Shown in pieces: positions 1-64,000 of a stretch of 64,000 bases of DNA. The DNA comes from Stigmatella ashevillena (lineage in GTDB: Bacteria > Myxococcota > Myxococcia > Myxococcales > Myxococcaceae). The position numbers and the translations under genes were made by a program. Position 1 is the first letter of the stretch; every line of letters starts with the position of its first letter. The notes under the pieces were generated by a model. It was given only the letters and a program-made list of their open reading frames with translations, was not told the origin of the DNA and made no database searches. The stretch lies in assembly GCF_028368975.1 (NCBI RefSeq), contig NZ_JAQNDM010000002.1, positions 5,016,425 to 5,080,424 on the forward strand, read 5' to 3'.

Positions 1-8
1 CAAAGCCT

Positions 9-3000
9 TCAACCACACCCTGGAGACTCGTCAAGGGCCAGGTTCTGGCTCAGCGGCAACTCAACGATGAATTCTGTGAAGCGTCCTTCCTCCGTCTCGA
101 ACCGAAGCGTCCCGCCGTGCCCCTGCACGACAATGTCATGGCTGATGGAGAGCCCCAACCCAGTGCCCTGCCCCGGCGGCTTCGTGGTGAAGAATGGCTC
201 GAAAATCCTGTCACGGACCTTCTCAGGGAGTCCGCTGCCATTGTCCCAAACCCGTATCTCCACGTGGCGCCCAAGCGCCCGGGTCGAAATACGCACCCGC
301 GGGGTAACACCGGCCTTGTCCAGCTTGCGCGGGTGGATACTCGCAGCGTAGAGGGCGTTGTTCACCAAATTCAGGATCACCCGGGCGATGCCCTGGGGCA
401 CCACCTCCACCTTTGGGATCGCTGGATCGAAGTCCTTCTCGACAAGCACTTCGCCATCCAGGCTTTTGTTCTGCATCCCTTGGTACGCAAGAGTCACCTG
501 TTGGTCGGCCAGGGCATTGAGATTCGTCGGCATCCGTTCGCCGGCCGCTGTCCGCGAGTGCAGCAACATCCCATTGATGATGTCGTTGGCCCGGCTGCCG
601 TGCTGAACGATTCCCTTCGTATTGCCCTTCAGGCGCTCCAGGAGCTCCGCGACACTTCCCATCACCTCCCCAACCCGCCTCTCAGGATTGACCTGGAGCT
701 CCGCCAGTGTTTCATCCACGATCTCGGAGGAGAGTTCTGCGAAGTTCTTCACAAAGTTGATAGGGTTCTTGATCTCATGAGCGATGCCAGCAGTGAGCTG
801 TCCGAGGGATGACATTTTCTCGGAATGGATCAGGATCTGCTGCGTCTGCTTGAGGTTCTCAAGGGTAACGCTCAGCTCGGAGTTCTTCTTGCGTAACTCC
901 GTGGTGCGCTCCTCGACCTTCTGCTCCAGCCGCTCATAGAGCCGCGCATTCACGATGGAGATGGCCACCTGGGATGAGAGGAGCTGCAGAAACTCCACAC
1001 GGTCAGGCGTGAAGGCGTCTGTGGCCAGGTTGTTCTCAATATAGAGAATCCCCAGCAACTGCTTCTGATGGATGAGCGGCGCGCAGAGTACGGACTTGGG
1101 CTGCCGCAGGGCAATGTTGGCGTCACTCGTGAACAGGCCTTCGCGCGCCGCGTCCCTCAACACCACGCTCTCGCGCGTCCTCGCCACGTAGTTCACGATC
1201 GCGGGAGAAAGTCCCTCACACTGTTCCACTGGCAGGGACTGTTTTCCCCGCACCGCGTGTTGGCCAGACACACCCTCCGCCTCCACCACCCAGCGCTCCC
1301 CTTCCTTCATGAGGAGGAAGCCGCAGCCTGCCCCGGCATTCTGGAGCATGAACTCCATGGCCCGCATGAGCAACTGGCCGAGGACGATCTCGCCGGAGAG
1401 CACCTGCGACATCTGAATAGCCGTTTTGAGGTCCAGTTCCACGGAGCTGGAAATGGCGGCCATCCCCTCACGCCGCGCCTGAGACCCAACCGTGGACAAG
1501 GCCTGGGCCATGAACTGGGGGTACTGGGCCTCCAGTGCCCGTACCTTCGAGTTGGCGCCCCAGGTGAGATAGCCGAACCGGGCATCCTGAAGATACGAAT
1601 TCGCCAGGTTAGCGCGGCCCTGCGCCAGGTAAAACCCCGCTGCGCGCTCACAGGCGATGGCCGCGTCATGCATGTACTCGTTCTTACGCGCCGCCTGAAT
1701 GGCCTCGTCATACAACCGGGCGGCCTCACCAGGGTTGTTCTCCCGCCGGGCAAGCTCCGCTTGGAGGAGCAGGTACTTGTGGCCTGTGTTCTGAGGACTG
1801 TGCAAGGCCCACCGCTTCAGCGTCCGCCGGGCCCGCTCCACTCTTTTGAGGTAGGACCTTCGCGCTTCACCCTGTGCGTCTGGCAACAACGAGAGCGCCG
1901 AGAGCCCGCAGTAGAACGCGTGGAAATGAACAAGGCTGGCGCTGGGTTCAAGCATGGCCTTGTAGAGGGGGCTTTCAAGCCGCGCTCCCAGCTCAAGGAC
2001 TTCCTCGTGCCTACCGAACAGATAGCCCACTTGGAGCTGGAGCAGGTAGTGCAGTCCCCGCTCCATGTCCTCGGTGATGGTCCCGTCCGGTTCCAGTGAG
2101 TGCTCCCGGGAGCCGAGCACCTCGGGAGGCAGCCCTTGGAGCTCTCTCGCCCAGCGTTGCGCGATCAACGCCCCCTCCACCACTTTCACTGCATCGGCGC
2201 GCCGACCAAATTCGAGGTACCGCCGGGCCTCCCCGGCCGTTTCGGAGATGGGCGTATCGAGGAGGCCACAGAGCGTATAAAGCTTGAGGTTCATGCAGTA
2301 CCCCAAGTGCACGAGGTTGCCCGCCTCCCGGCTGCTCTGCATGGCTTCATCCAGCAGTTCCACGTTGTTGCGGATGTGGGCGGCATACCCGTTGAAGTAG
2401 CACGCGAGAATGAAGAGCGTCCTGCACGTCACCGAGGCGTCATCGAACCGGCGGACCAGCGCCAAGGCGATCCTCCCATACTTCACCCCCGCCTTCGGGT
2501 CGCGAAAGGCCGAGCTGCTCAGCAAGCCATAGCAGGCATAGGCGAATGAAGAGGTCTCGGAGTTCCCGTAGCTCAGCGAGATGTCCATCATCTTGAGCAC
2601 GAGCAGTTCCACAAGATTCTGGCGCTTGAGCACGAAGGCGGGAAACCAGAGGCTGCTCAGCAAATGCATCGCCTCTCGCATCTCGGGTGGAACCTGGCCG
2701 GGCCGGTTCAAAAGCTCCTCTGGGCTCTGGTTGCGCAGCTGCCACCGGACACGGGCGAGTTGCCAAAGGACCTCGGGCTGGCCTGGGTTGGCGGACAGTT
2801 GAATCCCCAGAAGTTGCAACGCGAGCACGCTGGTCTCCACCGCCTGCTCATACTTGGTCAGGTGAAGAAATTGCACGGTCCGGGCGATATAGATCCGCAC
2901 CCGATGCAGGGCGGTGCGCTCCTTCTCTAGCAGTAGCTCGAAGCGCCGGTCCGCATCGTTGAAACGGGTCGTGAGGTACTCGCACTGCGCCAGTTCCAGG

Positions 3001-5426
3001 TGGATCGCGTAGGCAAGATCAGGGTGCTGTTCCCAAGCGGCTTCTCCAAGCAGGCGGGCCCCCACCATCAGGTAGTTCCGCGCGGACTCGTAGGCGCTGG
3101 CCGTCTTGGCCTTCCGGCCAGCAGCCAGGTTCAGCTCCGCCACCTGCCTTCTCTCCTCCTCGCTGGCAATCAGTTCCGCCCCCGCATTGAGATGGTTGGC
3201 CACCCCAAAAAGCTGCTCGTCCAGTCGACTCTGCGGCAGGTGCTGGCGCAGGAGCCTTCCAATGGTGAGGTGAACCTGTGCGCGGAGTGGCTCCTCGATC
3301 AGCAGGTAGGCTGCTTGCTGTACCCGGTCATGGAGGAACTCGTAGTGAATGGCAATGTCCTCTTCCCCCTGGTCTTCCTGTGCGGGAGACGGACCCTCCA
3401 GGAGCCTGTAGCTTGAGTCGAGTGGCAAAATCAGCCCTTCCTGGACAGCCTCCCAGAGGTCCTGTGCCGTCTCACGGGATGTGCGCTCATATGCAATGGC
3501 CAGGAGGGCGGAGTCGAACCTGTTACCGATACAGGCTGCCAACCTGAGCGCCGCCTGCGTCTGGGGCAGCAGCTTCTGCAGCTTGCCTACCAAAAGGTCG
3601 ACGACGTTGTCGGTGATCTGAACCGCCCTCAGTTCATTCAAGTCCCATATCCACCCACCCCGCCGTCCTCCCAGCTCACCGTGGGAGTCACGATCGAACC
3701 GCAGCAGTCCGTCCTGGTGAAGCGTCTTGAGGAACTCAAGAACGAAGAAGGGATTGCCATGCGTCTTCTGATGAAGAAGCAGGGCCAGAGACCCCGTCTC
3801 CTCCTGCGTGCAGCTCAGGGCCTCGGCAAGCCATCGGGCGAGTTCCTGAGGGGAAAGCGGCGATAAGGGAAGGGACGTCACCTTCGTCTTGCGCTTCTGC
3901 ACCTCTCCCACCATGTGCATGAGCGGATGCGGCGCATCTACCTCATTATCGCGGTAGGTCCCCAGCAGCAGCAGGTAGCGGATGTCTTCATTCGAGACGA
4001 TGAATTGGAGCAGGTCGAGCGAAGCCAGGTCCGCCCACTGCAGGTCATCCAGGGCAATGACGAGCGGGTGCTCCTGCTTCGCGAAGACTTGGATGAAGCG
4101 TTGGACAGCCTGCCGGAACCGGTTCCGGGCCTCCACGGGTGCCAGCGGTGGCAAAGGCGGCTGGGGACCGATGATGATCACCACCTCGGGGAGGACATCG
4201 GCGAGGACCTCGGCCGAGGCCCCCAGCCCCTCCAAGAGCTGGGCCTTCCAAGAGACCAAGCGGGCTTCGCCCTCGGCCAGCAACTGCCGGATGAGCTGCT
4301 GGAAAGCTTGGAGCAAGGACTTGTAGGGGGGCCCCTCCTTGAACTGCTCGAACTTTCCAGAGATGAAGTAGCCGTACCGGCGGACGACGGGCTTGTGCAG
4401 CTCGTTCATCAGGGATGACTTGCCGGTGCCCGAGTACCCAGAGACAAGAACCAACTCTTTGGCCCCCTCTCCAATCCGCTCGAAGGCGTCCAACAGCGCG
4501 CTCTGCTCGGTGCTCCGGCCATAGAGTCTTGGGGGCATCTGGAGCCGATCCGGGATGTCCTGCTCGCCCGGATGGAAGGCGCCAAGTTCGCCGGCCTGCA
4601 GCCACCGGGCCAAGCATGTCTCGAAATCGGCTCGCAGGCCGTGGGCGCTCTGGTAGCGCTCCTCAGCCGTCTTGGACAGCAGCTTCATCACCAGGCTGGA
4701 GAGCGGAAGCGGAATACCGCTTCTCAGCACATGCGGGGGCACGGGCTGCTGGGCGATGTGGCAGTGCACCAGTTCCATCGGATTGGTGGCCGTAAACGGC
4801 AGCCGCCCCGTCAGCACCTCGTAGAAGGTGACCCCCAGCGAGTAGAAGTCGGTCCGGTAATCCATCGCCCGGTTCATGCGCCCTGTCTGCTCTGGGGACA
4901 TGTAGGCCAGCGTGCCTTCAATCAACGCAGGGGGCGCGGCGGCCTGGCTCTCCCGGGGCAACTGAGAGGCGATGCCCAGACCTGTCATCCGGACGTCCCC
5001 ACTCTTGGGGTGAACCAGGATGTTGCCCGGATGAAGATCCTTGTGGATGACTCCCCGGGAGTGCATCTGCTCCAGAGTCCCCGCGAGCTGGACCGCCAGT
5101 TGGAGAAAAAACTCCAGCGCAATGCTCCCATGCCCAACCCACGCGCTCAGCGGCACGCCGCCGAAGTCCTCCAGGACCAGGACTGGCCGCCCGTGTTGCT
5201 GCACCCATCCGAGGGACTTCACCATCCCTGGCAGATGCAAGTACCGCGCAAGTTGGTACTCATGCTTGAGCAGGGAGATGTCCTGGATGGACGGATACTC
5301 CGCCGACGGCAGCTTGAGGAGCACAGGCTGTCCGTCCGCACTGCGGCGCCCCCGGTACGTGACCGTCCGCGTCCCCATCTGGAACACTTCGGTGACTTCG
5401 TAGCCCATCACGAGCTGCATGTTCAT
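9..5426 (-). CDS. Trifunctional Ser/Thr kinase-like / AAA ATPase / GAF / histidine kinase protein
   Basis: A 1805-residue cytoplasmic signalling protein. Residues ~10-270 form a Hanks-type kinase fold with Lys38, the catalytic-loop motif HKDLHPGN (His128, Asp130, Asn135) and an APE-like SPEQ. An ATPase/TPR-rich MalT-like region follows (Walker A GYSGTGKSS near 329, Walker B ALDDLQWAD). A GAF domain lies at ~1330-1480, and a HisKA/HATPase pair ends the protein (phospho-acceptor His near 1550 in IAHEIKNPINF, G-boxes DNGSG and GTGLGLS). The DFG motif is changed: residues 149-151 read GLG, so the Mg-binding Asp is absent and the kinase part may be inactive, while the histidine kinase looks intact. 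ATG codons at 5426, 5420 and 5408 are all possible starts. It is divergent from the OsmC-like gene. The ligand and output are unknown. Confidence 0.93.
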   Translation of the reverse strand: MNMQLVMGYEVTEVFQMGTRTVTYRGRRSADGQPVLLKLPSAEYPSIQDISLLKHEYQLARYLHLPGMVKSLGWVQQHGRPVLVLEDFGGVPLSAWVGHGSIALEFFLQLAVQLAGTLEQMHSRGVIHKDLHPGNILVHPKSGDVRMTGLGIASQLPRESQAAAPPALIEGTLAYMSPEQTGRMNRAMDYRTDFYSLGVTFYEVLTGRLPFTATNPMELVHCHIAQQPVPPHVLRSGIPLPLSSLVMKLLSKTAEERYQSAHGLRADFETCLARWLQAGELGAFHPGEQDIPDRLQMPPRLYGRSTEQSALLDAFERIGEGAKELVLVSGYSGTGKSSLMNELHKPVVRRYGYFISGKFEQFKEGPPYKSLLQAFQQLIRQLLAEGEARLVSWKAQLLEGLGASAEVLADVLPEVVIIIGPQPPLPPLAPVEARNRFRQAVQRFIQVFAKQEHPLVIALDDLQWADLASLDLLQFIVSNEDIRYLLLLGTYRDNEVDAPHPLMHMVGEVQKRKTKVTSLPLSPLSPQELARWLAEALSCTQEETGSLALLLHQKTHGNPFFVLEFLKTLHQDGLLRFDRDSHGELGGRRGGWIWDLNELRAVQITDNVVDLLVGKLQKLLPQTQAALRLAACIGNRFDSALLAIAYERTSRETAQDLWEAVQEGLILPLDSSYRLLEGPSPAQEDQGEEDIAIHYEFLHDRVQQAAYLLIEEPLRAQVHLTIGRLLRQHLPQSRLDEQLFGVANHLNAGAELIASEEERRQVAELNLAAGRKAKTASAYESARNYLMVGARLLGEAAWEQHPDLAYAIHLELAQCEYLTTRFNDADRRFELLLEKERTALHRVRIYIARTVQFLHLTKYEQAVETSVLALQLLGIQLSANPGQPEVLWQLARVRWQLRNQSPEELLNRPGQVPPEMREAMHLLSSLWFPAFVLKRQNLVELLVLKMMDISLSYGNSETSSFAYACYGLLSSSAFRDPKAGVKYGRIALALVRRFDDASVTCRTLFILACYFNGYAAHIRNNVELLDEAMQSSREAGNLVHLGYCMNLKLYTLCGLLDTPISETAGEARRYLEFGRRADAVKVVEGALIAQRWARELQGLPPEVLGSREHSLEPDGTITEDMERGLHYLLQLQVGYLFGRHEEVLELGARLESPLYKAMLEPSASLVHFHAFYCGLSALSLLPDAQGEARRSYLKRVERARRTLKRWALHSPQNTGHKYLLLQAELARRENNPGEAARLYDEAIQAARKNEYMHDAAIACERAAGFYLAQGRANLANSYLQDARFGYLTWGANSKVRALEAQYPQFMAQALSTVGSQARREGMAAISSSVELDLKTAIQMSQVLSGEIVLGQLLMRAMEFMLQNAGAGCGFLLMKEGERWVVEAEGVSGQHAVRGKQSLPVEQCEGLSPAIVNYVARTRESVVLRDAAREGLFTSDANIALRQPKSVLCAPLIHQKQLLGILYIENNLATDAFTPDRVEFLQLLSSQVAISIVNARLYERLEQKVEERTTELRKKNSELSVTLENLKQTQQILIHSEKMSSLGQLTAGIAHEIKNPINFVKNFAELSSEIVDETLAELQVNPERRVGEVMGSVAELLERLKGNTKGIVQHGSRANDIINGMLLHSRTAAGERMPTNLNALADQQVTLAYQGMQNKSLDGEVLVEKDFDPAIPKVEVVPQGIARVILNLVNNALYAASIHPRKLDKAGVTPRVRISTRALGRHVEIRVWDNGSGLPEKVRDRIFEPFFTTKPPGQGTGLGLSISHDIVVQGHGGTLRFETEEGRFTEFIVELPLSQNLALDESPGCG

Positions 5427-5709
5427 TCACATCCCGATAGATGAACCACTCCCCCATGGCTTCCCATCCCACGTGCCCTTCAGGGGTTCACCACCCTACT
5501 CGAAGGCACGGAAGCCGCTGTGCACCAGATGACTGCCGATCAGTGAAGCCTTTCATACCCCATGCCTCCCCCTCCAGGACAAGCAAGCGGTGAAGCATGG
5601 CGTTTGCGGTCCAGGCGCATTATGTCGAGCGCCGGGCCACACCCGTCCTTCTGCGCATCCCCCCGCAGGACAGCGGGTCGGCCGAGCACCCCTCTCTCAA
5701 GGATCCTTC
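5427..5709. promoter_or_regulatory. Divergent intergenic region between kinase and OsmC-like gene
   Basis: A 283-bp gap between two outward-facing genes, so it must hold the promoters of both. I see no clear -35/-10 pair, long inverted repeat or credible small gene in it. Confidence 0.4.
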
Positions 5710-6219
5710 ATGGACTCGACGGAACTTCGCTCTCTCCAGGCACCCCTCAAGGACAAGTACCGCGCCGAGCCTGGTACGGCCCTGGTCACCCTCAAGGCCC
5801 AGGGCACGCTGGACAGCCAGTCCATCGCCTGCAAAGTCGAAACGGGCAAGGCCCTCGCAATCGCGGGGTTGCATCCGGCCACGGGCGGCTCGGGCGTCGA
5901 GCTCTGCTCGGGGGACATGCTGCTCGAGGCCCTCGTGGCCTGTGCCGGGGTGACCCTCAAGGCCGTGTCGACGGCGCTGGAGATTCCGCTGCGCCACGGG
6001 CTCGTGCGCGCCGAGGGGGACCTCGACTTCCGGGGCACGCTCGGCGTCGACAAGTCCGCGCCGGTCGGCTTCCGGGCCATCCGCCTCTCGTTCGAGCTCG
6101 ACACCGATGCGCCCCAGGAGAAGATCGACCAACTCCTGAAGCTCACCGAACGCTACTGCGTCGTATTCCAGACCCTGAATCACCGTCCGGAACTCAGCGC
6201 GGAAGTCCGCAAGCGCTGA
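5710..6219 (+). CDS. OsmC/Ohr-family protein
   Basis: A 169-aa protein of the OsmC superfamily, whose members reduce organic or fatty-acid hydroperoxides with a two-cysteine mechanism or act as related stress proteins. The family fold is recognisable from the central helix ALVACAGVTLKAVS (Cys78) and the C-terminal ERYCVVFQTL, placing two cysteines where OsmC proteins carry the peroxidatic and resolving pair. I chose ATG 5710 because the upstream reading frame (from about 5590) is poor in family features. The length is typical. It is a single gene, convergent with the amylase-like gene 15 bp away. The exact substrate cannot be told. Confidence 0.88.
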   Translation: MDSTELRSLQAPLKDKYRAEPGTALVTLKAQGTLDSQSIACKVETGKALAIAGLHPATGGSGVELCSGDMLLEALVACAGVTLKAVSTALEIPLRHGLVRAEGDLDFRGTLGVDKSAPVGFRAIRLSFELDTDAPQEKIDQLLKLTERYCVVFQTLNHRPELSAEVRKR

Positions 6220-6234
6220 GCGAACACCGGGCGC

Positions 6235-8865
6235 TCACGGAATCGTGAGCACGGGCGTGTCGTCCAGCACCAACGGGTCCGTGGCCCCCTCTCCGCCTCC
6301 GAACTTCCACTGCTCGGTGCCCGGCACGAGCGGCCTGTAGCCCCCATCGTAGTCCCAGGTGGTGGCGTACACCTTCACGCCGCTCAGGTCGCTCCGTCCG
6401 GCGAACAGCGCTCCCGGCAGGGTGAAGAAGACGGTGCCCGAGGCCGCATCCACCTCGAGGGCGGCGGCCGGAGACACAGGCGAGCCCTCGTTCGTTGCCG
6501 AGGCGTCGCGCGTCTCGAAGAGCGCGTTGGACCAGCCGTGAGCGCGAATCCGGTAATCCCAGTCCATGCCGGCGGGGACGGAGCGGTTCTGCTGCGGCAT
6601 CACCGTGAGGCCCGTGCGGCCGGGCACATCAATGAAGACCGTGAAGGCCACGTGATCAAACCCGTTCTGCGGGTTCCACTCCGTGGTGATGCGCGGCATC
6701 TGGAAGGCGAGCTTCAACACGTTGCCGGAGCCCAGCAAGGTCACCCGGCGGAAGTCGCCCTGGTGGTTGCTGCCCCAGGAGACATCGGAGGGGTAGTGGT
6801 AGCGGCCCTCGGGACCGGTGTCATCGTTCGCCGGATCCTCGTGGGTCACCAGGGGAACGAAGGTCCGGGACACGCGGAAGGTCAGTGTCTCCGAGAGCAC
6901 CTGAGCACCCTCGGACCACGCCACCAGGGAGTGCTGGACGTTGGGATCCACCATGCTGGCGACGCTGACGAGGGTGCGCCAGGAGCCGTCCTGTCCCACC
7001 GTCACCTCGCTCGCGGAACCCAGCGCTCCATCCACCACCACCTTGAGCGAAGACACGCCCACGGCGGTGCCGGACAGCTCGAAGTCCTGGGACACCGTGC
7101 CGCCGCTGGTGTTGGACAGGGTGATGCGGGCGCTCTCCGGAGGCACCGGGGTCACCTCGCCACTGGGACGGAAGACGCGGACCCCGCGCGCGGGCAGCTT
7201 CATGGACAGCCGCCCCCGGGACCCCACCGAGACATCTCCTGCCCCAGCGCCCAGGCTCGCCAACAAGGTCAGTGATTGGCCCTCGGGCAAGCCAGTGTCC
7301 AGGTTGTCCAGCAGCGTCTCCTCGTCCGAGGTGTTGAAGAGGACGAGGGCCGCCTCCCCACCCTCCTCCATCTTGTAAGCGAACACACCGCCCCGGACCT
7401 CGTTCTGCCGCAACACCGTGGGCACGCCCCGGCGGAAAACGGCGTGCGCCTTGCGCAAGGCGGTCAACTCCCGGATGAAGGCATAGAGCGGCGAAGAGGT
7501 GTCGAAGCGGTCCCGGCCTCCCGACTCGAAGCCTGCCTTGAACATGGCGCTCCGCCGCCCGGTGAAGCCCTGCTCGGTGCCGTAATAGAGGACCGGAATG
7601 CCGGGCACCGTCATCATGAACACGAGCGCCTGCCGCAGGGCCGCCTCCGAGCCCCCTGCCCGGAAGCGGTCCACGTCATGGTTGTCCAGGAAGGTGGGCA
7701 TCAGGTGCGGCCGAGAGAACACCTCCCGGGAATTCATCAGGCGATGCGCCAGCTCGGAGGTGGGATTGCCCCGGGCGAAGACATCCCCCGCGGTGCGGTA
7801 CAGCGGAAACTGGAGCATCCCAGGCAGCAGCGCTTCGCCGGTCACCGGATCATCCATGTACGAGGCCACCTTGCGGGACAGGGTGTCCTCGAACGGCTTG
7901 TCGCTGGCGAAACCCTCTCCAAACGCCAGGAAGCGGTCCTTTCCCAGGCTCCGGGCCACTTCGAGAACGCCCGGGTGCGCCGGGTCCTTCGAGAAGAGGA
8001 AGTCCTTGAAGAGATCCGGAGACACATAGAAGACGGTGTCCACGCGGAAGCCATCCACCCCTGCCTCGCGGAGCCAGAAGGAGTAGCTGTCCTTGAGGGC
8101 GGTCATGACGGCCGGGTGAGAGGTATTGAGATCATCGAGATCCGCGAGTTGCCAGTTCATCTCCTGCTCGGGGTTCTGGTAATCGACGATGGCGGGGGTC
8201 CAGTGAAAGATGCCCGCCTGCCGGTGAGCGGCGTTGGTGGGGTCCCACTGATCGAAGGGGGCCTGGGAAGGGCCGCACGCGGGCTTGGCGCCCGTGTTGA
8301 GGACCACATGCCGGTCCACGTGGTCCGGCTCGTAGGCCACGTACCGGAAGCAGTTGGCCATGTGGTTGAGCACGATGTCCTGGACCAAGTACATGCCGCG
8401 CCCGTGGAGCGCGCGAGACAGGCGCTGGTAGTCCTCGAGCGTGCCCAGGTGCGCATCCATCTGCGTGAAGTTCCGGGCCCAGTAGCCGTGATAACCGCCA
8501 TAGTTGACGAGCGGATCCCACCACTGATTGGCGACAGGAGGCGTCAGCCACACGGTCGTGGCGCCCAGCCCTTGGATGTAATCGAGCTGAGAGAGGAGCC
8601 CCTGGAGGTCGCCACCGCTGTACCGGGCTTCGTCCTGGGGGTTGTACTCCCCCGCACCTTGGTCGTCGTTGCCCGGATCCCCATTGGCGAACCGGTCGGT
8701 CATGACGAAGTAGATGATCTGGTCCCGCCAGTCCGGAGAGGGGACCTGCAACAGGTCCGCGGGAGGGGGCGGCGGCGGATCCTCCTTGGACTTGCATCCA
8801 AGCATGGGCGTGAGGCCGCAGAGCAACGCCAGGAACTTCGCACGGAGAGAGCGCATGAGGACCAT
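6235..8865 (-). CDS. GH13 alpha-amylase-like lipoprotein
   Basis: An 876-aa secreted glycoside hydrolase. The N-terminus is a lipoprotein signal (lipobox MLGC, Cys24) followed by a proline run. The GH13 barrel shows the four conserved regions: DIVLNHMAN (~165), GFRVDTVFY with nucleophile Asp (~270), FGEGF with acid/base Glu (~318) and FLDNHDVDR (~393). After the barrel come a beta-sandwich, an Ig-like region and a C-terminal ~200-aa module resembling the glucodextranase/pullulanase-type carbohydrate-binding end domain (WDYRIRAHGW, TWDYDGGYRPL). It probably cleaves alpha-glucans at the cell surface. It starts 6 nt after the upstream kinase stop with no visible ribosome site, so it is likely translationally coupled to the kinase. 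Fine specificity (amylase, cyclomaltodextrinase, glucodextranase) is not resolved. Confidence 0.92.
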   Translation of the reverse strand: MVLMRSLRAKFLALLCGLTPMLGCKSKEDPPPPPPADLLQVPSPDWRDQIIYFVMTDRFANGDPGNDDQGAGEYNPQDEARYSGGDLQGLLSQLDYIQGLGATTVWLTPPVANQWWDPLVNYGGYHGYWARNFTQMDAHLGTLEDYQRLSRALHGRGMYLVQDIVLNHMANCFRYVAYEPDHVDRHVVLNTGAKPACGPSQAPFDQWDPTNAAHRQAGIFHWTPAIVDYQNPEQEMNWQLADLDDLNTSHPAVMTALKDSYSFWLREAGVDGFRVDTVFYVSPDLFKDFLFSKDPAHPGVLEVARSLGKDRFLAFGEGFASDKPFEDTLSRKVASYMDDPVTGEALLPGMLQFPLYRTAGDVFARGNPTSELAHRLMNSREVFSRPHLMPTFLDNHDVDRFRAGGSEAALRQALVFMMTVPGIPVLYYGTEQGFTGRRSAMFKAGFESGGRDRFDTSSPLYAFIRELTALRKAHAVFRRGVPTVLRQNEVRGGVFAYKMEEGGEAALVLFNTSDEETLLDNLDTGLPEGQSLTLLASLGAGAGDVSVGSRGRLSMKLPARGVRVFRPSGEVTPVPPESARITLSNTSGGTVSQDFELSGTAVGVSSLKVVVDGALGSASEVTVGQDGSWRTLVSVASMVDPNVQHSLVAWSEGAQVLSETLTFRVSRTFVPLVTHEDPANDDTGPEGRYHYPSDVSWGSNHQGDFRRVTLLGSGNVLKLAFQMPRITTEWNPQNGFDHVAFTVFIDVPGRTGLTVMPQQNRSVPAGMDWDYRIRAHGWSNALFETRDASATNEGSPVSPAAALEVDAASGTVFFTLPGALFAGRSDLSGVKVYATTWDYDGGYRPLVPGTEQWKFGGGEGATDPLVLDDTPVLTIP

Positions 8866-8871
8866 GAGGGT

Positions 8872-10395
8872 TTAGGGATGCTCGGAAGTCGGAAAGCGAT
8901 GGGCAGGAAAGGACGGCAGGTAACAAGCCCCCTTCCAGTCATAAGCCTCCTCTTTACACGGCTGATTGGCGTCGCGAAGGGCGTACCAGCACCCTCCTCG
9001 GATCTCGACCTCGCCGTTCCGGTTGCACGGCGGCCGACGCTGCCCCAGAAAGGGCCGCTCGGGAATCGGCAGGCCCAGGCCGGGCCTCAGGCGGGAGGCC
9101 TCCATGGGGGCCGCGAATGCCACAGGGGCCGTCGCCGCACTGTCCCCCATCGCCGTCACCCCTCCGTCCCGGCTCTCTCCATCCCACTCCACCCACACCC
9201 CCTCCGACACCTCCGGCCTCCACTGCCTCGTCATCAGCCCGCTCACCATCGGCACCAACAGCAGCAGCACCACCACCGCCGCCACACTTCCCACCCACGC
9301 CCCATCCAGCGCCTGCGGCCACCCGCTCGCCTCCACCGGCCTCTCCCCCTCCTCGAACAGCGCCACAGGCGCTGGCGTCGGCGCGGCGCGATGCACCTCC
9401 CACACACTCCCCTCGCTCCTCCTCGCCCACTCCGGCACCCCCGACTCCTTCACCCCCAACGCTCGGTCCGCTCCAGGCCCCGCACTCTGCGCCGCTTCCT
9501 CCAGCGCCTGCGCCGCTCCCCTCGCACTTCCCTTGAACCGCTCCATCGCCGACACCGCGCACAACTGCAGCACCAGCGCGTCCAACTCCGGACTCACCCT
9601 CGGGTTGAGCGCACTCGGCGGCCTCGGCCCGGGCCCCTCCTGCCTCCACACCTCCGCCCCTTCCCCCTCGGGCTCCGTCGGCGGTGGGTACTCCCCCGTC
9701 ACCATCCGGTACGCCGTGATTCCCAACGCGAACAAGTCATCGCACGCGCTCGCCTCGTACCTCGCCGTCGGGTGCCTCCAGAACAGCTCCTGGAACGCCC
9801 ACGCCTCGGGACTCCGGTACGCGGGCGTCCCCGGCGGCAGTACCTGCCACGTCAACGTCGCCGCTCCTCGGTAGTCCCCTGCCCCATAGTCCATCAGGTA
9901 CGGGTGCCCCTCCCCCCCCTGCACCAACACGTTGTCCCCCTTCACGTCTCGGTGCACACCTCCCGCCTCGTGCGTGTCCCCCAACGCCTGCGCCACTCGC
10001 GCCAGCACCCTCAACGCCTGTCTCGAGGACGCCTGGTGGCTCACCGTCCATTCGTACAGGGGCATCCCCTCCACCCACTGCATCACAAGGTACGGGAACA
10101 CTCCTCGGCGGTGCTGCCACAAACCCTGCCCGTGCAGCACCGGCACATACGCCGAACGGATTCGCGTCAGCAGCGACGCCTCCCGCTCAAAGCGCTCATC
10201 CCCCACGTGCAGCGCCAACTTCAGCGCGTACGCTCCCTCCTCACCCTCCTTCTCTACTCGGTACACCGTCCCGGATGTGCCTCGCCCTCTCCACCCCGTC
10301 ACTCGCCATGGGCCTACCTTCGTCCCTATCGGCAGCGAGGCTGGATCCGGCTCCATCTCCGGCAGCGTCCTGTTCATGGGCATCCCTCTGCCCAT
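8872..10395 (-). CDS. Ser/Thr protein kinase, tandem copy 1 (downstream)
   Basis: A 507-aa Hanks-type membrane kinase. Gly loop GRGTSGTVY, Lys in YALKLAL, catalytic loop HRDVKGDN, Mg loop DYG (DFG variant), TPAYRSPEA as APE. A single membrane span at ~370-391 (VAAVVVLLLLVPMVSGL) leaves a ~100-aa extracytoplasmic tail with four cysteines (PPC, GGCWY, PCKEE, GACY). It is almost identical to the next kinase (10478-12016) except for the last ~60 residues, where 17 of 60 differ, and a 5-residue WEGEG deletion. Starts at ATG 10395, 10383 or 10377 are possible; the last has AGAGGG 6 nt upstream. It is followed after 6 nt by the amylase-like gene. The tail is the likely sensor; its ligand is unknown. 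Confidence 0.93.
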   Translation of the reverse strand: MGRGMPMNRTLPEMEPDPASLPIGTKVGPWRVTGWRGRGTSGTVYRVEKEGEEGAYALKLALHVGDERFEREASLLTRIRSAYVPVLHGQGLWQHRRGVFPYLVMQWVEGMPLYEWTVSHQASSRQALRVLARVAQALGDTHEAGGVHRDVKGDNVLVQGGEGHPYLMDYGAGDYRGAATLTWQVLPPGTPAYRSPEAWAFQELFWRHPTARYEASACDDLFALGITAYRMVTGEYPPPTEPEGEGAEVWRQEGPGPRPPSALNPRVSPELDALVLQLCAVSAMERFKGSARGAAQALEEAAQSAGPGADRALGVKESGVPEWARRSEGSVWEVHRAAPTPAPVALFEEGERPVEASGWPQALDGAWVGSVAAVVVLLLLVPMVSGLMTRQWRPEVSEGVWVEWDGESRDGGVTAMGDSAATAPVAFAAPMEASRLRPGLGLPIPERPFLGQRRPPCNRNGEVEIRGGCWYALRDANQPCKEEAYDWKGACYLPSFPAHRFPTSEHP

Positions 10396-10443
10396 ACACC
10401 CTACTCCATGGGTGGACCTCGTGCACCCAGCCCATCAAGTCCC
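9080..10443. repeat. Tandem direct repeat, copy 1 (kinase body plus leader)
   Basis: Nearly identical to 10686-12064 with about ten scattered mismatches and one 15-bp indel (absent here). It spans the kinase coding region except the last 208 nt, and 48 bp upstream of the first start codon. Outside the repeat the two copies diverge sharply at both ends. Confidence 0.95.
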
Positions 10444-10477
10444 GTCGACCATTCCCGTCTCGGGCCCTGGGAGGAGA

Positions 10478-12016
10478 TCAAGGCTGCCCGGAGGTCGGCG
10501 TGCGATGGGCATGGAAGGAGGGCACGTAACAGGCCCCCTTCCAATCGTAGGCGTCCTCCTTGCACGGAGACCTGACACGAGCCAGTTCGTACCAACACCC
10601 GCCTCGGATCTCCGCCTCGCCACTCCGGTAACACGGCGGTTTGCGCTGACCTGGAAAGGGCATCTCGGGAATGGGAAGCCCCAAGCCGGGCCTCAGGCGG
10701 GAGGCCTCCATGGGGGCCGCGAATGCCACAGGGGCCGTCGCCGCACTGTCCCCCATCGCCGTCACCCCTCCGTCCCGGCTCTCTCCATCCCACTCCACCC
10801 ACACCCCCTCCGACACCTCCGGCCTCCACTGCCTCGTCATCAGCCCGCTCACCATCGGCACCAACAGCAGCAGCACCACCACCGCCGCCACACTTCCCAC
10901 CCACGCCCCATCCAGCGCCTGCGGCCACCCGCTCGCCTCCACCGGCCTCTCCCCCTCCCACCCCTCCCCCTCCTCGAACAACACCACAGGCGCTGGCGTC
11001 GGCGCGGCGCGATGCACCTCCCACACACTCCCCTCGCTCCTCCTCGCCCACTCCGGCACCCCCGACTCCTTCACCCCCAACGCTCGGTCCGCTCCAGGCC
11101 CCGCACTCTGCGCCGCTTCCTCCAACGCCTGCGCCGCCCCCCTCGCACTTCCCTTGAACCGCTCCATCGCCGACACCGCGCACAACTGCAGCACCAGCGC
11201 GTCCAACTCCGGACTCACCCTCGGGTTGAGCGCACTCGGCGGCCTCGGCCCGGGCCCCTCCTGCCTCCACACCTCCGCACCCTCCCCCTCCGGCTCCGTC
11301 GGCGGTGGGTACTCCCCCGTCACCATCCGGTACGCCGTGATTCCCAACGCGAACAAGTCATCGCACGCGCTCGCCTCGTACCTCGCCGTCGGGTGCCTCC
11401 AGAACAGCTCCTGGAACGCCCACGCCTCGGGACTCCGGTACGCGGGCGTCCCCGGCGGCAGTACCTGCCACGTCAACGTCGCCGCTCCTCGGTAGTCCCC
11501 TGCCCCATAGTCCATCAGGTACGGGTGCCCCTCCCCCCCCTGCACCAACACGTTGTCCCCCTTCACGTCTCGGTGCACACCTCCCGCCTCGTGCGTGTCC
11601 CCCAACGCCTGCGCCACTCGCGCCAGCACCCTCAACGCCTGTCTCGAGGACGCCTGGTGGCTCACCGTCCATTCGTACAGGGGCATCCCCTCCACCCACT
11701 GCATCACAAGGTACGGGAACACTCCTCGGCGGTGCTGCCACAAACCCTGCCCGTGCAGCACCGGCACATACGCCGAACGGATTCGCGTCAGCAGCGACGC
11801 CTCCCGCTCAAAGCGCTCATCCCCCACGTGCAGCGCCAACTTCAGCGCGTACGCTCCCTCCTCACCCTCCTTCTCTACTCGGTACACCGTCCCGGATGTG
11901 CCTCGCCCTCTCCACCCCGTCACTCGCCATGGGCCTACCTTCGTCCCTATCGGCAGCGAGGCTGGATCCGGCTCCATCTCCGGCAGCGTCCTGTTCATGG
12001 GCATCCCTCTGCCCAT
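10478..12016 (-). CDS. Ser/Thr protein kinase, tandem copy 2 (upstream)
   Basis: A 512-aa paralogue of the kinase at 8872-10395 with the same layout: glycine loop, HRDVKGDN, DYG, one membrane span at ~375-396 and a cysteine-containing tail. Over about 445 residues I find one substitution and the extra WEGEG. The tail (PPCYRSGEAEIRGGCWYEL...) is clearly different, which suggests the two kinases sense different things through the same catalytic machinery. ATG 12016 has GGAG 8 nt upstream; ATG 11998 has AGAGGG at a good distance too. It lies 64 nt downstream of the MMPL gene and 82 nt upstream of kinase copy 1, so one transcript is plausible. Confidence 0.93.
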   Translation of the reverse strand: MGRGMPMNRTLPEMEPDPASLPIGTKVGPWRVTGWRGRGTSGTVYRVEKEGEEGAYALKLALHVGDERFEREASLLTRIRSAYVPVLHGQGLWQHRRGVFPYLVMQWVEGMPLYEWTVSHQASSRQALRVLARVAQALGDTHEAGGVHRDVKGDNVLVQGGEGHPYLMDYGAGDYRGAATLTWQVLPPGTPAYRSPEAWAFQELFWRHPTARYEASACDDLFALGITAYRMVTGEYPPPTEPEGEGAEVWRQEGPGPRPPSALNPRVSPELDALVLQLCAVSAMERFKGSARGAAQALEEAAQSAGPGADRALGVKESGVPEWARRSEGSVWEVHRAAPTPAPVVLFEEGEGWEGERPVEASGWPQALDGAWVGSVAAVVVLLLLVPMVSGLMTRQWRPEVSEGVWVEWDGESRDGGVTAMGDSAATAPVAFAAPMEASRLRPGLGLPIPEMPFPGQRKPPCYRSGEAEIRGGCWYELARVRSPCKEDAYDWKGACYVPSFHAHRTPTSGQP

Positions 12017-12064
12017 ACACCCTACTCCATGGGTGGACCTCGTGCACCCAGCCCATCAAGTCCC
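10686..12064. repeat. Tandem direct repeat, copy 2 (kinase body plus leader)
   Basis: Partner of 9080-10443. It carries a 15-bp insertion relative to copy 1 within the juxtamembrane linker, which shifts the offset between the copies from 1606 to 1621. The tail segments outside the repeat (8872-9079 and 10478-10685) have equal length but are diverged. Confidence 0.95.
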
Positions 12065-12080
12065 CCCCCAGGACGGGCCG

Positions 12081-14564
12081 CTACCCGCGGCCGGCGGCGC
12101 TCTCTTCGGCGGGCGTGGCGGCCTCATCCACCACGTGGTGCTTGCGCCGCCAGCGCTCCACCAGCAGCAGGAACGCCGGGAAGCCCACCAGGACGATGAG
12201 GATGTTCACCCCGAAGCCCAGGTTCGCCAGGGTGCCGATGGAGTTGAGCCCCGGGTGCCGTGCGAGGATGAGGGCCAGGAAGCCGATGGCGCTCGTCAGC
12301 AGACCGCCAGTGATAGCGCGGCCCGTCTCCGCGTACACGGTGATGAAATCGCTGTCCGGCTCGCCCAGGCGCTGCACCAGGTGCACGCCGGCGTCCACCG
12401 TGGTGCCCACCAGCACCGGCAGGACCACCAAGTTCAGGTAGTTGAACTGCAAGTCCAGCAGCGCCATCAGCCCCACCAGCCCCGCCACGGACACCAACGT
12501 GGGCATCATGCAGATGAGCGCCGTGCGCAGTCGCCCCAGCGTCAACCACATGGCCAGGAGCACCGACAGCACCGCGGCCCCCAGAATCTCCGGCCCGTCA
12601 TGCGCCACCATGTCCAGGATGTCCGCGAGGATGAGCGACTCGCCCGTGGCCGAGACCTTGGAGCCATCCGGCATCTGCATGCCCCGGACTTCCTTGGCGA
12701 AGCGCCGCGTCCCCGCCCCGTCCGCCAGGTTCACCGCCGCGTACACGAGCACCACGCCGCCCGAGTCCCCATTCATTCCCTCGAATTGCCGGCGCACCGC
12801 CTCGGGCAGCGTCTCGCGCTGGAAGGGCTTGGCACTCGACATCTTCAGGGCGCGCTCCACGTTGGGCCGCACATCCTCGGGCAACCGCTGCGGGTCCAGC
12901 CGCTCCAACCGCTGGTGGATGGCCTGGAGAATGACCTGCTTCTCCTGCTGACGCTCGGGCACCAGATCCGCCACCGAGCCCACGAAGTCGATGGTGGAGT
13001 TCTTGCCCTGCTTCTCCTTGCGCGCCTGGAGCTCGCGCACCACCTCGCGCTCCATCGCCTGGGTGTCGGTGAGCACCACCACCGGTGACTGCGAGTAGCC
13101 GAGGATCTTGTCCATGCGCCGGTCCAACCGCACCGACGGCAGCGTCACGTCATCCAGCTTCGTCGAGTCGTAGTTGAAGCTGACGCGCCACGCTTGGCTG
13201 ATGAGCGCCACCATGCCCACGCCCACGACGATGGCCACCGTGCGGTAGTGCTGGGGCAGCCAGCGCGCCAGCAGCGCCAGCGGTCCAGCCGAGGCCTCGT
13301 GCACACTGGGCTTCCACCCCAAGCGCGAGGCCAGTCCCAGCATCGCCGGGAGGATGAGCACGTACGAGACGATGCTCAGAACCATGCCGATCGCCGCGAT
13401 GACACCGAACTCCCGGAAGGCGATGAACTCGGAGATGGAGAGGCTCAGGAAGGTGAGCGCGGCCACTACCGCCGCGATGAGCGCCGAGAAGCCCGTGTGG
13501 CGGAAGGACTCGCGCACGGCGGGCAGCGACTCCTGCCCTTCGGCGCGCAGCGTGGCATAGCGCCCGAGCAGGTGGATGCCGTGCTCCACGCCCAGGCCGC
13601 CCAGCACCGCGCCCAGGAAGCCGGTGAGCAGGTTCACCTGTCCGTAGACGGCGCCCACGAAGCCGTAGGTCCACGAGAGGCTGGCCACCACGGGCGTCAT
13701 CGTGAAGGCCACGCTCCACGCGCTGCGGAAGTGGAAGGCCAGGTACAGGATGAGCAGCACCAGCGCGATGCCGGAGGCCCGCCCCAAATCGCCCGTGATG
13801 ATCTTCTGCTGGTCGATCTTCTTCTTGTAGTTACCCGTGATGGCCGTGGTGAAGCCGGGCCCGTACTTGGACAGGTCCTGCTGGGCCAGGAACTCCTCCA
13901 CCTGTCCCACCACCTTCTTGGCGTAGTTCAGGTCCGCCGAGCTGCCCCTGGGCTTGAGCAGCAACACCACCATCCGCTCCTGGGGATCCAGGTAGTACAG
14001 GTCCCCCTCGCCCGACAGGCGCTGGCTGGCGCCGCCCGTGTACTTCTGCTCGATGTCGGAGAAGTCGATGGTGGGGGGCGGATCCTCGTCCAGCCGGACA
14101 AAGAGCGGGTTGGCCTGCTGCTTCTCCCAGAGAATGCGCGCGTCGATGCGCTCCTGGATCATCTTCAGGTCCGGCACATCCACGTAATAGAGGGCGTGCT
14201 CCTCGAAGAAGGGGCGGGGCCGCTGATAGTTGACGTAGCGGACCTCGGAGAGCTGCGCGAGCCGGGGCGCCATGTCGTCGGCGAAGCGCTTGAGGGCCTC
14301 GGGCTCCGCGCCCAACCCCGCCACCACCACGTTGCCCTGGCCGCCGAAGCGCTGGCGCAGCTTCTCCAGGTCCTGCACGCTGGAGAAGGAGCGGGGCAGC
14401 AGCGCCGTCAGGTCCGCGTTGAGCGTCAGCTTGCCCGTGAAGTAGGAGCCCACTGCCACCAGCACCGCGGCCAGCAGCAGGGCCTGCCAGGGCTTGCGGT
14501 GGTTCCGCGCGGCGAGGGCGCCAATCGCCGTCTCGAACCGCTCACTCAGCCGCTTGTCACTCAT
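12081..14564 (-). CDS. MMPL/RND-superfamily transporter
   Basis: An 827-aa inner-membrane RND protein of the MMPL/HpnN type, which move lipids or other hydrophobic compounds using proton motive force. It has an N-terminal span (WQALLLAAVLVAVGSYF), a large periplasmic loop, five clustered spans (IALVLLILYLAFHF, GFLGAVLGGLGVEHGIHLLG, ALTFLSLSISEFIAF), a second loop and a second five-span block (VVLPVLVGTTVDAGVHL). GVEHGIHLL and TTVDAGVHL are the usual TM4/TM10 motifs. I chose ATG 14564 (MSDKRLSERF) over upstream codons because homologous sequence starts there. Its paralogue is at 18499-21009. It is divergent from the phosphatase-superfamily gene. The cargo is unknown. Confidence 0.9.
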   Translation of the reverse strand: MSDKRLSERFETAIGALAARNHRKPWQALLLAAVLVAVGSYFTGKLTLNADLTALLPRSFSSVQDLEKLRQRFGGQGNVVVAGLGAEPEALKRFADDMAPRLAQLSEVRYVNYQRPRPFFEEHALYYVDVPDLKMIQERIDARILWEKQQANPLFVRLDEDPPPTIDFSDIEQKYTGGASQRLSGEGDLYYLDPQERMVVLLLKPRGSSADLNYAKKVVGQVEEFLAQQDLSKYGPGFTTAITGNYKKKIDQQKIITGDLGRASGIALVLLILYLAFHFRSAWSVAFTMTPVVASLSWTYGFVGAVYGQVNLLTGFLGAVLGGLGVEHGIHLLGRYATLRAEGQESLPAVRESFRHTGFSALIAAVVAALTFLSLSISEFIAFREFGVIAAIGMVLSIVSYVLILPAMLGLASRLGWKPSVHEASAGPLALLARWLPQHYRTVAIVVGVGMVALISQAWRVSFNYDSTKLDDVTLPSVRLDRRMDKILGYSQSPVVVLTDTQAMEREVVRELQARKEKQGKNSTIDFVGSVADLVPERQQEKQVILQAIHQRLERLDPQRLPEDVRPNVERALKMSSAKPFQRETLPEAVRRQFEGMNGDSGGVVLVYAAVNLADGAGTRRFAKEVRGMQMPDGSKVSATGESLILADILDMVAHDGPEILGAAVLSVLLAMWLTLGRLRTALICMMPTLVSVAGLVGLMALLDLQFNYLNLVVLPVLVGTTVDAGVHLVQRLGEPDSDFITVYAETGRAITGGLLTSAIGFLALILARHPGLNSIGTLANLGFGVNILIVLVGFPAFLLLVERWRRKHHVVDEAATPAEESAAGRG

Positions 14565-14735
14565 GAAGTCCGCTCTTTTGTTCAAAAATGTGCAGTGAAA
14601 GCCCCCCAACATGTCCAGGCGCCCCGCGGGAGTCAACGAAACCCACACGGAGAGCAAGGAGGGGGCGGAGCCCTTGGCGGGCCGTCGTCGTCACCCTGAC
14701 ATATCCTCCAACGGCGTGCTTTGTTCCGTGCCCAC

Positions 14736-16424
14736 ATGAAGAAGCCACGCCGCTGGCTCCGGTTCAGCCTGCTTGCCGGACTCGTGCTCCTGGGAGTCAC
14801 CTACATGCTGCGCCCCCCTCCCCCCCGGGGCCGTCCCGCCGATCCGCCCTACCTGACCTTCTTCCTGGTGGATGGGCTGTCGCAGGAAGTGTTCCAGCGG
14901 GAGCTGGCGGCCGGGAACCTGCCCCACATCGCCCAGCTCCAGGCGGAGGGCCTCTACGTGGAGGACGGCATCGCGGCCTTCCCCAGCATGACGGGCTACG
15001 GCTTCTACCCCTTTCTCACCGGCCGGGACGCGGTGCACAGCGGAGTGCTGGGGCTGCGCTGGTTCCGCCGCGAGGCCCAGGAGGGCAACTTCCGCAACTA
15101 CGTGGGGCGGACCAACGTGGAGATGAACCGGGACATGTCGCCCGAGCCCCGCACGCTCTTCGAGTGTTTTCCGGGGCAGCACAGCTTCTCGGTGAACAGC
15201 TACGCCAACCGGGGCGTGGTGCGGAACGAGATCCTCGGCTGGGCCTTCAGCATCGCCAAGTACCAGGAGCAGTACGCGGCGCTGCGCTTCCTTGCGGGCA
15301 CGCCCTGGCTGGGCCCCCGCTTCATGCCGAACTGGTTCGAGGCCGAGACGCAGACGGTGGAGCTGGCCATGAAGGACCTGGCCTTCCAGCCCAAGGTGCA
15401 GTGGCTCACCCTGGCCACGCCGGATGCCCGGCAGCACATCGCCGGCACGGACGAGACCTATGTGGCGCTGGTGCGGCACGCGGACAAGCTCATCGGCCGC
15501 TACCGCGAGGAGAGCCGGCGCCTGGGCCAAGAGGAGCACCGCGTCTACGCCATCATCTCGGACCACGGCGTCACGGACGTGAAGCACAACGTCGACTTGC
15601 GCAAGGCCCTGGGCGCCGCGGGGCTGAGTGCCTGGCGCGGCGAGGCCACCAACCTGAGCCGAACGCGGCTCGATGAGCCTGTCTCCACGTGGGCGGACAC
15701 CGACGTCGTCCTGGCGGTGAACGGCAACACGATGAACTACATCTACCTGCGGGCCGAAGGCGCCCAGGGCGCGGAGGCCTGGCGGAAGCGCGCCGCGCCG
15801 GGAGCGGCCTTCCAGCAGACACCCCACAAGGGGGGCTCCTCCGTGAACGTGGTGGAGGTGCTGCGTCAGGTGGACGGGGTGGAGCTGGTGGTGACGCGCG
15901 CGGACGCCTCGGGCGAGGTGCGCGTCTTCTCCCGAACGGGCGAGGGCCGCATCACCCCGCGCGACGGAGGGCTGGCATACGCTTGCGAAGGCGAGGATCC
16001 GCTGAACTACGCGCGGGACGAGGCCACCCGGCACTTGTGCGACGGCCAGCCGCGCGGCGCGCGCGAGTGGCTCCAGGCCACGCACACCACGGGCTTTCCG
16101 GACGCGGTGGTGCGGCTGCACCGGTTGATGAGTGCCCCGGACGTGGGAGACCTGGTGGTGACGGCGGCCCTCGGCTTCGATCTGGCGGCGGACTACGAGC
16201 TCATCGTGGGCAACTACCGCGGAGGCCACGGCGGCCTGAGGGCGGATCAGCTCCGCGTCCCGTATGTCCTCGCGGGGCCGGGCGTTCCCGCCGGCCAGCG
16301 CATGGCCACCGCACGGGCAGAAGACATCGGGGCGACGCTGATGCGCCTGGCAGGTTGCCCGCCTCCGCCCAACCAGGACGGCGAGGACCTGATGCCCAGC
16401 GTGGCGGGCCCCACCCCTCCCTGA
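14736..16424 (+). CDS. Alkaline-phosphatase-superfamily protein (type I phosphodiesterase-like)
   Basis: A 562-aa protein with an N-terminal signal/anchor (FSLLAGLVLLGVTYML) then an extracytoplasmic domain of the phosphodiesterase/nucleotide pyrophosphatase type. Metal-site motifs visible: FFLVDGLS near the start, FPSMTGYGFYPFLTG with the likely Ser/Thr nucleophile, LATPDARQHIAG, IISDHGVTD and GNYRGGHGG. Start at ATG 14736 is preferred to TTG 14721. It lies between two MMPL transporters and may process the phosphorylated or lipid substrate they move; this is inference. The last 41 nt of the gene, plus 3 nt downstream, are repeated at 18385-18428 (see the island), which shows that the second MMPL gene originally followed directly. 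Confidence 0.82.
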   Translation: MKKPRRWLRFSLLAGLVLLGVTYMLRPPPPRGRPADPPYLTFFLVDGLSQEVFQRELAAGNLPHIAQLQAEGLYVEDGIAAFPSMTGYGFYPFLTGRDAVHSGVLGLRWFRREAQEGNFRNYVGRTNVEMNRDMSPEPRTLFECFPGQHSFSVNSYANRGVVRNEILGWAFSIAKYQEQYAALRFLAGTPWLGPRFMPNWFEAETQTVELAMKDLAFQPKVQWLTLATPDARQHIAGTDETYVALVRHADKLIGRYREESRRLGQEEHRVYAIISDHGVTDVKHNVDLRKALGAAGLSAWRGEATNLSRTRLDEPVSTWADTDVVLAVNGNTMNYIYLRAEGAQGAEAWRKRAAPGAAFQQTPHKGGSSVNVVEVLRQVDGVELVVTRADASGEVRVFSRTGEGRITPRDGGLAYACEGEDPLNYARDEATRHLCDGQPRGAREWLQATHTTGFPDAVVRLHRLMSAPDVGDLVVTAALGFDLAADYELIVGNYRGGHGGLRADQLRVPYVLAGPGVPAGQRMATARAEDIGATLMRLAGCPPPPNQDGEDLMPSVAGPTPP

Positions 16425-16427
16425 AGG
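16384..16427. repeat. 44-bp direct repeat, left copy (3' end of phosphodiesterase gene)
   Basis: The last 41 nt of the phosphodiesterase-like gene including its stop, plus 3 nt. An identical copy lies at 18385-18428, on the far side of the toxin-immunity island. Confidence 0.95.
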
Positions 16428-16428
16428 T

Positions 16429-16471
16429 TGCTGTGTGGACTGGGCCGCTTCTTCGCGCGCAACCTGACGCT
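16429..16471 (+). pseudogene. Fragment of the MMPL transporter gene
   Basis: 43 bp matching 18611-18653, an internal piece of the downstream MMPL gene (encoding roughly LCGLGLFFARNLTL), with a single G/T mismatch. It joins the left phosphodiesterase repeat directly, as if 18429-18610 had been deleted in this copy. It ends one base before the last codon of the minus-strand partner gene at 16473. Confidence 0.9.
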
Positions 16472-16472
16472 T

Positions 16473-17159
16473 CTATGGCTGAATCTGGCTCACCCTCTCG
16501 TCTGGGAGCAGAAACGGAAAGAGGGTGTATCCCGTGCTGAATCGGACAACCCGAGCCCGTGTGCCAGCCAACGCCTTGGCACGTTCGAAGTCCATCGCCG
16601 CCGTCGACAGCACGATTGAGCAGCCAAGCGCGCCCCGCGCACATTGCTCAAGTCTGTGCTCAATTTCTTTCACCGTAGGGCTCGGTGTCAGATCGTCATC
16701 TTCCTCGTCATAGACCGAGAGCTGAAAACCGAGCACGGCGCACAACCGCAACTGCAATTCGTAAAGCTCATTCGCTGCCTCCTCCACCTCGAGGCGGTGC
16801 TGTTGCGCAGCCTTCGACTCCGCGTAACTCAGTGTCCACTTGCCGTTGGATGCTCGAAAGAGCCGGAAATCGACCTCCATCCAGTCTCCTCGACCCAATC
16901 TCCGAGCCAACATACTGGAGGAACAGTAGAGCCCCAGCCCCCACCATTGGGACGCCACTTTGGCAATATCGCCCCATTTCTCCACTTGTACTGGGTCAGA
17001 GGCCACATCAACAGTGGGCCACCCTTTGTACTCCACCAACCGAGTCACCTGCCCCTGGAAGCGAATTCCCATTTCATCGAGCAATCCCGCCAGCTTGTCC
17101 AGAATCAGAGGCAACGCATGCTGAGTCGTATCGAATCGCGCCAGGAATGAATAGCTCAT
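16473..17159 (-). CDS. Putative immunity protein of the island toxin
   Basis: A 228-aa soluble protein with no signal peptide or membrane span, acidic (a DEEDDD stretch near residue 165), with a helical central part. I do not recognise the family. It starts 46 bp after the stop of the putative toxin, same strand, and is preceded by a strong ribosome site (AAGGGG, about 6 nt before ATG 17159); the longer reading frame from 17255 lacks one. Order toxin-then-partner, size and horizontal context fit an immunity protein, but this rests on position only. Its stop codon lies at the very edge of the island. Confidence 0.6.
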   Translation of the reverse strand: MSYSFLARFDTTQHALPLILDKLAGLLDEMGIRFQGQVTRLVEYKGWPTVDVASDPVQVEKWGDIAKVASQWWGLGLYCSSSMLARRLGRGDWMEVDFRLFRASNGKWTLSYAESKAAQQHRLEVEEAANELYELQLRLCAVLGFQLSVYDEEDDDLTPSPTVKEIEHRLEQCARGALGCSIVLSTAAMDFERAKALAGTRARVVRFSTGYTLFPFLLPDERVSQIQP

Positions 17160-17205
17160 GTAGCCCCTTTCAAAAACACATCCATCGTCTTTTTTGTTCG
17201 GCGCA

Positions 17206-18207
17206 TTAAACTCTGATGACGCGGATGGGACAGCCCAGTCGCTCACCAATCGCATTGACTTGACCTGTGATGTAGTCCCCCGTCTTGCCGGCAGGCAATT
17301 TATAGATCAACCCGCTCGCTCCTCCCTGCTTGACGGCTTGAATGTTGCGCCCCAATTGCCGAAGATCCTGCTCGCCCAACTTCGACTTATTCTTCACTTC
17401 GACAGCAATGGGTGCACTTCCACTTGTGGCACCATCGTGAAGTTGGTCACCTTCACGGCTCATTCCACACTCCGCGCATGTCCAAAAAACCTTTTCAGCA
17501 TGGGTGCCTCCACTCAGCTGGGAGCTGCGTTTTAAATCACCCGACATCATGTTGTGCTCAGCAGCTCGCCCTTCAAACTGGGCGCCTTTACTGCGTGCCG
17601 CCTTGGCATCGTCAATCTTCTGCGAAAGGCGATTTTTGCCTTTGGCTTCCTTGGCTTCCCACCGATGCGCTCCCTTGCTTGTGCATTGGGTATTCGCACC
17701 TTCAGTAAATAACGCCGCAGAAAGCTGTTCCGATATCTTCGCCACTCCAGCCACCTTGGCTGAGCGAGCAAGTAAACCACTGGCCTCCGGAGGGGAATCG
17801 TCCTTGGGCTCGGACACCGAGACAAGCGTAGACGCTTCCTGCGAAGCGGCCTTGCTTCCGGACCCACTTTCACTCGCCCCTGCAGAATCTCCGCCGGACT
17901 CTCCCTCATAGGTGGAAACGGGTGGAGAGAACCCGTCAACCTTCGAAAGGAACAAGCCGCCTTGGCCTAGCAGCATCCCCAAACGCGAAATGATCTCCTC
18001 ATCGCTCAGCCGGGAAACATCCGCGCCCATCGCGTGCTCGTGAAAAGCCCGCCGCAGCACGTGCATGTTGCTCCCGCCACGCGCAATGGAGCGCAGGTAG
18101 TTGGCGGCATGATTCCGGTCATGAAACTCGCGCATCTCCGAGCGATCCGAAGTGCCCCCCCGCGAGAATTCGAATTGATGAAGACCATCCCACAGGATGT
18201 TCCGCAT
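17206..18207 (-). CDS. Putative polymorphic toxin with PD-(D/E)XK-like nuclease end
   Basis: A 333-aa protein. ATG 18207 is favoured by GGAGG 6 nt upstream (the 18213 ATG abuts it). The N-terminal ~95 residues form a helical region ending in RLGMLLGQGGLFLSK, possibly a delivery or adaptor region; then a low-complexity Ser/Gly/Glu linker (~100-150); then a C-terminal domain with a CAEC pair and the segment PIAVEVKNKSKLGEQDLRQL, where Glu-x-Lys after a beta strand and the following Q-rich helix resemble restriction-endonuclease-fold toxins. No signal peptide is seen, so type VI or other export would be needed. The nuclease call is from motif shape, not a family match. Confidence 0.6.
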   Translation of the reverse strand: MRNILWDGLHQFEFSRGGTSDRSEMREFHDRNHAANYLRSIARGGSNMHVLRRAFHEHAMGADVSRLSDEEIISRLGMLLGQGGLFLSKVDGFSPPVSTYEGESGGDSAGASESGSGSKAASQEASTLVSVSEPKDDSPPEASGLLARSAKVAGVAKISEQLSAALFTEGANTQCTSKGAHRWEAKEAKGKNRLSQKIDDAKAARSKGAQFEGRAAEHNMMSGDLKRSSQLSGGTHAEKVFWTCAECGMSREGDQLHDGATSGSAPIAVEVKNKSKLGEQDLRQLGRNIQAVKQGGASGLIYKLPAGKTGDYITGQVNAIGERLGCPIRVIRV

Positions 18208-18384
18208 ATGCATCCTCCCCATGCAACACCCCAGCGTACGGCCTGTCCAGGAGCAAGGCACGTCCGGCATGTAAAGGAGGGAGTGTCAGCACTTCAACAT
18301 ATGCTATAGGTTCCGGTCGCTTGAGGGCTTACAGGGTTCTTGACCTCCATAGGACATGCCAGTCACCAACCAGCCGGGGTAGCA

Positions 18385-18428
18385 AGGACCTGATGCCCAG
18401 CGTGGCGGGCCCCACCCCTCCCTGAAGG
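18385..18428. repeat. 44-bp direct repeat, right copy (3' end of phosphodiesterase gene)
   Basis: Exact copy of 16384-16427 at the right edge of the island. Read on into the MMPL gene, it restores the presumed ancestral junction. Confidence 0.95.
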
Positions 18429-18498
18429 CAACCAGGCAGAAGCCTTCTGTTCGCTCTCATGCCGATGGCCACCTTGGAGGACGCAAGGGGGCACATCC

Positions 18499-21009
18499 AT
18501 GGCGCCAGAGCCTGCCTCGACGGGCTGGAGAGGAAAGCTGGAGCGAGGGCTCGGCGCGCTCGCGTCCCGCGGCCACCGGCACCCCGCGGGGGCGCTGGTG
18601 CTGGCGCTGGTGCTGTGTGGACTGGGCCTCTTCTTCGCGCGCAACCTGACGCTCGATGCGAACCTGGTCAGCCTGCTGCCCCGCTCCTTTCCCAGCGTGA
18701 GGGACCTGGAGACGCTGGAGCAACGCTTCGGAGGCATCGGCTGGGTGGCGGTGGTGGGCGAAGGCGCGGAGCCCGAAGTCCTCAAGCGCTTCGCCGATGA
18801 GATGGCGCCCAAGCTGGAGGCACTGCCCGGCATCCGCTTCGTGGAGGTGCAGCGCCCCGGCGGCTTCTTCCAGGAGCGCGCGCTCTACTACCTGAGCCCG
18901 GAGGATCTTCAAGAAGTGGAGCGGCGCCTGGGGGCCCGCATCACCTGGGAGAAGGAGCGGGCCCAGCCGCTCTTCGTTCCCTTGGTGGATGAGCCCGCGC
19001 CCCCCTTGGACTTCTCGGATCTGGAGGCCAAATACGGCGTCGGTGCCGCGCAGCGCATGTCCGGCGCGGGCGGAGAGAACTACTACCTGGATGCCTCGGC
19101 ACGCCGTGTGGTGTTGCTGGCCCGGCCCGAAGGCTTCTCGGCGGACCTCGACTTCTCGCGCCGCATCATCACCGAGGTGAAGACCCTGCTGGACGCGCAG
19201 GACCTGTCCTCCTACGGCCCCGGCTTCAAGATGGCCCTCACCGGCGCGTACCAGAAGAAGCTGGATCAGCAGGCGCAGATCTCCCGGGACATCACCGTGT
19301 CCTCGGCGGTGGCCGGTGCGCTGCTGCTGCTCTTCCTGCTGCTGCACTTCCGCAGCGTGCTGGGGGTGGGGATGGTGCTGGCGCCCGTGGCGGCGGGACT
19401 GGCGTGGACCTACGGCTTGGTGGGCGCGGCCTATGGCCGGGTGAACCTGCTCACTGGCTTTCTGGGCGCCATCCTCGGAGGCCTGGGCATCGAGCACGGC
19501 ATCCACTTGCTGGGGCGCTACCTGCACCTGCGGGGCGATGGGCTGGACTCGGAGAGGGCCACGCGCGAGTCCTTCACCCACACCGGCAGCGCGGCCCTCA
19601 CCTCCGCCCTGGTCGCGGCCCTCACCTTCCTGGTGCTGGGCACCTCGCGGTTCCGGGCGTTCCGTGAGTTCGGCGTCATCGCCGGCATCGGCATGCTGCT
19701 GTTGATCGCGGCCTATGTGCTGGTCCTGCCCGCGGTGCTGGGACTGGCGGCCCGGCTGAAGTGGACGCCGGGCCCAGGGGCCACGGCCCAGACCCGCTCT
19801 CCGCTGGGGCAACTGCTCGTGCGCTGGCGCCGGCCGCTCACGCTGGTGTCGGGAGCGGTGCTCGTGGCGCTGACGTTGAACATGGGCCGGGTGCGCTTCG
19901 ACTATGATTTCGGCTCCCTCGAGGATCAACACCTGCCCTCGTTCGTGTTGAACCGGCAGGTCAGTGACATCATCGGCTACTCGCAATCTCCGCTGGTGGT
20001 GCTCACCGGCAGCCCCGCCGAGGAGCACACGGTGATGGAGCAACTGCGCGCCCGGCAGCGGCAGCTCGGCAGGCGCTCCACGGTAGACTTCGCCGCCTCG
20101 CTGGAGACGCTGATCCCAGCCGATCAACCGCGCAAACAGGCCATCCTCCAGCGCATGGGAGCGTTGCTGGAGGACGTGCCCGAGGCGCGGCTCGATGCGG
20201 CCCAGCGCCAGCAGCTCTCCCAACTGCGCGCCCAAACCCGAGCCGAACCCTTCACGCGCGAGGAGCTTCCCGCCTCGGTCCGCCGACAGTTCCAAGGCCT
20301 CCAAGGCCAGAGCGGCTTCGTGCTCGTGTACCCCTCGGTGAGCCAGTCCGATGGAACCGCCATGCGGGCCCTGGCCCGGGAAGTGCGCGCCGGGGCGAGC
20401 CTCCCCGGAGGCAGACACCTGCCGGTGGCGGGTGAGCCCATGGTGCTCGCGGACATCCTGGACATGGTGACGCACGAGGCGCCGAGAATCCTGGCGGGAA
20501 CCACGCTGGCGGTGCTTCTGGCCATGTGGGTGACGCTGGGAAGCCTGAGAACGTCCCTGCTGTGCCTGGCCCCCACGCTGGTATCCCTGCTGGGACTGGT
20601 GGGGCTGATGCCGCTGCTGAAGGTCGAGTTCAACTACCTCAACATCCTCATCATCCCGGTGCTCATTGGAACCACCGTGGACGCGGGCGTGCACCTGCTG
20701 ACGCAACTGGTGAGGCCCGGCAATGACTTCGTGAAGGTGTACTCGGAGACGGGGCGCGCCATCAGCGGGGGCCTGTTGACGAGCGCGGTGGGCTTCGGAA
20801 CGCTCTTCCTGGCGAACCACCCCGGCCTCAACTCTGTCGGAGCCTTGGCCAACCTGGGCTTCGGGGTGAACCTGCTGGTGATGCTGGTGTCCTTCCCCGC
20901 GCTGCTCCTGCTTCTCTCGGAACGCCGCCATCGCAAACCCCGGCCCCGGAAGCCCCGCGCAAGCCCTCCCAAGCCCGGGGAACCCACCCCCCTCCCCTCT
21001 GCCTCGTAG
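18499..21009 (+). CDS. MMPL/RND-superfamily transporter (paralogue)
   Basis: An 836-aa inner-membrane transporter, full-length paralogue of the 12081-14564 gene and similar along its whole length (for example LTGFLGAILGGLGIEHGIHL and IGTTVDAGVHLLTQL). It has two blocks of a single span, a periplasmic loop and five spans. Start ATG 18499 has AAGGGGG 7 nt upstream. The C-terminus is a basic, proline-rich tail (RHRKPRPRKPRASPPK). It was probably co-transcribed with the phosphodiesterase-like gene before the island separated them; what drives it now is unclear. Cargo unknown; lipid-type substrates are typical for MMPL/HpnN proteins. Confidence 0.9.
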   Translation: MAPEPASTGWRGKLERGLGALASRGHRHPAGALVLALVLCGLGLFFARNLTLDANLVSLLPRSFPSVRDLETLEQRFGGIGWVAVVGEGAEPEVLKRFADEMAPKLEALPGIRFVEVQRPGGFFQERALYYLSPEDLQEVERRLGARITWEKERAQPLFVPLVDEPAPPLDFSDLEAKYGVGAAQRMSGAGGENYYLDASARRVVLLARPEGFSADLDFSRRIITEVKTLLDAQDLSSYGPGFKMALTGAYQKKLDQQAQISRDITVSSAVAGALLLLFLLLHFRSVLGVGMVLAPVAAGLAWTYGLVGAAYGRVNLLTGFLGAILGGLGIEHGIHLLGRYLHLRGDGLDSERATRESFTHTGSAALTSALVAALTFLVLGTSRFRAFREFGVIAGIGMLLLIAAYVLVLPAVLGLAARLKWTPGPGATAQTRSPLGQLLVRWRRPLTLVSGAVLVALTLNMGRVRFDYDFGSLEDQHLPSFVLNRQVSDIIGYSQSPLVVLTGSPAEEHTVMEQLRARQRQLGRRSTVDFAASLETLIPADQPRKQAILQRMGALLEDVPEARLDAAQRQQLSQLRAQTRAEPFTREELPASVRRQFQGLQGQSGFVLVYPSVSQSDGTAMRALAREVRAGASLPGGRHLPVAGEPMVLADILDMVTHEAPRILAGTTLAVLLAMWVTLGSLRTSLLCLAPTLVSLLGLVGLMPLLKVEFNYLNILIIPVLIGTTVDAGVHLLTQLVRPGNDFVKVYSETGRAISGGLLTSAVGFGTLFLANHPGLNSVGALANLGFGVNLLVMLVSFPALLLLLSERRHRKPRPRKPRASPPKPGEPTPLPSAS

Positions 21010-21141
21010 CCCTCTTGGAAAGCAGGCTGCCGGGCGAGCGGCCGCTGCACATGTGGGTGTTGCTGACCACGTTCCCGACCAGCAACGAAGACATTCGACG
21101 CACACACTCAAACCACACTCAAACGCAACGGGAGAGCCACG

Positions 21142-21633
21142 ATGAAGAACCTCAAGACCAAGGCACTGGTGGCGGGATTGCTGGCGGGGACGCTGACGTT
21201 CGTGGGCTGTAAGTCGGACAGCACGATGGACCGTCCCGACAGCACCCCCCCCCCGGCGACGGACACCACCACCCCGGCGACGGAGGGCACCAGCACGGGG
21301 ACGACGGCGACGCCTCCCGGCACGGGCGGCTCCGGCACCGAGACCCGGCCCTCCGACGACAACCTCCGAATGCCCGGGGAGGATCCGCTGCGCACACCCG
21401 AGAACGAGAGCATCCGTGACTCCGAAACCGAGCCGGGCATCCACCACGACAGCGACCTGGGCCCGGGCACCGGCGGCTCCGGCCTCGACAACAGCGTCAT
21501 GGACGACGATGGGCTGAACGAAGCGGGCAACGTCGACGACACCCGCCTGCCGGACTCGACGACGGACTCGACCCTGTCGCCCAATGACAGCACGATCCAG
21601 CGCGATCTGGACGTTCCTGAAGGGGCCCGCTAA
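21142..21633 (+). CDS. Small disordered lipoprotein
   Basis: A 163-aa lipoprotein with signal MKNLKTKALVAGLLAGTLTF and lipobox FVGC (Cys23). The mature part is Thr/Pro/Gly/Asp-rich and looks unstructured, with repeated GTGGSG blocks and an acidic second half. No catalytic motif is seen. A ribosome site GGGAGAG precedes ATG 21142. It is a lone gene ending before a hairpin at 21704-21733. Confidence 0.75.
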   Translation: MKNLKTKALVAGLLAGTLTFVGCKSDSTMDRPDSTPPPATDTTTPATEGTSTGTTATPPGTGGSGTETRPSDDNLRMPGEDPLRTPENESIRDSETEPGIHHDSDLGPGTGGSGLDNSVMDDDGLNEAGNVDDTRLPDSTTDSTLSPNDSTIQRDLDVPEGAR

Positions 21634-21703
21634 CGCGGCCCTCTGGAGACCTCTTCACGGCCGCGGCGTCCACGCACTGGCGTGGGCGCCGTTGCCATTT
21701 CCC

Positions 21704-21733
21704 CCTCCGCCAGAGCAGGTGCCCTGGCGGAGG
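21704..21733. terminator. Perfect 10-bp hairpin between convergent genes
   Basis: CCTCCGCCAG and its exact complement CTGGCGGAGG separated by 10 nt. It lies downstream of the lipoprotein (plus) and of the small gene at 21749 (minus), so it could end both. No T-run follows, so it is weak as an intrinsic terminator. Confidence 0.45.
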
Positions 21734-21748
21734 AAGCCGCGCCCTGCC

Positions 21749-21958
21749 TCAACTCACGCCTACGCCAGGATAGGGATGGGGTGAGATTTGCGGATGGATG
21801 ATGCGCGGCCCATCGCTCTGCGTGGGCGTCCCAGCAGGCCCTTCCGAGGGACGAATGAGCGGGGTGTGATGGGGGTGTTCAGATTCTCCGGAACGGCCCT
21901 TGCGAGGGGGAGCGGGAACTTCCGGGAGCGGAATATGCAGCACGTCTTTCTGGCTCAT
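21749..21958 (-). CDS. Small proline/histidine-rich protein
   Basis: A 69-aa reading frame starting MSQKDVLHIPLPEVPAPP. Its ATG at 21958 has a near-ideal ribosome site (GGAGG, 7 nt upstream), which is the main reason to call it. The product has no membrane span or cysteine; it is rich in Pro, His, Gly and Ser (SEHPHHTP, ISPHPYPG). Function unknown. The distinct short front segment followed by a low-complexity end could suit a peptide precursor, but no modifying enzyme lies beside it. It occupies a stretch that otherwise has no gene (21634-22198). Confidence 0.5.
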   Translation of the reverse strand: MSQKDVLHIPLPEVPAPPRKGRSGESEHPHHTPLIRPSEGPAGTPTQSDGPRIIHPQISPHPYPGVGVS

Positions 21959-22198
21959 GATGGTTCCTCCGTGTTGAGGGCCTCAGGACACAATGGGGAC
22001 CCCTGACAGGCCGGGTCACCCTCGCAAGCCAGAAAGCGCCCCCTCGTCTCCCGGAGAACCGGGCCTCAGGGCCCCTGGGCCCCTGGAATAAGAGCCCCTT
22101 TCGCGAAAGCCGGGGCCAGTCCCCAAAGCCCGACATAACTTCGAGAACCCGACCGTTCCTGCCTGACGATTCCAGATCCGACACCCAAACGAGGCGTG

Positions 22199-23464
22199 AT
22201 GAGCATCCGGTTGCTGCTGGCTGGCCGATATGGCGGAGGAGACGCGTTCTTCTCCCCTCCCGAGGAGCCCTTGCCCTGGCTCAAGCGTGTGGAGCACTGG
22301 TTCCAAGAGAACCTGGGAGAAGGCCTGGAGAGCATCCGCCGACTCGAAGGGCCTCAGGGGGCGCCGATGCTGCTGCTGCGCCTGCACCCGGCCGCCGGCG
22401 AGGTGTCCGTGGTGGCCGCCGGTCAGGCGCGGGTGGTCATCTCAGCGGAGACCTCCGCGGTGGGCCCGGGCTATCACCTCTACCTCTGTGATGTGCTGAA
22501 GCAGTTCGGCCAGTCCCTCCACATCACCTGGGCGGACCGGGATGCCGAAGCGGGCGTGGGAGATCCCACGGGTTACTTCCATACGGGCGACGCCGGACAC
22601 GTGGAGCAGCAGATGCTCACCTGGCTCGGGACGGCGGCCGCTCAGGTATTGGAGCTGCGAGGGCAGGGCCGCTCGGGGTTCGCGCTCTCCATGCGCTTCG
22701 GCCACGCCTTTGAGCACCCGGGGGCCCTGCTCACCCCGCTGGGTCCCCGCGACGAAACCTGGCTGCGCGCGGTGGCCGAGGACCCACGGCAGGGACAGGA
22801 TGTGTTTCCCTGGTGGGCCCCGGGCATGAACGCGGCCTCGCGAAGGGGCCGTGCCCTGAGCCTCCTCTGGACGGAACTCATCTGGCGTCCCCCCCTCTTG
22901 GAGGAGGAGCGCCGCCGCTTCCGCAGCGTGGCGAAGCTGCTGGAGCAGGCATGGCGCGAGGACCCCACACAAGAATATCCATGGCGCGAGTGGCAGGAGG
23001 TGCTCGGCTACCTGGGCCTGGGCGGTACCCTGGCGGAAGAGGTGAGCCGCCGCGCGGCGCTCGCCCCCGAGGGCCCCCGGATGGGATACCGCAGAGGATC
23101 GGTTCACGTGGCCCTGCCGGAGGGCTGGGAGATTCGCATCCCGGGCTCTCTGGCGGAGGAGAAGCTGGGAGATGGAAGTTGGGTGGCGCGTGACCACCGT
23201 CGCAGCGTGCGCTTCGTCCCGCTGGAGGATGCGGAGAACATCGCTCCGGCCAGCTCCGAGCGCCGGATGCTGGAATTGGAGCACCAGGGCGAGCGCGTCA
23301 GCGGCCGGGCCTCCCTGCACATGGAACCAGGCGAATGCCGCCTCACGGCGCTGTGCCACGCGGGGACACACCGGGCATTGTGCGTGGTGAGCTTCGATGA
23401 TCCGGACGAGCAGGACTGGGCCCTGGGGACCTGGCGCTCGCTGGACCGGGCCATCGCCGCATAG
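22199..23464 (+). CDS. Conserved-looking protein of unknown function
   Basis: A 421-aa soluble protein that I do not recognise. ATG 22199 (or GTG 22196) follows GAGG by 4 nt. No signal peptide or membrane span is seen. The first half has the look of a mixed alpha/beta domain (VGPGYHLYLCDVLKQFG, YFHTGDAGHVEQQML), the middle is Trp/Glu-rich, and the end is beta-rich (SVHVALPEGWEIRIPG). Codon use is like its neighbours. A hairpin-forming palindrome CTTTCGCGAAAG at 22098-22109 lies upstream and could be an operator. It is convergent with the DUF4142 gene through a shared hairpin. Confidence 0.75.
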   Translation: MSIRLLLAGRYGGGDAFFSPPEEPLPWLKRVEHWFQENLGEGLESIRRLEGPQGAPMLLLRLHPAAGEVSVVAAGQARVVISAETSAVGPGYHLYLCDVLKQFGQSLHITWADRDAEAGVGDPTGYFHTGDAGHVEQQMLTWLGTAAAQVLELRGQGRSGFALSMRFGHAFEHPGALLTPLGPRDETWLRAVAEDPRQGQDVFPWWAPGMNAASRRGRALSLLWTELIWRPPLLEEERRRFRSVAKLLEQAWREDPTQEYPWREWQEVLGYLGLGGTLAEEVSRRAALAPEGPRMGYRRGSVHVALPEGWEIRIPGSLAEEKLGDGSWVARDHRRSVRFVPLEDAENIAPASSERRMLELEHQGERVSGRASLHMEPGECRLTALCHAGTHRALCVVSFDDPDEQDWALGTWRSLDRAIAA

Positions 23465-23471
23465 AAAACGA

Positions 23472-23504
23472 GCGCGCCGGTCTCCCCAGGAGAAACCGGC
23501 GCGC
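23472..23504. terminator. Bidirectional hairpin terminator
   Basis: GCGCGCCGGT pairs perfectly with ACCGGCGCGC, and the inner TCTCC/GGAGA extends the stem. It lies 8 bp after the stop of the 22199 gene and 20 bp past the stop of the convergent DUF4142 gene. No strong T-run. Confidence 0.7.
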
Positions 23505-23524
23505 GAGCGGTAGGGCGCTCTCGT

Positions 23525-24301
23525 CTACTTCTTCATCCCCGTGTCCGTGGGCGGAGTGACCTTGTTCATGTCCTTCGAACCGGCCTTGGTCCCATCCATG
23601 GAACCCATCCCCGGGTTGTGGCCCATGTGCGCATCACCCGAGCCCCCGACGCCCGCGGGCTGCGGGGCCAGCTTGCCCAGCACGGTGTAGGCCTGCTGCC
23701 GATGCTGGGAGACGTGCTGTACATTCTCATTGATGAGCGCCAGGGCTTCCGCGTTGTCGCTGAAGGCCTGCTGGCCTGCGGCCAGCTTGCCCAGCACCAT
23801 GTCATGGGCGCCGAGCTGGTTGGCCATATAGGCGGAGTCGAACGGCGCACCCTTCAGCGCCTGAAGCTTCTCCGTGGACGCCTTGTCCGCGGCCTTGACC
23901 TTCTTCTCCACATCATTGAGAGGCTTGGGCTCGGCCAGCTTCAGCCCCTTACCCTGCGCATAGGTCATCAACTTCTGGTCAGCGGCGGTGTGCTCTTTCA
24001 CCATCATGCTGGCGAAAGACTTCACGTCTGCGTTGCTCGCGTTCTGCTGGGCAATCTCACCAAGCTTGACCTCTTGCTGATTCGCATGGTGGAGCCGCTC
24101 GAGATAGGCCTTCTCATCCGCGGGAATGATGACTCCCATGTGCTCCACCACGCCTGCCTTCATGCCCACCTTCGCGCCCGCCTTGGTACCTGCTGCTTGG
24201 CCTTGGGTGGTTGTGGGAGCGGGGGCCGTGCCCTGAGCAAATGCGGCGGACCCACAGATCAGCGAACCGGCGATGACGAAACTCTGAATCGTGCGCTTCA
24301 T
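23525..24301 (-). CDS. DUF4142-family secreted protein
   Basis: A 258-aa exported protein with a Sec signal peptide (cleavage expected after AAFA, ~residue 22). The central ~150 residues are helical with the DUF4142 pattern (LERLHHANQQEVKLGEIAQQ, VKSFASMMVKEHTAADQKL, APFDSAYMANQLGAHDMVLG), a ferritin-like four-helix bundle often in envelope stress contexts. The C-terminus is Gly/Met/Asp-rich and probably flexible. Length is slightly above the usual 180-200 because of both tails. It sits downstream of a divergent promoter gap and ends at the shared hairpin. Confidence 0.88.
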   Translation of the reverse strand: MKRTIQSFVIAGSLICGSAAFAQGTAPAPTTTQGQAAGTKAGAKVGMKAGVVEHMGVIIPADEKAYLERLHHANQQEVKLGEIAQQNASNADVKSFASMMVKEHTAADQKLMTYAQGKGLKLAEPKPLNDVEKKVKAADKASTEKLQALKGAPFDSAYMANQLGAHDMVLGKLAAGQQAFSDNAEALALINENVQHVSQHRQQAYTVLGKLAPQPAGVGGSGDAHMGHNPGMGSMDGTKAGSKDMNKVTPPTDTGMKK

Positions 24302-24465
24302 GACTGTTTCCTTTCCAAAAAGAACGTCTGGAAGACGTCCGATGAACGTCAGGTCTGCACCATCGTCGGTGGCAATGTTGGGAACACGTGACTTGTGGCG
24401 GCAACGTGTAACGCCAAACGATGATCCACGGGAGTTCCGGAGGCTCTATTCAGCAGCCGACAATG

Positions 24466-24487
24466 CCCCTGCCCCCCAGGACAGGGG
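24466..24487 (-). terminator. Weak hairpin after the repeat-rich protein gene
   Basis: CCCCTG/CAGGGG stem 8 bp past the stop of the minus-strand gene at 24496. The stem is short and no clear T-run follows. Confidence 0.3.
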
Positions 24488-24495
24488 TTCTTCCG

Positions 24496-25446
24496 TCACC
24501 GGCGCTTGAGCACCTGGATATTCGTGGCGATGGTCTCGCCCGAAACCAGATCAAATGAAGCACGGACGCGGCTGCCTTCCTGGATGCGTGCCAGAGGAAT
24601 GCGCTGCGCGCCCTGGGTTGCGCGGGTGCCGTCGTTCACGCGCAACAGATAGGGCTCGCCCGTCTCGAAATCGATGACCTCGATGGCCTGCCGGGACACC
24701 TCCTTCACACGCCCCTCGAAGATGGCACTGGCCACGGCGGCGTCCTCTCCCGCGGAACCCGAGCCCCCCAGGCCCTGGGCCCGGGCGCTCTCCACCTCTG
24801 CCTGGAGCCGCCGCACCTCGGACTGTAACCGGGCAATCTCTGCTTGGGCTTGCTCGGGGGTGAGCGCCGCGGAACCTCCAGGAGTCCCCGCCGGTGAAGT
24901 CGAAGTTCCTGCCGGAGCAGTCCCCGACGGTGAAGTCGGCGTCCCTGCCGGTACAGTTCCCGCAGGTGAAGTCCCCGTGGGCGAAGTGCCTGCCGGGGGC
25001 GTCCCAATGGGCGTCGTTCCGACGGGAGACGTTCCCACGGGGGGCGTCACCGTGGACGTCCCGGTGCCTGTATTGGTTCCGCTGGTCCCCGGCGTTGTGG
25101 GGCCACCGATCTGTCCCGTCCCAGGCGCCGGGGTGATGCCTGTTCCGGTACTTCCCGGAGGAGAGGAAGACGTCCCCGGCTGGCTGCTGCCTGCCTGCCC
25201 GGACCCACCGACGCCCCCGGTCGGCCTGAAGCCGTCCACCCCGCCATCGCCCAGGGCTGCCCCGGAGGTGCCCAATGGCTGGGGGGATGGCACCGTGAAC
25301 GCGCTGGTGGAAGGTGTCTGCTGCGTTTGAGCTACCGTGGAGCTGCCAGTCCCCGTGCCCACGCCTCCGCCCACCTGTTGGGCGTGAGCGGCCAGGGGAA
25401 TTCCCATCGCGAACACGAGCGCGGCGGACAGAAGGGTCTTTCGCAT
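24496..25446 (-). CDS. Secreted repeat-rich protein with coiled coil and C-terminal beta domain
   Basis: A 316-aa exported protein. Signal peptide MRKTLLSAALVFAMGIPLAA with cleavage after AHA; AAGGAG lies 9 nt before ATG 25446. Residues ~35-120 are Gly/Ser/Thr-rich. Then about ten pentapeptide-like units of the form GTSPA/GTPPA/GTAPA (~120-185), a coiled coil (LTPEQAQAEIARLQSEVRRL, ~200-230) and a compact ~75-residue beta-rich end (EGRVKEVSRQAIEVIDFETG) of OB or PRC-barrel look. No enzyme motif. Probably periplasmic or surface structural; family not recognised. Confidence 0.75.
   Translation of the reverse strand: MRKTLLSAALVFAMGIPLAAHAQQVGGGVGTGTGSSTVAQTQQTPSTSAFTVPSPQPLGTSGAALGDGGVDGFRPTGGVGGSGQAGSSQPGTSSSPPGSTGTGITPAPGTGQIGGPTTPGTSGTNTGTGTSTVTPPVGTSPVGTTPIGTPPAGTSPTGTSPAGTVPAGTPTSPSGTAPAGTSTSPAGTPGGSAALTPEQAQAEIARLQSEVRRLQAEVESARAQGLGGSGSAGEDAAVASAIFEGRVKEVSRQAIEVIDFETGEPYLLRVNDGTRATQGAQRIPLARIQEGSRVRASFDLVSGETIATNIQVLKRR
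24895..25075. repeat. 15-bp imperfect tandem repeat inside the 24496 gene
   Basis: Roughly a dozen imperfect 15-bp units (of the type GTCCCTGCCGGTGAA) encode the pentapeptide series. Units vary at third positions and by substitutions, so the array is old or selected rather than freshly amplified. Confidence 0.75.
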
Positions 25447-25711
25447 GGATTCGGGCTCCTTGCCTTCCCGTGGGCAGAAGTTGGGTGCCCGACACTGCAA
25501 GACCAAGGGGGGAGACCTGGGGAAAGCGGTGCCGATTGCCTGATCGCCCGGTGAGCCAGGACACGTGCACACGCGGCACTGCCCCCGTGCCCTCCAGCGA
25601 CGGGTGTCAGGCGCCCTACACCCGGATGTCCTGGAAGGCCGACTCGCCTTGAAGGCAACGGCGCAAGCCCTCAGATTCAGCGGCCAATCCGGCAAGAGGA
25701 ACGGATAACCG

Positions 25712-27847
<2,136 letters not shown>

Positions 27848-27861
27848 GCGCCTCTTCCAGA

Positions 27862-27900
27862 AGCCTGCCGCGAGCCGTGAAGGCCCGCGGCGGGCTCTTT
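27862..27900 (+). terminator. Intrinsic terminator of glgX
   Basis: AGCCTGCCGCG pairs with CGCGGCGGGCT (one G-T pair) around a 13-nt loop, followed by a CTTT/GCTT tract, 15 bp after the glgX stop. Confidence 0.75.
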
Positions 27901-27955
27901 GCTTGATAGCCTCGGCAGCGGTGACGCACAGGCCCGGGGGCTGAACGCATGGCCC

Positions 27956-28783
27956 TTGGCATTCCTCCTGGGCAGCCTGACGAACCCACTGCGTTCGACA
28001 ACTCCCTCTGAAGGGAGACGCATCAGCCCGGTGCTCGACACCGAAGCACGAGCGCGGCTGAGCACCTACCACCGGGCCTGCAAACAGAGCGCTGCTTGCG
28101 AGCCGCCTCTCGGCTGCGTGGCCGATGGGCGCGTGGGCCAGATTTACTGCGCGGACAGCCAGTGCAATACAGACATGGACTGCCCTGCAGGATTCGCCTG
28201 CCGCAGTGTTGCCACCCGAGGAGAAGGTCCCATGGTGTGGCTTTGCATCCCCGTCGGCACCCGCCCGTTGGGCGCTCGCTGCAACAATACACCTGCGAGC
28301 GTTTAAACGGCTTGTGGTCCTGGCCTTCAGTGCAGTGGGCGGCACGGCTGGTATAGCAAGTCCTGCCGACCAGATGTCCTGGAGGATTGTCCGTCAGGCT
28401 TCTTCTGCGACAAAGCAGCACCAGTTCCCCTCTGCCTTCCCACCTGCGAAGCACAAGGATGCCCTCCAGCTCAACAGTGCATCCGACACGAAAGAGGCTC
28501 CTCGGCATGCGCCACCGTCTATGGGCGCAACTGCCCGCAAGATGCCTGCCCGGCGAACCAACAGTGCAAGGTGCTGGATGATACGGGGCCTGTGGGCAAG
28601 ATCTGGATGGATTGCATCCACGAATGTCGGCCTGGCCGCGGGACATGCCCAGATGGACTGGCCTGTTCCACCGTCATCTGCCGCCGCCCGTGTGATCCAC
28701 AAGTTCCCGATGCCTGCGGCGCGAACTTCCGCTGTGCCCCACACCCATCCGGCGTGACAAGCTGGTGTGAGCCACACTGGTAA
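27956..28783 (+). pseudogene. Cysteine-rich secreted protein gene with in-frame stop
   Basis: One continuous frame of about 276 codons is interrupted by a single TAA at 28304-28306. Both sides share the same cysteine-rich style: before it CEPPLGCVADG, CNTDMDCPAGFACRS; right after it ACGPGLQC, then CPSGFFCDKAAPVPLC, CPPAQQC, CPDGLACS and a terminal SWCEPHW. The coding look resumes immediately after the stop, in frame, so the gene was whole recently; CAA (Gln) to TAA would explain it in one step. I associate such proteins with the Dickkopf-like cysteine-rich annotation in myxobacteria. The true start is unclear: no ATG in frame with a ribosome site, TTG 27956 (AFLLGSL) or CTG 27941 are candidates. 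A sequencing error is possible. Confidence 0.72.
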
Positions 28784-28802
28784 GCCTCTTCGCAAACCCG
28801 CT

Positions 28803-29924
28803 TCAGTGGCGAACGGGGCGCCAGTTCCGGAACTCATGAGGGATGTGCTCGGGGCTTGTCTCTATCTCTCCGCGTGCCTGGGACGCCGTGACAATCACCT
28901 CGTGCACCTCGTGCACGACCTCACGCGGTCCATAGGGCTGCCCCGTGGCAGCCAGGTACGCGCGCAACTCATCCCGCATGTCCGCCGCCGTGGCATGACG
29001 CCCGGTCGGCTCAACGCGCAAGGCGCGAAGCGCCACGGCTCGCAGTGGGGCGGAGACATTCGCCATGACCTTCTCGACATCCCCTGCACTGAGCCGAGAG
29101 GCCCGCTCGCCGATCCGGGCCGGGTCGGCCCAGGCGCCCTTCTCTGGCCAGAGCTTCCCGAGCAACCGCTGAAATCCCCCCGTGAGGGCCGGAACCGTCC
29201 GCTCGTCAGGCAGGTCCAGCACATGGACGTGGGTCAACAACTCCACCAGCACCACCCCGAGGGAAAAGAGGTCCGAGCGCGCCTCAGGCTTGCCCAGGCT
29301 CAGCACCTCGGGCGCGGAGTAACCGACGGCCCCCTTCAACGTATGGGCAGGCGTCCGTTGCCGACAGGAAAGCCTCGTGAAGACCGCACCAAAGTCCGTG
29401 AGCTTCACCTCCCCGTGCTTGCTCACCCGAAGGGTGGAGGGGCTCACATCCCGGTGAACCAGGTGCAAGAGCCGCCCATGACCATCCCTCAGCGTATGCG
29501 CGTGGTGCAGTGCATCGGCGGCCTGCGCGATGACATAGGCAGCGAATCTCTCGGAGACGGGCCTGTGGCGCCGGACAGCGCGGCGCAACACCTGCTCCAG
29601 GGCCAGACCCTCCACATACTCCATCACCACCAGGGGTCGCTTGGCCCGCGTGTCCACGTGCAGCACCCGCGCGATGGAGGGATGATCCAGTCTTCGCGCC
29701 ACCCGGACCTCCTCCAGCATCCGGCGGCGTTCCGCCACCCGGGCCGTGGAAGGCAGACACTTGATGACCGCGAGCCCCCCGGGCCCTCCCGGGGAATGAC
29801 GCTGCGCGAGCACCCGCTCCCCGGGCCCCTCGCCCGGCAGTTCCCGCACGAGGGAGTAATGGACACCATTCGCGGTGAAGAGATGGGTTCCCCCCTCGGG
29901 GGTCGTGGTGCGGTCAGCGGACAT
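28803..29924 (-). CDS. Ser/Thr protein kinase-like protein with altered catalytic loop
   Basis: A 373-aa cytoplasmic Hanks-type kinase without a membrane span. Visible motifs: AVIKCL (VAIK Lys), HRDVSPSTL (catalytic loop), LTDFG, GYSAPEVL (APE) and SDLFSLGVVL. In the catalytic loop the invariant Asn is Thr (ACC instead of AAC), which should weaken Mg binding; activity is therefore doubtful. The C-terminal ~60 residues carry no recognised domain. It is the last gene of an operon after the kinase at 29970 (45-nt gap) and the DUF2381-like gene. It may be a pseudokinase partner of the neighbouring kinase. Confidence 0.88.
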   Translation of the reverse strand: MSADRTTTPEGGTHLFTANGVHYSLVRELPGEGPGERVLAQRHSPGGPGGLAVIKCLPSTARVAERRRMLEEVRVARRLDHPSIARVLHVDTRAKRPLVVMEYVEGLALEQVLRRAVRRHRPVSERFAAYVIAQAADALHHAHTLRDGHGRLLHLVHRDVSPSTLRVSKHGEVKLTDFGAVFTRLSCRQRTPAHTLKGAVGYSAPEVLSLGKPEARSDLFSLGVVLVELLTHVHVLDLPDERTVPALTGGFQRLLGKLWPEKGAWADPARIGERASRLSAGDVEKVMANVSAPLRAVALRALRVEPTGRHATAADMRDELRAYLAATGQPYGPREVVHEVHEVIVTASQARGEIETSPEHIPHEFRNWRPVRH

Positions 29925-29969
29925 GCATGCGCTCCTGAGTCCTGGAACAAGAAAAAAAGCTGCGTTGAA

Positions 29970-31925
29970 CTATTCGCTGAAGACTTCCACGAACGTCGCG
30001 ATACCGATGTTCGTGTGCTTGAACGTGTCCTTCGTGGAGCCCGTGGCCTTGACCAGCCCGAATCCCCCATAGGTCCCGTCTTCGGCCACGGCGCAGATGG
30101 GAAAGCGAGGGCCTTTGACCAACTGGGCCTCTGTGTAGCGGATATAGAACCGGTCTCCGCTCCCGCCCCAGATGTGCCCGAACAAGCGGGTACCGCGAGG
30201 GAGCTGTTTGTAAAGGTCAGACGCCACCCAGCTCACAATGGGTCCGACCCGGAAGGAGACAGAATCATTGCCGTCGGTGGGGGGATGGTTGGGATTGAGC
30301 CGGACGTTCATGCCATCTCTCGCCCTGATGCGAATGGCCTCCATGGCCTGGATGGCCTCGGGCGGACAAGCCTGGGGCTCGGGCCGCACGGGCACTCCCG
30401 TACAGCTCACGACGAAGCCAGCCACGGCACACAACGCGCCCTTGCCGGAGCGAGTGGCCTTGGAGAGGGCTTTGCCCAGCGGAGGGGTTGAAGACTCGGC
30501 GGGGGAAGGCGTCTGGGGGTTCTTCACGGGGCTGTCTTTCTGCTGAGCGTCAGGAGGGGAGAACGGCAAGAAGCGCAGCGGCGAGACTGCCACGGGAGAT
30601 TGAGACGTGGGGAGCACCGGCCAGAACAAGTCCTGAGGGAGCGGACGGACCGGCCGTCCCTCCTTGGGGGGTGAAACGGGCGCCGTGGGCAAAGCCCGGG
30701 ACGCCACCTCGACCTGGACCCATACGGTCCACAGGACCACGGCCAGCACACCCAGTGCCCCTGCGGCCATCCCACGTTTCCACCCTGCCGACCAGCCCCG
30801 TGCCTGAACCGACAACAACAAGTCCCGTTGGCTCCGCGCCGCCTCCCGCCGCTGCTCCTCGTGCCCTTCCAACGCCTTGAGCGCATGCGCCGCGCGCACG
30901 TCCTCGTCTTGCGCCACCACGCCATCCCCCGGTGTGGGCGGCAGGGTGGTGGCCATGTCGGGAGCCCTCACCGGGCGCGGAGCGTAGACTGGCGCGTCCC
31001 AAGCACCGCTCTTGCTCAACACCCGCTCCAATGCCGCACAGAGGCGATGTCCATTCTTGTACCGTTGTCCGGGCTCCTTGGAGAGCAGCCGCAACACCAC
31101 CTGACTCAGCGCAGGTGGAACCCGGGAGTTGATCAAGTGAGGAGGAACGGGACGCTGCCGGGCCACCTGCTTGGCAAACGCCGCATTGGGCAACCCCTCC
31201 GGAAAGGGCAGCACTTCGGTAAGTACCACGTAGAGCATCACGCCCACGGCGTACCAGTCATCCGCCGACCGGAACCGATAGGGCGAAGCCCCTTCGAGCT
31301 GGGACGCCAAGACCCGGGGGCTGCAATAGGGCGGAGTGAAGGGCCTCGCGCCCCCCCGCGTGAGGGTCCCTGTCCCACCGGCCTCTCCAGCACCAAAGTC
31401 CGCCAGGAATGGCTCTCCGTCCGCCGCCCTCACCAGCACATTCCCAGGCTTCACGTCTCGGTGAAGGACCCCCGCTTCATGGGCGGCTTGGAGCGCAAGC
31501 GCCACCTTCTGGCACAAACGCACCAATTCCCGAAGCGAGGGGTTGGTACGCAGAGCCCACTCCAGCAACGTGGCCCCCTGCACCCACTCAAGCACGACAT
31601 AGTGAAGGCCCGTCTCTGGATCCTTCCACCGCCCATGCGCCACCACACGCACCACGTTGGCATGCGAGACCTGAAGTAACAGCCTCAACTCGCGCGCGGC
31701 CCGTGCGTCCCCGCGTGGGTTGTTGCTCGGAGAATGCAGACTGAACTTGAGGGCATAACGACATCCGGGCCGCTCCACACTCTCCACCAGCCACACGCTG
31801 CCGTAGCCTCCAGAATCCACGTGACGCAGCAGCCGGAAACCGCTCACCACCGTCCCGGGCGAGAGGTAATCCGGGTGAACCTCGGTGCCAGGAAAAGAGC
31901 GATGAGGCTCCGTCGTTCCGTCCAT
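29970..31925 (-). CDS. Membrane Ser/Thr protein kinase
   Basis: A 651-aa Hanks-type kinase with all catalytic motifs: SGGYGSVW (Gly loop), ALKFSL, HRDVKPGN, LADFGAGE, PPYCSPRV as the APE region and DDWYAVGVMLY. After the kinase comes a helical linker (AHALKALEGHEEQRREAARS), one membrane span at ~392-412, a long Pro/Ser-rich stretch and a cysteine-containing C-terminal ~110-aa domain with an SH3-like look (MNVRLNPN, GTRLFGHIWGGSGDRFYIRY). ATG 31925 lies within 3 nt of the upstream stop; GTG 31931 would overlap it. It is in the operon DUF2381-like / this kinase / second kinase. The outer domain likely senses an envelope signal. Confidence 0.92.
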   Translation of the reverse strand: MDGTTEPHRSFPGTEVHPDYLSPGTVVSGFRLLRHVDSGGYGSVWLVESVERPGCRYALKFSLHSPSNNPRGDARAARELRLLLQVSHANVVRVVAHGRWKDPETGLHYVVLEWVQGATLLEWALRTNPSLRELVRLCQKVALALQAAHEAGVLHRDVKPGNVLVRAADGEPFLADFGAGEAGGTGTLTRGGARPFTPPYCSPRVLASQLEGASPYRFRSADDWYAVGVMLYVVLTEVLPFPEGLPNAAFAKQVARQRPVPPHLINSRVPPALSQVVLRLLSKEPGQRYKNGHRLCAALERVLSKSGAWDAPVYAPRPVRAPDMATTLPPTPGDGVVAQDEDVRAAHALKALEGHEEQRREAARSQRDLLLSVQARGWSAGWKRGMAAGALGVLAVVLWTVWVQVEVASRALPTAPVSPPKEGRPVRPLPQDLFWPVLPTSQSPVAVSPLRFLPFSPPDAQQKDSPVKNPQTPSPAESSTPPLGKALSKATRSGKGALCAVAGFVVSCTGVPVRPEPQACPPEAIQAMEAIRIRARDGMNVRLNPNHPPTDGNDSVSFRVGPIVSWVASDLYKQLPRGTRLFGHIWGGSGDRFYIRYTEAQLVKGPRFPICAVAEDGTYGGFGLVKATGSTKDTFKHTNIGIATFVEVFSE

Positions 31926-31927
31926 TC

Positions 31928-32587
31928 TCACGGCCGCCCCCCCCTTCGCGACGTGTCAGGAAGCGGGTCTGCGATGGACAACGCAGTCACCTTGAACTCC
32001 CTCTCACCGTCCCGCTCCGAAACGAGCAGCTTGCACCGCAAGCTTTTCTGCTCCGTAGGAGTCTCCCACTCCACCACCATGCGGGCGCTTCCGCCCGGCA
32101 GCAGAGAGACTCCCTCCAAGAGCCGAACCACCACCTTCGGAGAGGCCTTTTCGGATTGCCAGTGGTCCACGACCGCTCCCGCGGGAGTCCACGGCCGTTC
32201 ACCCCGCGCCAGGGAGAGCGTGACCTCCAGCGCCATCCACCCCGTGGCCACGTACAACCGGGCCCGGCTGACCGTCATGCCAGGAGGTGCCCAATCCTCG
32301 GGGTTCAGCTTCATGACCCTGACGCCCTGCTCACCGAGGATCCCCAGGGCAATCAACCCCGTCAGTGCCTGCTCACCCGCGGGTGGAGCCGCCTGTTCCT
32401 CTTCCCGCACCTCCTGGATGGCATGCGCCTCGGACGGTTCTTTCAGGGAAGTCTCGTACGGCCGCAGGGCGTGCACGTCCGAGGGAACATCGAGCAAGAA
32501 CGGGATTTCGGGGCTGGGCTGCGCCAGGGCAGCCGTTCCCACCAGGTGAATCCACAGCCAAACAACCCCGCAAGGTGGACCGGACAC
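31928..32587 (-). CDS. DUF2381-like exported protein
   Basis: A 219-aa exported protein starting at GTG 32587, which has GGGAGG about 8 nt upstream, with a short signal peptide (WIHLVGTAALAQ). The second half matches my memory of the myxobacterial paralogous DUF2381/TIGR02268 family (ALTGLIALGILGEQGVRVMK, LYVATGWMALEVTLSL, VVVRLLEGVSLLPGGSARMV), which often sits beside Ser/Thr kinases as here. It is shorter than the ~290 residues I recall for the family; an N-terminal part seems missing. Function unknown; an accessory to the downstream kinase's outer domain is a reasonable guess. Confidence 0.7.
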   Translation of the reverse strand: MSGPPCGVVWLWIHLVGTAALAQPSPEIPFLLDVPSDVHALRPYETSLKEPSEAHAIQEVREEEQAAPPAGEQALTGLIALGILGEQGVRVMKLNPEDWAPPGMTVSRARLYVATGWMALEVTLSLARGERPWTPAGAVVDHWQSEKASPKVVVRLLEGVSLLPGGSARMVVEWETPTEQKSLRCKLLVSERDGEREFKVTALSIADPLPDTSRRGGRP

Positions 32588-32689
32588 GGCATACCTCCCA
32601 GGTCCACACCCTAACAGAGGTTCCTGACGTGTCCTCCCTCATCGAAAGGGCGGTTTGCACCCTCCCTCCCAAAGAGGCTGGAACGGAAA

Positions 32690-32719
32690 CGGGCCGACTC
32701 CCCAAAGGAAGCCGGCCCG
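32690..32719 (-). terminator. Terminator of the M4 protease gene
   Basis: CGGGCCG/CGGCCCG stem, extended by adjacent GC pairs, about 29 bp past the protease stop, followed on the minus strand by GTTTCC. Confidence 0.55.
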
Positions 32720-32747
32720 CCTGAAACCCGTTCGCTCGGAAAGGGCG

Positions 32748-34280
32748 TTACTTGACGTTGACCGCCGCCCAGGCGGCGTTCACGGTGTTGTACTCGGTGC
32801 TGGTCGCGCCGTAGAGGTCCGTGGCCGCCTTGAGGGTGGCCGTGCGCGCGGCGGCGTACTTGGTGCTCGACGTGAAGTACACGGTGAGCGCGCGGTACCA
32901 GATCTTCCCGGCCTTGTCCTTGCCGATGCCCGTCACGGCCGAGCTGTTGCAGGTGGGGCTCGCCGGGCTGGCGTTGGAGCCCTGCGACAGCAGGTAGAAG
33001 AAGTGGTTGCCGATGCCGCTGGAGGCATGGACGTCGAGGTTACCCACGGTGCTGGTGTAGCAGTCCGGCGACTTGCCATCCAGCGAGGGCTTGTACATGT
33101 AGCGCAGCGCCGTCCCGGTCTTGTAGATCTCCTCACCGATCAGGAAGTCACCCGGATCATTGGCGTTGGCCGCGTAGAACTCCACCAGCGAGCCGAAGAT
33201 GTCGCTGGTCGCCTCGTTGAGGCCTCCAGACTCGCCCGAGTAGACGAGGCCCGCGGTGCGGCTCGTCACGCCGTGGGTCATCTCGTGGCCGGCCACATCC
33301 AGCGACGTGAGCGGGGAGAACGTGGTGCCATCACCGTCCCCGTACGTCATGCAGAAGCAGCTGTCGGTCCAGAAGGCGTTGTTGTACTTGGTGCCGTAGT
33401 GCACCCGGCTGTAGCCCACGCCGCCCGTGCCGTTGATGCCGTTGCGGCCGTGGACGTTCTTGTAATAGTCGTACGTCACCTGCTGGCCGTAGTGGGCATC
33501 CACGCCCGCCGTCGCGGCGTCTGCCGTGGTGCCGCTGCCCCAGACGTTGTCGGTGTCCGTGAAGACAGCGTTGGTCGCATAGTTGAGCGTGTAGAAGTTT
33601 CCGCGCGTCGGGTCACGCAGCTCGAACCCGCCGGTGATGGAGTTGGTGCTGAGGGACACGGTGCCCGAGTAGAGCGACTTGCCCGTTCCCGTGGCGGCGG
33701 CGGTGTGGACGCCCTCCCACTTCTCCCGGACCTGGCCCGTCTTCGCATCCACCAGGACGTGCAGCTCGCTCGGGGTGGCGCCATCCTCCTGGAAGCCCTC
33801 CAGGATGGCCTCATAGGCCAGCACGGGCGCGTCCTCGCGCGCATCGATGACGAGCTCCGCGCTGCCGGAACCTACGCGCTTGCCGGCGAAGACCTTCTCC
33901 GCGAGCACCACGGCCGCGGCGCCGTCGAAGACGGGCTTCACATCCAGCCCGCGGAGGGACGCCTGGCTGTTGAGGGAGACCGCCTTCAGCGTTCCGCTCT
34001 CGGACTGGTGCATCACGAAGTCACCACCGATGGTCCGCAGCCCCCGGTAGCGCTTGTCGAAGCGGACGTGCTCCTCGCCGTTGTCATCCTTGATGACCGA
34101 GCGCACGACCAGCTCTTCCTCGGGGGTCCTCATGCCCAGGTTCTGTTGGGCCCGCTTCACCGCCAGGGAGAGTTCCGCGTCATCGGTGACTTCTCGCGAG
34201 GAAGTCACCGTAGGTGAGTCCGCTCCGTCACAACCAACCAGGGTCAACGTAGTCAGTGCAGCCAACAGATGACGCTTCAT
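32748..34280 (-). CDS. M4 (thermolysin-like) metalloprotease, lipoprotein
   Basis: A 510-aa secreted zinc protease. Lipoprotein-type signal with LVGC (Cys17), a ~180-aa FTP/PepSY-like propeptide (LRTIGGDFVMHQ, VLAYEAILEG), then the peptidase domain with the zinc motif HEMTH, third ligand in GGLNEATSDIFG and the catalytic His in ASSGIGNHFFYLL. The C-terminal helical half ends at KYAAARTATLKAATDLYG. Length is normal for M4 precursors. It probably digests prey or host protein outside the cell. An A/T-rich stretch upstream likely has its promoter. Confidence 0.95.
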   Translation of the reverse strand: MKRHLLAALTTLTLVGCDGADSPTVTSSREVTDDAELSLAVKRAQQNLGMRTPEEELVVRSVIKDDNGEEHVRFDKRYRGLRTIGGDFVMHQSESGTLKAVSLNSQASLRGLDVKPVFDGAAAVVLAEKVFAGKRVGSGSAELVIDAREDAPVLAYEAILEGFQEDGATPSELHVLVDAKTGQVREKWEGVHTAAATGTGKSLYSGTVSLSTNSITGGFELRDPTRGNFYTLNYATNAVFTDTDNVWGSGTTADAATAGVDAHYGQQVTYDYYKNVHGRNGINGTGGVGYSRVHYGTKYNNAFWTDSCFCMTYGDGDGTTFSPLTSLDVAGHEMTHGVTSRTAGLVYSGESGGLNEATSDIFGSLVEFYAANANDPGDFLIGEEIYKTGTALRYMYKPSLDGKSPDCYTSTVGNLDVHASSGIGNHFFYLLSQGSNASPASPTCNSSAVTGIGKDKAGKIWYRALTVYFTSSTKYAAARTATLKAATDLYGATSTEYNTVNAAWAAVNVK

Positions 34281-34590
34281 GTGAACGCTCCGGGGGATTA
34301 CTGCGAGGCACGCTTCTTATACACGAAAGCCATTTTCTCGCAAAACGCGAATTAAGTGGGAGACCAACCTTCTCCTGGAATTGGCACGGCGGCACGGCGG
34401 CAGCACCGGGCCTCCGATGCTCCGCATGCCAATTATTGCTCCCCTTCATTATTACAGCAGATACGATTGCTGGCGGTGGAGAGGGGCATTCCGCCACGAC
34501 CAGCACCGCGGGCCCTGACTTGCGACGCCGCAGGCCTCACAATACGCAACGCCTTGCTGAATGGCATTGGCGCAGGCATCTGCATCCGAC
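34281..34590. other. Intergenic region with a possible gene remnant
   Basis: 310 bp between the protease start and the immunity-like gene stop. The right part (~34452-34600, minus) holds an open frame with no start, reading ACANAIQQGVAYCEACG before two stops; it could be the leftover of another cassette gene. The left part, near 34310-34360, is A/T-rich and includes TCGC-AAAAC-GCGA, a likely promoter/operator zone of the protease gene. Confidence 0.35.
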
Positions 34591-35433
34591 TCATACGAGG
34601 TGGGCGACCTCCAACCCGAAGCCCTTGGCCTTCAGGTCCACGAGCACCTGGCGCAAGTTCTGGGAGATGAGCACCCGCCGTTCGGGGCGAAGTTCTCCCC
34701 TTCGCACGCCAAACAGCTTGTCTGTGCAGAACCAATCGCTCGTCTCCACACTGCGCCGCTCTACATACAATTCAGAAATTTGATTCAAGCCCGCCAGATG
34801 CCCTTTGGGACAGCGATGCTTTCCCTCCTCGTCCATATCAAACAGGTTGACTCCTGCACGGGTCTGCGCACTTAACGCCACAGGCTTGGACGTGATGCTG
34901 AGCTGACGCCACTCAGAGGATTCCGGCCCCTTGCGCCCGCTGTGCATGACAGGCCGGTACTCTGCTCCTCGGATGCCACGCTCAACCAAGGTATCCACCA
35001 CCCGCGACGAAATGACAATCTCCCCAGCGATTGTCTGGGCAACGTCTTTCCCTTTAGGAATGCGCCGGGTGTTGAGGAGGAGTTCAGACACCTGATGGCC
35101 ACCGGATCCACAGTGTTCGCAGGCACCCGATTCGTCATATTCCGTACCACACATGGAACCTGACGGCTCAAAACGGGCGCGAGGGATCAATTCCAGCAAC
35201 TCCGCAGCTTGAAGTTCCTCCTCTGAGTAAGCCCGATGAATCTCCGAGTAGAGGAAGAAAAACGCCCCCCGGGCCCGGTGCTCACGCTGAATCTCACCGA
35301 TTCTCCGGACACGCTGATCATTCAGAGGCAACACCACCCGGCGCAAGGTGTCACTGATCGGTGAACCCACCCCCGGTTCCAGGAACTTTCGCGCCAGTTC
35401 CTCGTCGATTCGAAACTCGATGGTCTCACGCAT
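34591..35433 (-). CDS. Putative immunity protein with CxxCG motif
   Basis: A 280-aa soluble protein beginning 2 nt after the stop of the SitA-type lipoprotein (ATG 35433; TTG 35439 would overlap). It has a putative zinc site made of MCGTEYDESGACEHCG (near 92-107) and a later HRCPKGHLAG. It looks like a myxobacterial family I have seen without an assigned function; partner position directly after a toxin suggests immunity. It is not a clear match to the double-CxxCG SitI6 proteins, since only one CxxCG is complete. The last residues KGFGLEVAHLV look like a conserved end. Confidence 0.62.
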   Translation of the reverse strand: MRETIEFRIDEELARKFLEPGVGSPISDTLRRVVLPLNDQRVRRIGEIQREHRARGAFFFLYSEIHRAYSEEELQAAELLELIPRARFEPSGSMCGTEYDESGACEHCGSGGHQVSELLLNTRRIPKGKDVAQTIAGEIVISSRVVDTLVERGIRGAEYRPVMHSGRKGPESSEWRQLSITSKPVALSAQTRAGVNLFDMDEEGKHRCPKGHLAGLNQISELYVERRSVETSDWFCTDKLFGVRRGELRPERRVLISQNLRQVLVDLKAKGFGLEVAHLV

Positions 35434-35435
35434 GG

Positions 35436-36035
35436 TCAAGGCTCAATGCCAATAAGCTGAGGAATGGGGTACTTCGAGTACACCCGGGTGATGAGCCCCA
35501 TGAGCTCCTCGGCGTTCGGTCTGCTTCTGCCATACCGCCACTCCTGCCGGAAAGCCTGGGTAATGGCCTTGTGGTAGGCGGTGGGGAGCCGGTATGTCGT
35601 TCCCTGCATCAAACCTCCCAGATACATGGGAATGACATGGTGGTTCTGGTACCCAGCACTGTGGGGGTACAGGGCCTTCGCCTCCCCCAGTCGCTTCCAG
35701 TAAAGCTGGCGTGTCTGCGCCAACACCTTCGGGTCCACCGCACGCTGGACCCAGAAACCCGGCACCGGCCGAGGAGTCCGCAATGCAGGGGGGCGCCTGA
35801 AGCTGGGGATTCCACCGCGCTGCACCGGCCGGTGCACGAGGAGAATGCTACCCTCCCCCTCGACACCCTCCGAAAGCGTGGCCCACGCCCCAACAGGAAG
35901 ACATGTGCCCGTTGATGGACTTTCATCCCAGCCCACCCAGACAACATCGGCCGCGTCCACTTCTTGGACGGCGCTCTTCGTGGCCGCACAGCCCAGCGGC
36001 ACCACAAGTGCGAGTCCCACCAGCATCCGCCACAT
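35436..36035 (-). CDS. SitA-type (TIGR02269-like) lipoprotein toxin with HNH/AHH-like motif
   Basis: A 199-aa lipoprotein (signal MWRMLVGLALVVP, lipobox PLGC, Cys16), ATG 36035 preceded by AAGGGGGG. The C-terminal ~70 residues contain GYQNHHVIPMYLGG and YRLPTAYHKAITQAF, the paired-His arrangement of HNH/AHH nuclease toxins. Known biology: SitA lipoproteins of Myxococcus pass between cells by outer-membrane exchange, and the downstream SitI protects siblings. The family assignment is from memory of TIGR02269; the nuclease motif is seen directly. No SitB-like gene lies beside it. Confidence 0.72.
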   Translation of the reverse strand: MWRMLVGLALVVPLGCAATKSAVQEVDAADVVWVGWDESPSTGTCLPVGAWATLSEGVEGEGSILLVHRPVQRGGIPSFRRPPALRTPRPVPGFWVQRAVDPKVLAQTRQLYWKRLGEAKALYPHSAGYQNHHVIPMYLGGLMQGTTYRLPTAYHKAITQAFRQEWRYGRSRPNAEELMGLITRVYSKYPIPQLIGIEP

Positions 36036-36159
36036 CGCGCCCCCCTTTTCCAGCTTTGCTTGCGGAAGCGTACAGCGCGTCTCCTTTCTCGCGATAGGCT
36101 GCGCGCCGCGTCCCCACGCCCCAGGCGGGCGTCCCTCGACCAGCCCAGGAGCCTTCGCG

Positions 36160-37977
36160 ATGTCATCCTCCACGCCCCACTACAAGCCCAACCTGCGCGA
36201 CCTGTACTTCAACCTCTTCGAGTTCCTCGACATCGGCCAGACGTCTCTGGGCAAGGGAACCTTTGGCGACCTCGACGAGACAGCGGCACGGCAGACCCTG
36301 GAGACGTTCGCCCACGTGGCAGTGAATGAGATCGCCCCCAGCTTCTCCGAGGCCGATCACCACCCGCCCGTGCTGAAGGATGGCGTGGTCACCCTGCCGC
36401 CCCTGCTCAAGCGCGCCGTGCAGGCGTATTACGACGCGGGGATGAACCTGCTCGACCTGCCCGCAAGCATGGGCGGACTGGGCGCGCCTCCCACCCTGGG
36501 CTGGGCCGCCTTCGAGCTGATCGCGGGCGCCAACCCGGCCGCGGCCTTCTATGGCCTCGGCACGCTGGTGGCGCGCGTCATCGACATGCTGGGCACCGAG
36601 TCCCAGAAGCGCCGCTACCTGCCCGCCATCAACGAGCGCCGGTGGATCGGCACCATGGTGCTCACCGAGCCGGATGCCGGCAGTGACGTGGGCGCCGCCC
36701 GCACCCGGGCCCGCCACGTGGGCGGCGACGTCTGGGAAATCGAGGGCGTGAAGCGCTTCATCACCAGCGCGGAGCACGATGCCTCGGAGAACATCGTGAA
36801 CATGGTGCTCGCCCGTCCCGAGGGCGCGGGGCCCGGCACCAAGGGTCTATCGCTCTTCATCGTCCCCAAGTTCTGGGTGGAAGAGGGCGGCCAACTGGGA
36901 GAGCGCAACGGCGTGGTGTGCACCAACCTGGAAAAAAAGATGGGCATCAAGGGCTCCGTCACCTGCGAGATGACCTTCGGCGACGGAAAGCCCGCCCGCG
37001 GTCTGCTCCTGGGCGAGGTGCACGAGGGCATCCGCCAGATGTTCCACATCATCGAGCAGGCGCGCATGGGCGTCGGCATCAAGTCCATGGCCACCCTGTC
37101 CACCGCCTACCTCAACGCGTTGGCCTTCACGCGGGAGCGCGTCCAGGGCTCGGACCTGCTCGCCGCGCGCGACAAGACGGCGCCCCGCGTGCCCATCCAC
37201 CGCCACCCGGATGTGCGCCGGATGCTGATGGCGCAGAAAGCCCATGCCGAGGGCATGCGCGCGCTGATCCTCTTCACAGCCTCCATCCAGGATCAGGTCG
37301 CCCTCAAGGGCGGGCACCGGGCCACCGAGGCCGCCGAACTGGACGCCATCAATGATCTGCTGCTGCCGCTCGTGAAGGGCTACACCTCGGAGAAGGCCTA
37401 CGAGCTCTTGGCCGTGTCCCTCCAGTGCCTGGGAGGCTCGGGCTACCTGAGCGACTACCCCATCGAGCAGTACATCCGGGACCAGAAGATCGACTCGCTC
37501 TACGAGGGCACCACGCACATCCAGGCCTTGGACCTGCTCCTGCGCAAGGTGGCGCGGGATGGAGGCGCGACGCTCCAGGGGATCCTTGGACGGGTGCGCC
37601 AGACAGCAGACTCGAACCTGGGGGGCCAGGAATTGGCGGCGGAGCGGGCCGCGCTGGGTCAGGCACTGACGGATGTCGAAACGATGCTCGGCACGCTGAT
37701 GGGCAAACTGGGGGAGTCGCTTTACCACGTCGGACTCCAGGGCAACCGGGTGCTCATGGCCCTGGCGGAGCTCCTCATCGGTTGGCTGCTCGTCCAGCAT
37801 GCGGCGGTGGCGCTGGAGCGAACCCAAACCCATCCCTCGGATAAGGCTTTCTACGAAGGAAAACGGGCCTCCGCGCGCTGGTTCTGCCGCGAGGTTCTGC
37901 CAGGCCTGGCCCACGCCGCTCGCATGGTGGAGCAGAGCACGCTGGACTTGATGGATGTGCCCGAAGAATCCTTTTGA
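36160..37977 (+). CDS. Acyl-CoA dehydrogenase (long, ~600-aa type)
   Basis: A 605-aa FAD enzyme that desaturates acyl-CoA at C2-C3. It has the helical N-terminal domain, the FAD/substrate-binding core (GTMVLTEPDAGSDVGAARTR, IEGVKRFITSAEHD, LSLFIVPKF), the helical C-terminal domain (CLGGSGYLSDYPIEQYIRD, IDSLYEGTTHIQAL) and an extra ~120-aa end typical of the PF12806-containing subclass. ATG 36160 has AGGAG 8 nt upstream. It is a single gene, divergent from the toxin locus. Chain-length preference cannot be read. Confidence 0.94.
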   Translation: MSSSTPHYKPNLRDLYFNLFEFLDIGQTSLGKGTFGDLDETAARQTLETFAHVAVNEIAPSFSEADHHPPVLKDGVVTLPPLLKRAVQAYYDAGMNLLDLPASMGGLGAPPTLGWAAFELIAGANPAAAFYGLGTLVARVIDMLGTESQKRRYLPAINERRWIGTMVLTEPDAGSDVGAARTRARHVGGDVWEIEGVKRFITSAEHDASENIVNMVLARPEGAGPGTKGLSLFIVPKFWVEEGGQLGERNGVVCTNLEKKMGIKGSVTCEMTFGDGKPARGLLLGEVHEGIRQMFHIIEQARMGVGIKSMATLSTAYLNALAFTRERVQGSDLLAARDKTAPRVPIHRHPDVRRMLMAQKAHAEGMRALILFTASIQDQVALKGGHRATEAAELDAINDLLLPLVKGYTSEKAYELLAVSLQCLGGSGYLSDYPIEQYIRDQKIDSLYEGTTHIQALDLLLRKVARDGGATLQGILGRVRQTADSNLGGQELAAERAALGQALTDVETMLGTLMGKLGESLYHVGLQGNRVLMALAELLIGWLLVQHAAVALERTQTHPSDKAFYEGKRASARWFCREVLPGLAHAARMVEQSTLDLMDVPEESF

Positions 37978-38068
37978 TTCCGGCAGGTTCTACATGCCAG
38001 CCAATCCACGTTGACTTACCCGGTCTGGAAGTAGAGCCTGCGCGCTCCGCGTGAACCCTGGAGGTCCG

Positions 38069-39115
38069 ATGTCCAGCACCCAGCCGGCTCCCACCGAGTA
38101 CGAGGTGGTACAGGAACCCGAGCCGCACCCGGCCCGCACGGCCCGCATTCTCAAGGCGCACCCGGAGGTGCGCAAGCTCTTCGGGCGTACCCCCGCCACC
38201 GCGCTGCTCGTGCCACTGATCCTCGTGGTGCAGCTCGGCATGGCCTATCTGGTGAGGGATCAGCCCTGGTGGGTCATCGTCCTGGCGGCCTATACGCTGG
38301 GCGCCCTGGTGAACAACACCTGCTACGTCGTCATCCACGAGGCCACGCACAGCCTCATCTTCAAGGGACGGGCGGCCAACCTGCTGACGGCCATCGGGGC
38401 AGACCTGGTGCACGTCATCCCCTCCGCGGCCACCTTCACCCGCTTCCACCTGGTCCACCACCGTCACCAGGGCGAGTTCGACCTGGACGCGGACCTGCCC
38501 TCGCATGCCGAGGCGAAGCTGGTGGGCAACAGCACCGTCATGAAGGCGCTGTGGATCACTTTCTTCCCGCTCATGCAGGCGCTGCGGATGCCCCGCTTCT
38601 CCAAGCTCATCTCCTTCTGGGAGCCGTGGACGGTGGTCAACGCGGTGGCGGTGTTCTCGGTGGATGCGGCGGTGTTCTTCCTGATGGGGCCCTGGGCCTT
38701 CCTCTACGTGGTGCTGAGCATCTTCTTCTCCATCGGCCTGCACCCGCTGGGCGGACGGATGATCCAAGAGCACTTCATCGTCGCCCATCCTCAGGAGACG
38801 TATTCCTATTACGGACCATGGAACATCAGCGCGCTGAACGTGGGCTACCACAATGAGCACCACGACTTCTCCGCGGTGCCCTGGAACCGGCTGCCCCAGG
38901 TCAAGGCGACGGCGCCCGAGTTCTACGACACCCTGGTGTCGCACCGCTCGTGGACGGGCTTGCTGGTGAAGTTCATCACGGATCCGTCGATAAGCCTCTA
39001 CAGCCGCATCACCCGGCCGGGAGGCATCAAGCGCCGGGTCCTGACCGGCGGTGTGGGCCGCGTACCGGACTCGGTCGCCTCGCTCGATCAGCCTCCGGTC
39101 CAGCCAGCCACCTAG
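38069..39115 (+). CDS. Fatty acid / sphingolipid delta-4-type desaturase
   Basis: A 348-aa membrane di-iron desaturase. All three histidine boxes are present: HEATH, HLVHHRH and HNEHHDF. The spacing, the N-terminal HPARTARILKAHPEVRKLFG and GPWNISALNVGYHNEHHDF are characteristic of the sphingolipid delta-4 (DEGS) group. Hydrophobic pairs flank the boxes (LLVPLILVVQLGMAYL; AVAVFSVDAAVFFLMG). ATG 38069 follows GGAGG by 4 nt; GTG 38051 is less likely. Myxobacteria are known to make ceramide-like lipids, which this enzyme could modify. Ends at a strong terminator. Confidence 0.88.
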   Translation: MSSTQPAPTEYEVVQEPEPHPARTARILKAHPEVRKLFGRTPATALLVPLILVVQLGMAYLVRDQPWWVIVLAAYTLGALVNNTCYVVIHEATHSLIFKGRAANLLTAIGADLVHVIPSAATFTRFHLVHHRHQGEFDLDADLPSHAEAKLVGNSTVMKALWITFFPLMQALRMPRFSKLISFWEPWTVVNAVAVFSVDAAVFFLMGPWAFLYVVLSIFFSIGLHPLGGRMIQEHFIVAHPQETYSYYGPWNISALNVGYHNEHHDFSAVPWNRLPQVKATAPEFYDTLVSHRSWTGLLVKFITDPSISLYSRITRPGGIKRRVLTGGVGRVPDSVASLDQPPVQPAT

Positions 39116-39154
39116 GCGATCGGGCATCTTCCACAGTCCGCGCCGTCGCACATC

Positions 39155-39186
39155 AGGCCCGTGGCAACTGCCATGGGCCTTTTTCT
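39155..39186 (+). terminator. Intrinsic terminator of the desaturase gene
   Basis: AGGCCCGTGGCA pairs with TGCCATGGGCCT (one G-T) around a 2-nt gap, followed by TTTTTCT. It separates the desaturase from the oxidoreductase operon. Confidence 0.9.
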
Positions 39187-39207
39187 ATCTCAGGGGAAGA
39201 GGCTCCC

Positions 39208-39675
39208 ATGGCCTTCAAGCTGACCGTCAATGGCAAGACCCACGTCATCGAGGCCGCGGAGGACACCCCGCTCCTCTACGTCCTGCGGGACGAGTTGGGC
39301 TTGAACGGGGCGAAGTACGGCTGCGGCGTGGGCCAGTGCGGCGCCTGCACGGTGCTCCGGGATGGCGCGCCGCTGCGCTCCTGCATCGCCCCGGCCGCGT
39401 CGCTGAGTGGACATGCCCTCACCACCCTGGAAGGACTGCGGGCACCGGACGGCACGCTCCACGCGCTCCAGCGGGCGTTCCTGGCCGAGCAGGCCGGCCA
39501 ATGCGCCTACTGCATCCCGGGGATGATCCTGGCGGCGGATGCGCTGCTGAGAGAAACACCTCAGCCTTCCGAGGCGGACATCCGCGCCGCGCTGGACTCC
39601 CACCTGTGCCGGTGTGGCTCACACAACCGCATCGTTCGCGCCATTCAGCGCGCCGCGAAGGAGGTGGCCGGATGA
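39208..39675 (+). CDS. iorA: 2Fe-2S subunit of isoquinoline 1-oxidoreductase-like enzyme
   Basis: A 155-aa small subunit of a xanthine-dehydrogenase-family molybdenum hydroxylase. The N-terminal ferredoxin-like domain binds one 2Fe-2S cluster (CGVGQCGACTVL and the upstream Cys of KYGCG) and the C-terminal four-helix domain binds the second (GQCAYCIPG and CRCGSHNR). The shortened two-subunit form without an FAD subunit is typical of IorA. ATG 39208 follows GAAGAGG. It overlaps the large subunit by ATGA, showing tight coupling. The true substrate is unknown. Confidence 0.92.
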   Translation: MAFKLTVNGKTHVIEAAEDTPLLYVLRDELGLNGAKYGCGVGQCGACTVLRDGAPLRSCIAPAASLSGHALTTLEGLRAPDGTLHALQRAFLAEQAGQCAYCIPGMILAADALLRETPQPSEADIRAALDSHLCRCGSHNRIVRAIQRAAKEVAG

Positions 39676-41879
39676 ATGCGCCCTTGAAGCGCCGCACCTT
39701 CCTTCAGGGTTCGCTGGTCCTGGCATTCTCCCTGGCGGGTCCACGGGCCTTGAGCGCACCTCCCAGGCCGAAGCCACTGCCCGGCAGCCTGCAGAGGAAC
39801 CCTCAGCTCGATGCCTGGCTGCACCTGGGCACGGACGGCTCCCTCACCTTGAAGACGGGAAAGGTGGAACTCGGCCAAGGCGTCTTGACCGCCCTCGGGC
39901 AGATCTGCGCGGACGAGCTGGATGTCGAGATGTCGCGGCTGACCATCGTCTCTGGAGACACCCAGCGTTCGCCCAACGAGGGGGCCACGGCGGGCAGCAT
40001 GTCCATCTCGCAAGGCGGACTGGCCGTGCGCCACGCCGCCGCCGAAGTTCGCTCCATCCTCCTGGCCATGGCCAGCAAGCAGTTGGGAGTGCCGACCCCG
40101 CGGCTGACCGTGAAGGATGGGACGATCACCGCCCCTTCGGGAAAAGGCTCCGTTACCTATTGGAGCCTGCTCGGGGGCCGGACGCTGGAGCGCAGAGCCA
40201 CTGGCACCGTGAAGCCCAAGGCCCCCTCCGAGCGCCGGTATTCGGGCCAGTCCGTGCCCCGCATCGACCTGCCCGCCAAGCTCACGGGAGACACGAGCTT
40301 CCTTCAGGACTTCAGGCCTCCCAACTTGGCGCATGGACGCGTGGTCCGTGCCCCTTCCCCTGGCGCGGCCCTCCTGGAGGCGGATGTCTCCTCCGTGGAG
40401 CGCATGCCGGGGGTCCTGCGCGTGGTGCGCAACGGCAACTTCCTGGGCGTCATCGCCACCGGGGAGTGGCAAGCCATCCAGGCTTCCGCCGCCCTGGCGC
40501 GCAGTGCCCGGTGGCAGGAGCAGACCCGGCTCCCAGCAGACCCCTATACCTGGCTGCAGAGCCAACCCACCGTGGACACGGTCATCCAAGACATCGTGCG
40601 CCCAGGCAGCGCCACGCCAGCAAAAACAGTGGAGGCCAGCTACCGCCGCCCCTATCAGCTCCACGGCTCCATCGGCCCGTCGTGTGCGGTGGCGGAATGG
40701 AATGGCGAGCGCCTGACCGTCTACACGCACAGCCAGACCATTTTCGACACCACGAAGGCGATCGCGAAGATGCTGGGCCTGCCGGCAGACGCCGTGCACG
40801 GGAAACATCTTCCCGGCGCGGGATGCTATGGCCACAACGGCGCGGATGACGTGGCAGCGGATGCCGCACTCCTGGCCCACGCTCAGCCCGGCCGAGCGAT
40901 CCGCGTGCAGTGGTCACGCCAGGACGAGCACACCTGTGAGCCCTATGGCTCCGCCATGGTGACGAAGATCCAGGCCAGCGTGGGGTCCCAGGGCGACGTG
41001 CTCGATTGGGCTTACGAGCTCTGGTCCAATCCCCACTCCACCCGTCCGGGGGGAGACCCCGGCAACCTGCTCGCGGGCCGCTCGCTGGAGAAGCCCTTTG
41101 CCATGCCCACCCCGATGGCCATTGGCCCTCCCAATTACGCCGCCGACCGGAACGCCATCCCTCTCTATGCTTTTCCCGGCCAGCGCGTCACCACGCACCT
41201 CGTGAACGAGATGCCCGTGCGTGTCTCGTCCCATCGCGGCCTCGGCGCCTACGCCAATGTCTTCTCCATCGAGTCCTTCATGGACGAACTGGCCCATGCG
41301 GCGAGTGCGGACCCCGTCGAATACCGGCTCCGCCAACTCCAGGACGAGCGAGCCAGGGCGGTCATCCGCAAGGCGGCGGAGCGGTTCGGCTGGACATCGT
41401 TCGCACGAAAGCCCCAGCACGGCCGCGGCATTGGCTTCGCGCGCTACAAGAACCTCGCGAGCTATTGCGCCGTCTGCCTGGAAGTCTTCATCGAGCCGGA
41501 CAGCCAGAGGGTCCGGGTGGTGCGCGCCGTGCTCGCCGCGGATGCAGGCGAAGTCGTCAACCCAGATGGAATTCGCAACCAGCTCGAAGGAGGGTTGATC
41601 CAATCCCTGAGCTGGAGCCTGAAAGAGGCGGTGCAGCATGACGGCCGCCGGATCCTCTCGCGCGACTGGAGCAGCTATCCGATCCTCACCTTCTCGGAAG
41701 TCCCTCCCGTGGAACTCGAACTCATCGATCATCCCGGAGAGCCCTTCCTGGGGGCGGGCGAAGCCTCTCAAGGCCCCACGGCCGCGGCCCTGGCCAATGC
41801 CGTCTTCGATGCCACGGGGCTCCGTGTCCGTGAGCTGCCCTTGACCCCACAGCGGCTGAAGGCAACGCGCTCCCACTAA
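39672..41879 (+). CDS. iorB: Molybdopterin large subunit of isoquinoline 1-oxidoreductase-like enzyme
   Basis: A 735-aa subunit with a twin-arginine-like leader (KRRTFLQGSLVLAFSLAG), implying folded export with the small subunit. Molybdenum-cofactor regions are visible: GQGVLTALGQICADELDVE, GSIGPSCAVAEWNGERLTVY, the HSQTIFDTTKAIAKMLGLP interface segment, GCYGHNGADDVAADAALL, RGLGAYANVFSIESFMDELA and, near the end, GAGEASQGPTAAALANAVFD with the active-site Glu. Length is normal for IorB. It ends overlapping, tail to tail (TTAG shared), the stop of the haem-binding partner on the other strand. Confidence 0.92.
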   Translation: MNAPLKRRTFLQGSLVLAFSLAGPRALSAPPRPKPLPGSLQRNPQLDAWLHLGTDGSLTLKTGKVELGQGVLTALGQICADELDVEMSRLTIVSGDTQRSPNEGATAGSMSISQGGLAVRHAAAEVRSILLAMASKQLGVPTPRLTVKDGTITAPSGKGSVTYWSLLGGRTLERRATGTVKPKAPSERRYSGQSVPRIDLPAKLTGDTSFLQDFRPPNLAHGRVVRAPSPGAALLEADVSSVERMPGVLRVVRNGNFLGVIATGEWQAIQASAALARSARWQEQTRLPADPYTWLQSQPTVDTVIQDIVRPGSATPAKTVEASYRRPYQLHGSIGPSCAVAEWNGERLTVYTHSQTIFDTTKAIAKMLGLPADAVHGKHLPGAGCYGHNGADDVAADAALLAHAQPGRAIRVQWSRQDEHTCEPYGSAMVTKIQASVGSQGDVLDWAYELWSNPHSTRPGGDPGNLLAGRSLEKPFAMPTPMAIGPPNYAADRNAIPLYAFPGQRVTTHLVNEMPVRVSSHRGLGAYANVFSIESFMDELAHAASADPVEYRLRQLQDERARAVIRKAAERFGWTSFARKPQHGRGIGFARYKNLASYCAVCLEVFIEPDSQRVRVVRAVLAADAGEVVNPDGIRNQLEGGLIQSLSWSLKEAVQHDGRRILSRDWSSYPILTFSEVPPVELELIDHPGEPFLGAGEASQGPTAAALANAVFDATGLRVRELPLTPQRLKATRSH

Positions 41880-42544
41880 GGAACGGGGCAGTGAGCACCG
41901 GTGTCGATCCAGGCCCGGATCAGCGCTCCGAAGTCCCTCTGTGTGCCAGGAACCGGCTGGCGCCCTTCTCCGGGCGCCCACCCCCAGCCCACCAGGACGT
42001 CCTCGGCCATGTGGTGGTGGATGAACTCCAGGTCATGTCCCCCGTTGCGATGGGGGTCCTTGATCTGCTCGCAGATCTCCCCCAGCGATTTGCCCATCCA
42101 CGCCATCTCGACGGGGGCCAGAGCCCACTTCGGATTGCCTGGGATGCTCTGAAGGCTCTCCCCCACCACCCGGGTCTTGGCCTCTTGATGACACGACGTG
42201 CAAGGAAGGCTGGGCATGCCATGGCCCTTGGCTCCCCCCCTCACGTGCGGCACGTGAAGGCGCTGCTCCAATCCCTGGCGAGGGATGCCATCGGCCGGAT
42301 GGCAATTGGTGCAGCGTGGATGGGTGATGACGCGGCCTGCCTCGGTGAAGATCGCGGCCGAGCGGGCCTTCTCGTCCTCGATGGAACCGAAGCGGGACAC
42401 GGGCTGGAGGGGTGGATTCGTCCCGGCCTCGGTCTCCGTCCGGGGCGCGGGAGCAGCGGGCTCTGGCGCCCGTGCCGAGCCCTTGCAGCCCGCCAACGCC
42501 AGGGCCGAACCCAACATCAGAAGAAGAGAAGGAAAGCGCTTCAT
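41876..42544 (-). CDS. CxxCH haem-binding lipoprotein partner of the Ior enzyme
   Basis: A 222-aa lipoprotein (signal with ALAGC, Cys20) carrying two c-type haem motifs, CTNCH and CTSCH, set in [17 protein letters not shown] and [10 protein letters not shown], then [18 protein letters not shown] and [20 protein letters not shown] recognise this as the protein often annotated as an isoquinoline 1-oxidoreductase subunit beside iorAB; it likely takes electrons from the enzyme. Unusually it is encoded on the opposite strand, convergent with iorB, and is the third gene of a HipA-like / DUF3037 operon, its ATG overlapping the DUF3037 stop by 4 nt. Confidence 0.82.
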
Positions 42545-42924
42545 CGCACCATGCGATCCATCAAATGCTCCAGGGCCCGGTCCGGAGCCTCGCACAGCCC
42601 GGAGTGCACCGGAGACGTTTGAAGAATGGTGCTGCGCGGCGCCACCAGCCAGTGCCACCGCTCCTTCTGGGGAAGCTGTCCAATGGGGCCCGCCCCCCGG
42701 CCTCCCGCACAAATGCGGGGAATGCTCTCCAGGTGGCCACGCACCAACTCCATATCCACCTCTGGCGCCAGCGCGGCCAGACGGTTCTCGTCCAACTCCA
42801 CCCGGGCCGACAGGAAGCGGCTCGTGAGGCAATAGAGGATGACGCCCGCGTTGATGAACTCTCCCCGCTCCACGCGCGGCACCACCCGCACGATGGCGTA
42901 ATCAAACGAGCTGCGCGCGAGCAC
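42541..42924 (-). CDS. DUF3037 protein
   Basis: A 127-aa soluble protein with the DUF3037 opening [21 protein letters not shown] and the following [20 protein letters not shown]. Start at GTG 42924, overlapping the end of the HipA-like gene by 23 nt. DUF3037 genes commonly pair with small HipA-like kinases, as here. Function unknown. Confidence 0.88.
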
Positions 42925-43684
42925 GCTCTGCCTCCTGGATGAACACGGGGGTTGAAGCCAGGCGCTCGCGCAGAAAGGCGACGTAGGCCGCCCGGTGCTC
43001 CGCCTTGGACGGAAAGCCCGCCTCTGCCTCCAACCACTCTTCTGGAATCAACCCCACCACCCCCTCCAACACCTCGGGGGTCAGCCGTTCGCGCAGCAGG
43101 GCCTCCGCCGCGCGCAGCTCCGAGGCCCACGGCAGCAGCACATGGTCCTTGATGGGCGCGAACGCACTGCGCGCACGCTCCAGGTACCCCTCCCAGGAGT
43201 GATGGAAGTACAACGCCGCCCCATGGTCGATGAGCCAGAGGGCCCTGTGCCAGACCAGCATGTTCGGGTTCTTCGGCGTCCGGTCCACGTTCGTCACGTA
43301 CGCATCGAAGCAGACGATGCTCGAGGCCTCCGCCGTCCCGGGCGCCGGACCCGCCACCGGATCAAACGTGATGGAGCGTGGCAGATAATCCATCGCCAGG
43401 TTCAAACCGGCACTCGCCTTGATCAGGTCCCGGATCTCCCCATCTGGCTCGGCGCGTCCCAGCACCGGATCCAAGTGGATGAACACCAGCTCGGGCACCC
43501 GCAGCCCCACCGCCCGCGCCAGCTCTCCGGCGATCAGCTCGGCGATGAGGGCCTTGGGCCCCTGCCCTGCTCCTCGGAACTTCAGCACGTAAAGCCCTGA
43601 GTCCTCTGCCTCGACGATGGCGGGCAGGGAGCCACCTTCTCGCAGAGGTGTCACATACCGGGTCGCGATGACCGTCCTCATCAT
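42902..43684 (-). CDS. HipA-like kinase-domain protein
   Basis: A 260-aa protein resembling the kinase core of HipA-family proteins. ATP/catalytic features: YVLKFRGAGQGPKALIAELI (Lys), CFDAYVTNVDRTPKNPNMLV (Asp and Asn of the catalytic loop) and LIDHGAALYFHH (metal-binding Asp). It lacks the N-terminal subdomain of true HipA toxins and no HipB-like antitoxin is nearby, so it is not a classical toxin-antitoxin pair. ATG 43684 has GGGGG just upstream; GTG 43693 and ATG 43681 are options. Confidence 0.8.
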   Translation of the reverse strand: MMRTVIATRYVTPLREGGSLPAIVEAEDSGLYVLKFRGAGQGPKALIAELIAGELARAVGLRVPELVFIHLDPVLGRAEPDGEIRDLIKASAGLNLAMDYLPRSITFDPVAGPAPGTAEASSIVCFDAYVTNVDRTPKNPNMLVWHRALWLIDHGAALYFHHSWEGYLERARSAFAPIKDHVLLPWASELRAAEALLRERLTPEVLEGVVGLIPEEWLEAEAGFPSKAEHRAAYVAFLRERLASTPVFIQEAERARAQLV

Positions 43685-43766
43685 GGCCCCCACTTACCAT
43701 GGAGCCATGCGCTTTCCGCCAGCGCGGACCGCCCCTCCTCACATCAAGGAGGCCTTCCGGGACGCC

Positions 43767-45473
43767 TCAGTGCTCATCCAGCGCGCCTTCTGACTCCCCG
43801 GCAGGAGGCAACCGCGGCAGCTCGACGGTGAAGGTGGCCCCCTGCCCTGGCTCGCTCTGCACGAGCACCTGGCCTCCCATGGCTTCCACGACCTGACGGG
43901 TGATGAAGAGCCCCAGTCCCAACCCTCCGTAGTGCCGATCCGAGACGCCCCGCTCAAAACGGCCAAAGAGGCGAGCCCGCACGTCTTCATCCATGCCAAT
44001 GCCTTGGTCGCTCACCCGGAGCCGCGCCCACTCGCCCCGCTCCTCGACCCACAGCTGGACGGCGCGCCCCGCGCCGAACTTGAGCGCGTTGGACAACAGG
44101 TTCGTCACCACCTGCTCCAGCCGCAACGCATCCCAGTGGCCCAGCACACGGACCGGGGCGTCAATCTCCAGCGGACTGCCCACGCGCATTGCCTGGGTCT
44201 CGAACCCCGAGGCCACCGCCCGCACGATGCCCGCGAGGTTGACGCCCTGCTCGCGGCGCAGGGAGAGACGGCCGCTGATGATGCGCGTGGTGTCCAGCAG
44301 GCTGTCCACCAGCGACGCCAGTCGGCCCAGTTGCGCGCCCGCGGCATCCAGGTGCTTGTGCAGGCGCTCCTTGGGATCCCCTCTGGGCTGCGCATCTACC
44401 TCCTTGCGCATCACCTGCACCCTCAAGGACAGGGACGTGAGCGGGGTCTTCAGCTCGTGGCTCGCCACGGCGAGGAACTCGTCCCGCTGGCGCACGGCTT
44501 CCCGCAGCCCCACCAGGAGCCGATCCCGCTCGGACTCCGCCGCCTTCGCCTCGGTGATGTCGGTCATGAAACCTTCGATGAACCGCAATTCACCCTCCGG
44601 GGAGAAAACCCCCGCGGACCGGGCCCACATCCAGCGGGGCTGCGCATCCCGGCGAAGGATGCGGTACACGGCGGTCACCAGGCGGCCTTCCACGAACGCC
44701 TGCTTCGCCTCCTGAACAATCCGCTCGACATCCTCCGGCGCCATGAGGCTGGTCCAGAGCGAGGGGCTGGAAGCGAAATCCGAGGCCGCATAGCCGGTGA
44801 GCGCCTGGCACCCCTCACTGGCGAAGTCGAGGCTCCAGTCCGGACGGCAGCGAAAAACCATGCCGGGCAGGTTGCCCATGAGCATCGACAAGGTCCGCTG
44901 GCTCTCGAGCAGCGCCTCCTCGGCCTGGCGTCTCTGGCGCTCCAACACCTGCCGTTCGCGCTGGCTCAGCGTCTGCTCCTGACGCCGCAGGGCCTCACGC
45001 TCATGGAAGAGATCCACGAAGACGCGCACCTTGGCGCGCAGGGCGTCCGGCTCCACGGGCTTGCTCAGATAATCCACCGCGCCGCTCGCATACCCGCGCA
45101 CGATGACGGCTTCCTCCCGCCGCGCGCCCGACAGGAAGATGAGGGGCACTCGCCGATTGGGGGCATGCTCCCGGATGAGCCGGGCCGCTTCGAACCCATC
45201 CATGCCGGGCATCCGGACATCCATCAGCACCAGGGCGAACTCCTGATCCTCCAGATACTGGAGCGCCTCTTCGCCCGACTGCGCCTTGATGATGTGGAGA
45301 TCCAACGAGCCCAGCGAGCGCTCAAGGGCCGCCAACTCGAAGGGCTGGTCATCCACCACCAGAATGGTGGCCCGCGATTCCTGCCCGACGTGCAAGGCGC
45401 CTCCGGTCAGAGGGACGGTGTACCAGTGCCCATCAGGGTGTGCACAATCGTTGTAGGCGGAAGTGTCCAACAC
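43767..45473 (-). CDS. Response regulator-PAS-histidine kinase hybrid
   Basis: A 568-aa cytoplasmic sensor. A receiver domain (~35-155; VVDDQP, phospho-acceptor Asp in LMDVRMPGMDG, LSGA, SKPVEP) is joined by a coiled coil (QEQTLSQRERQVLERQRRQA) to a PAS domain (~200-320; GNLPGMVFRCRPDW), then HisKA (SHELKTPLTSL) and HATPase (NLLSNALKFG, DQGIGM, GGLGLGLF). The start is uncertain: GTG 45473, or TTG 45395 with GGAGG just upstream, which would trim 26 residues before the receiver. The separate receiver gene at 45544 lies upstream on the same strand and is a likely partner. Confidence 0.92.
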   Translation of the reverse strand: MLDTSAYNDCAHPDGHWYTVPLTGGALHVGQESRATILVVDDQPFELAALERSLGSLDLHIIKAQSGEEALQYLEDQEFALVLMDVRMPGMDGFEAARLIREHAPNRRVPLIFLSGARREEAVIVRGYASGAVDYLSKPVEPDALRAKVRVFVDLFHEREALRRQEQTLSQRERQVLERQRRQAEEALLESQRTLSMLMGNLPGMVFRCRPDWSLDFASEGCQALTGYAASDFASSPSLWTSLMAPEDVERIVQEAKQAFVEGRLVTAVYRILRRDAQPRWMWARSAGVFSPEGELRFIEGFMTDITEAKAAESERDRLLVGLREAVRQRDEFLAVASHELKTPLTSLSLRVQVMRKEVDAQPRGDPKERLHKHLDAAGAQLGRLASLVDSLLDTTRIISGRLSLRREQGVNLAGIVRAVASGFETQAMRVGSPLEIDAPVRVLGHWDALRLEQVVTNLLSNALKFGAGRAVQLWVEERGEWARLRVSDQGIGMDEDVRARLFGRFERGVSDRHYGGLGLGLFITRQVVEAMGGQVLVQSEPGQGATFTVELPRLPPAGESEGALDEH

Positions 45474-45543
45474 TCTAATGGACCAGAGGGCGATGTCTGG
45501 TATCGCACGAAGCCTGCCTGGGCCTCGGACCGTGGAGCTGGAC

Positions 45544-46032
45544 CTACCTCATCGCACCCTGCCCTGAAGTCTCGAGTTCCAAGGCCTGCGCAGGCACGGG
45601 CTCGCGCATGAGCCGACTCGCCATCCGCTTCAACTTCGCGGCGGTCGCCGCGCGGTGGATGATGGTCGTGAGTTCTTCGGGCCGGTAGGGCTTGCGCAGC
45701 AGGTGGAAGAAGTCTCGTGCCTGCTGGAGTTCGAGCCTCTGGACGGACTGGTAATCCCCGGTGATCAAAATGCCCGCCAAGTAGGGACGGCTGGTGGAGG
45801 CCGCGTGCAGCAGGTGGCCACAGTCGCGCGTGGGCAGATCAATGTCCACGCAGGCGACATCGAAGTGGTGCTGATCCATCAGCGCGATCGCTGACTCAGC
45901 CGTCCTGGCAAGCTTGACCTGGAAATGCATGGACAGAATCGCCCCAGCCGTTCCAAGTGCCGCCTCCTCTGCCGCGACGAACAGAACGCTGCACAGGTTG
46001 GAAACCTCCGTACGGAGTGTCATTCCACGCAT
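45544..46032 (-). CDS. Response-regulator receiver protein
   Basis: A 162-aa single-domain receiver with a degenerate front (LFVAAEEAAL in place of the acidic pair VVDD), phospho-acceptor Asp in VACVDIDLPTRD, ILITGDY as the Thr site and LLRKPYRPEEL with the conserved Lys. It has no output domain; the tail is short and helical. The missing acidic pair makes normal Mg-dependent phosphorylation doubtful. It lies 70 nt upstream of the hybrid kinase and divergent from the membrane kinase at 46430. Confidence 0.85.
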   Translation of the reverse strand: MRGMTLRTEVSNLCSVLFVAAEEAALGTAGAILSMHFQVKLARTAESAIALMDQHHFDVACVDIDLPTRDCGHLLHAASTSRPYLAGILITGDYQSVQRLELQQARDFFHLLRKPYRPEELTTIIHRAATAAKLKRMASRLMREPVPAQALELETSGQGAMR

Positions 46033-46429
46033 GATGTGATTCCCCCCGGTGAGGCCCCTGTGCCCGAATCCGGACGTTCAAGAGACTCCTCCGTATCCAT
46101 CCTTCAGAATGCCTCCCGTATTCAAGCCCCCCACCCCTGGAATGACACAAAAGTCCGGCGCTGACAGAACCCCGGGAGTACATTGCCAGACGCCCCCAGA
46201 CAGCGCTGTCTCACATTGAACACCGCCATCACCCTTTCAGCCGGTTTGAATTCCTGGCTTTGTCGGTGATAGTGGCCTCCTGGTCTAATGACAGCATGGT
46301 CGTGGATCGGGGGGAAGTCATGACACGTAGGTGCTCGGCAGATGCCTTCGCAGAAGGGCTGCGCCTGCTTGCATGCCCGCTTTAAACGGACCCCGCCTGC
46401 TTCGTGAGAGCGCTTCCATCGGGTTCCCC
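46033..46429. promoter_or_regulatory. Divergent regulatory gap of the two-component genes
   Basis: 397 bp without a credible gene between the receiver (minus) and histidine kinase (plus). It contains the 14-bp perfect palindrome AGACAGCGCTGTCT at 46198-46211, a possible operator. No sigma-54 -24/-12 pair was seen. Confidence 0.35.
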
Positions 46430-47893
<1,464 letters not shown>

Positions 47894-47914
47894 GCCGCCG
47901 CCGCGGGCCCTGCG

Positions 47915-48946
47915 TCAGGGAACCGGCAGCGGGTTGCGCTCGACGAACTGACGCTGGTGCCAGTAGGGATAAGCGGGCACCGTGGCGCTGGCCGCGTCGA
48001 GCTTCGCGACCTGCGCCGCCGTCAGGTTCCACCCGGCGGCGCCCAGGTTCTGGCGCAGCTGCTCCTCGTTGCGCGCACCGATGATGACGTTGGCGACCGT
48101 CGGCCGCTGCAGCAACCAGTTCAGGGCGACCTGCGGCACCGTCTTGCCCGTCTCCGCCGCCACCGCGTCCAGCGCGTCCACCACCTGGTAGAGGTACTCC
48201 TCGGGCACCTTCGGGCCGCCCTCCGCCGTCACCGCCGTCAGGCGGCTGCCCTGCGGCAAGGGCTTGCCACGCCGGATCTTTCCGGTGAGCCGACCCCAGC
48301 CCAAGGGGCTCCACACCACCGTGCCGACCTTCTGGTCGAGCGCCAGGGGCATCAACTCCCACTCGTACTCGCGCCCGACGAGCGAGTAGTACGCCTGGTG
48401 GGCCACGTACCGGGAGAGGTTGTGGCGATCCGACACCGCCAGCGACTTCATGAGGTGCCAGCCCGAGAAGTTCGAGCAACCGATGTAGCGGATCTTCCCG
48501 CTGCGCACCAAATCATCGAGCGCGTTGAGCGTCTCCTCGACGGGCGTGACGGCATCGAAGCCGTGCAGTTGAAACAGGTCGATGAAGTCGGTGCCCAGAC
48601 GGCGCAGACTGGCTTCGCAAGCCCGGATCAGGTGGTAGCGCGACGAGCCCACGTCATTGGGGCCCGTGCCCGCGCGGAAGGTGGCCTTGGTAGAGAGGAT
48701 CACCCGCTCGCGTCGTCCCTTGAGGGCCTGACCGAGAATCTCCTCGGCCAGACCGTTGGAGTAGACATCGGCCGTGTCGAACATGTTCATCCCGGCTTCG
48801 AGCGAGATGTCGACGAGCCGGGTGGCCTCCTTCACGTCCGTGGACCCGAAGCCCTTGAAGAAGTCGTTGCTGCCCCCGAAGGATGCCGTGCCCAGACTGA
48901 AAACGGGAACCTTGAACCCCGAACCGCCCAGCTGTCTGAATTCCAT
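47915..48946 (-). CDS. Aldo/keto reductase
   Basis: A 343-aa NADPH-dependent oxidoreductase with the catalytic tetrad Asp (MFDTADVYS), Tyr, Lys (VILSTKATF) and His (IDLFQLHGFD). Cofactor region VVWSPLGWGRLTG and IIGARNEEQL. ATG 48946 has GGGGAG about 10 nt upstream; ATG 48964 is an alternative. It is the last gene of the minus-strand operon that begins at 54236 and may reduce a carbonyl in the product of the putative biosynthetic cluster. Confidence 0.93.
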   Translation of the reverse strand: MEFRQLGGSGFKVPVFSLGTASFGGSNDFFKGFGSTDVKEATRLVDISLEAGMNMFDTADVYSNGLAEEILGQALKGRRERVILSTKATFRAGTGPNDVGSSRYHLIRACEASLRRLGTDFIDLFQLHGFDAVTPVEETLNALDDLVRSGKIRYIGCSNFSGWHLMKSLAVSDRHNLSRYVAHQAYYSLVGREYEWELMPLALDQKVGTVVWSPLGWGRLTGKIRRGKPLPQGSRLTAVTAEGGPKVPEEYLYQVVDALDAVAAETGKTVPQVALNWLLQRPTVANVIIGARNEEQLRQNLGAAGWNLTAAQVAKLDAASATVPAYPYWHQRQFVERNPLPVP

Positions 48947-48985
48947 GGGGCGGATTCTCCCCATCACCCTGGCCGAGGCAAGGAG

Positions 48986-49609
48986 TTAAGGGGAACTCGC
49001 GGGCGTCCGTACCGGGGTGAACAAGCCTCGCTCCACCAAGCGTTCGAGAATGTTCTTCACCCCCTGCTCCACGGACTCCTGATCCGTCCGGACGGTCACA
49101 TCCGGGGACTCGGGCGGCTCATAGGGATCCGAAATGCCGGTGAAGTTCGAGATCTCTCCGGCGAGGGCTTTCTTGTAGAGGCCCTTCACATCGCGCTGGA
49201 TGAGCGCCTCCAGGCTGGCATGCGCATGCACCTCGACGAAGGCAATGCCTTGCTCACCGGCCAGACGCTTCACCTCGTCGCGCGCCTGCCGGTACGGGGA
49301 GATGGCCGCCGTGATGACCGCGACCCGGTGCCGTGCCAGCACGCGCGCGACATAGCCGATCCGGCGGATGTTCTCCTCACGGTCCGCCTTGGAGAAGCCG
49401 AGCCCTCGGGAGAGGATCGTCCGGACCTCGTCGCCATCCAGGACCTCCACGGGCTGGACCTTCTCCAACGGGTGCCGGACGGCGTTGGCGAGCGTGCTCT
49501 TGCCCGCCCCGGACATTCCCGTCAGCCAGAGGATGAATCCCCTGGGCCGACCTCCATACACATCCAGGATGTGAGACGTGTTCTCGTGTTCCATCGCGTG
49601 CTGTAGCAT
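48986..49609 (-). CDS. cysC: Adenylylsulfate (APS) kinase
   Basis: A 207-aa kinase that phosphorylates APS to PAPS, the universal sulfo donor. P-loop GMSGAGKST, VLDGDEVRTIL, REENIRRIGYVARVL, ISPYRQARDEVK and VHAHASLEALIQRDVKGLYK are all typical. ATG 49609 has AGGAG at a good distance. No ATP sulfurylase genes lie beside it, so this copy is not in an assimilation operon; instead it shares a region with two sulfotransferase genes (58845, 60342), which suggests it feeds them. It lies 37 nt after the ABC exporter gene. Confidence 0.95.
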   Translation of the reverse strand: MLQHAMEHENTSHILDVYGGRPRGFILWLTGMSGAGKSTLANAVRHPLEKVQPVEVLDGDEVRTILSRGLGFSKADREENIRRIGYVARVLARHRVAVITAAISPYRQARDEVKRLAGEQGIAFVEVHAHASLEALIQRDVKGLYKKALAGEISNFTGISDPYEPPESPDVTVRTDQESVEQGVKNILERLVERGLFTPVRTPASSP

Positions 49610-49646
49610 CTCCGCTCCTGGTGTCGATTTCCAGGGCGCACTCCGG

Positions 49647-51491
49647 CTAATTCGTCTGGTATCCGCGCGCCTGGAGATTGAAGAGGTGGGCGTAGCGCCC
49701 CTCGCGGGCCATCAGCTCGGAGTGATTGCCCAGCTCTTCCACTTGACCGTTGTGCAGCACGGCAATGCGGTCCGCCATTCGCACCGTCGAGAAGCGGTGG
49801 GAGATGACCAGGGTGATGCGGTTCGCCGCCAGGGCCTGGAAGCGCTCGAACAGGGCGTGCTCCGACTCCGCGTCGATGCTGGCGGTGGGCTCATCCAAGA
49901 TGAGCACCTCGGCCTCCCGCATGAACGCCCGCGCCACCGCCAGCTTCTGCCACTGGCCTCCGCTCAGCTCGAACCCCTTGTCGAACCAGCCGCCCAGCAT
50001 GGTGTCGTACTTTTGCGGAAGGTCCTCGATGACGCCGTGCGCGCCGCCTTGCTCGGCCGCGTGGCGGATGCGCTCCCGGTCCGCGATGGACTGCACGTGG
50101 CCCAGGCCGATGTTCTCCGCCACGTTGAATTGATAGCGCACGAAGTCCTGGAACACTGCCCCGAAGCGCGAGCGCAGGTCCTCGGGGTCCATGTCCTTCA
50201 CGTTGACGCCACCGTAGAAGATGTCCCCTTCGGTCGGCTCGTACATGCGCAGCAGCAGCTTCACCAATGTCGTCTTCCCCGCCCCGTTCTCGCCCACCAG
50301 CGCCAGCTTCTCTCCGGGCTCCAGGCGGAGCGACACGCCACGCAACGCCCAGGCCTCCTTGCCCGGGTAGCGGAAGGACACGTTGCGCAACTCCAGCGTG
50401 TTTCCCGGCCCCCTCTGGGGAGAGAGTGCGGGCATCACCCGGGGCGTCTCCGAACCCGTCGGGATGTCCAGATAGGCGAAGAGGGTACTCATGTAGAGCG
50501 CCCCCTCATACATCGACCCCAGACTCGTGAGGATGCCCTGGAAGGCGGTCTGCCCGCCGCGGAAGAGGGACAGGTACAGCACCATGTCTCCCACCGAGAT
50601 GTGGCCCAGCGTCGCCCGGCCCGCGATGAAGGCATAGCACCCGTAGAACGCCCCCAGCGCCAGGGCCCCCAACCCCAACCCCCACGCCATCCGCCGGATG
50701 GACAGCCCCTTTTCCTCGGAGAAGAACTTCCAGTGCAATGACTGATAGCGGTCGAGCACCATGGGTCCCAGCCCGAACAGCTTCACCTCCTTGACGTGGT
50801 TGTCGCGGGTGAGGATCCACTCGAGATACGCCAGCTTCCGCCGCTCCGGTGCCCGCCACGAGTGGAGCCGGAACCCTTCCTCCGCCATCCGCGCCTCCGC
50901 GATGAAGGCGGGAATCGACGCGAGCACCAGCACCGCGACACTCCACGGCGAGAGGGACACGAGCATCACCGCGTACGTCGACAGCGTCACGAGGTTGCGG
51001 ATGATGGAGAAGGCCTCCATGACCAGCGACAACGGGCGGGTGGCGGCCTCCCTGCGCGCGTTCTGCATCTTGTCGTAGGTGTCCGAGTCCTCGAAGTGCC
51101 GCAATTCGAGCGTCAGCGCCTTCTGGAGGATCCGCTCATTGAGCAGGTTGCCCAGACTGACGCGCAGCAACTCGCGCGTCAGCGCCAGGCCTCGCTCCAC
51201 CGTCACCGACACCAGCATCAGCGCCAGTTCCAGTGCCACCAGCTCCAGCACCCGATGGCGCGCCGCCTCTCCCCCCCCCTGCCCCGCCACGACGCCGTCC
51301 ACGATGAGCTTGCCGACCCAGGCAATCGACGCCGGCAACACCGCCGCCATCAATGTCAGCAGGGCCAGCACCCCGGCGCCCCGGGGGCTCGATTCCCAGA
51401 AGATGCGAAAGGTGCCAGGAAGCTGCCGGAAGAGACTGCCCGCGTTCTTCAGGCGATCCTTGAGCGAAGACGGAGGAGACGAAGCGGCCAC
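49647..51491 (-). CDS. ABC exporter, fused membrane and ATPase domains
   Basis: A 614-aa half-transporter of the MsbA/lantibiotic-exporter type, working as a homodimer. Six membrane helices in ~1-340 (VLALLTLMAAVLPASIAWVG, ALMLVSVTVERGLALT), then the ATPase: Walker A GENGAGKTTL, Q-loop FQDFVRYQFNV, signature LSGGQWQKLAVARAF, Walker B VLILDEPTAS and H-loop ISHRFST. The stretch HFEDSDTYDKMQNAR is common in exporters of lipids and modified peptides. Start GTG 51491. It would export the product of the neighbouring putative cluster. Confidence 0.93.
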   Translation of the reverse strand: MAASSPPSSLKDRLKNAGSLFRQLPGTFRIFWESSPRGAGVLALLTLMAAVLPASIAWVGKLIVDGVVAGQGGGEAARHRVLELVALELALMLVSVTVERGLALTRELLRVSLGNLLNERILQKALTLELRHFEDSDTYDKMQNARREAATRPLSLVMEAFSIIRNLVTLSTYAVMLVSLSPWSVAVLVLASIPAFIAEARMAEEGFRLHSWRAPERRKLAYLEWILTRDNHVKEVKLFGLGPMVLDRYQSLHWKFFSEEKGLSIRRMAWGLGLGALALGAFYGCYAFIAGRATLGHISVGDMVLYLSLFRGGQTAFQGILTSLGSMYEGALYMSTLFAYLDIPTGSETPRVMPALSPQRGPGNTLELRNVSFRYPGKEAWALRGVSLRLEPGEKLALVGENGAGKTTLVKLLLRMYEPTEGDIFYGGVNVKDMDPEDLRSRFGAVFQDFVRYQFNVAENIGLGHVQSIADRERIRHAAEQGGAHGVIEDLPQKYDTMLGGWFDKGFELSGGQWQKLAVARAFMREAEVLILDEPTASIDAESEHALFERFQALAANRITLVISHRFSTVRMADRIAVLHNGQVEELGNHSELMAREGRYAHLFNLQARGYQTN

Positions 51492-51537
51492 ACCGCTTAT
51501 CTACCTTGGGGACCTCGTCTCTGTCGCCCCCCCGCTT

Positions 51538-52434
51538 TCACCGGAAGACGCTGTCGAGCAGCTTCCGGGAAGCCTCCTGCCGGGCACACGCATACAGCCG
51601 CTGCTTGAACTCCTCGCGCTGCGCGTGCTGTGCGCCAAAGTGGCTGGCCACGAAGCCCTGGAGGCGCAATCCCGTCCCCTGGATGTCATGGTCCGCGTAG
51701 CGCTCCAGATGCTCCAGCGCGTTGGGCGCCGGGGTATAACCACGGCAGATGAATTGGAGGATGCGAAAGGTGATCCGGTAACTGGTCTCCAAGACCCGCG
51801 GGTGTGTGATGAGCCGGAGGAGCCTCTCCTGGACATCCTCCAGGCCGCAGCCCAGCGGGTCCAGCAAGATGCCCTCCTCGTGACATGCGTAATAGAACGC
51901 ATTCACCGAGAAGTCCCTCATGAGGGCGTCCTCACGCACATCGCCCCGGGGGACGAAGGACGTGGTCCGCATGTCATCGTTCTGGATGTCCCCGGGGCTT
52001 CGCAGGAAGCTGAAGTCCACGCCCCCCGAGGCATCATCCCCCCAGCACATCATGCCAAACCGGTCGAACCGGGAGCGCACCGGATCAATGTCCGGATACG
52101 CCCGGCGGAGCACCTGGTGCACCTCCTCCATCGAGCGATCCACGGCGATGTCGACATCCTGGGTGGGCACGCCCATGAGCCAGTCCCGGGGGGCCCCTCC
52201 CACGACGTAGACCTGCATCCCCGCTCCTGCCAGCAGGCCCACGGCATCCTGGATGCGAATCTCACGCGCCTCATCCCGGTAGATGACCTGCTCCAGGGAA
52301 GAGCGCACGAGGCGGGGATCCACCGGATGGCTCCGGCAGCTTTCGAGGATGGCAGACACGCTCGGCAGGATACGCCCTGTTGGAAAAACCGTGGGCGGAA
52401 CCTGCTTCAGGGCGTTCCGGACACGGGGCGGCAT
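51538..52434 (-). CDS. Poly(A) polymerase / CCA-transferase-like nucleotidyltransferase (paralogue 1)
   Basis: A 298-aa protein with the class II nucleotidyltransferase head: GGAPRDWLMG, catalytic DVDIAVD, and RDFSVNAFYY followed by DPLGCGLEDVQERLLRLI. It is shorter than real tRNA CCA-adding enzymes (~400 aa) and lacks most of the C-terminal helical tRNA-binding part, so the substrate may differ. ATG 52434 has AAGGGGA directly upstream and lies 28 nt inside the end of the 5'-nucleotidase gene. A closely related paralogue is at 61858-62682. Confidence 0.85.
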   Translation of the reverse strand: MPPRVRNALKQVPPTVFPTGRILPSVSAILESCRSHPVDPRLVRSSLEQVIYRDEAREIRIQDAVGLLAGAGMQVYVVGGAPRDWLMGVPTQDVDIAVDRSMEEVHQVLRRAYPDIDPVRSRFDRFGMMCWGDDASGGVDFSFLRSPGDIQNDDMRTTSFVPRGDVREDALMRDFSVNAFYYACHEEGILLDPLGCGLEDVQERLLRLITHPRVLETSYRITFRILQFICRGYTPAPNALEHLERYADHDIQGTGLRLQGFVASHFGAQHAQREEFKQRLYACARQEASRKLLDSVFR

Positions 52435-54236
52435 TCCCCTTCCCCCACGAAGCGCATCCGGCCAGGGGGAGGCGCCACCAAGGGCCGATGAGCCTTCTGC
52501 CAGAACGCAATGAGCGCATCGCGCAGGCCCAGTTCCTGACGGAGTCCCAGGTCAATGGCGTCCTTGGGAAAGGACGCCAGCAGGGCACTCAGGCCGTTGC
52601 CACCGCGCGCCAGGAAATCTGGCATCACCACACGGTAGGTCCGCTCTGGACGGACCGGCTGCCCATTGGGCAGCAAGATGCGTTTGAGGCGTCCAGGCCC
52701 TGGGCAACGGGCCAGTTCCACCTGCAACCCAGAGAGTTGATAGACCCCCTGGCGCGCGGTGCCATAGACGTGCTCGAGCAGGCGCCAGAGCTGCTCTCCT
52801 GTCAGGGTCAGCGTGGCGAGCGTGTTGTCGAAGGGAAGCATCTCATACACACCGCCATAGGTCAGCTCCCCCGCTGGCAAGTCGGCGCGCATGCTTCCCG
52901 CGTTGAGCAGGGCCACGTCCGCGCGCATCAACTCGCGCAAGGAGTCCGTGAGGACGCTTCCCAGAGAACTCTCCTCCGTGAAGTGGCGGCGCAGCGCCTG
53001 GGGCACGCTCACCCCGAGCAACCGCTTGCGCTCCGCGTCGGCCCTGGCCAGCGCGGGCGCAAGGAGCTGCTCGAGCGTGGCGTCTTTCTCCACCGGCTGG
53101 CCCAGGAACATGGCCTGGACGAGCTTCACGGAGGGCTGCTCCTGCAAGCTGCGCTGCGCACACTGACGCGTCGTCTCATCGACCCGCGCACACACCGGAA
53201 TGAGGGGTTGGATGACCGTGAGGTCTTCCAGGACCTTGTGCGTGCGCGGATCCACGAAGAGCTCGATGGTGCCGAAGGACCGGCCGTTCTCACGGGACTC
53301 GATGACGGGGGTGCCTTGGATGAAGTGGCCCAGGGGCTGATGGGTATGTCCCGCCACCACCGCATCCAGGGTACCGGGTGGCAACGCCTGCAACAGCTCG
53401 GGGAGCTCCTCCCTGGGCTCGCACGAGCTGAGATCCCGAGGACGGTCCCACGCGCGGCACTGCCCGCCGATGTGAGCCACCGCGATGACCAACTCAGCCC
53501 CCCTGGCCCGCAGGCGGCTGGCGGCTGCGAGCGTCTCGGGCAGCAGTTCGCCGAAACGCAGGCCCGCGACATTCAACCGGTTCGTGGTCTCAGGTGTCCT
53601 CGGCGTGGAGAGGCCGACGAGGCCCACCTTGACCCCTTTCAGGGTCAGCAACAACGTCCCGTCGCCTCGCAGCCACTCGGGCCGCTGACCTGTCGCCGCG
53701 TCATAGAGATTGGCCGAGAGCAGGGGAAACCGCGCCTGGGCCATTCGCGCCTTGAGCGCGCCCAGGGAATCCATCTCTGGACGGCTCGCGGCCTGCGCCG
53801 GGCCTACCGGTCCGTAATCGAAATCGTGGTTGCCAATCGCCGCGGCGTGATAACCGAGCTGGTTGTAGGCATCGATGACGGCAGCCCCTTCTCCCAGGTT
53901 GGAGGCCAGCGTGCCTTGAAACAGATCCCCTCCATCCAGCAGCAGGACGCCGTCCGGATTCGAGGCCCGGAGGATCGCGAGATAGCCCGCGAAGACGGCC
54001 AGCCCCCCTTCCTCGGCCAGGGTTCCATCGGGAAGCGAGAAGGGGTTCGGATGAATCCAGCCGTGCAGATCATTCGTTCCAACGAGGGTGAGCCGGATCG
54101 GCTCGGTGGCCTCGGGAGCGCTGCTCACGGGAGACGCTGTGGCAGGCGCGGATGCGCCGCGTGGTCCCTGACACCCCACGAGACAAAAAAACAAGAGGGT
54201 GGAAAGACGGGGCCGGAGAAATTCCAGAGAGGGCAT
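52407..54236 (-). CDS. 5'-nucleotidase / metallophosphoesterase lipoprotein (UshA-like)
   Basis: A 609-aa envelope protein, lipoprotein signal with LVGC (Cys22). The N-terminal metallophosphoesterase domain has TNDLHGW, LDGGDLFQGT, IGNHDFDYG, VIAVAHIGG and GHTHQPLG; the C-terminal domain has NAGSMRADLP, YEMLPFDNT and MPDFLARGGNG, the substrate-stacking region of UshA/5'-nucleotidases. It should dephosphorylate nucleotides outside the cytoplasm. ATG 54236 faces the start of the divergent gene, sharing GCATGC. It opens the minus-strand operon of the putative biosynthetic region. Confidence 0.93.
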   Translation of the reverse strand: MPSLEFLRPRLSTLLFFCLVGCQGPRGASAPATASPVSSAPEATEPIRLTLVGTNDLHGWIHPNPFSLPDGTLAEEGGLAVFAGYLAILRASNPDGVLLLDGGDLFQGTLASNLGEGAAVIDAYNQLGYHAAAIGNHDFDYGPVGPAQAASRPEMDSLGALKARMAQARFPLLSANLYDAATGQRPEWLRGDGTLLLTLKGVKVGLVGLSTPRTPETTNRLNVAGLRFGELLPETLAAASRLRARGAELVIAVAHIGGQCRAWDRPRDLSSCEPREELPELLQALPPGTLDAVVAGHTHQPLGHFIQGTPVIESRENGRSFGTIELFVDPRTHKVLEDLTVIQPLIPVCARVDETTRQCAQRSLQEQPSVKLVQAMFLGQPVEKDATLEQLLAPALARADAERKRLLGVSVPQALRRHFTEESSLGSVLTDSLRELMRADVALLNAGSMRADLPAGELTYGGVYEMLPFDNTLATLTLTGEQLWRLLEHVYGTARQGVYQLSGLQVELARCPGPGRLKRILLPNGQPVRPERTYRVVMPDFLARGGNGLSALLASFPKDAIDLGLRQELGLRDALIAFWQKAHRPLVAPPPGRMRFVGEGECRPVSGTP

Positions 54237-54246
54237 GCGAATCACG

Positions 54247-55521
54247 ATGAATGATATAAGCGTCAGTATCATGCCTTCACGTGGATTTCAGCGCGTCTAC
54301 CAAGCGGGTACGCGGGACCTCAACGGCCGCTTCATGGGCGGCACGGAGATCATGCATCTGGCCGCACACGCGGGAAGGCTCTACGCAGCGACTTCCACGA
54401 TGTGGGACCAGCCCGGGGAGGATCCCGCCGTGGGCGCCCAGGTTCTCGTTCTGGACCGTCCAGGCGGGGCATGGCGCGTGGAGCATGAGTTCGAGGCCCG
54501 GAACTGGCGGATGAGCATCGTCTCCCTCACCTTCACGGGTGACCGGCACGGGCGCATGCTGAAGGCGCCCGTCCCCCTGTTGCTGGCGGCGCCCTCGGAT
54601 GGCCAGGGCCACGCCACCGTCCACAGCCGGGACGAAAGCTCGGGAACCTGGACCCGGATGGTGCTTGCCACCCAGAGCCCCCGCACGGCCAGCGTCCGCA
54701 GCCTGTCTCTTCACCGGGATACGGTCACCGGCATCGAGCACGTCTTCGCGGGCACCTTGCCGGGAGGTCTCTTCCGAGGAGGCTACGATGCCGCCGTGCC
54801 CGGGAGCATCCACTGGGATGAGGCGCCTGAGCTCGCGGACTACAAGGCCCGGCCCATGGCCTTCGCTGTCTGCAACGGGGCGCTGCACGTGGCCATCAAA
54901 CCCCACCTGTACCGGCGCGTGGACGGTGAAGCGCCCCGCTGGGAGAAGGTCTACACGCTGCCAGAGGATGTGACCCGCATCAGCAGTGGCTTGCGCGGCC
55001 TGACCACCGTGCCCCACCCGTCGGGCCAAGGCGAATGCCTGCTCGCGGCACTGGAGGGAAACCGGGCCCGCATCATCCGGATCGATCCCCGGGAGAACTA
55101 CCGAGAGACGATCGACCTGGATATTCTCCAGTTCCTGGAGACCCAGTGGGGCCGACGCCCCGGCTACGCCATCGCGGCCTACGACGACATGACACCGGTG
55201 AAGCTCCCCGGCAAAGACGGGACGGCGTTGCTCATCGGCCTCGAGGCAACCCACAGCACCCAGCACGAGACCCACCCCAAGGACGGCTGGGAGCCCGGCG
55301 GCAGGTACCTGATCCGCCATCCGGACCCACACTACGTGTTGCGGCAAATCATCGATCCGTCCCTGGACCCGATGCCGCCGCTCGTGTCCACGCGCACCAT
55401 TCGCGTCTCGCCCTTCAACCCGGAGACCCTCTATTTCGGCGGGTATGATCCCAATTCCCTGCCCGCCCACAACACGGGCTGGGTCTTCTCGGCACCGCTG
55501 GACGTGGCCCTGGGCGCATGA
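54247..55521 (+). CDS. Beta-rich protein of unknown function
   Basis: A 424-aa protein that I do not recognise. It reads like a beta-propeller: repeated patterns such as EIMHLAAHAGRLYAATSTMW, HVFAGTLPGGLFRGGYD, MAFAVCNGALHVAIKPHLYR and TLYFGGYDPNSLPAHNTGW recur at 60-90-residue spacing. No signal peptide. Start choices are ATG 54235 (close to AGAGGG), 54247 or 54271; none is decisive. It is the first gene of the plus-strand operon containing the ligase, carrier and sulfotransferases, and ends 69 bp before the ligase. Possibly a scaffold or lyase-like enzyme in the pathway; this is a guess. Confidence 0.72.
   Translation: MNDISVSIMPSRGFQRVYQAGTRDLNGRFMGGTEIMHLAAHAGRLYAATSTMWDQPGEDPAVGAQVLVLDRPGGAWRVEHEFEARNWRMSIVSLTFTGDRHGRMLKAPVPLLLAAPSDGQGHATVHSRDESSGTWTRMVLATQSPRTASVRSLSLHRDTVTGIEHVFAGTLPGGLFRGGYDAAVPGSIHWDEAPELADYKARPMAFAVCNGALHVAIKPHLYRRVDGEAPRWEKVYTLPEDVTRISSGLRGLTTVPHPSGQGECLLAALEGNRARIIRIDPRENYRETIDLDILQFLETQWGRRPGYAIAAYDDMTPVKLPGKDGTALLIGLEATHSTQHETHPKDGWEPGGRYLIRHPDPHYVLRQIIDPSLDPMPPLVSTRTIRVSPFNPETLYFGGYDPNSLPAHNTGWVFSAPLDVALGA
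54251..54272. promoter_or_regulatory. Inverted repeat between divergent operons
   Basis: ATGATA and its complement TATCAT separated by 10 bp, within an A/T-rich patch at the very point where the two operons diverge. It could be an operator if the plus gene starts at ATG 54271; if it starts earlier, it is coding sequence. Confidence 0.3.
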
Positions 55522-55590
55522 AGGCCCTTGCGTGAGAGCGGACGCACTCATTAAATTCCAGGGACCCCCCCAAATCAGCAACGGATCCCA

Positions 55591-57162
55591 TTGAGTACGC
55601 GCTCCGAACAGCGGGAACCGGCTCCCGAACTCTCCGCACCTGGCGTCTCTGCCCCAGGCATTGCCTTCGGTGAAGTTTACGCCCGGGCGCTCTCGGCCGC
55701 CTCCAGACACCAGAGCCTCCTGACCGATGGCAGGCTTTCGCTGTCCTACGCAGAGCTGAGCGGGCACTTCACCCACCTCGATGCCTTCTTCGCTTCACGA
55801 GGCATCGCGCCCGGGAGCATCCTGGCCCTGGAGTGCGTCAACTCCGTTCCCGGAGCGCTGAGCCTCCTGTACGTGATGTCCCGGGGGTTCAGCCTGGTGC
55901 TGCTCCCCCCGCCGGGCAAGGCGGCTCCGTCCGTCCCGGTGCCACGCTTCTGCCACCACCGCTTGACGGTCCAGAGCCAGCTCGTGGACGGCGCGGACAT
56001 CGTCCTGCACCGTCCCGAGACCTTCCTCCAGTGCCCCCGGAGCGAGGAGCCCGTCCTGTCGTTGGACGCCGCGCATGCCACGGGGAAGATCTTCCTGCGG
56101 ACCTCGGGCAGCATCGGCACGCCCAAGCTGGCCATGTACACGCACGGCCAGTTGCTCGCCAACGCCCTCAACGCCGTGGAGCGGCTGCACCTGTCGGGGG
56201 CGGATCGCATCGCGCTCCCCGTGCCGCTGTGTCACATGTTTGGGCTCGGCGCGGGCTTCCTTCCGGGCTTCGCTGTCGGCGCCTCACTGGGCTTCGTGGA
56301 GGGCGCCAACATCCTGCGCTACCTCGAGCACGAGCGGCAGTTCCGCCCCACGGTCGCGTTCATGACCCCCGCGCTGTGCTCCATGTTTCTGCGGCAGCAC
56401 AGCGCGCCAGAGCACTACCGCCACGTGGTGCTGGCGGGCGACAAGCTGAAGCCCGAGTCCTTCGATGCCGCGGAGGCCCGCTTCCGGCGTGCGGTCCTCC
56501 TCTACGGCACCACGGAAATGGGCGTCATCGCCGCTTCGGACGCGGAGGCCAGCGAAGGGCCCAGGTCCACCACCGTGGGCCCTCCCTTGCCAGGCATCGA
56601 GCTGAAGCTGGAACAGCCCAGCGCTCCTGGCGAAGCGCCCGAGGTGGTGGCGGGAGCCATCGTCTGCCGCCATCCCCATGGCTTCGAGGGCTATGTGGAC
56701 AACGACGGTGGGCCCTGGACGGGAGAACCGCCCTTCCACGAGGGCTGGTACCGCACCCGGGACTGGGGCCGCCTGCACGCCGGCGGATTGCTGGAGGTCC
56801 TGGGGCGTCAGGACCACAGCGTCAACCGGGATGGCCGCCTCGTGCTCCTCGCCGAAGTCGAGCGCGCCCTGGAGGGAATTCCCGACGTGGCGCAGGCCAT
56901 CACCCTGCTGGGGGCGGAGAACCTCCGCGGCCGCCACATCCTGGCCCTGTGCACACCGCGAGAGGGCCGCACCTTGGACAGCGTCCAGGTCCGCGCGGCC
57001 TGCGCCAACCTCCTTCCGCCGTATGCCACCCCGGATGAGGTGCGCATCCTCCCGTCCTTCCCCTTGCTGCCCAACGGCAAGGTCGACCGGCGCACCCTGA
57101 TGGCCCAATTCACTGGGACCGCTTCCCCCCCCGCCAGCGAGCAGAAAGAGAACCTGACATGA
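55591..57162 (+). CDS. Acyl-adenylating enzyme (AMP-binding, ANL superfamily)
   Basis: A 523-aa enzyme that activates a carboxylic acid with ATP and loads it on CoA or a carrier. Motifs: TSGSIGTPKLAMYTH (P-loop), VPLCHMFGLGAGFL, LYGTTEMGVIAA, WYRTRDWG, GRQDHSVNRDGRLV with the hinge, and LPNGKVDRR with the catalytic Lys. TTG 55591 is the start I take. It overlaps the ACP gene by ATGA, so the carrier is very likely its partner. No condensation or ketosynthase domain is present in the window, so it is not a conventional NRPS/PKS module. Confidence 0.9.
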   Translation: MSTRSEQREPAPELSAPGVSAPGIAFGEVYARALSAASRHQSLLTDGRLSLSYAELSGHFTHLDAFFASRGIAPGSILALECVNSVPGALSLLYVMSRGFSLVLLPPPGKAAPSVPVPRFCHHRLTVQSQLVDGADIVLHRPETFLQCPRSEEPVLSLDAAHATGKIFLRTSGSIGTPKLAMYTHGQLLANALNAVERLHLSGADRIALPVPLCHMFGLGAGFLPGFAVGASLGFVEGANILRYLEHERQFRPTVAFMTPALCSMFLRQHSAPEHYRHVVLAGDKLKPESFDAAEARFRRAVLLYGTTEMGVIAASDAEASEGPRSTTVGPPLPGIELKLEQPSAPGEAPEVVAGAIVCRHPHGFEGYVDNDGGPWTGEPPFHEGWYRTRDWGRLHAGGLLEVLGRQDHSVNRDGRLVLLAEVERALEGIPDVAQAITLLGAENLRGRHILALCTPREGRTLDSVQVRAACANLLPPYATPDEVRILPSFPLLPNGKVDRRTLMAQFTGTASPPASEQKENLT

Positions 57163-57500
57163 GCGCCCAACCCGCCGGGATCCTCCCCTCCAGTCCCGAG
57201 AATCCGCTGGCTCCCCCGTCCGAGGTCGGCCCCATCGTCACGCAGCTGCGGCGGATGATCGTCCACGAGTTGGATGTCCGCATTCAGGAAGAGGAGCTCA
57301 CCGACGACACCTCCCTGATCGACGGGCGCCTGGCACTCGACTCCATCGTGCTCTTCGAGCTCATCACCCTCATCGAGAAGCGCTTCGGCTTCGAGTTCTC
57401 CGATCAGAACCTTCGCATGGAAGTCTTCGCGAGCCTCACGGCACTGGCGCAGCACATCCATCACGCCACGGCGCAGTCCAAGCAGGCCGCAGCCGTCTGA
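57159..57500 (+). CDS. Acyl carrier protein
   Basis: A 113-aa carrier with the phosphopantetheine site LALDSIVLFELI (Ser in DSI). The N-terminal ~30 residues (QPAGILPSSPENPLAPP) are an added flexible arm; helices 1-4 follow (VGPIVTQLRRMIVHELDV, ELITLIEKRFGFEF, SLTALAQHIHH). It overlaps the ligase by 4 nt and lies 35 nt before the radical SAM gene, which argues that the radical SAM enzyme acts on the carrier-bound chain. Confidence 0.93.
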   Translation: MSAQPAGILPSSPENPLAPPSEVGPIVTQLRRMIVHELDVRIQEEELTDDTSLIDGRLALDSIVLFELITLIEKRFGFEFSDQNLRMEVFASLTALAQHIHHATAQSKQAAAV

Positions 57501-57535
57501 GTCCCACCCGTTTCATCCGTGAAGAGGATGCCGCC

Positions 57536-58819
57536 ATGAGCACCACCGCCCAGGACACCGTGCCTCGTATCGAGCTGACCCGGAAGGGATTCATCACCAA
57601 CTATCCCCCGTACCGTTACTGGCGTCCCGAGACCGCCCAGCGGCTTCTGGATCCCAAGCCGCTCAACATCTATGTGCACACGCCTTACTGTGTGCAGCGG
57701 TGCGCGTACTGCCACTACAAAACAACCACCCTCAACGAGAACCGCAAAGCGGAGATCGACCGGTACGTCCAGTCGTTGTGTACCGAGATCCAGCTTGCCT
57801 CCCAGCGCTTCCATCTCAAGGAGCGGCCCACCCACTCCATCTACTTTGGCGGCGGCACCCCGACCCTGCTCTCCAAGGAGAACCTCAGCCGCATCATGGA
57901 TTGCCTCCGTGAGCACCTCACCTTCGCGGAGCCGGAGATCACCGTCGAGGGGGAGCCCGTCACCCTCATCCAGGCCAAGGCGGACCACCTCAAGCACCTG
58001 GGCGTCAACCGCATCAGCCTGGGCATCCAGTCCCTCGCCGATGAGATCATCCTCAAGACCGGCCGCCGGGACACGGAGAAGCACGCGTTCAAGGCCATCG
58101 AGATCGCCAAGGGCACCGGCGCCGTCGTCAACGTGGACCTGATGAGCGGTCTTGCGGGCGAGACGGATGAGACGTGGGCGTACACCGTGGAGCGCGCACT
58201 CGCCGCCGACGTGCACTCGCTCACCGTCTACAAGACCGAGCTGTACGCCAACACCGAGTACTACGCCGGCATCAAGAAGAACACCCTGGAGCTGCCCTCC
58301 GACGAGGAGGAGCTGAAGTATGCCGCGTATGCCATCGAGAAGATCGAGGCCAAGGGATACCTGCCGGTCAACTTCTTCACCTTCACCCAGGGCGGTGGCC
58401 ACATGCAGCGCCACACCACCAGCAAGTGGAGGGGAGATGACATCTACGCGTTCGGTGTCTCGGCTTTCGGTTCGATCGGCAGCTTCTCCGTCCAGAACAT
58501 CAGCGACCTGGAGAAGTACTCGAGCACCCTGGAGGCGGGAGAGCTGCCCATCGCGCGCGGCTACCACCTGAACGCCAAGGACTTGATGGCCCGGGATGTC
58601 GTGCTGGGCATGAAGCTGATCCACTTGGACCGCAAGGCCTTCCGTCAGCGCTATGGCCTCGACCTGGTGCGCCTCTGCGAGCCCACGGTGAATGCCTTGG
58701 TGGAGGAGGGCTTCATCACCGTCTCGGACGAGCGCCTCTCCCTGACCCGCAAGGGCATTCTGTGGGGAGACTACACGGGCCGACAGCTCGCCGCGGCGGT
58801 CGATGCGGTGGCGTCCTGA
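57536..58819 (+). CDS. HemN/HemW-like radical SAM enzyme
   Basis: A 427-aa radical SAM protein of the coproporphyrinogen-oxidase-like group. Cluster motif CVQRCAYCHYKT, SAM motifs IYFGGGTPTLL and NRISLGIQSLADEI, and GDDIYAFGVSAFGSIGSFS in the HemN-type C-terminal half. It has no second haem pathway gene near it. Known biology: class C radical SAM methyltransferases and cyclopropanases look like HemN and act on carrier-bound or other secondary-metabolite substrates. Placement directly after an ACP makes such a role likelier than haem synthesis or HemW haem chaperoning; this is inference. Start ATG 57536, preceded by GAAGAGG. Confidence 0.85.
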   Translation: MSTTAQDTVPRIELTRKGFITNYPPYRYWRPETAQRLLDPKPLNIYVHTPYCVQRCAYCHYKTTTLNENRKAEIDRYVQSLCTEIQLASQRFHLKERPTHSIYFGGGTPTLLSKENLSRIMDCLREHLTFAEPEITVEGEPVTLIQAKADHLKHLGVNRISLGIQSLADEIILKTGRRDTEKHAFKAIEIAKGTGAVVNVDLMSGLAGETDETWAYTVERALAADVHSLTVYKTELYANTEYYAGIKKNTLELPSDEEELKYAAYAIEKIEAKGYLPVNFFTFTQGGGHMQRHTTSKWRGDDIYAFGVSAFGSIGSFSVQNISDLEKYSSTLEAGELPIARGYHLNAKDLMARDVVLGMKLIHLDRKAFRQRYGLDLVRLCEPTVNALVEEGFITVSDERLSLTRKGILWGDYTGRQLAAAVDAVAS

Positions 58820-58844
58820 GCCCTGAGTCCCTGAGCGCCTCCCG

Positions 58845-59612
58845 ATGATCCTCACCAGCGACTTCGTCTACATCCACCAGCCCAAGACGGGCGGAACCTT
58901 CGTCACGAAAGTGCTGGAGCGGCTCTACCCCAGCGGCGAGGGCCCGCCGGGCAAGCGGGGGCGGCTCATCAACACCCACAAGCACGGCACCTGCAGCGAG
59001 GTGCCCGAGGAGTGGCGTGGCAAGCCCCTGCTGACGACGCTGCGCAACCCGTACGACCGCTACGTCTCTCAGTACCGCTTCGCCTGGTGGAAGCGGTACC
59101 CGGACATGTACTGCGGTGAAGACGAGATGCGGGCCATGTTCCCGCACTACCCGGAGCTCTCTTTCGGAGACTTCCTGCTGCTGGCGAACACGAAGTTCGT
59201 CAACCGTTACCAGCGGCAGGAGACGGGCTTCCGCAACGAGCACTTCCCCGAGGAGCGGCGCCTGGGCTGGCACACCGAGCAGTTCGTGCGCTTCTACTGC
59301 CGCCAGCCGCGTGAGGTCTTCCGTGCCATCGACGAGGCCTATATCGCCGAGGGCCGGTGCCGACAGGACATGTTCCCCGTGCGATTCACCTTCTCGGAGA
59401 GCCTCAACGGGGAGTTACACGCCTTCCTGCGCGAGGCAGGCCACGCGCCCGAGGACATCGCCTTCATCCTGGACGCGGCGAAGATCTACCCCGAGGAAGG
59501 CGGACGGGCCCCCGAGGACCGCTGGGAGTCCTATTACACGCCCGAGCTCAAGCACCTCGTGCGAACCCGGGAGCGGCTGATCTTCGAGCTGTTTCCCCAG
59601 TACGACGTGTGA
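58845..59612 (+). CDS. Sulfotransferase 1
   Basis: A 255-aa PAPS-dependent sulfotransferase. The 5'-phosphosulfate loop IHQPKTGGTFV and the 3'-phosphate site TTLRNPYDRYVSQYRF with its Arg are clear; DMFPVRFTFSESLNGELHAF is the last third's helix set. It is the Sulfotransfer_2-like type (HQPKTGGT rather than GxPRSGT). Gap to the radical SAM gene is 25 nt and to the SDR 17 nt, so one operon. The acceptor is unknown. Confidence 0.9.
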   Translation: MILTSDFVYIHQPKTGGTFVTKVLERLYPSGEGPPGKRGRLINTHKHGTCSEVPEEWRGKPLLTTLRNPYDRYVSQYRFAWWKRYPDMYCGEDEMRAMFPHYPELSFGDFLLLANTKFVNRYQRQETGFRNEHFPEERRLGWHTEQFVRFYCRQPREVFRAIDEAYIAEGRCRQDMFPVRFTFSESLNGELHAFLREAGHAPEDIAFILDAAKIYPEEGGRAPEDRWESYYTPELKHLVRTRERLIFELFPQYDV

Positions 59613-59629
59613 GGCCAGAGAGAAACGCG

Positions 59630-60334
59630 ATGGACACCCCCCAGATTGCATTGGTCACCGGGGCCAACCGGGGCCTCGGACTGGAGCTGTGCAAGCAGCT
59701 CGCCACGCGCGGCATCCGCGTCCTGCTCACCGCCCGAAGCGAGGAGAAAGGCCAGAAGGCGGCACGGGAATTGGCCGAGCAGGGGCTGCCCGTCAGCTTC
59801 CTGCCGCTCGATGTCACGAACGAGCAGAGCCTGCTCCAGGGAGTGGAGCATGTCTCCCGCGAGTTCGGGCGCCTGGACATCCTCGTCAACAACGCGGCCG
59901 TCTCGATCGACCTCAACCGGCCGGGTCTCGAGATCAGCATGGACATCGTCCGCACCACCATCGAGACGAACGTCTACGGTCCCCTGCGCCTCACCCAGCT
60001 CGCCGTGCCCCTGATGCGCAAGAACAACTACGGCCGCATCGTCAACGTCTCGAGCGGCCTGGGCTCGTTCTCGCGCATCACCGCCGGCAAGCTGGCGTAC
60101 CGCCTGTCCAAGGCCTCGCTCAACACCATGACCAAAGTCTTCGCCGACGAGCTTCAGGACACCAACATCCTGGTCAATGCCGTGACGCCTGGCTGGGTCC
60201 GCACCCACCTGGGCGGCATCCGGGCGGAGCGCTCCGTGGAGGAGGGCGTGGACAGCATCCTGTGGTTGGCCACCCTTCCGGACGATGGTCCTCGCGGGAA
60301 GTTCTTCAAGGACCGCAAGGAATTCCCCTGGTAG
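59630..60334 (+). CDS. Short-chain dehydrogenase/reductase
   Basis: A 234-aa classical SDR. Cofactor motif TGANRGLG, Arg37-type NADP preference (LLTARSEEKG), NNAAVSI, catalytic Ser in NVSSGLGSF and YRLSK (Tyr, Lys), then PGWVRTHLGG. Resembles plant-type carbonyl reductases. ATG 59630, 17 nt after sulfotransferase 1. Likely a tailoring step in the cluster. Confidence 0.93.
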   Translation: MDTPQIALVTGANRGLGLELCKQLATRGIRVLLTARSEEKGQKAARELAEQGLPVSFLPLDVTNEQSLLQGVEHVSREFGRLDILVNNAAVSIDLNRPGLEISMDIVRTTIETNVYGPLRLTQLAVPLMRKNNYGRIVNVSSGLGSFSRITAGKLAYRLSKASLNTMTKVFADELQDTNILVNAVTPGWVRTHLGGIRAERSVEEGVDSILWLATLPDDGPRGKFFKDRKEFPW

Positions 60335-60341
60335 CCGCTCG

Positions 60342-61205
60342 ATGATCAAGCCCAACTTCTTCATGGTCGGGGCCCCCCGCTGCGCCACGACCTCGATGTA
60401 CACGTACCTCAAGCAGCATCCGGAGATCTTCCTCTCGCTGCTCAAGGAGCCCCTCTACTTCGGCTCGGACCTGACGCGGCAGCCGCTCGCCATCACCGAC
60501 GAAGCCAGCTACCTCAGCCTCTTCGCCGGGGCAGGTGACGCCAAGGTCATTGGAGAGGGCTCGGTCTTCTACATCATGTCGAAGCGGGCTCCCGATGAGT
60601 TGAAGGCTTTCTCTCCGGCCGCCCGCATCCTCATCATGCTGAGAGATCCGGTGAACATGATGCACTCGTTGCACTCCATGTACTTGCGCACCGGCAACGA
60701 AGCGTTGGAGGACTTCGAGGACGCCCTCGAAGCGGAGGCCGCTCGGGCCCAGGGGCAGCGCCTGCCGCCCCGGTGTTACTTCCCCGAGGGGCTCCAGTAC
60801 CGATCGGTGGCGCGCTACGCCGAGCCGGTGGAGCGCTTCTTCCGCACGTTTGGCCGTGAGCGCGTCCACGTCCTGATCTTCGAAGATCTGGTCCGTGACA
60901 CCGCAGGGGAATACCGGCGCACACTGGAGTTTCTCGGGGTGGACTCCCACCCTCCCGTGGAACTCAACGTGGACAAGGCCACGGCGCTCATCCGGCCCAC
61001 CGTCCTCAAGCAGATGCGGGCCGCCACCCCCGAAGTCCGCAAGAAGCTGAAGACGGTCGGGGACACACACCGAGGTCCCCGAAGCAAGCCGTTGTCCGCC
61101 TCGCTCCAGGCCCGCCTCCATGAAGAGCTGCGGCCCGACGTGGAGCGGCTGAGCAGCCTGCTTGGCAGGGATGTCACCCACTGGTGTCAGGGGCGGCCGT
61201 CATGA
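60342..61205 (+). CDS. Sulfotransferase 2
   Basis: A 287-aa PAPS-dependent sulfotransferase of the classical/NodH-like type: 5'-phosphosulfate loop VGAPRCATTSMYTYL, KEPLYFGSD, ILIMLRDPVNMMHSLHSMYL (3'-phosphate site) and FEDLVRDTAGEYRRTLEFLG. It belongs to a different subfamily from sulfotransferase 1, so the two probably modify different positions or compounds. ATG 60342 is 7 nt after the SDR stop; it overlaps the GrpB gene by ATGA. Confidence 0.93.
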   Translation: MIKPNFFMVGAPRCATTSMYTYLKQHPEIFLSLLKEPLYFGSDLTRQPLAITDEASYLSLFAGAGDAKVIGEGSVFYIMSKRAPDELKAFSPAARILIMLRDPVNMMHSLHSMYLRTGNEALEDFEDALEAEAARAQGQRLPPRCYFPEGLQYRSVARYAEPVERFFRTFGRERVHVLIFEDLVRDTAGEYRRTLEFLGVDSHPPVELNVDKATALIRPTVLKQMRAATPEVRKKLKTVGDTHRGPRSKPLSASLQARLHEELRPDVERLSSLLGRDVTHWCQGRPS

Positions 61206-61870
61206 ACGAGGGAGCCTTCCAGCTGGCGCGCATCATCCGGCGGCTCAAGGCACGCGTGAGCACCGAGGAGCTGGGGGGCGAAACCGTGGAGCAGCTCGTC
61301 CGCCGCTGGTCCCGGCTCCGCTCCCCCGAGCTGAACATCGAGGTCCGGGAGTATGACCCGCACTGGCCCGCGGCCTTCGATGCCGAGAAACACCGGCTTC
61401 AAGGGGCTTTGAAGGACCTGGGGCTGGTGGACATCCAGCACATCGGCAGCACCTCCATTGCCCCCTTGCCCAGCAAAAACATCATCGATCTGGCTGTGGC
61501 CGTGCAGTCCTTGCCGTGCAGCGCCCAGCAGACAGAAGCCCTCCTCGGACTCGGCTACCAGGCCTATGGGCCCAGCCCCATCGATCCAGACTTCTCCTGG
61601 TTCTGGCGCATCGAGGCGGAGGGCCAGGGCGCCTTCGTGGTCCACGTGTGCGGGGCGCAGAGCCCGTGGTTCTCCCACCTGATCCACTTCCGCGACTTCA
61701 TGCGAGCCTTTCCCGAGGAGCGCCAGCAGTATGAAGCCTTGAAGCGGGAACTGGCCCAGGCGCCGGATCAAAGCTGGCTGGAGTACAGCATCGTCAAGCG
61801 CGCCCTCGCCTTGCGCATCACCGAGCGCGCCAACGCCTGGGCCGAGAAAGCAGCCCCTCAGCTTTCCTGA
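61202..61870 (+). CDS. GrpB-family protein
   Basis: A 222-aa protein of the GrpB/nucleotidyltransferase-fold family: EYDPHWPAAFDAEK, QHIGSTSIAPLPSKNIIDLAV (the usual GSTS/DxxV pattern) and FVVHVCGAQSPWFSHLIHFR. A coiled ~45-residue N-terminal part precedes the domain. It is the last gene of the plus-strand operon. Catalytic role unproven in the family; here it may transfer a nucleotide or simply be a passenger. It overlaps the convergent nucleotidyltransferase by 13 nt. Confidence 0.88.
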   Translation: MNEGAFQLARIIRRLKARVSTEELGGETVEQLVRRWSRLRSPELNIEVREYDPHWPAAFDAEKHRLQGALKDLGLVDIQHIGSTSIAPLPSKNIIDLAVAVQSLPCSAQQTEALLGLGYQAYGPSPIDPDFSWFWRIEAEGQGAFVVHVCGAQSPWFSHLIHFRDFMRAFPEERQQYEALKRELAQAPDQSWLEYSIVKRALALRITERANAWAEKAAPQLS

Positions 61871-62682
61871 CGGGCAAAGACCCGATCCAGCACCTTCCGG
61901 GAAGCGTCCTGGCGCGCGAAGGTGGAGAGCCGCTGCCGGAACTCCCTCCAGAGCCCCAGGTCTTTTCCGAGGTGGTTGGGCAACCAATTTAGAAGACGGT
62001 CCCCCATGCCCTGGATGTCGTGGTCCGCGAAGCGCTCCAGGTGTTCATGGATGTTGGGCGCTGGCACGTACCCCCGGCACAAGAACTGGATGATGCGGAA
62101 GGTCGTCCGGTAGCTGGTGCTCAGGACCCGGGGATGGGTGATGAGCCGAAGCACCCGCCCCTGCAAATCCTCTAGGCCACAGCCGAGCGGATCCCACAGG
62201 CGGCCCTCTTCATGGCAAGGGTAGTAGAACGCATTCATGGAGAAGTCCCGCGTGAGGGCATCCTCCCGCAAGTCTTGCCGGGCCACGAACGAGGTGGTCC
62301 ACATGTCGTCGTTCTGGATGTCGTGGTGACTGCGGAGGATGTTGAGGTCCACGCCGCCCGAAGCCGCATCTCCCCAGCTCAGCGTGCCGAAGCGTTCGTT
62401 CCGCCGCAGCACGGGATCCATCCCAGGGAAGGCCTGGCGCAGAATCGCATGGGCCTCCTTCACCGGCCGGTCCAAGGAGAGGTCCACGTCCTTGACGGGC
62501 GCCCCGGTGAGCCAGTCCCGGCAAGCGCCCCCCGCCACGAAGACTCGCACTCCCTGGCCTTGAAGCAGCGCGATCACTTCCTGGATGCGAACCGTGTGCC
62601 CCTCCTGCTGACAGATGACCTGCTCCAAAGACTCTCGCACCACCGTAGGCCCGATGGGATGGCTTGGGTACACGTCACTCAT
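61858..62682 (-). CDS. Poly(A) polymerase / CCA-transferase-like nucleotidyltransferase (paralogue 2)
   Basis: A 274-aa paralogue of the 51538-52434 gene, similar end to end (GGACRDWLTG, DVDLSLD, TRDFSMNAFYYPCHEEG, DPLGCGLEDLQGRVLRLITH). Start ATG 62682 with AAGGAG 8 nt upstream. Same orientation as paralogue 1, so the two flank the divergent biosynthetic operons as a direct repeat of genes. Like paralogue 1 it lacks the long C-terminal body of tRNA CCA enzymes. Confidence 0.85.
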   Translation of the reverse strand: MSDVYPSHPIGPTVVRESLEQVICQQEGHTVRIQEVIALLQGQGVRVFVAGGACRDWLTGAPVKDVDLSLDRPVKEAHAILRQAFPGMDPVLRRNERFGTLSWGDAASGGVDLNILRSHHDIQNDDMWTTSFVARQDLREDALTRDFSMNAFYYPCHEEGRLWDPLGCGLEDLQGRVLRLITHPRVLSTSYRTTFRIIQFLCRGYVPAPNIHEHLERFADHDIQGMGDRLLNWLPNHLGKDLGLWREFRQRLSTFARQDASRKVLDRVFARQES

Positions 62683-62838
62683 GGTGCGTTCTCCTTAGGT
62701 CCGCCAGAGCCCCCCGAAGCCTACCGCGTCGTGGCAGGGGGAAGCCTTGGGTTCGACCCGCTGGACAGTACCCGCCCTACATCGAGCACTGAGGCGCTTC
62801 CTGGCGCATGCGATATACGGGGCCGGGAGGAAAACATC

Positions 62839-63618
62839 ATGTCGCGCAAGGTGGCCCTCATCACGGGAGCATCAGCAGGGTTGGGAGAGCAGTTCGCGCA
62901 GCGCTTCGCCGAGCACGGGAACGATCTCATCCTGGTGGCACGCACCACTTCACGGCTGGAGACGCTGGCCACCCGGCTGGAGCAGGCGCATGGCATCAAG
63001 GCGCACGTCCTCACCGCGGATCTGGCACAGCCGGAGGCTCCTGAGCGCCTCTTCGAGGACGTTCGTGCCCGAGGGCTGACCGTGGAGTACCTCGTCAACA
63101 ACGCGGGCTTCGGCTCCTCAGGCCCCTTCCTGGACCAGCCCCTGAACCGCGAGGCGGAAATGGTGGAGGTCAACTGCACCTCCCTGCTGAAGCTGACACA
63201 CCTCTTCGCGCAGGCCATGCGGGAGCAGCGCTCCGGACGCATCCTCAACATCGCGTCCACGGCGGGCTTTCAACCGGGCCCCTATATGGCCACGTACTAC
63301 GCCACCAAGGCTTTCGTGGTGTCCTTCTCGGAGGCGCTGGCACACGAGCTCAAGGGGACTGGGGTGACGGTGACGTGTTACTGCCCGGGGGCCACACACA
63401 CGGAGTTCGCCGCCCGCGCGCGCGTCGAGAAGTCACGTCTGTTTCAGCGGCCTGGGGTCGCGACGGCGCCAGATGTGGCCACGGATGCCTACGCGGCGAT
63501 GATGAAGGGCCGCGTGCTGTCGATTCATGGCGTGCTCAACTGGCTGGGCACGATGAGCGTGCGCTTCGGACCGCGCGCCCTCGTGCGTTCCATCGCCGCC
63601 AGCATCAACCAGTCTTAA
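62839..63618 (+). CDS. Short-chain dehydrogenase (YqjQ/DltE-like)
   Basis: A 259-aa SDR with TGASAGLGE, NNAGFGSSG, catalytic Ser in NIASTAGFQPG and YYATK (Tyr/Lys), CPGATHTEF. ATG 62839 has GGGAGG upstream. It is separated from the cluster by a divergent 156-bp gap and ends tail to tail (TTAA shared) with the ATPase. Oxidoreductase of unknown substrate. Confidence 0.93.
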   Translation: MSRKVALITGASAGLGEQFAQRFAEHGNDLILVARTTSRLETLATRLEQAHGIKAHVLTADLAQPEAPERLFEDVRARGLTVEYLVNNAGFGSSGPFLDQPLNREAEMVEVNCTSLLKLTHLFAQAMREQRSGRILNIASTAGFQPGPYMATYYATKAFVVSFSEALAHELKGTGVTVTCYCPGATHTEFAARARVEKSRLFQRPGVATAPDVATDAYAAMMKGRVLSIHGVLNWLGTMSVRFGPRALVRSIAASINQS

Positions 63619-64000
63619 GCGGCGTGTCCCTTCCGCCGCGCCAGCGTGCCTCGGGCCAATCGGATGATCTCGTCCTCGGAGAGCTGCTCGGTCCGCATCA
63701 CCGAGCGCTCTGCCCGGAGCTGCTGCACCTGCCCTTCGCGCAGCACGTGGAATTGCCCCATCTTCTGCGCGGGGAGCTTCGCGCTCGCATCCACACGGGC
63801 CTCGGAGAACATGTTCTTGAGCTTCTTGAGCGCGACGTCCTCCTTCACGCTACCCACGAACCAGGTGCGCACGTTCTCACGGCACTTGTAGTCCAGGTCC
63901 CCCGGGCTCTGGGTGGCGAGCATGACGCCCACTCCCGCGGAGCGGGCCCTCCGGAGGAGGTTCTCCATGGGCTGCTTGGTCGCAGGAACGCTCGTCGCGG
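63615..64000 (-). CDS. HerA/DUF87-like ATPase, C-terminal part (runs off the window)
   Basis: Only the last ~128 residues are present; the gene continues beyond 64000. PATKQPMENLLRRARSAGVG followed by VMLATQSPGDLDYKCRENV is the sensor/arginine-finger region of HerA/DUF87-type hexameric ATPases, and the end (RTEQLSEDEIIRLARGTLAR) is helical. Walker motifs would be outside the window. Probable role in DNA or protein translocation; partial, so uncertain. Confidence 0.75.
   Translation of the reverse strand, partial: ATSVPATKQPMENLLRRARSAGVGVMLATQSPGDLDYKCRENVRTWFVGSVKEDVALKKLKNMFSEARVDASAKLPAQKMGQFHVLREGQVQQLRAERSVMRTEQLSEDEIIRLARGTLARRKGHAA

Follow-up and report, generated by a model that had tools for sequence, protein, structure and literature searches.

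Two neighbouring genes for transmembrane Ser/Thr kinases in the window, the whole 64,000-nucleotide stretch of the Stigmatella ashevillena genome analysed here, very probably represent an old tandem pair in which recurrent intragenomic recombination copies the kinase bodies while the C-terminal tails descend separately; the same extends to local clusters of this kinase family. Since the bodies group by genome and the tails by position, the bodies have been homogenised intragenomically, and independently in two species; each tail is under its own purifying selection. The two genes, A and B, are arranged in tandem, head to tail, on the minus strand between a membrane-protein gene and an amylase-like gene:

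8872 to 10395, minus strand: kinase A, an open reading frame of 507 aa (Pkinase PF00069, E 7e-21); downstream copy, adjoining the alpha-amylase-like gene
10478 to 12016, minus strand: kinase B, an open reading frame of 512 aa (Pkinase PF00069, E 7e-21); upstream copy, adjoining the MMPL/RND-like gene
12081 to 14657, minus strand: membrane-protein gene (MMPL/RND-like, assigned by eye), the synteny anchor upstream of B
6235 to 8865, minus strand: alpha-amylase-like lipoprotein gene, the synteny anchor downstream of A

From N- to C-terminus, both products consist of a Ser/Thr kinase domain, a linker, one transmembrane (TM) helix (the hydrophobic segment at approximately residues 366-388), a stalk and a cysteine-containing tail. 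They qualify as Hanks-type Ser/Thr kinases by a PF00069 score above the cut-off and by the motifs YALK, HRDVKGDN and DYG, the latter replacing DFG; scores remained below the cut-offs for PASTA-type PknB/Stk1 kinases (NF033483, 91 bits vs. 450, kinase domain only) and for the MAD6 kinase of the MADS anti-phage system (NF047741, 100 bits vs. 460). The sole relative in a search of named genomes was a metagenome bin, and a search of plasmids yielded no match. Beyond the TM helix, the AlphaFold model predicts a disordered stalk followed by a small four-stranded beta tail (pLDDT ~90), a fold that found no match among the solved structures in the PDB. With one TM helix and an N-terminal kinase, the tail would be located outside the cytoplasm; this topology and the conservation of the tail suggest that it is the sensor or partner-binding part of the protein.

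Global alignment upholds the preliminary description of these tandem kinases as nearly identical except for the tail. The body, nt -47 to 1317 of A (1364 bp), has the length of ~1.36 kb and the single 15-bp indel given there, but 7 substitutions (nt 726, 735, 738, 879, 892, 1034 and 1036) were counted instead of about ten differing positions; the sharply divergent end was described correctly, with 55 differences in the final 207 coding nucleotides (73% DNA identity) and 17 in the final 60 residues. Both upstream of -47 and past the stop codon, the sequence beyond this unit is unrelated between A and B. The unit comprises the following parts:

9079 to 10442, minus strand: homogenised tract in A (nt -47 to 1317), from the 47-nt leader through kinase domain, linker and TM helix to the stalk
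10685 to 12063, minus strand: homogenised tract in B, with the same parts as the A tract, 15 bp longer
10959 to 10973, minus strand: insertion in B of 15 bp that A lacks, within the juxtamembrane linker, a region also unconverted in the related genome G037
8872 to 9078, minus strand: A-type tail, the C-terminal segment that diverges from B, containing 4 Cys (PPC..GGCW..QPC..GACY)
10478 to 10684, minus strand: B-type tail, of the same family as the A-type tail with different residues; its orthologue was found only in G037
10423 to 10442, minus strand: leader element GACTTGATGGGCTGGGTGCA of A, located at the 5' boundary of the A tract, kept in 6 of 6 copies
12044 to 12063, minus strand: leader element GACTTGATGGGCTGGGTGCA of B, kept in 6 of 6 copies

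The element GACTTGATGGGCTGGGTGCA was also considered as a promoter motif of the entire kinase family and rejected in this role; within the genome it precedes A and B, and two further sites elsewhere match it with one and three mismatches, respectively.

Synonymous divergence (dS; Nei-Gojobori method with Jukes-Cantor correction, the tail offering only ~47 synonymous sites per pair) separates the two segments of the gene. A and B differ synonymously at 5 of ~245 kinase sites and at ~24 of ~47 tail sites (Fisher p 4.6e-17), so that the contrast between body and tail reflects neither chance nor selection at the protein level. The tail/kinase dS ratio of A/B is 39, compared to a median of 1.6 in 34 pairs of dispersed orthologues from this family. 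Of the seven body differences, five occur in a single copy only and two fall into the linker, as expected from mutation after the last homogenisation.

One genome per species was compared: the genome containing the window (G000; 10.95 Mb, 2 contigs) and its genus relatives G037 (one contig, 10,260,756 bp), G036, G038, G039 and G041. The sister species G037 has the same tandem pair, A37 and B37, at the same locus beside the same membrane-protein gene, which is adjacent and 96% identical in G037 and 91-92% identical in G036 and G038. These four genes were aligned with the single kinase genes of G036 and G038 (K36 and K38). The preliminary description had proposed recurrent conversion of the body with the tails kept apart, so that bodies should cluster within the genome and tails by position, and both patterns were found. 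The nearest relative of each body is its tandem partner in both species, whereas the tails are 97% (A vs. A37) and 98% (B vs. B37) identical to their orthologues. Among sites that divide the four genes two and two, 109 in the interval from -47 to 1317 unite A with B and A37 with B37, and 0 unite the genes by position; in the tail, 31 are positional and 1 is within-genome. The AU test favoured ((A,B),(A37,B37)) as the best tree for the body by 226 lnL units, and trees pairing A with A37 and B with B37 for the tail by 62 lnL units. The locus thus displays three marks of concerted evolution: the paralogous bodies are more alike than the orthologous ones (dS 0.019 vs. 0.26, and by AU test), the adjoining tail segment has a conflicting, orthologue-like history (31 vs. 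1 sites), and homogenisation occurred independently after the split in each of the two lineages.

Body dS is 0.019 for A-B, 0.015 for A37-B37 and 0.26 for A-A37; within-pair values for the kinase domain of ~0.02 (A/B) and ~0.01-0.015 (A37/B37) against 0.24-0.26 between species imply that each lineage homogenised its own pair recently, within about one tenth of the period that has passed since the split. Tail dS is 0.98 for A-B, 0.23 for A-A37 and 0.47 for B-B37; the tails are old and separate, and their separate descent predates the divergence of the two species. The almost identical bodies could suggest a young tandem duplication in which one tail was overwritten by another paralogue or evolved fast under positive selection; this is very improbable, since position-matched tail orthologues exist in G037 at normal distance (the A-A37 value compares to a dS of 0.19 for the flanking membrane-protein gene between G000 and G037), since orthologues of the A tail exist also in G036 and G038, and since protein selection cannot produce a synonymous tail divergence of 0.98. 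The earlier argument that a fresh duplication does not fit is therefore sustained by the tails, whose orthologues in the second species occupy the matching positions. Near-identical tandem repeats are also classic traps for assembly, yet collapse or chimera has hardly any probability at all, given that the arrangement recurs in the independent single-contig assembly of G037, where the body sequence is specific to that species and the tails are orthologous.

As far as sequences can tell, the homogenisation of the bodies is most simply attributed to gene conversion; the copy number of two in both G000 and G037 is consistent with non-reciprocal transfer that leaves copy number unchanged. Cycles of unequal crossing-over, with expansion to three copies and subsequent contraction, could homogenise directly repeated bodies as well, and at an adjacent pair such as A/B sequence alone cannot separate the two processes; this alternative is unlikely, as two copies are present in both species and as the unconverted G037 linker (nt 1021-1110) between converted blocks has the appearance of patchy conversion. 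The single-gene relatives G036 and G038 speak to the same question. Each carries one kinase gene, B-like in its 5' flank and A-type in its tail, between the membrane-protein gene and the amylase gene (adjacent in both, 87-88% identity), the expected product of a deletion between bodies by unequal crossing-over. Their tails are closer to A (dS 0.57-0.64) than to B (1.0-1.34) and form a clade with the A tails (support 92/95; AU p 0.10 for the alternative); a B-type tail was sought in both genomes and not found. Tail dS and tail tree (AU p 0.10) place the B tail before the split from G036 and G038, which, without being decisive, counts in favour of crossing-over cycles. The B tail thus seems to predate this split, and the single gene is best read as a pair collapsed by recombination between the bodies; an ancestral single-copy state is less likely on the same tail dS and tree (AU p 0.10). 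In G039 and G041, ~11 and 24 kb separate the flanking genes, and the part examined contains no such kinase.

Between species, the tails are constrained: tail dN is 0.017 for A and 0.013 for B, compared to 0.19 between A and B, and tail dN/dS is ~0.03-0.07. At most positions where the A and B tails differ, the A-type copies (A, A37, K36, K38) all agree or the two B-type copies do. Such constraint on each tail argues for separate functions and is silent on how conversion stops. Selection for distinct sensors, as proposed in the preliminary description, is supported in part, in that each tail is strongly constrained and retains its residues from species to species; a passive heterology barrier would separate the tails as well. 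Such a barrier, blocking conversion without any selection for distinct sensors and compatible with conversion of the body, is a possibility with somewhat less than even chances. Conversion tracts require long stretches of near-identity, the tails are only 73% identical in DNA, and the tract edges coincide with the drop in similarity; on the other side stand the low dN/dS of each tail, the retention of type-specific residues, and the observation that tails of local paralogues remain apart even though, between orthologues, tail and kinase are equally conserved.

The preferred reading, conversion of the bodies and separate descent of the tails, can be put as a sequence of steps. A and B are very probably a tandem pair of long standing that encodes transmembrane Hanks-type kinases. 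Homologous recombination, acting repeatedly within the genome, carries the leader and the coding sequence for kinase domain, TM helix and stalk from one copy to the other and keeps these common parts matched; each four-Cys tail has had its own line of descent from a time before the species split. The two tails may represent two inputs, signals or partners, that lead to the same catalytic output and targets, and the common leader would probably result in common expression of A and B. Other local clusters of the family very probably undergo the same process, more strongly at shorter spacing.

Myxobacteria contain unusually many eukaryotic-like kinases. In G000, the architecture of A and B, a membrane kinase with a four-Cys C-terminal tail, recurs in ~60 genes, in lists built from one query that may miss members. 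A and B belong to this family by the tail motif PGQxxPPC...GGCW...PPC...GxCYxP with its four invariant Cys; the residues Q, C, C, W, C, C and P are invariant among 50 aligned tails. The best match of the A/B kinase part to the other members found in G000 reached at most ~66-67% identity. Among 58 G000 genes (1653 pairs), kinase dS falls below 0.5 in 7 pairs, all of them at most 25 kb apart and all with tail dS above kinase dS; at spacings of 1.6, 5.8, 7.1, 7.4, 9.1, 11.5 and 20.6 kb, kinase dS is 0.022, 0.061, 0.069, 0.193, 0.242, 0.263 and 0.290, respectively, and tail dS has no trend with spacing (rho 0.04). The five local pairs among 56 genes (1540 pairs) of G037 also combine low kinase dS with high tail dS (kinase dS 0.009, 0.045, 0.065, 0.070 and 0.283 at 1.6, 3.7, 4.8, 6.0 and 10.2 kb). 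The rank of kinase dS climbs with spacing in both genomes, a trend drawn from 7 pairs in G000 and 5 in G037, with three from a single cluster, to which duplication age could partly contribute. Windowed dS reveals runs of zero within the kinase domain and a climb near the linker or tail (for example, in L061/L064 and L172/L171). As the same signature occurs in clusters with members several kb apart, where exchange would delete or duplicate the intervening DNA, unequal crossing-over is further disfavoured.

Orthologous clusters repeat the conflict between body and tail. Kinase sites group by genome at 118 vs. 3 and 50 vs. 1; the tails of the first cluster (cluster 2; L055/L062 vs. L099/L101) are weakly positional (7 vs. 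5) and those of the second more so (14 vs. 2). In a third cluster, the tails of L108 (G038) and L110 (G036) are orthologous (dS 0.27, dN 0.007), whereas their kinase domains are no nearer to each other than to the remaining copies. The 34 control orthologue pairs outside the G000 clusters have a median tail/kinase dS ratio of 1.6 (IQR 1.2-2.0) and a dN that differs little between tail (0.053) and kinase (0.060); the ratio in local paralogue pairs is 2.2-43 (Mann-Whitney p 4e-6). A faster synonymous rate of the tail as the whole cause is ruled out by these dispersed controls. Family-wide shuffling of tails found no support; best-match pairs of G000 and G037 agree between kinase and tail in 37 of 40 cases, and kinase and tail distances are correlated (Mantel r 0.66).

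The nearest parallel is the mammalian TLR1/TLR6 pair, followed by mtrA-1/mtrA-2 and RF1/RF2. TLR1 and TLR6 are tandem receptors; conversion, acting independently in different species, has made the TM segment and the greater part of the signalling domain inside the cell alike between the two, and another part, outside the cell, remains orthologue-like (PMC2077338); in contrast to this single pair of animal immune receptors, the present case concerns bacterial kinases, includes the leader in the homogenised tract, retains a short C-terminal tail and involves several clusters. The archaeal tandem paralogues mtrA-1 and mtrA-2 provide a prokaryotic precedent, in which long-lasting conversion homogenised the MtrA domain and the membrane part differs (PMC4632066); there, the distinct part of a metabolic enzyme subunit originated by gene fusion and not from homologous tails that stayed divergent. 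Bacterial RF1 and RF2 confine conversion to the domain of common function and keep the specificity domains apart (PMC4530459), but as ancient paralogues with two single events they lack the local, recent and recurrent character of A/B. Long-lasting concerted evolution in prokaryotes, with paralogues closer than orthologues through recurrent conversion, has been described for 26 genes, mostly of important pathways (PMC6053082); the word "kinase" is absent from the main text of that study. Eukaryotic-like kinases of myxobacteria form large families in which local duplication has placed paralogues close together, according to the summary of Perez et al. (2008) in the review PMC8538405; the review describes duplication, and searches turned up no account of conversion, or of separate histories for kinase body and tail, in these families. 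Domain-limited conversion between paralogues is already known; for bacterial receptor kinases, the open-access literature searched yielded no report of body/tail conversion or of a case that spans a family and depends on distance.

Homogenised neighbouring bodies with distinct, conserved tails predict several inputs and one common output per cluster, and the pattern shows a route by which bacteria can hold many sensors on near-identical signalling engines; it bears on how numerous kinase paralogues maintain or escape cross-talk. In such families, trees of the kinase domain misdate duplications, because near copies seem young and their tails are old. More tentatively, and with the odds somewhat against it, the family may constitute a modular receptor library, in which conversion keeps the bodies of a cluster alike, a body is occasionally transplanted over a distance onto an unrelated tail, and selection retains distinct tails; the input repertoire would then evolve apart from the signalling output. 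A candidate for distant transplantation is the G037 pair L136/L138, located ~2 Mb apart on the circle, where kinase dS is 0.08 up to approximately codon 320 and the tails beyond are unrelated.

A leader element marks the 5' edge of the tract that has been homogenised between the tandem transmembrane Ser/Thr kinase genes A (window 8872-10395) and B (window 10478-12016) of S. ashevillena (genome G000). This element is kept in all six copies of the gene, spanning four species; one more site, with one mismatch, lies at G000:C2:2302633.

Window 10423-10442 (A) and 12044-12063 (B): leader element of 20 nt, GACTTGATGGGCTGGGTGCA; conservation 6/6 copies

Near residue 170, at the DFG position, A, B and both copies of the relative G037 read DYG (YLMDYGAGD), and the single-copy kinases of the relatives G036 and G038 have DFG at the same motif; the change from DFG to DYG is now common to both copies in both species.

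Further kinase genes lie elsewhere in these genomes.

G000:C2:9258680-9260170 and 9264919-9266409: kinase pair L061/L064, 6 kb apart
G037:C1:1241110-1242552: L136, member of a dispersed kinase pair
G037:C1, about 9425.4-9427.7 kb: L138, its other member
G000:C2:5778766-5779818: L059, kinase adjoining the L055/L062 cluster

Synonymous divergence between L061 and L064 is zero over codons 80-240 only, and their N-terminus, linker and tail have diverged; the pair has a conversion tract within the kinase domain. The bodies of L136 and L138 are near-identical (dS 0.08) until about codon 320, and their tails bear no relationship to each other; since the closest relatives of the L136 tail are genes in G036, G038 and G000 (66-69%), of which those in G036 and G038 carry a body of a different type, the pair looks like a body transplant. 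L059 has no recognisable Cys tail and is apparently truncated or frameshifted; it is possibly a donor or a relic.

Two other genes were noted.

G036:C12:192101-194734: amylase-like gene present in G036 as a second copy, 67% identical
Window 9-5426, minus strand: 1805-aa hybrid protein, domains assigned by eye

No kinase of the A/B kind was found beside the second amylase-like copy. The hybrid protein combines, as judged by eye, an N-terminal kinase-like domain, an AAA-like ATPase region and C-terminal GAF-like and histidine-kinase-like domains.
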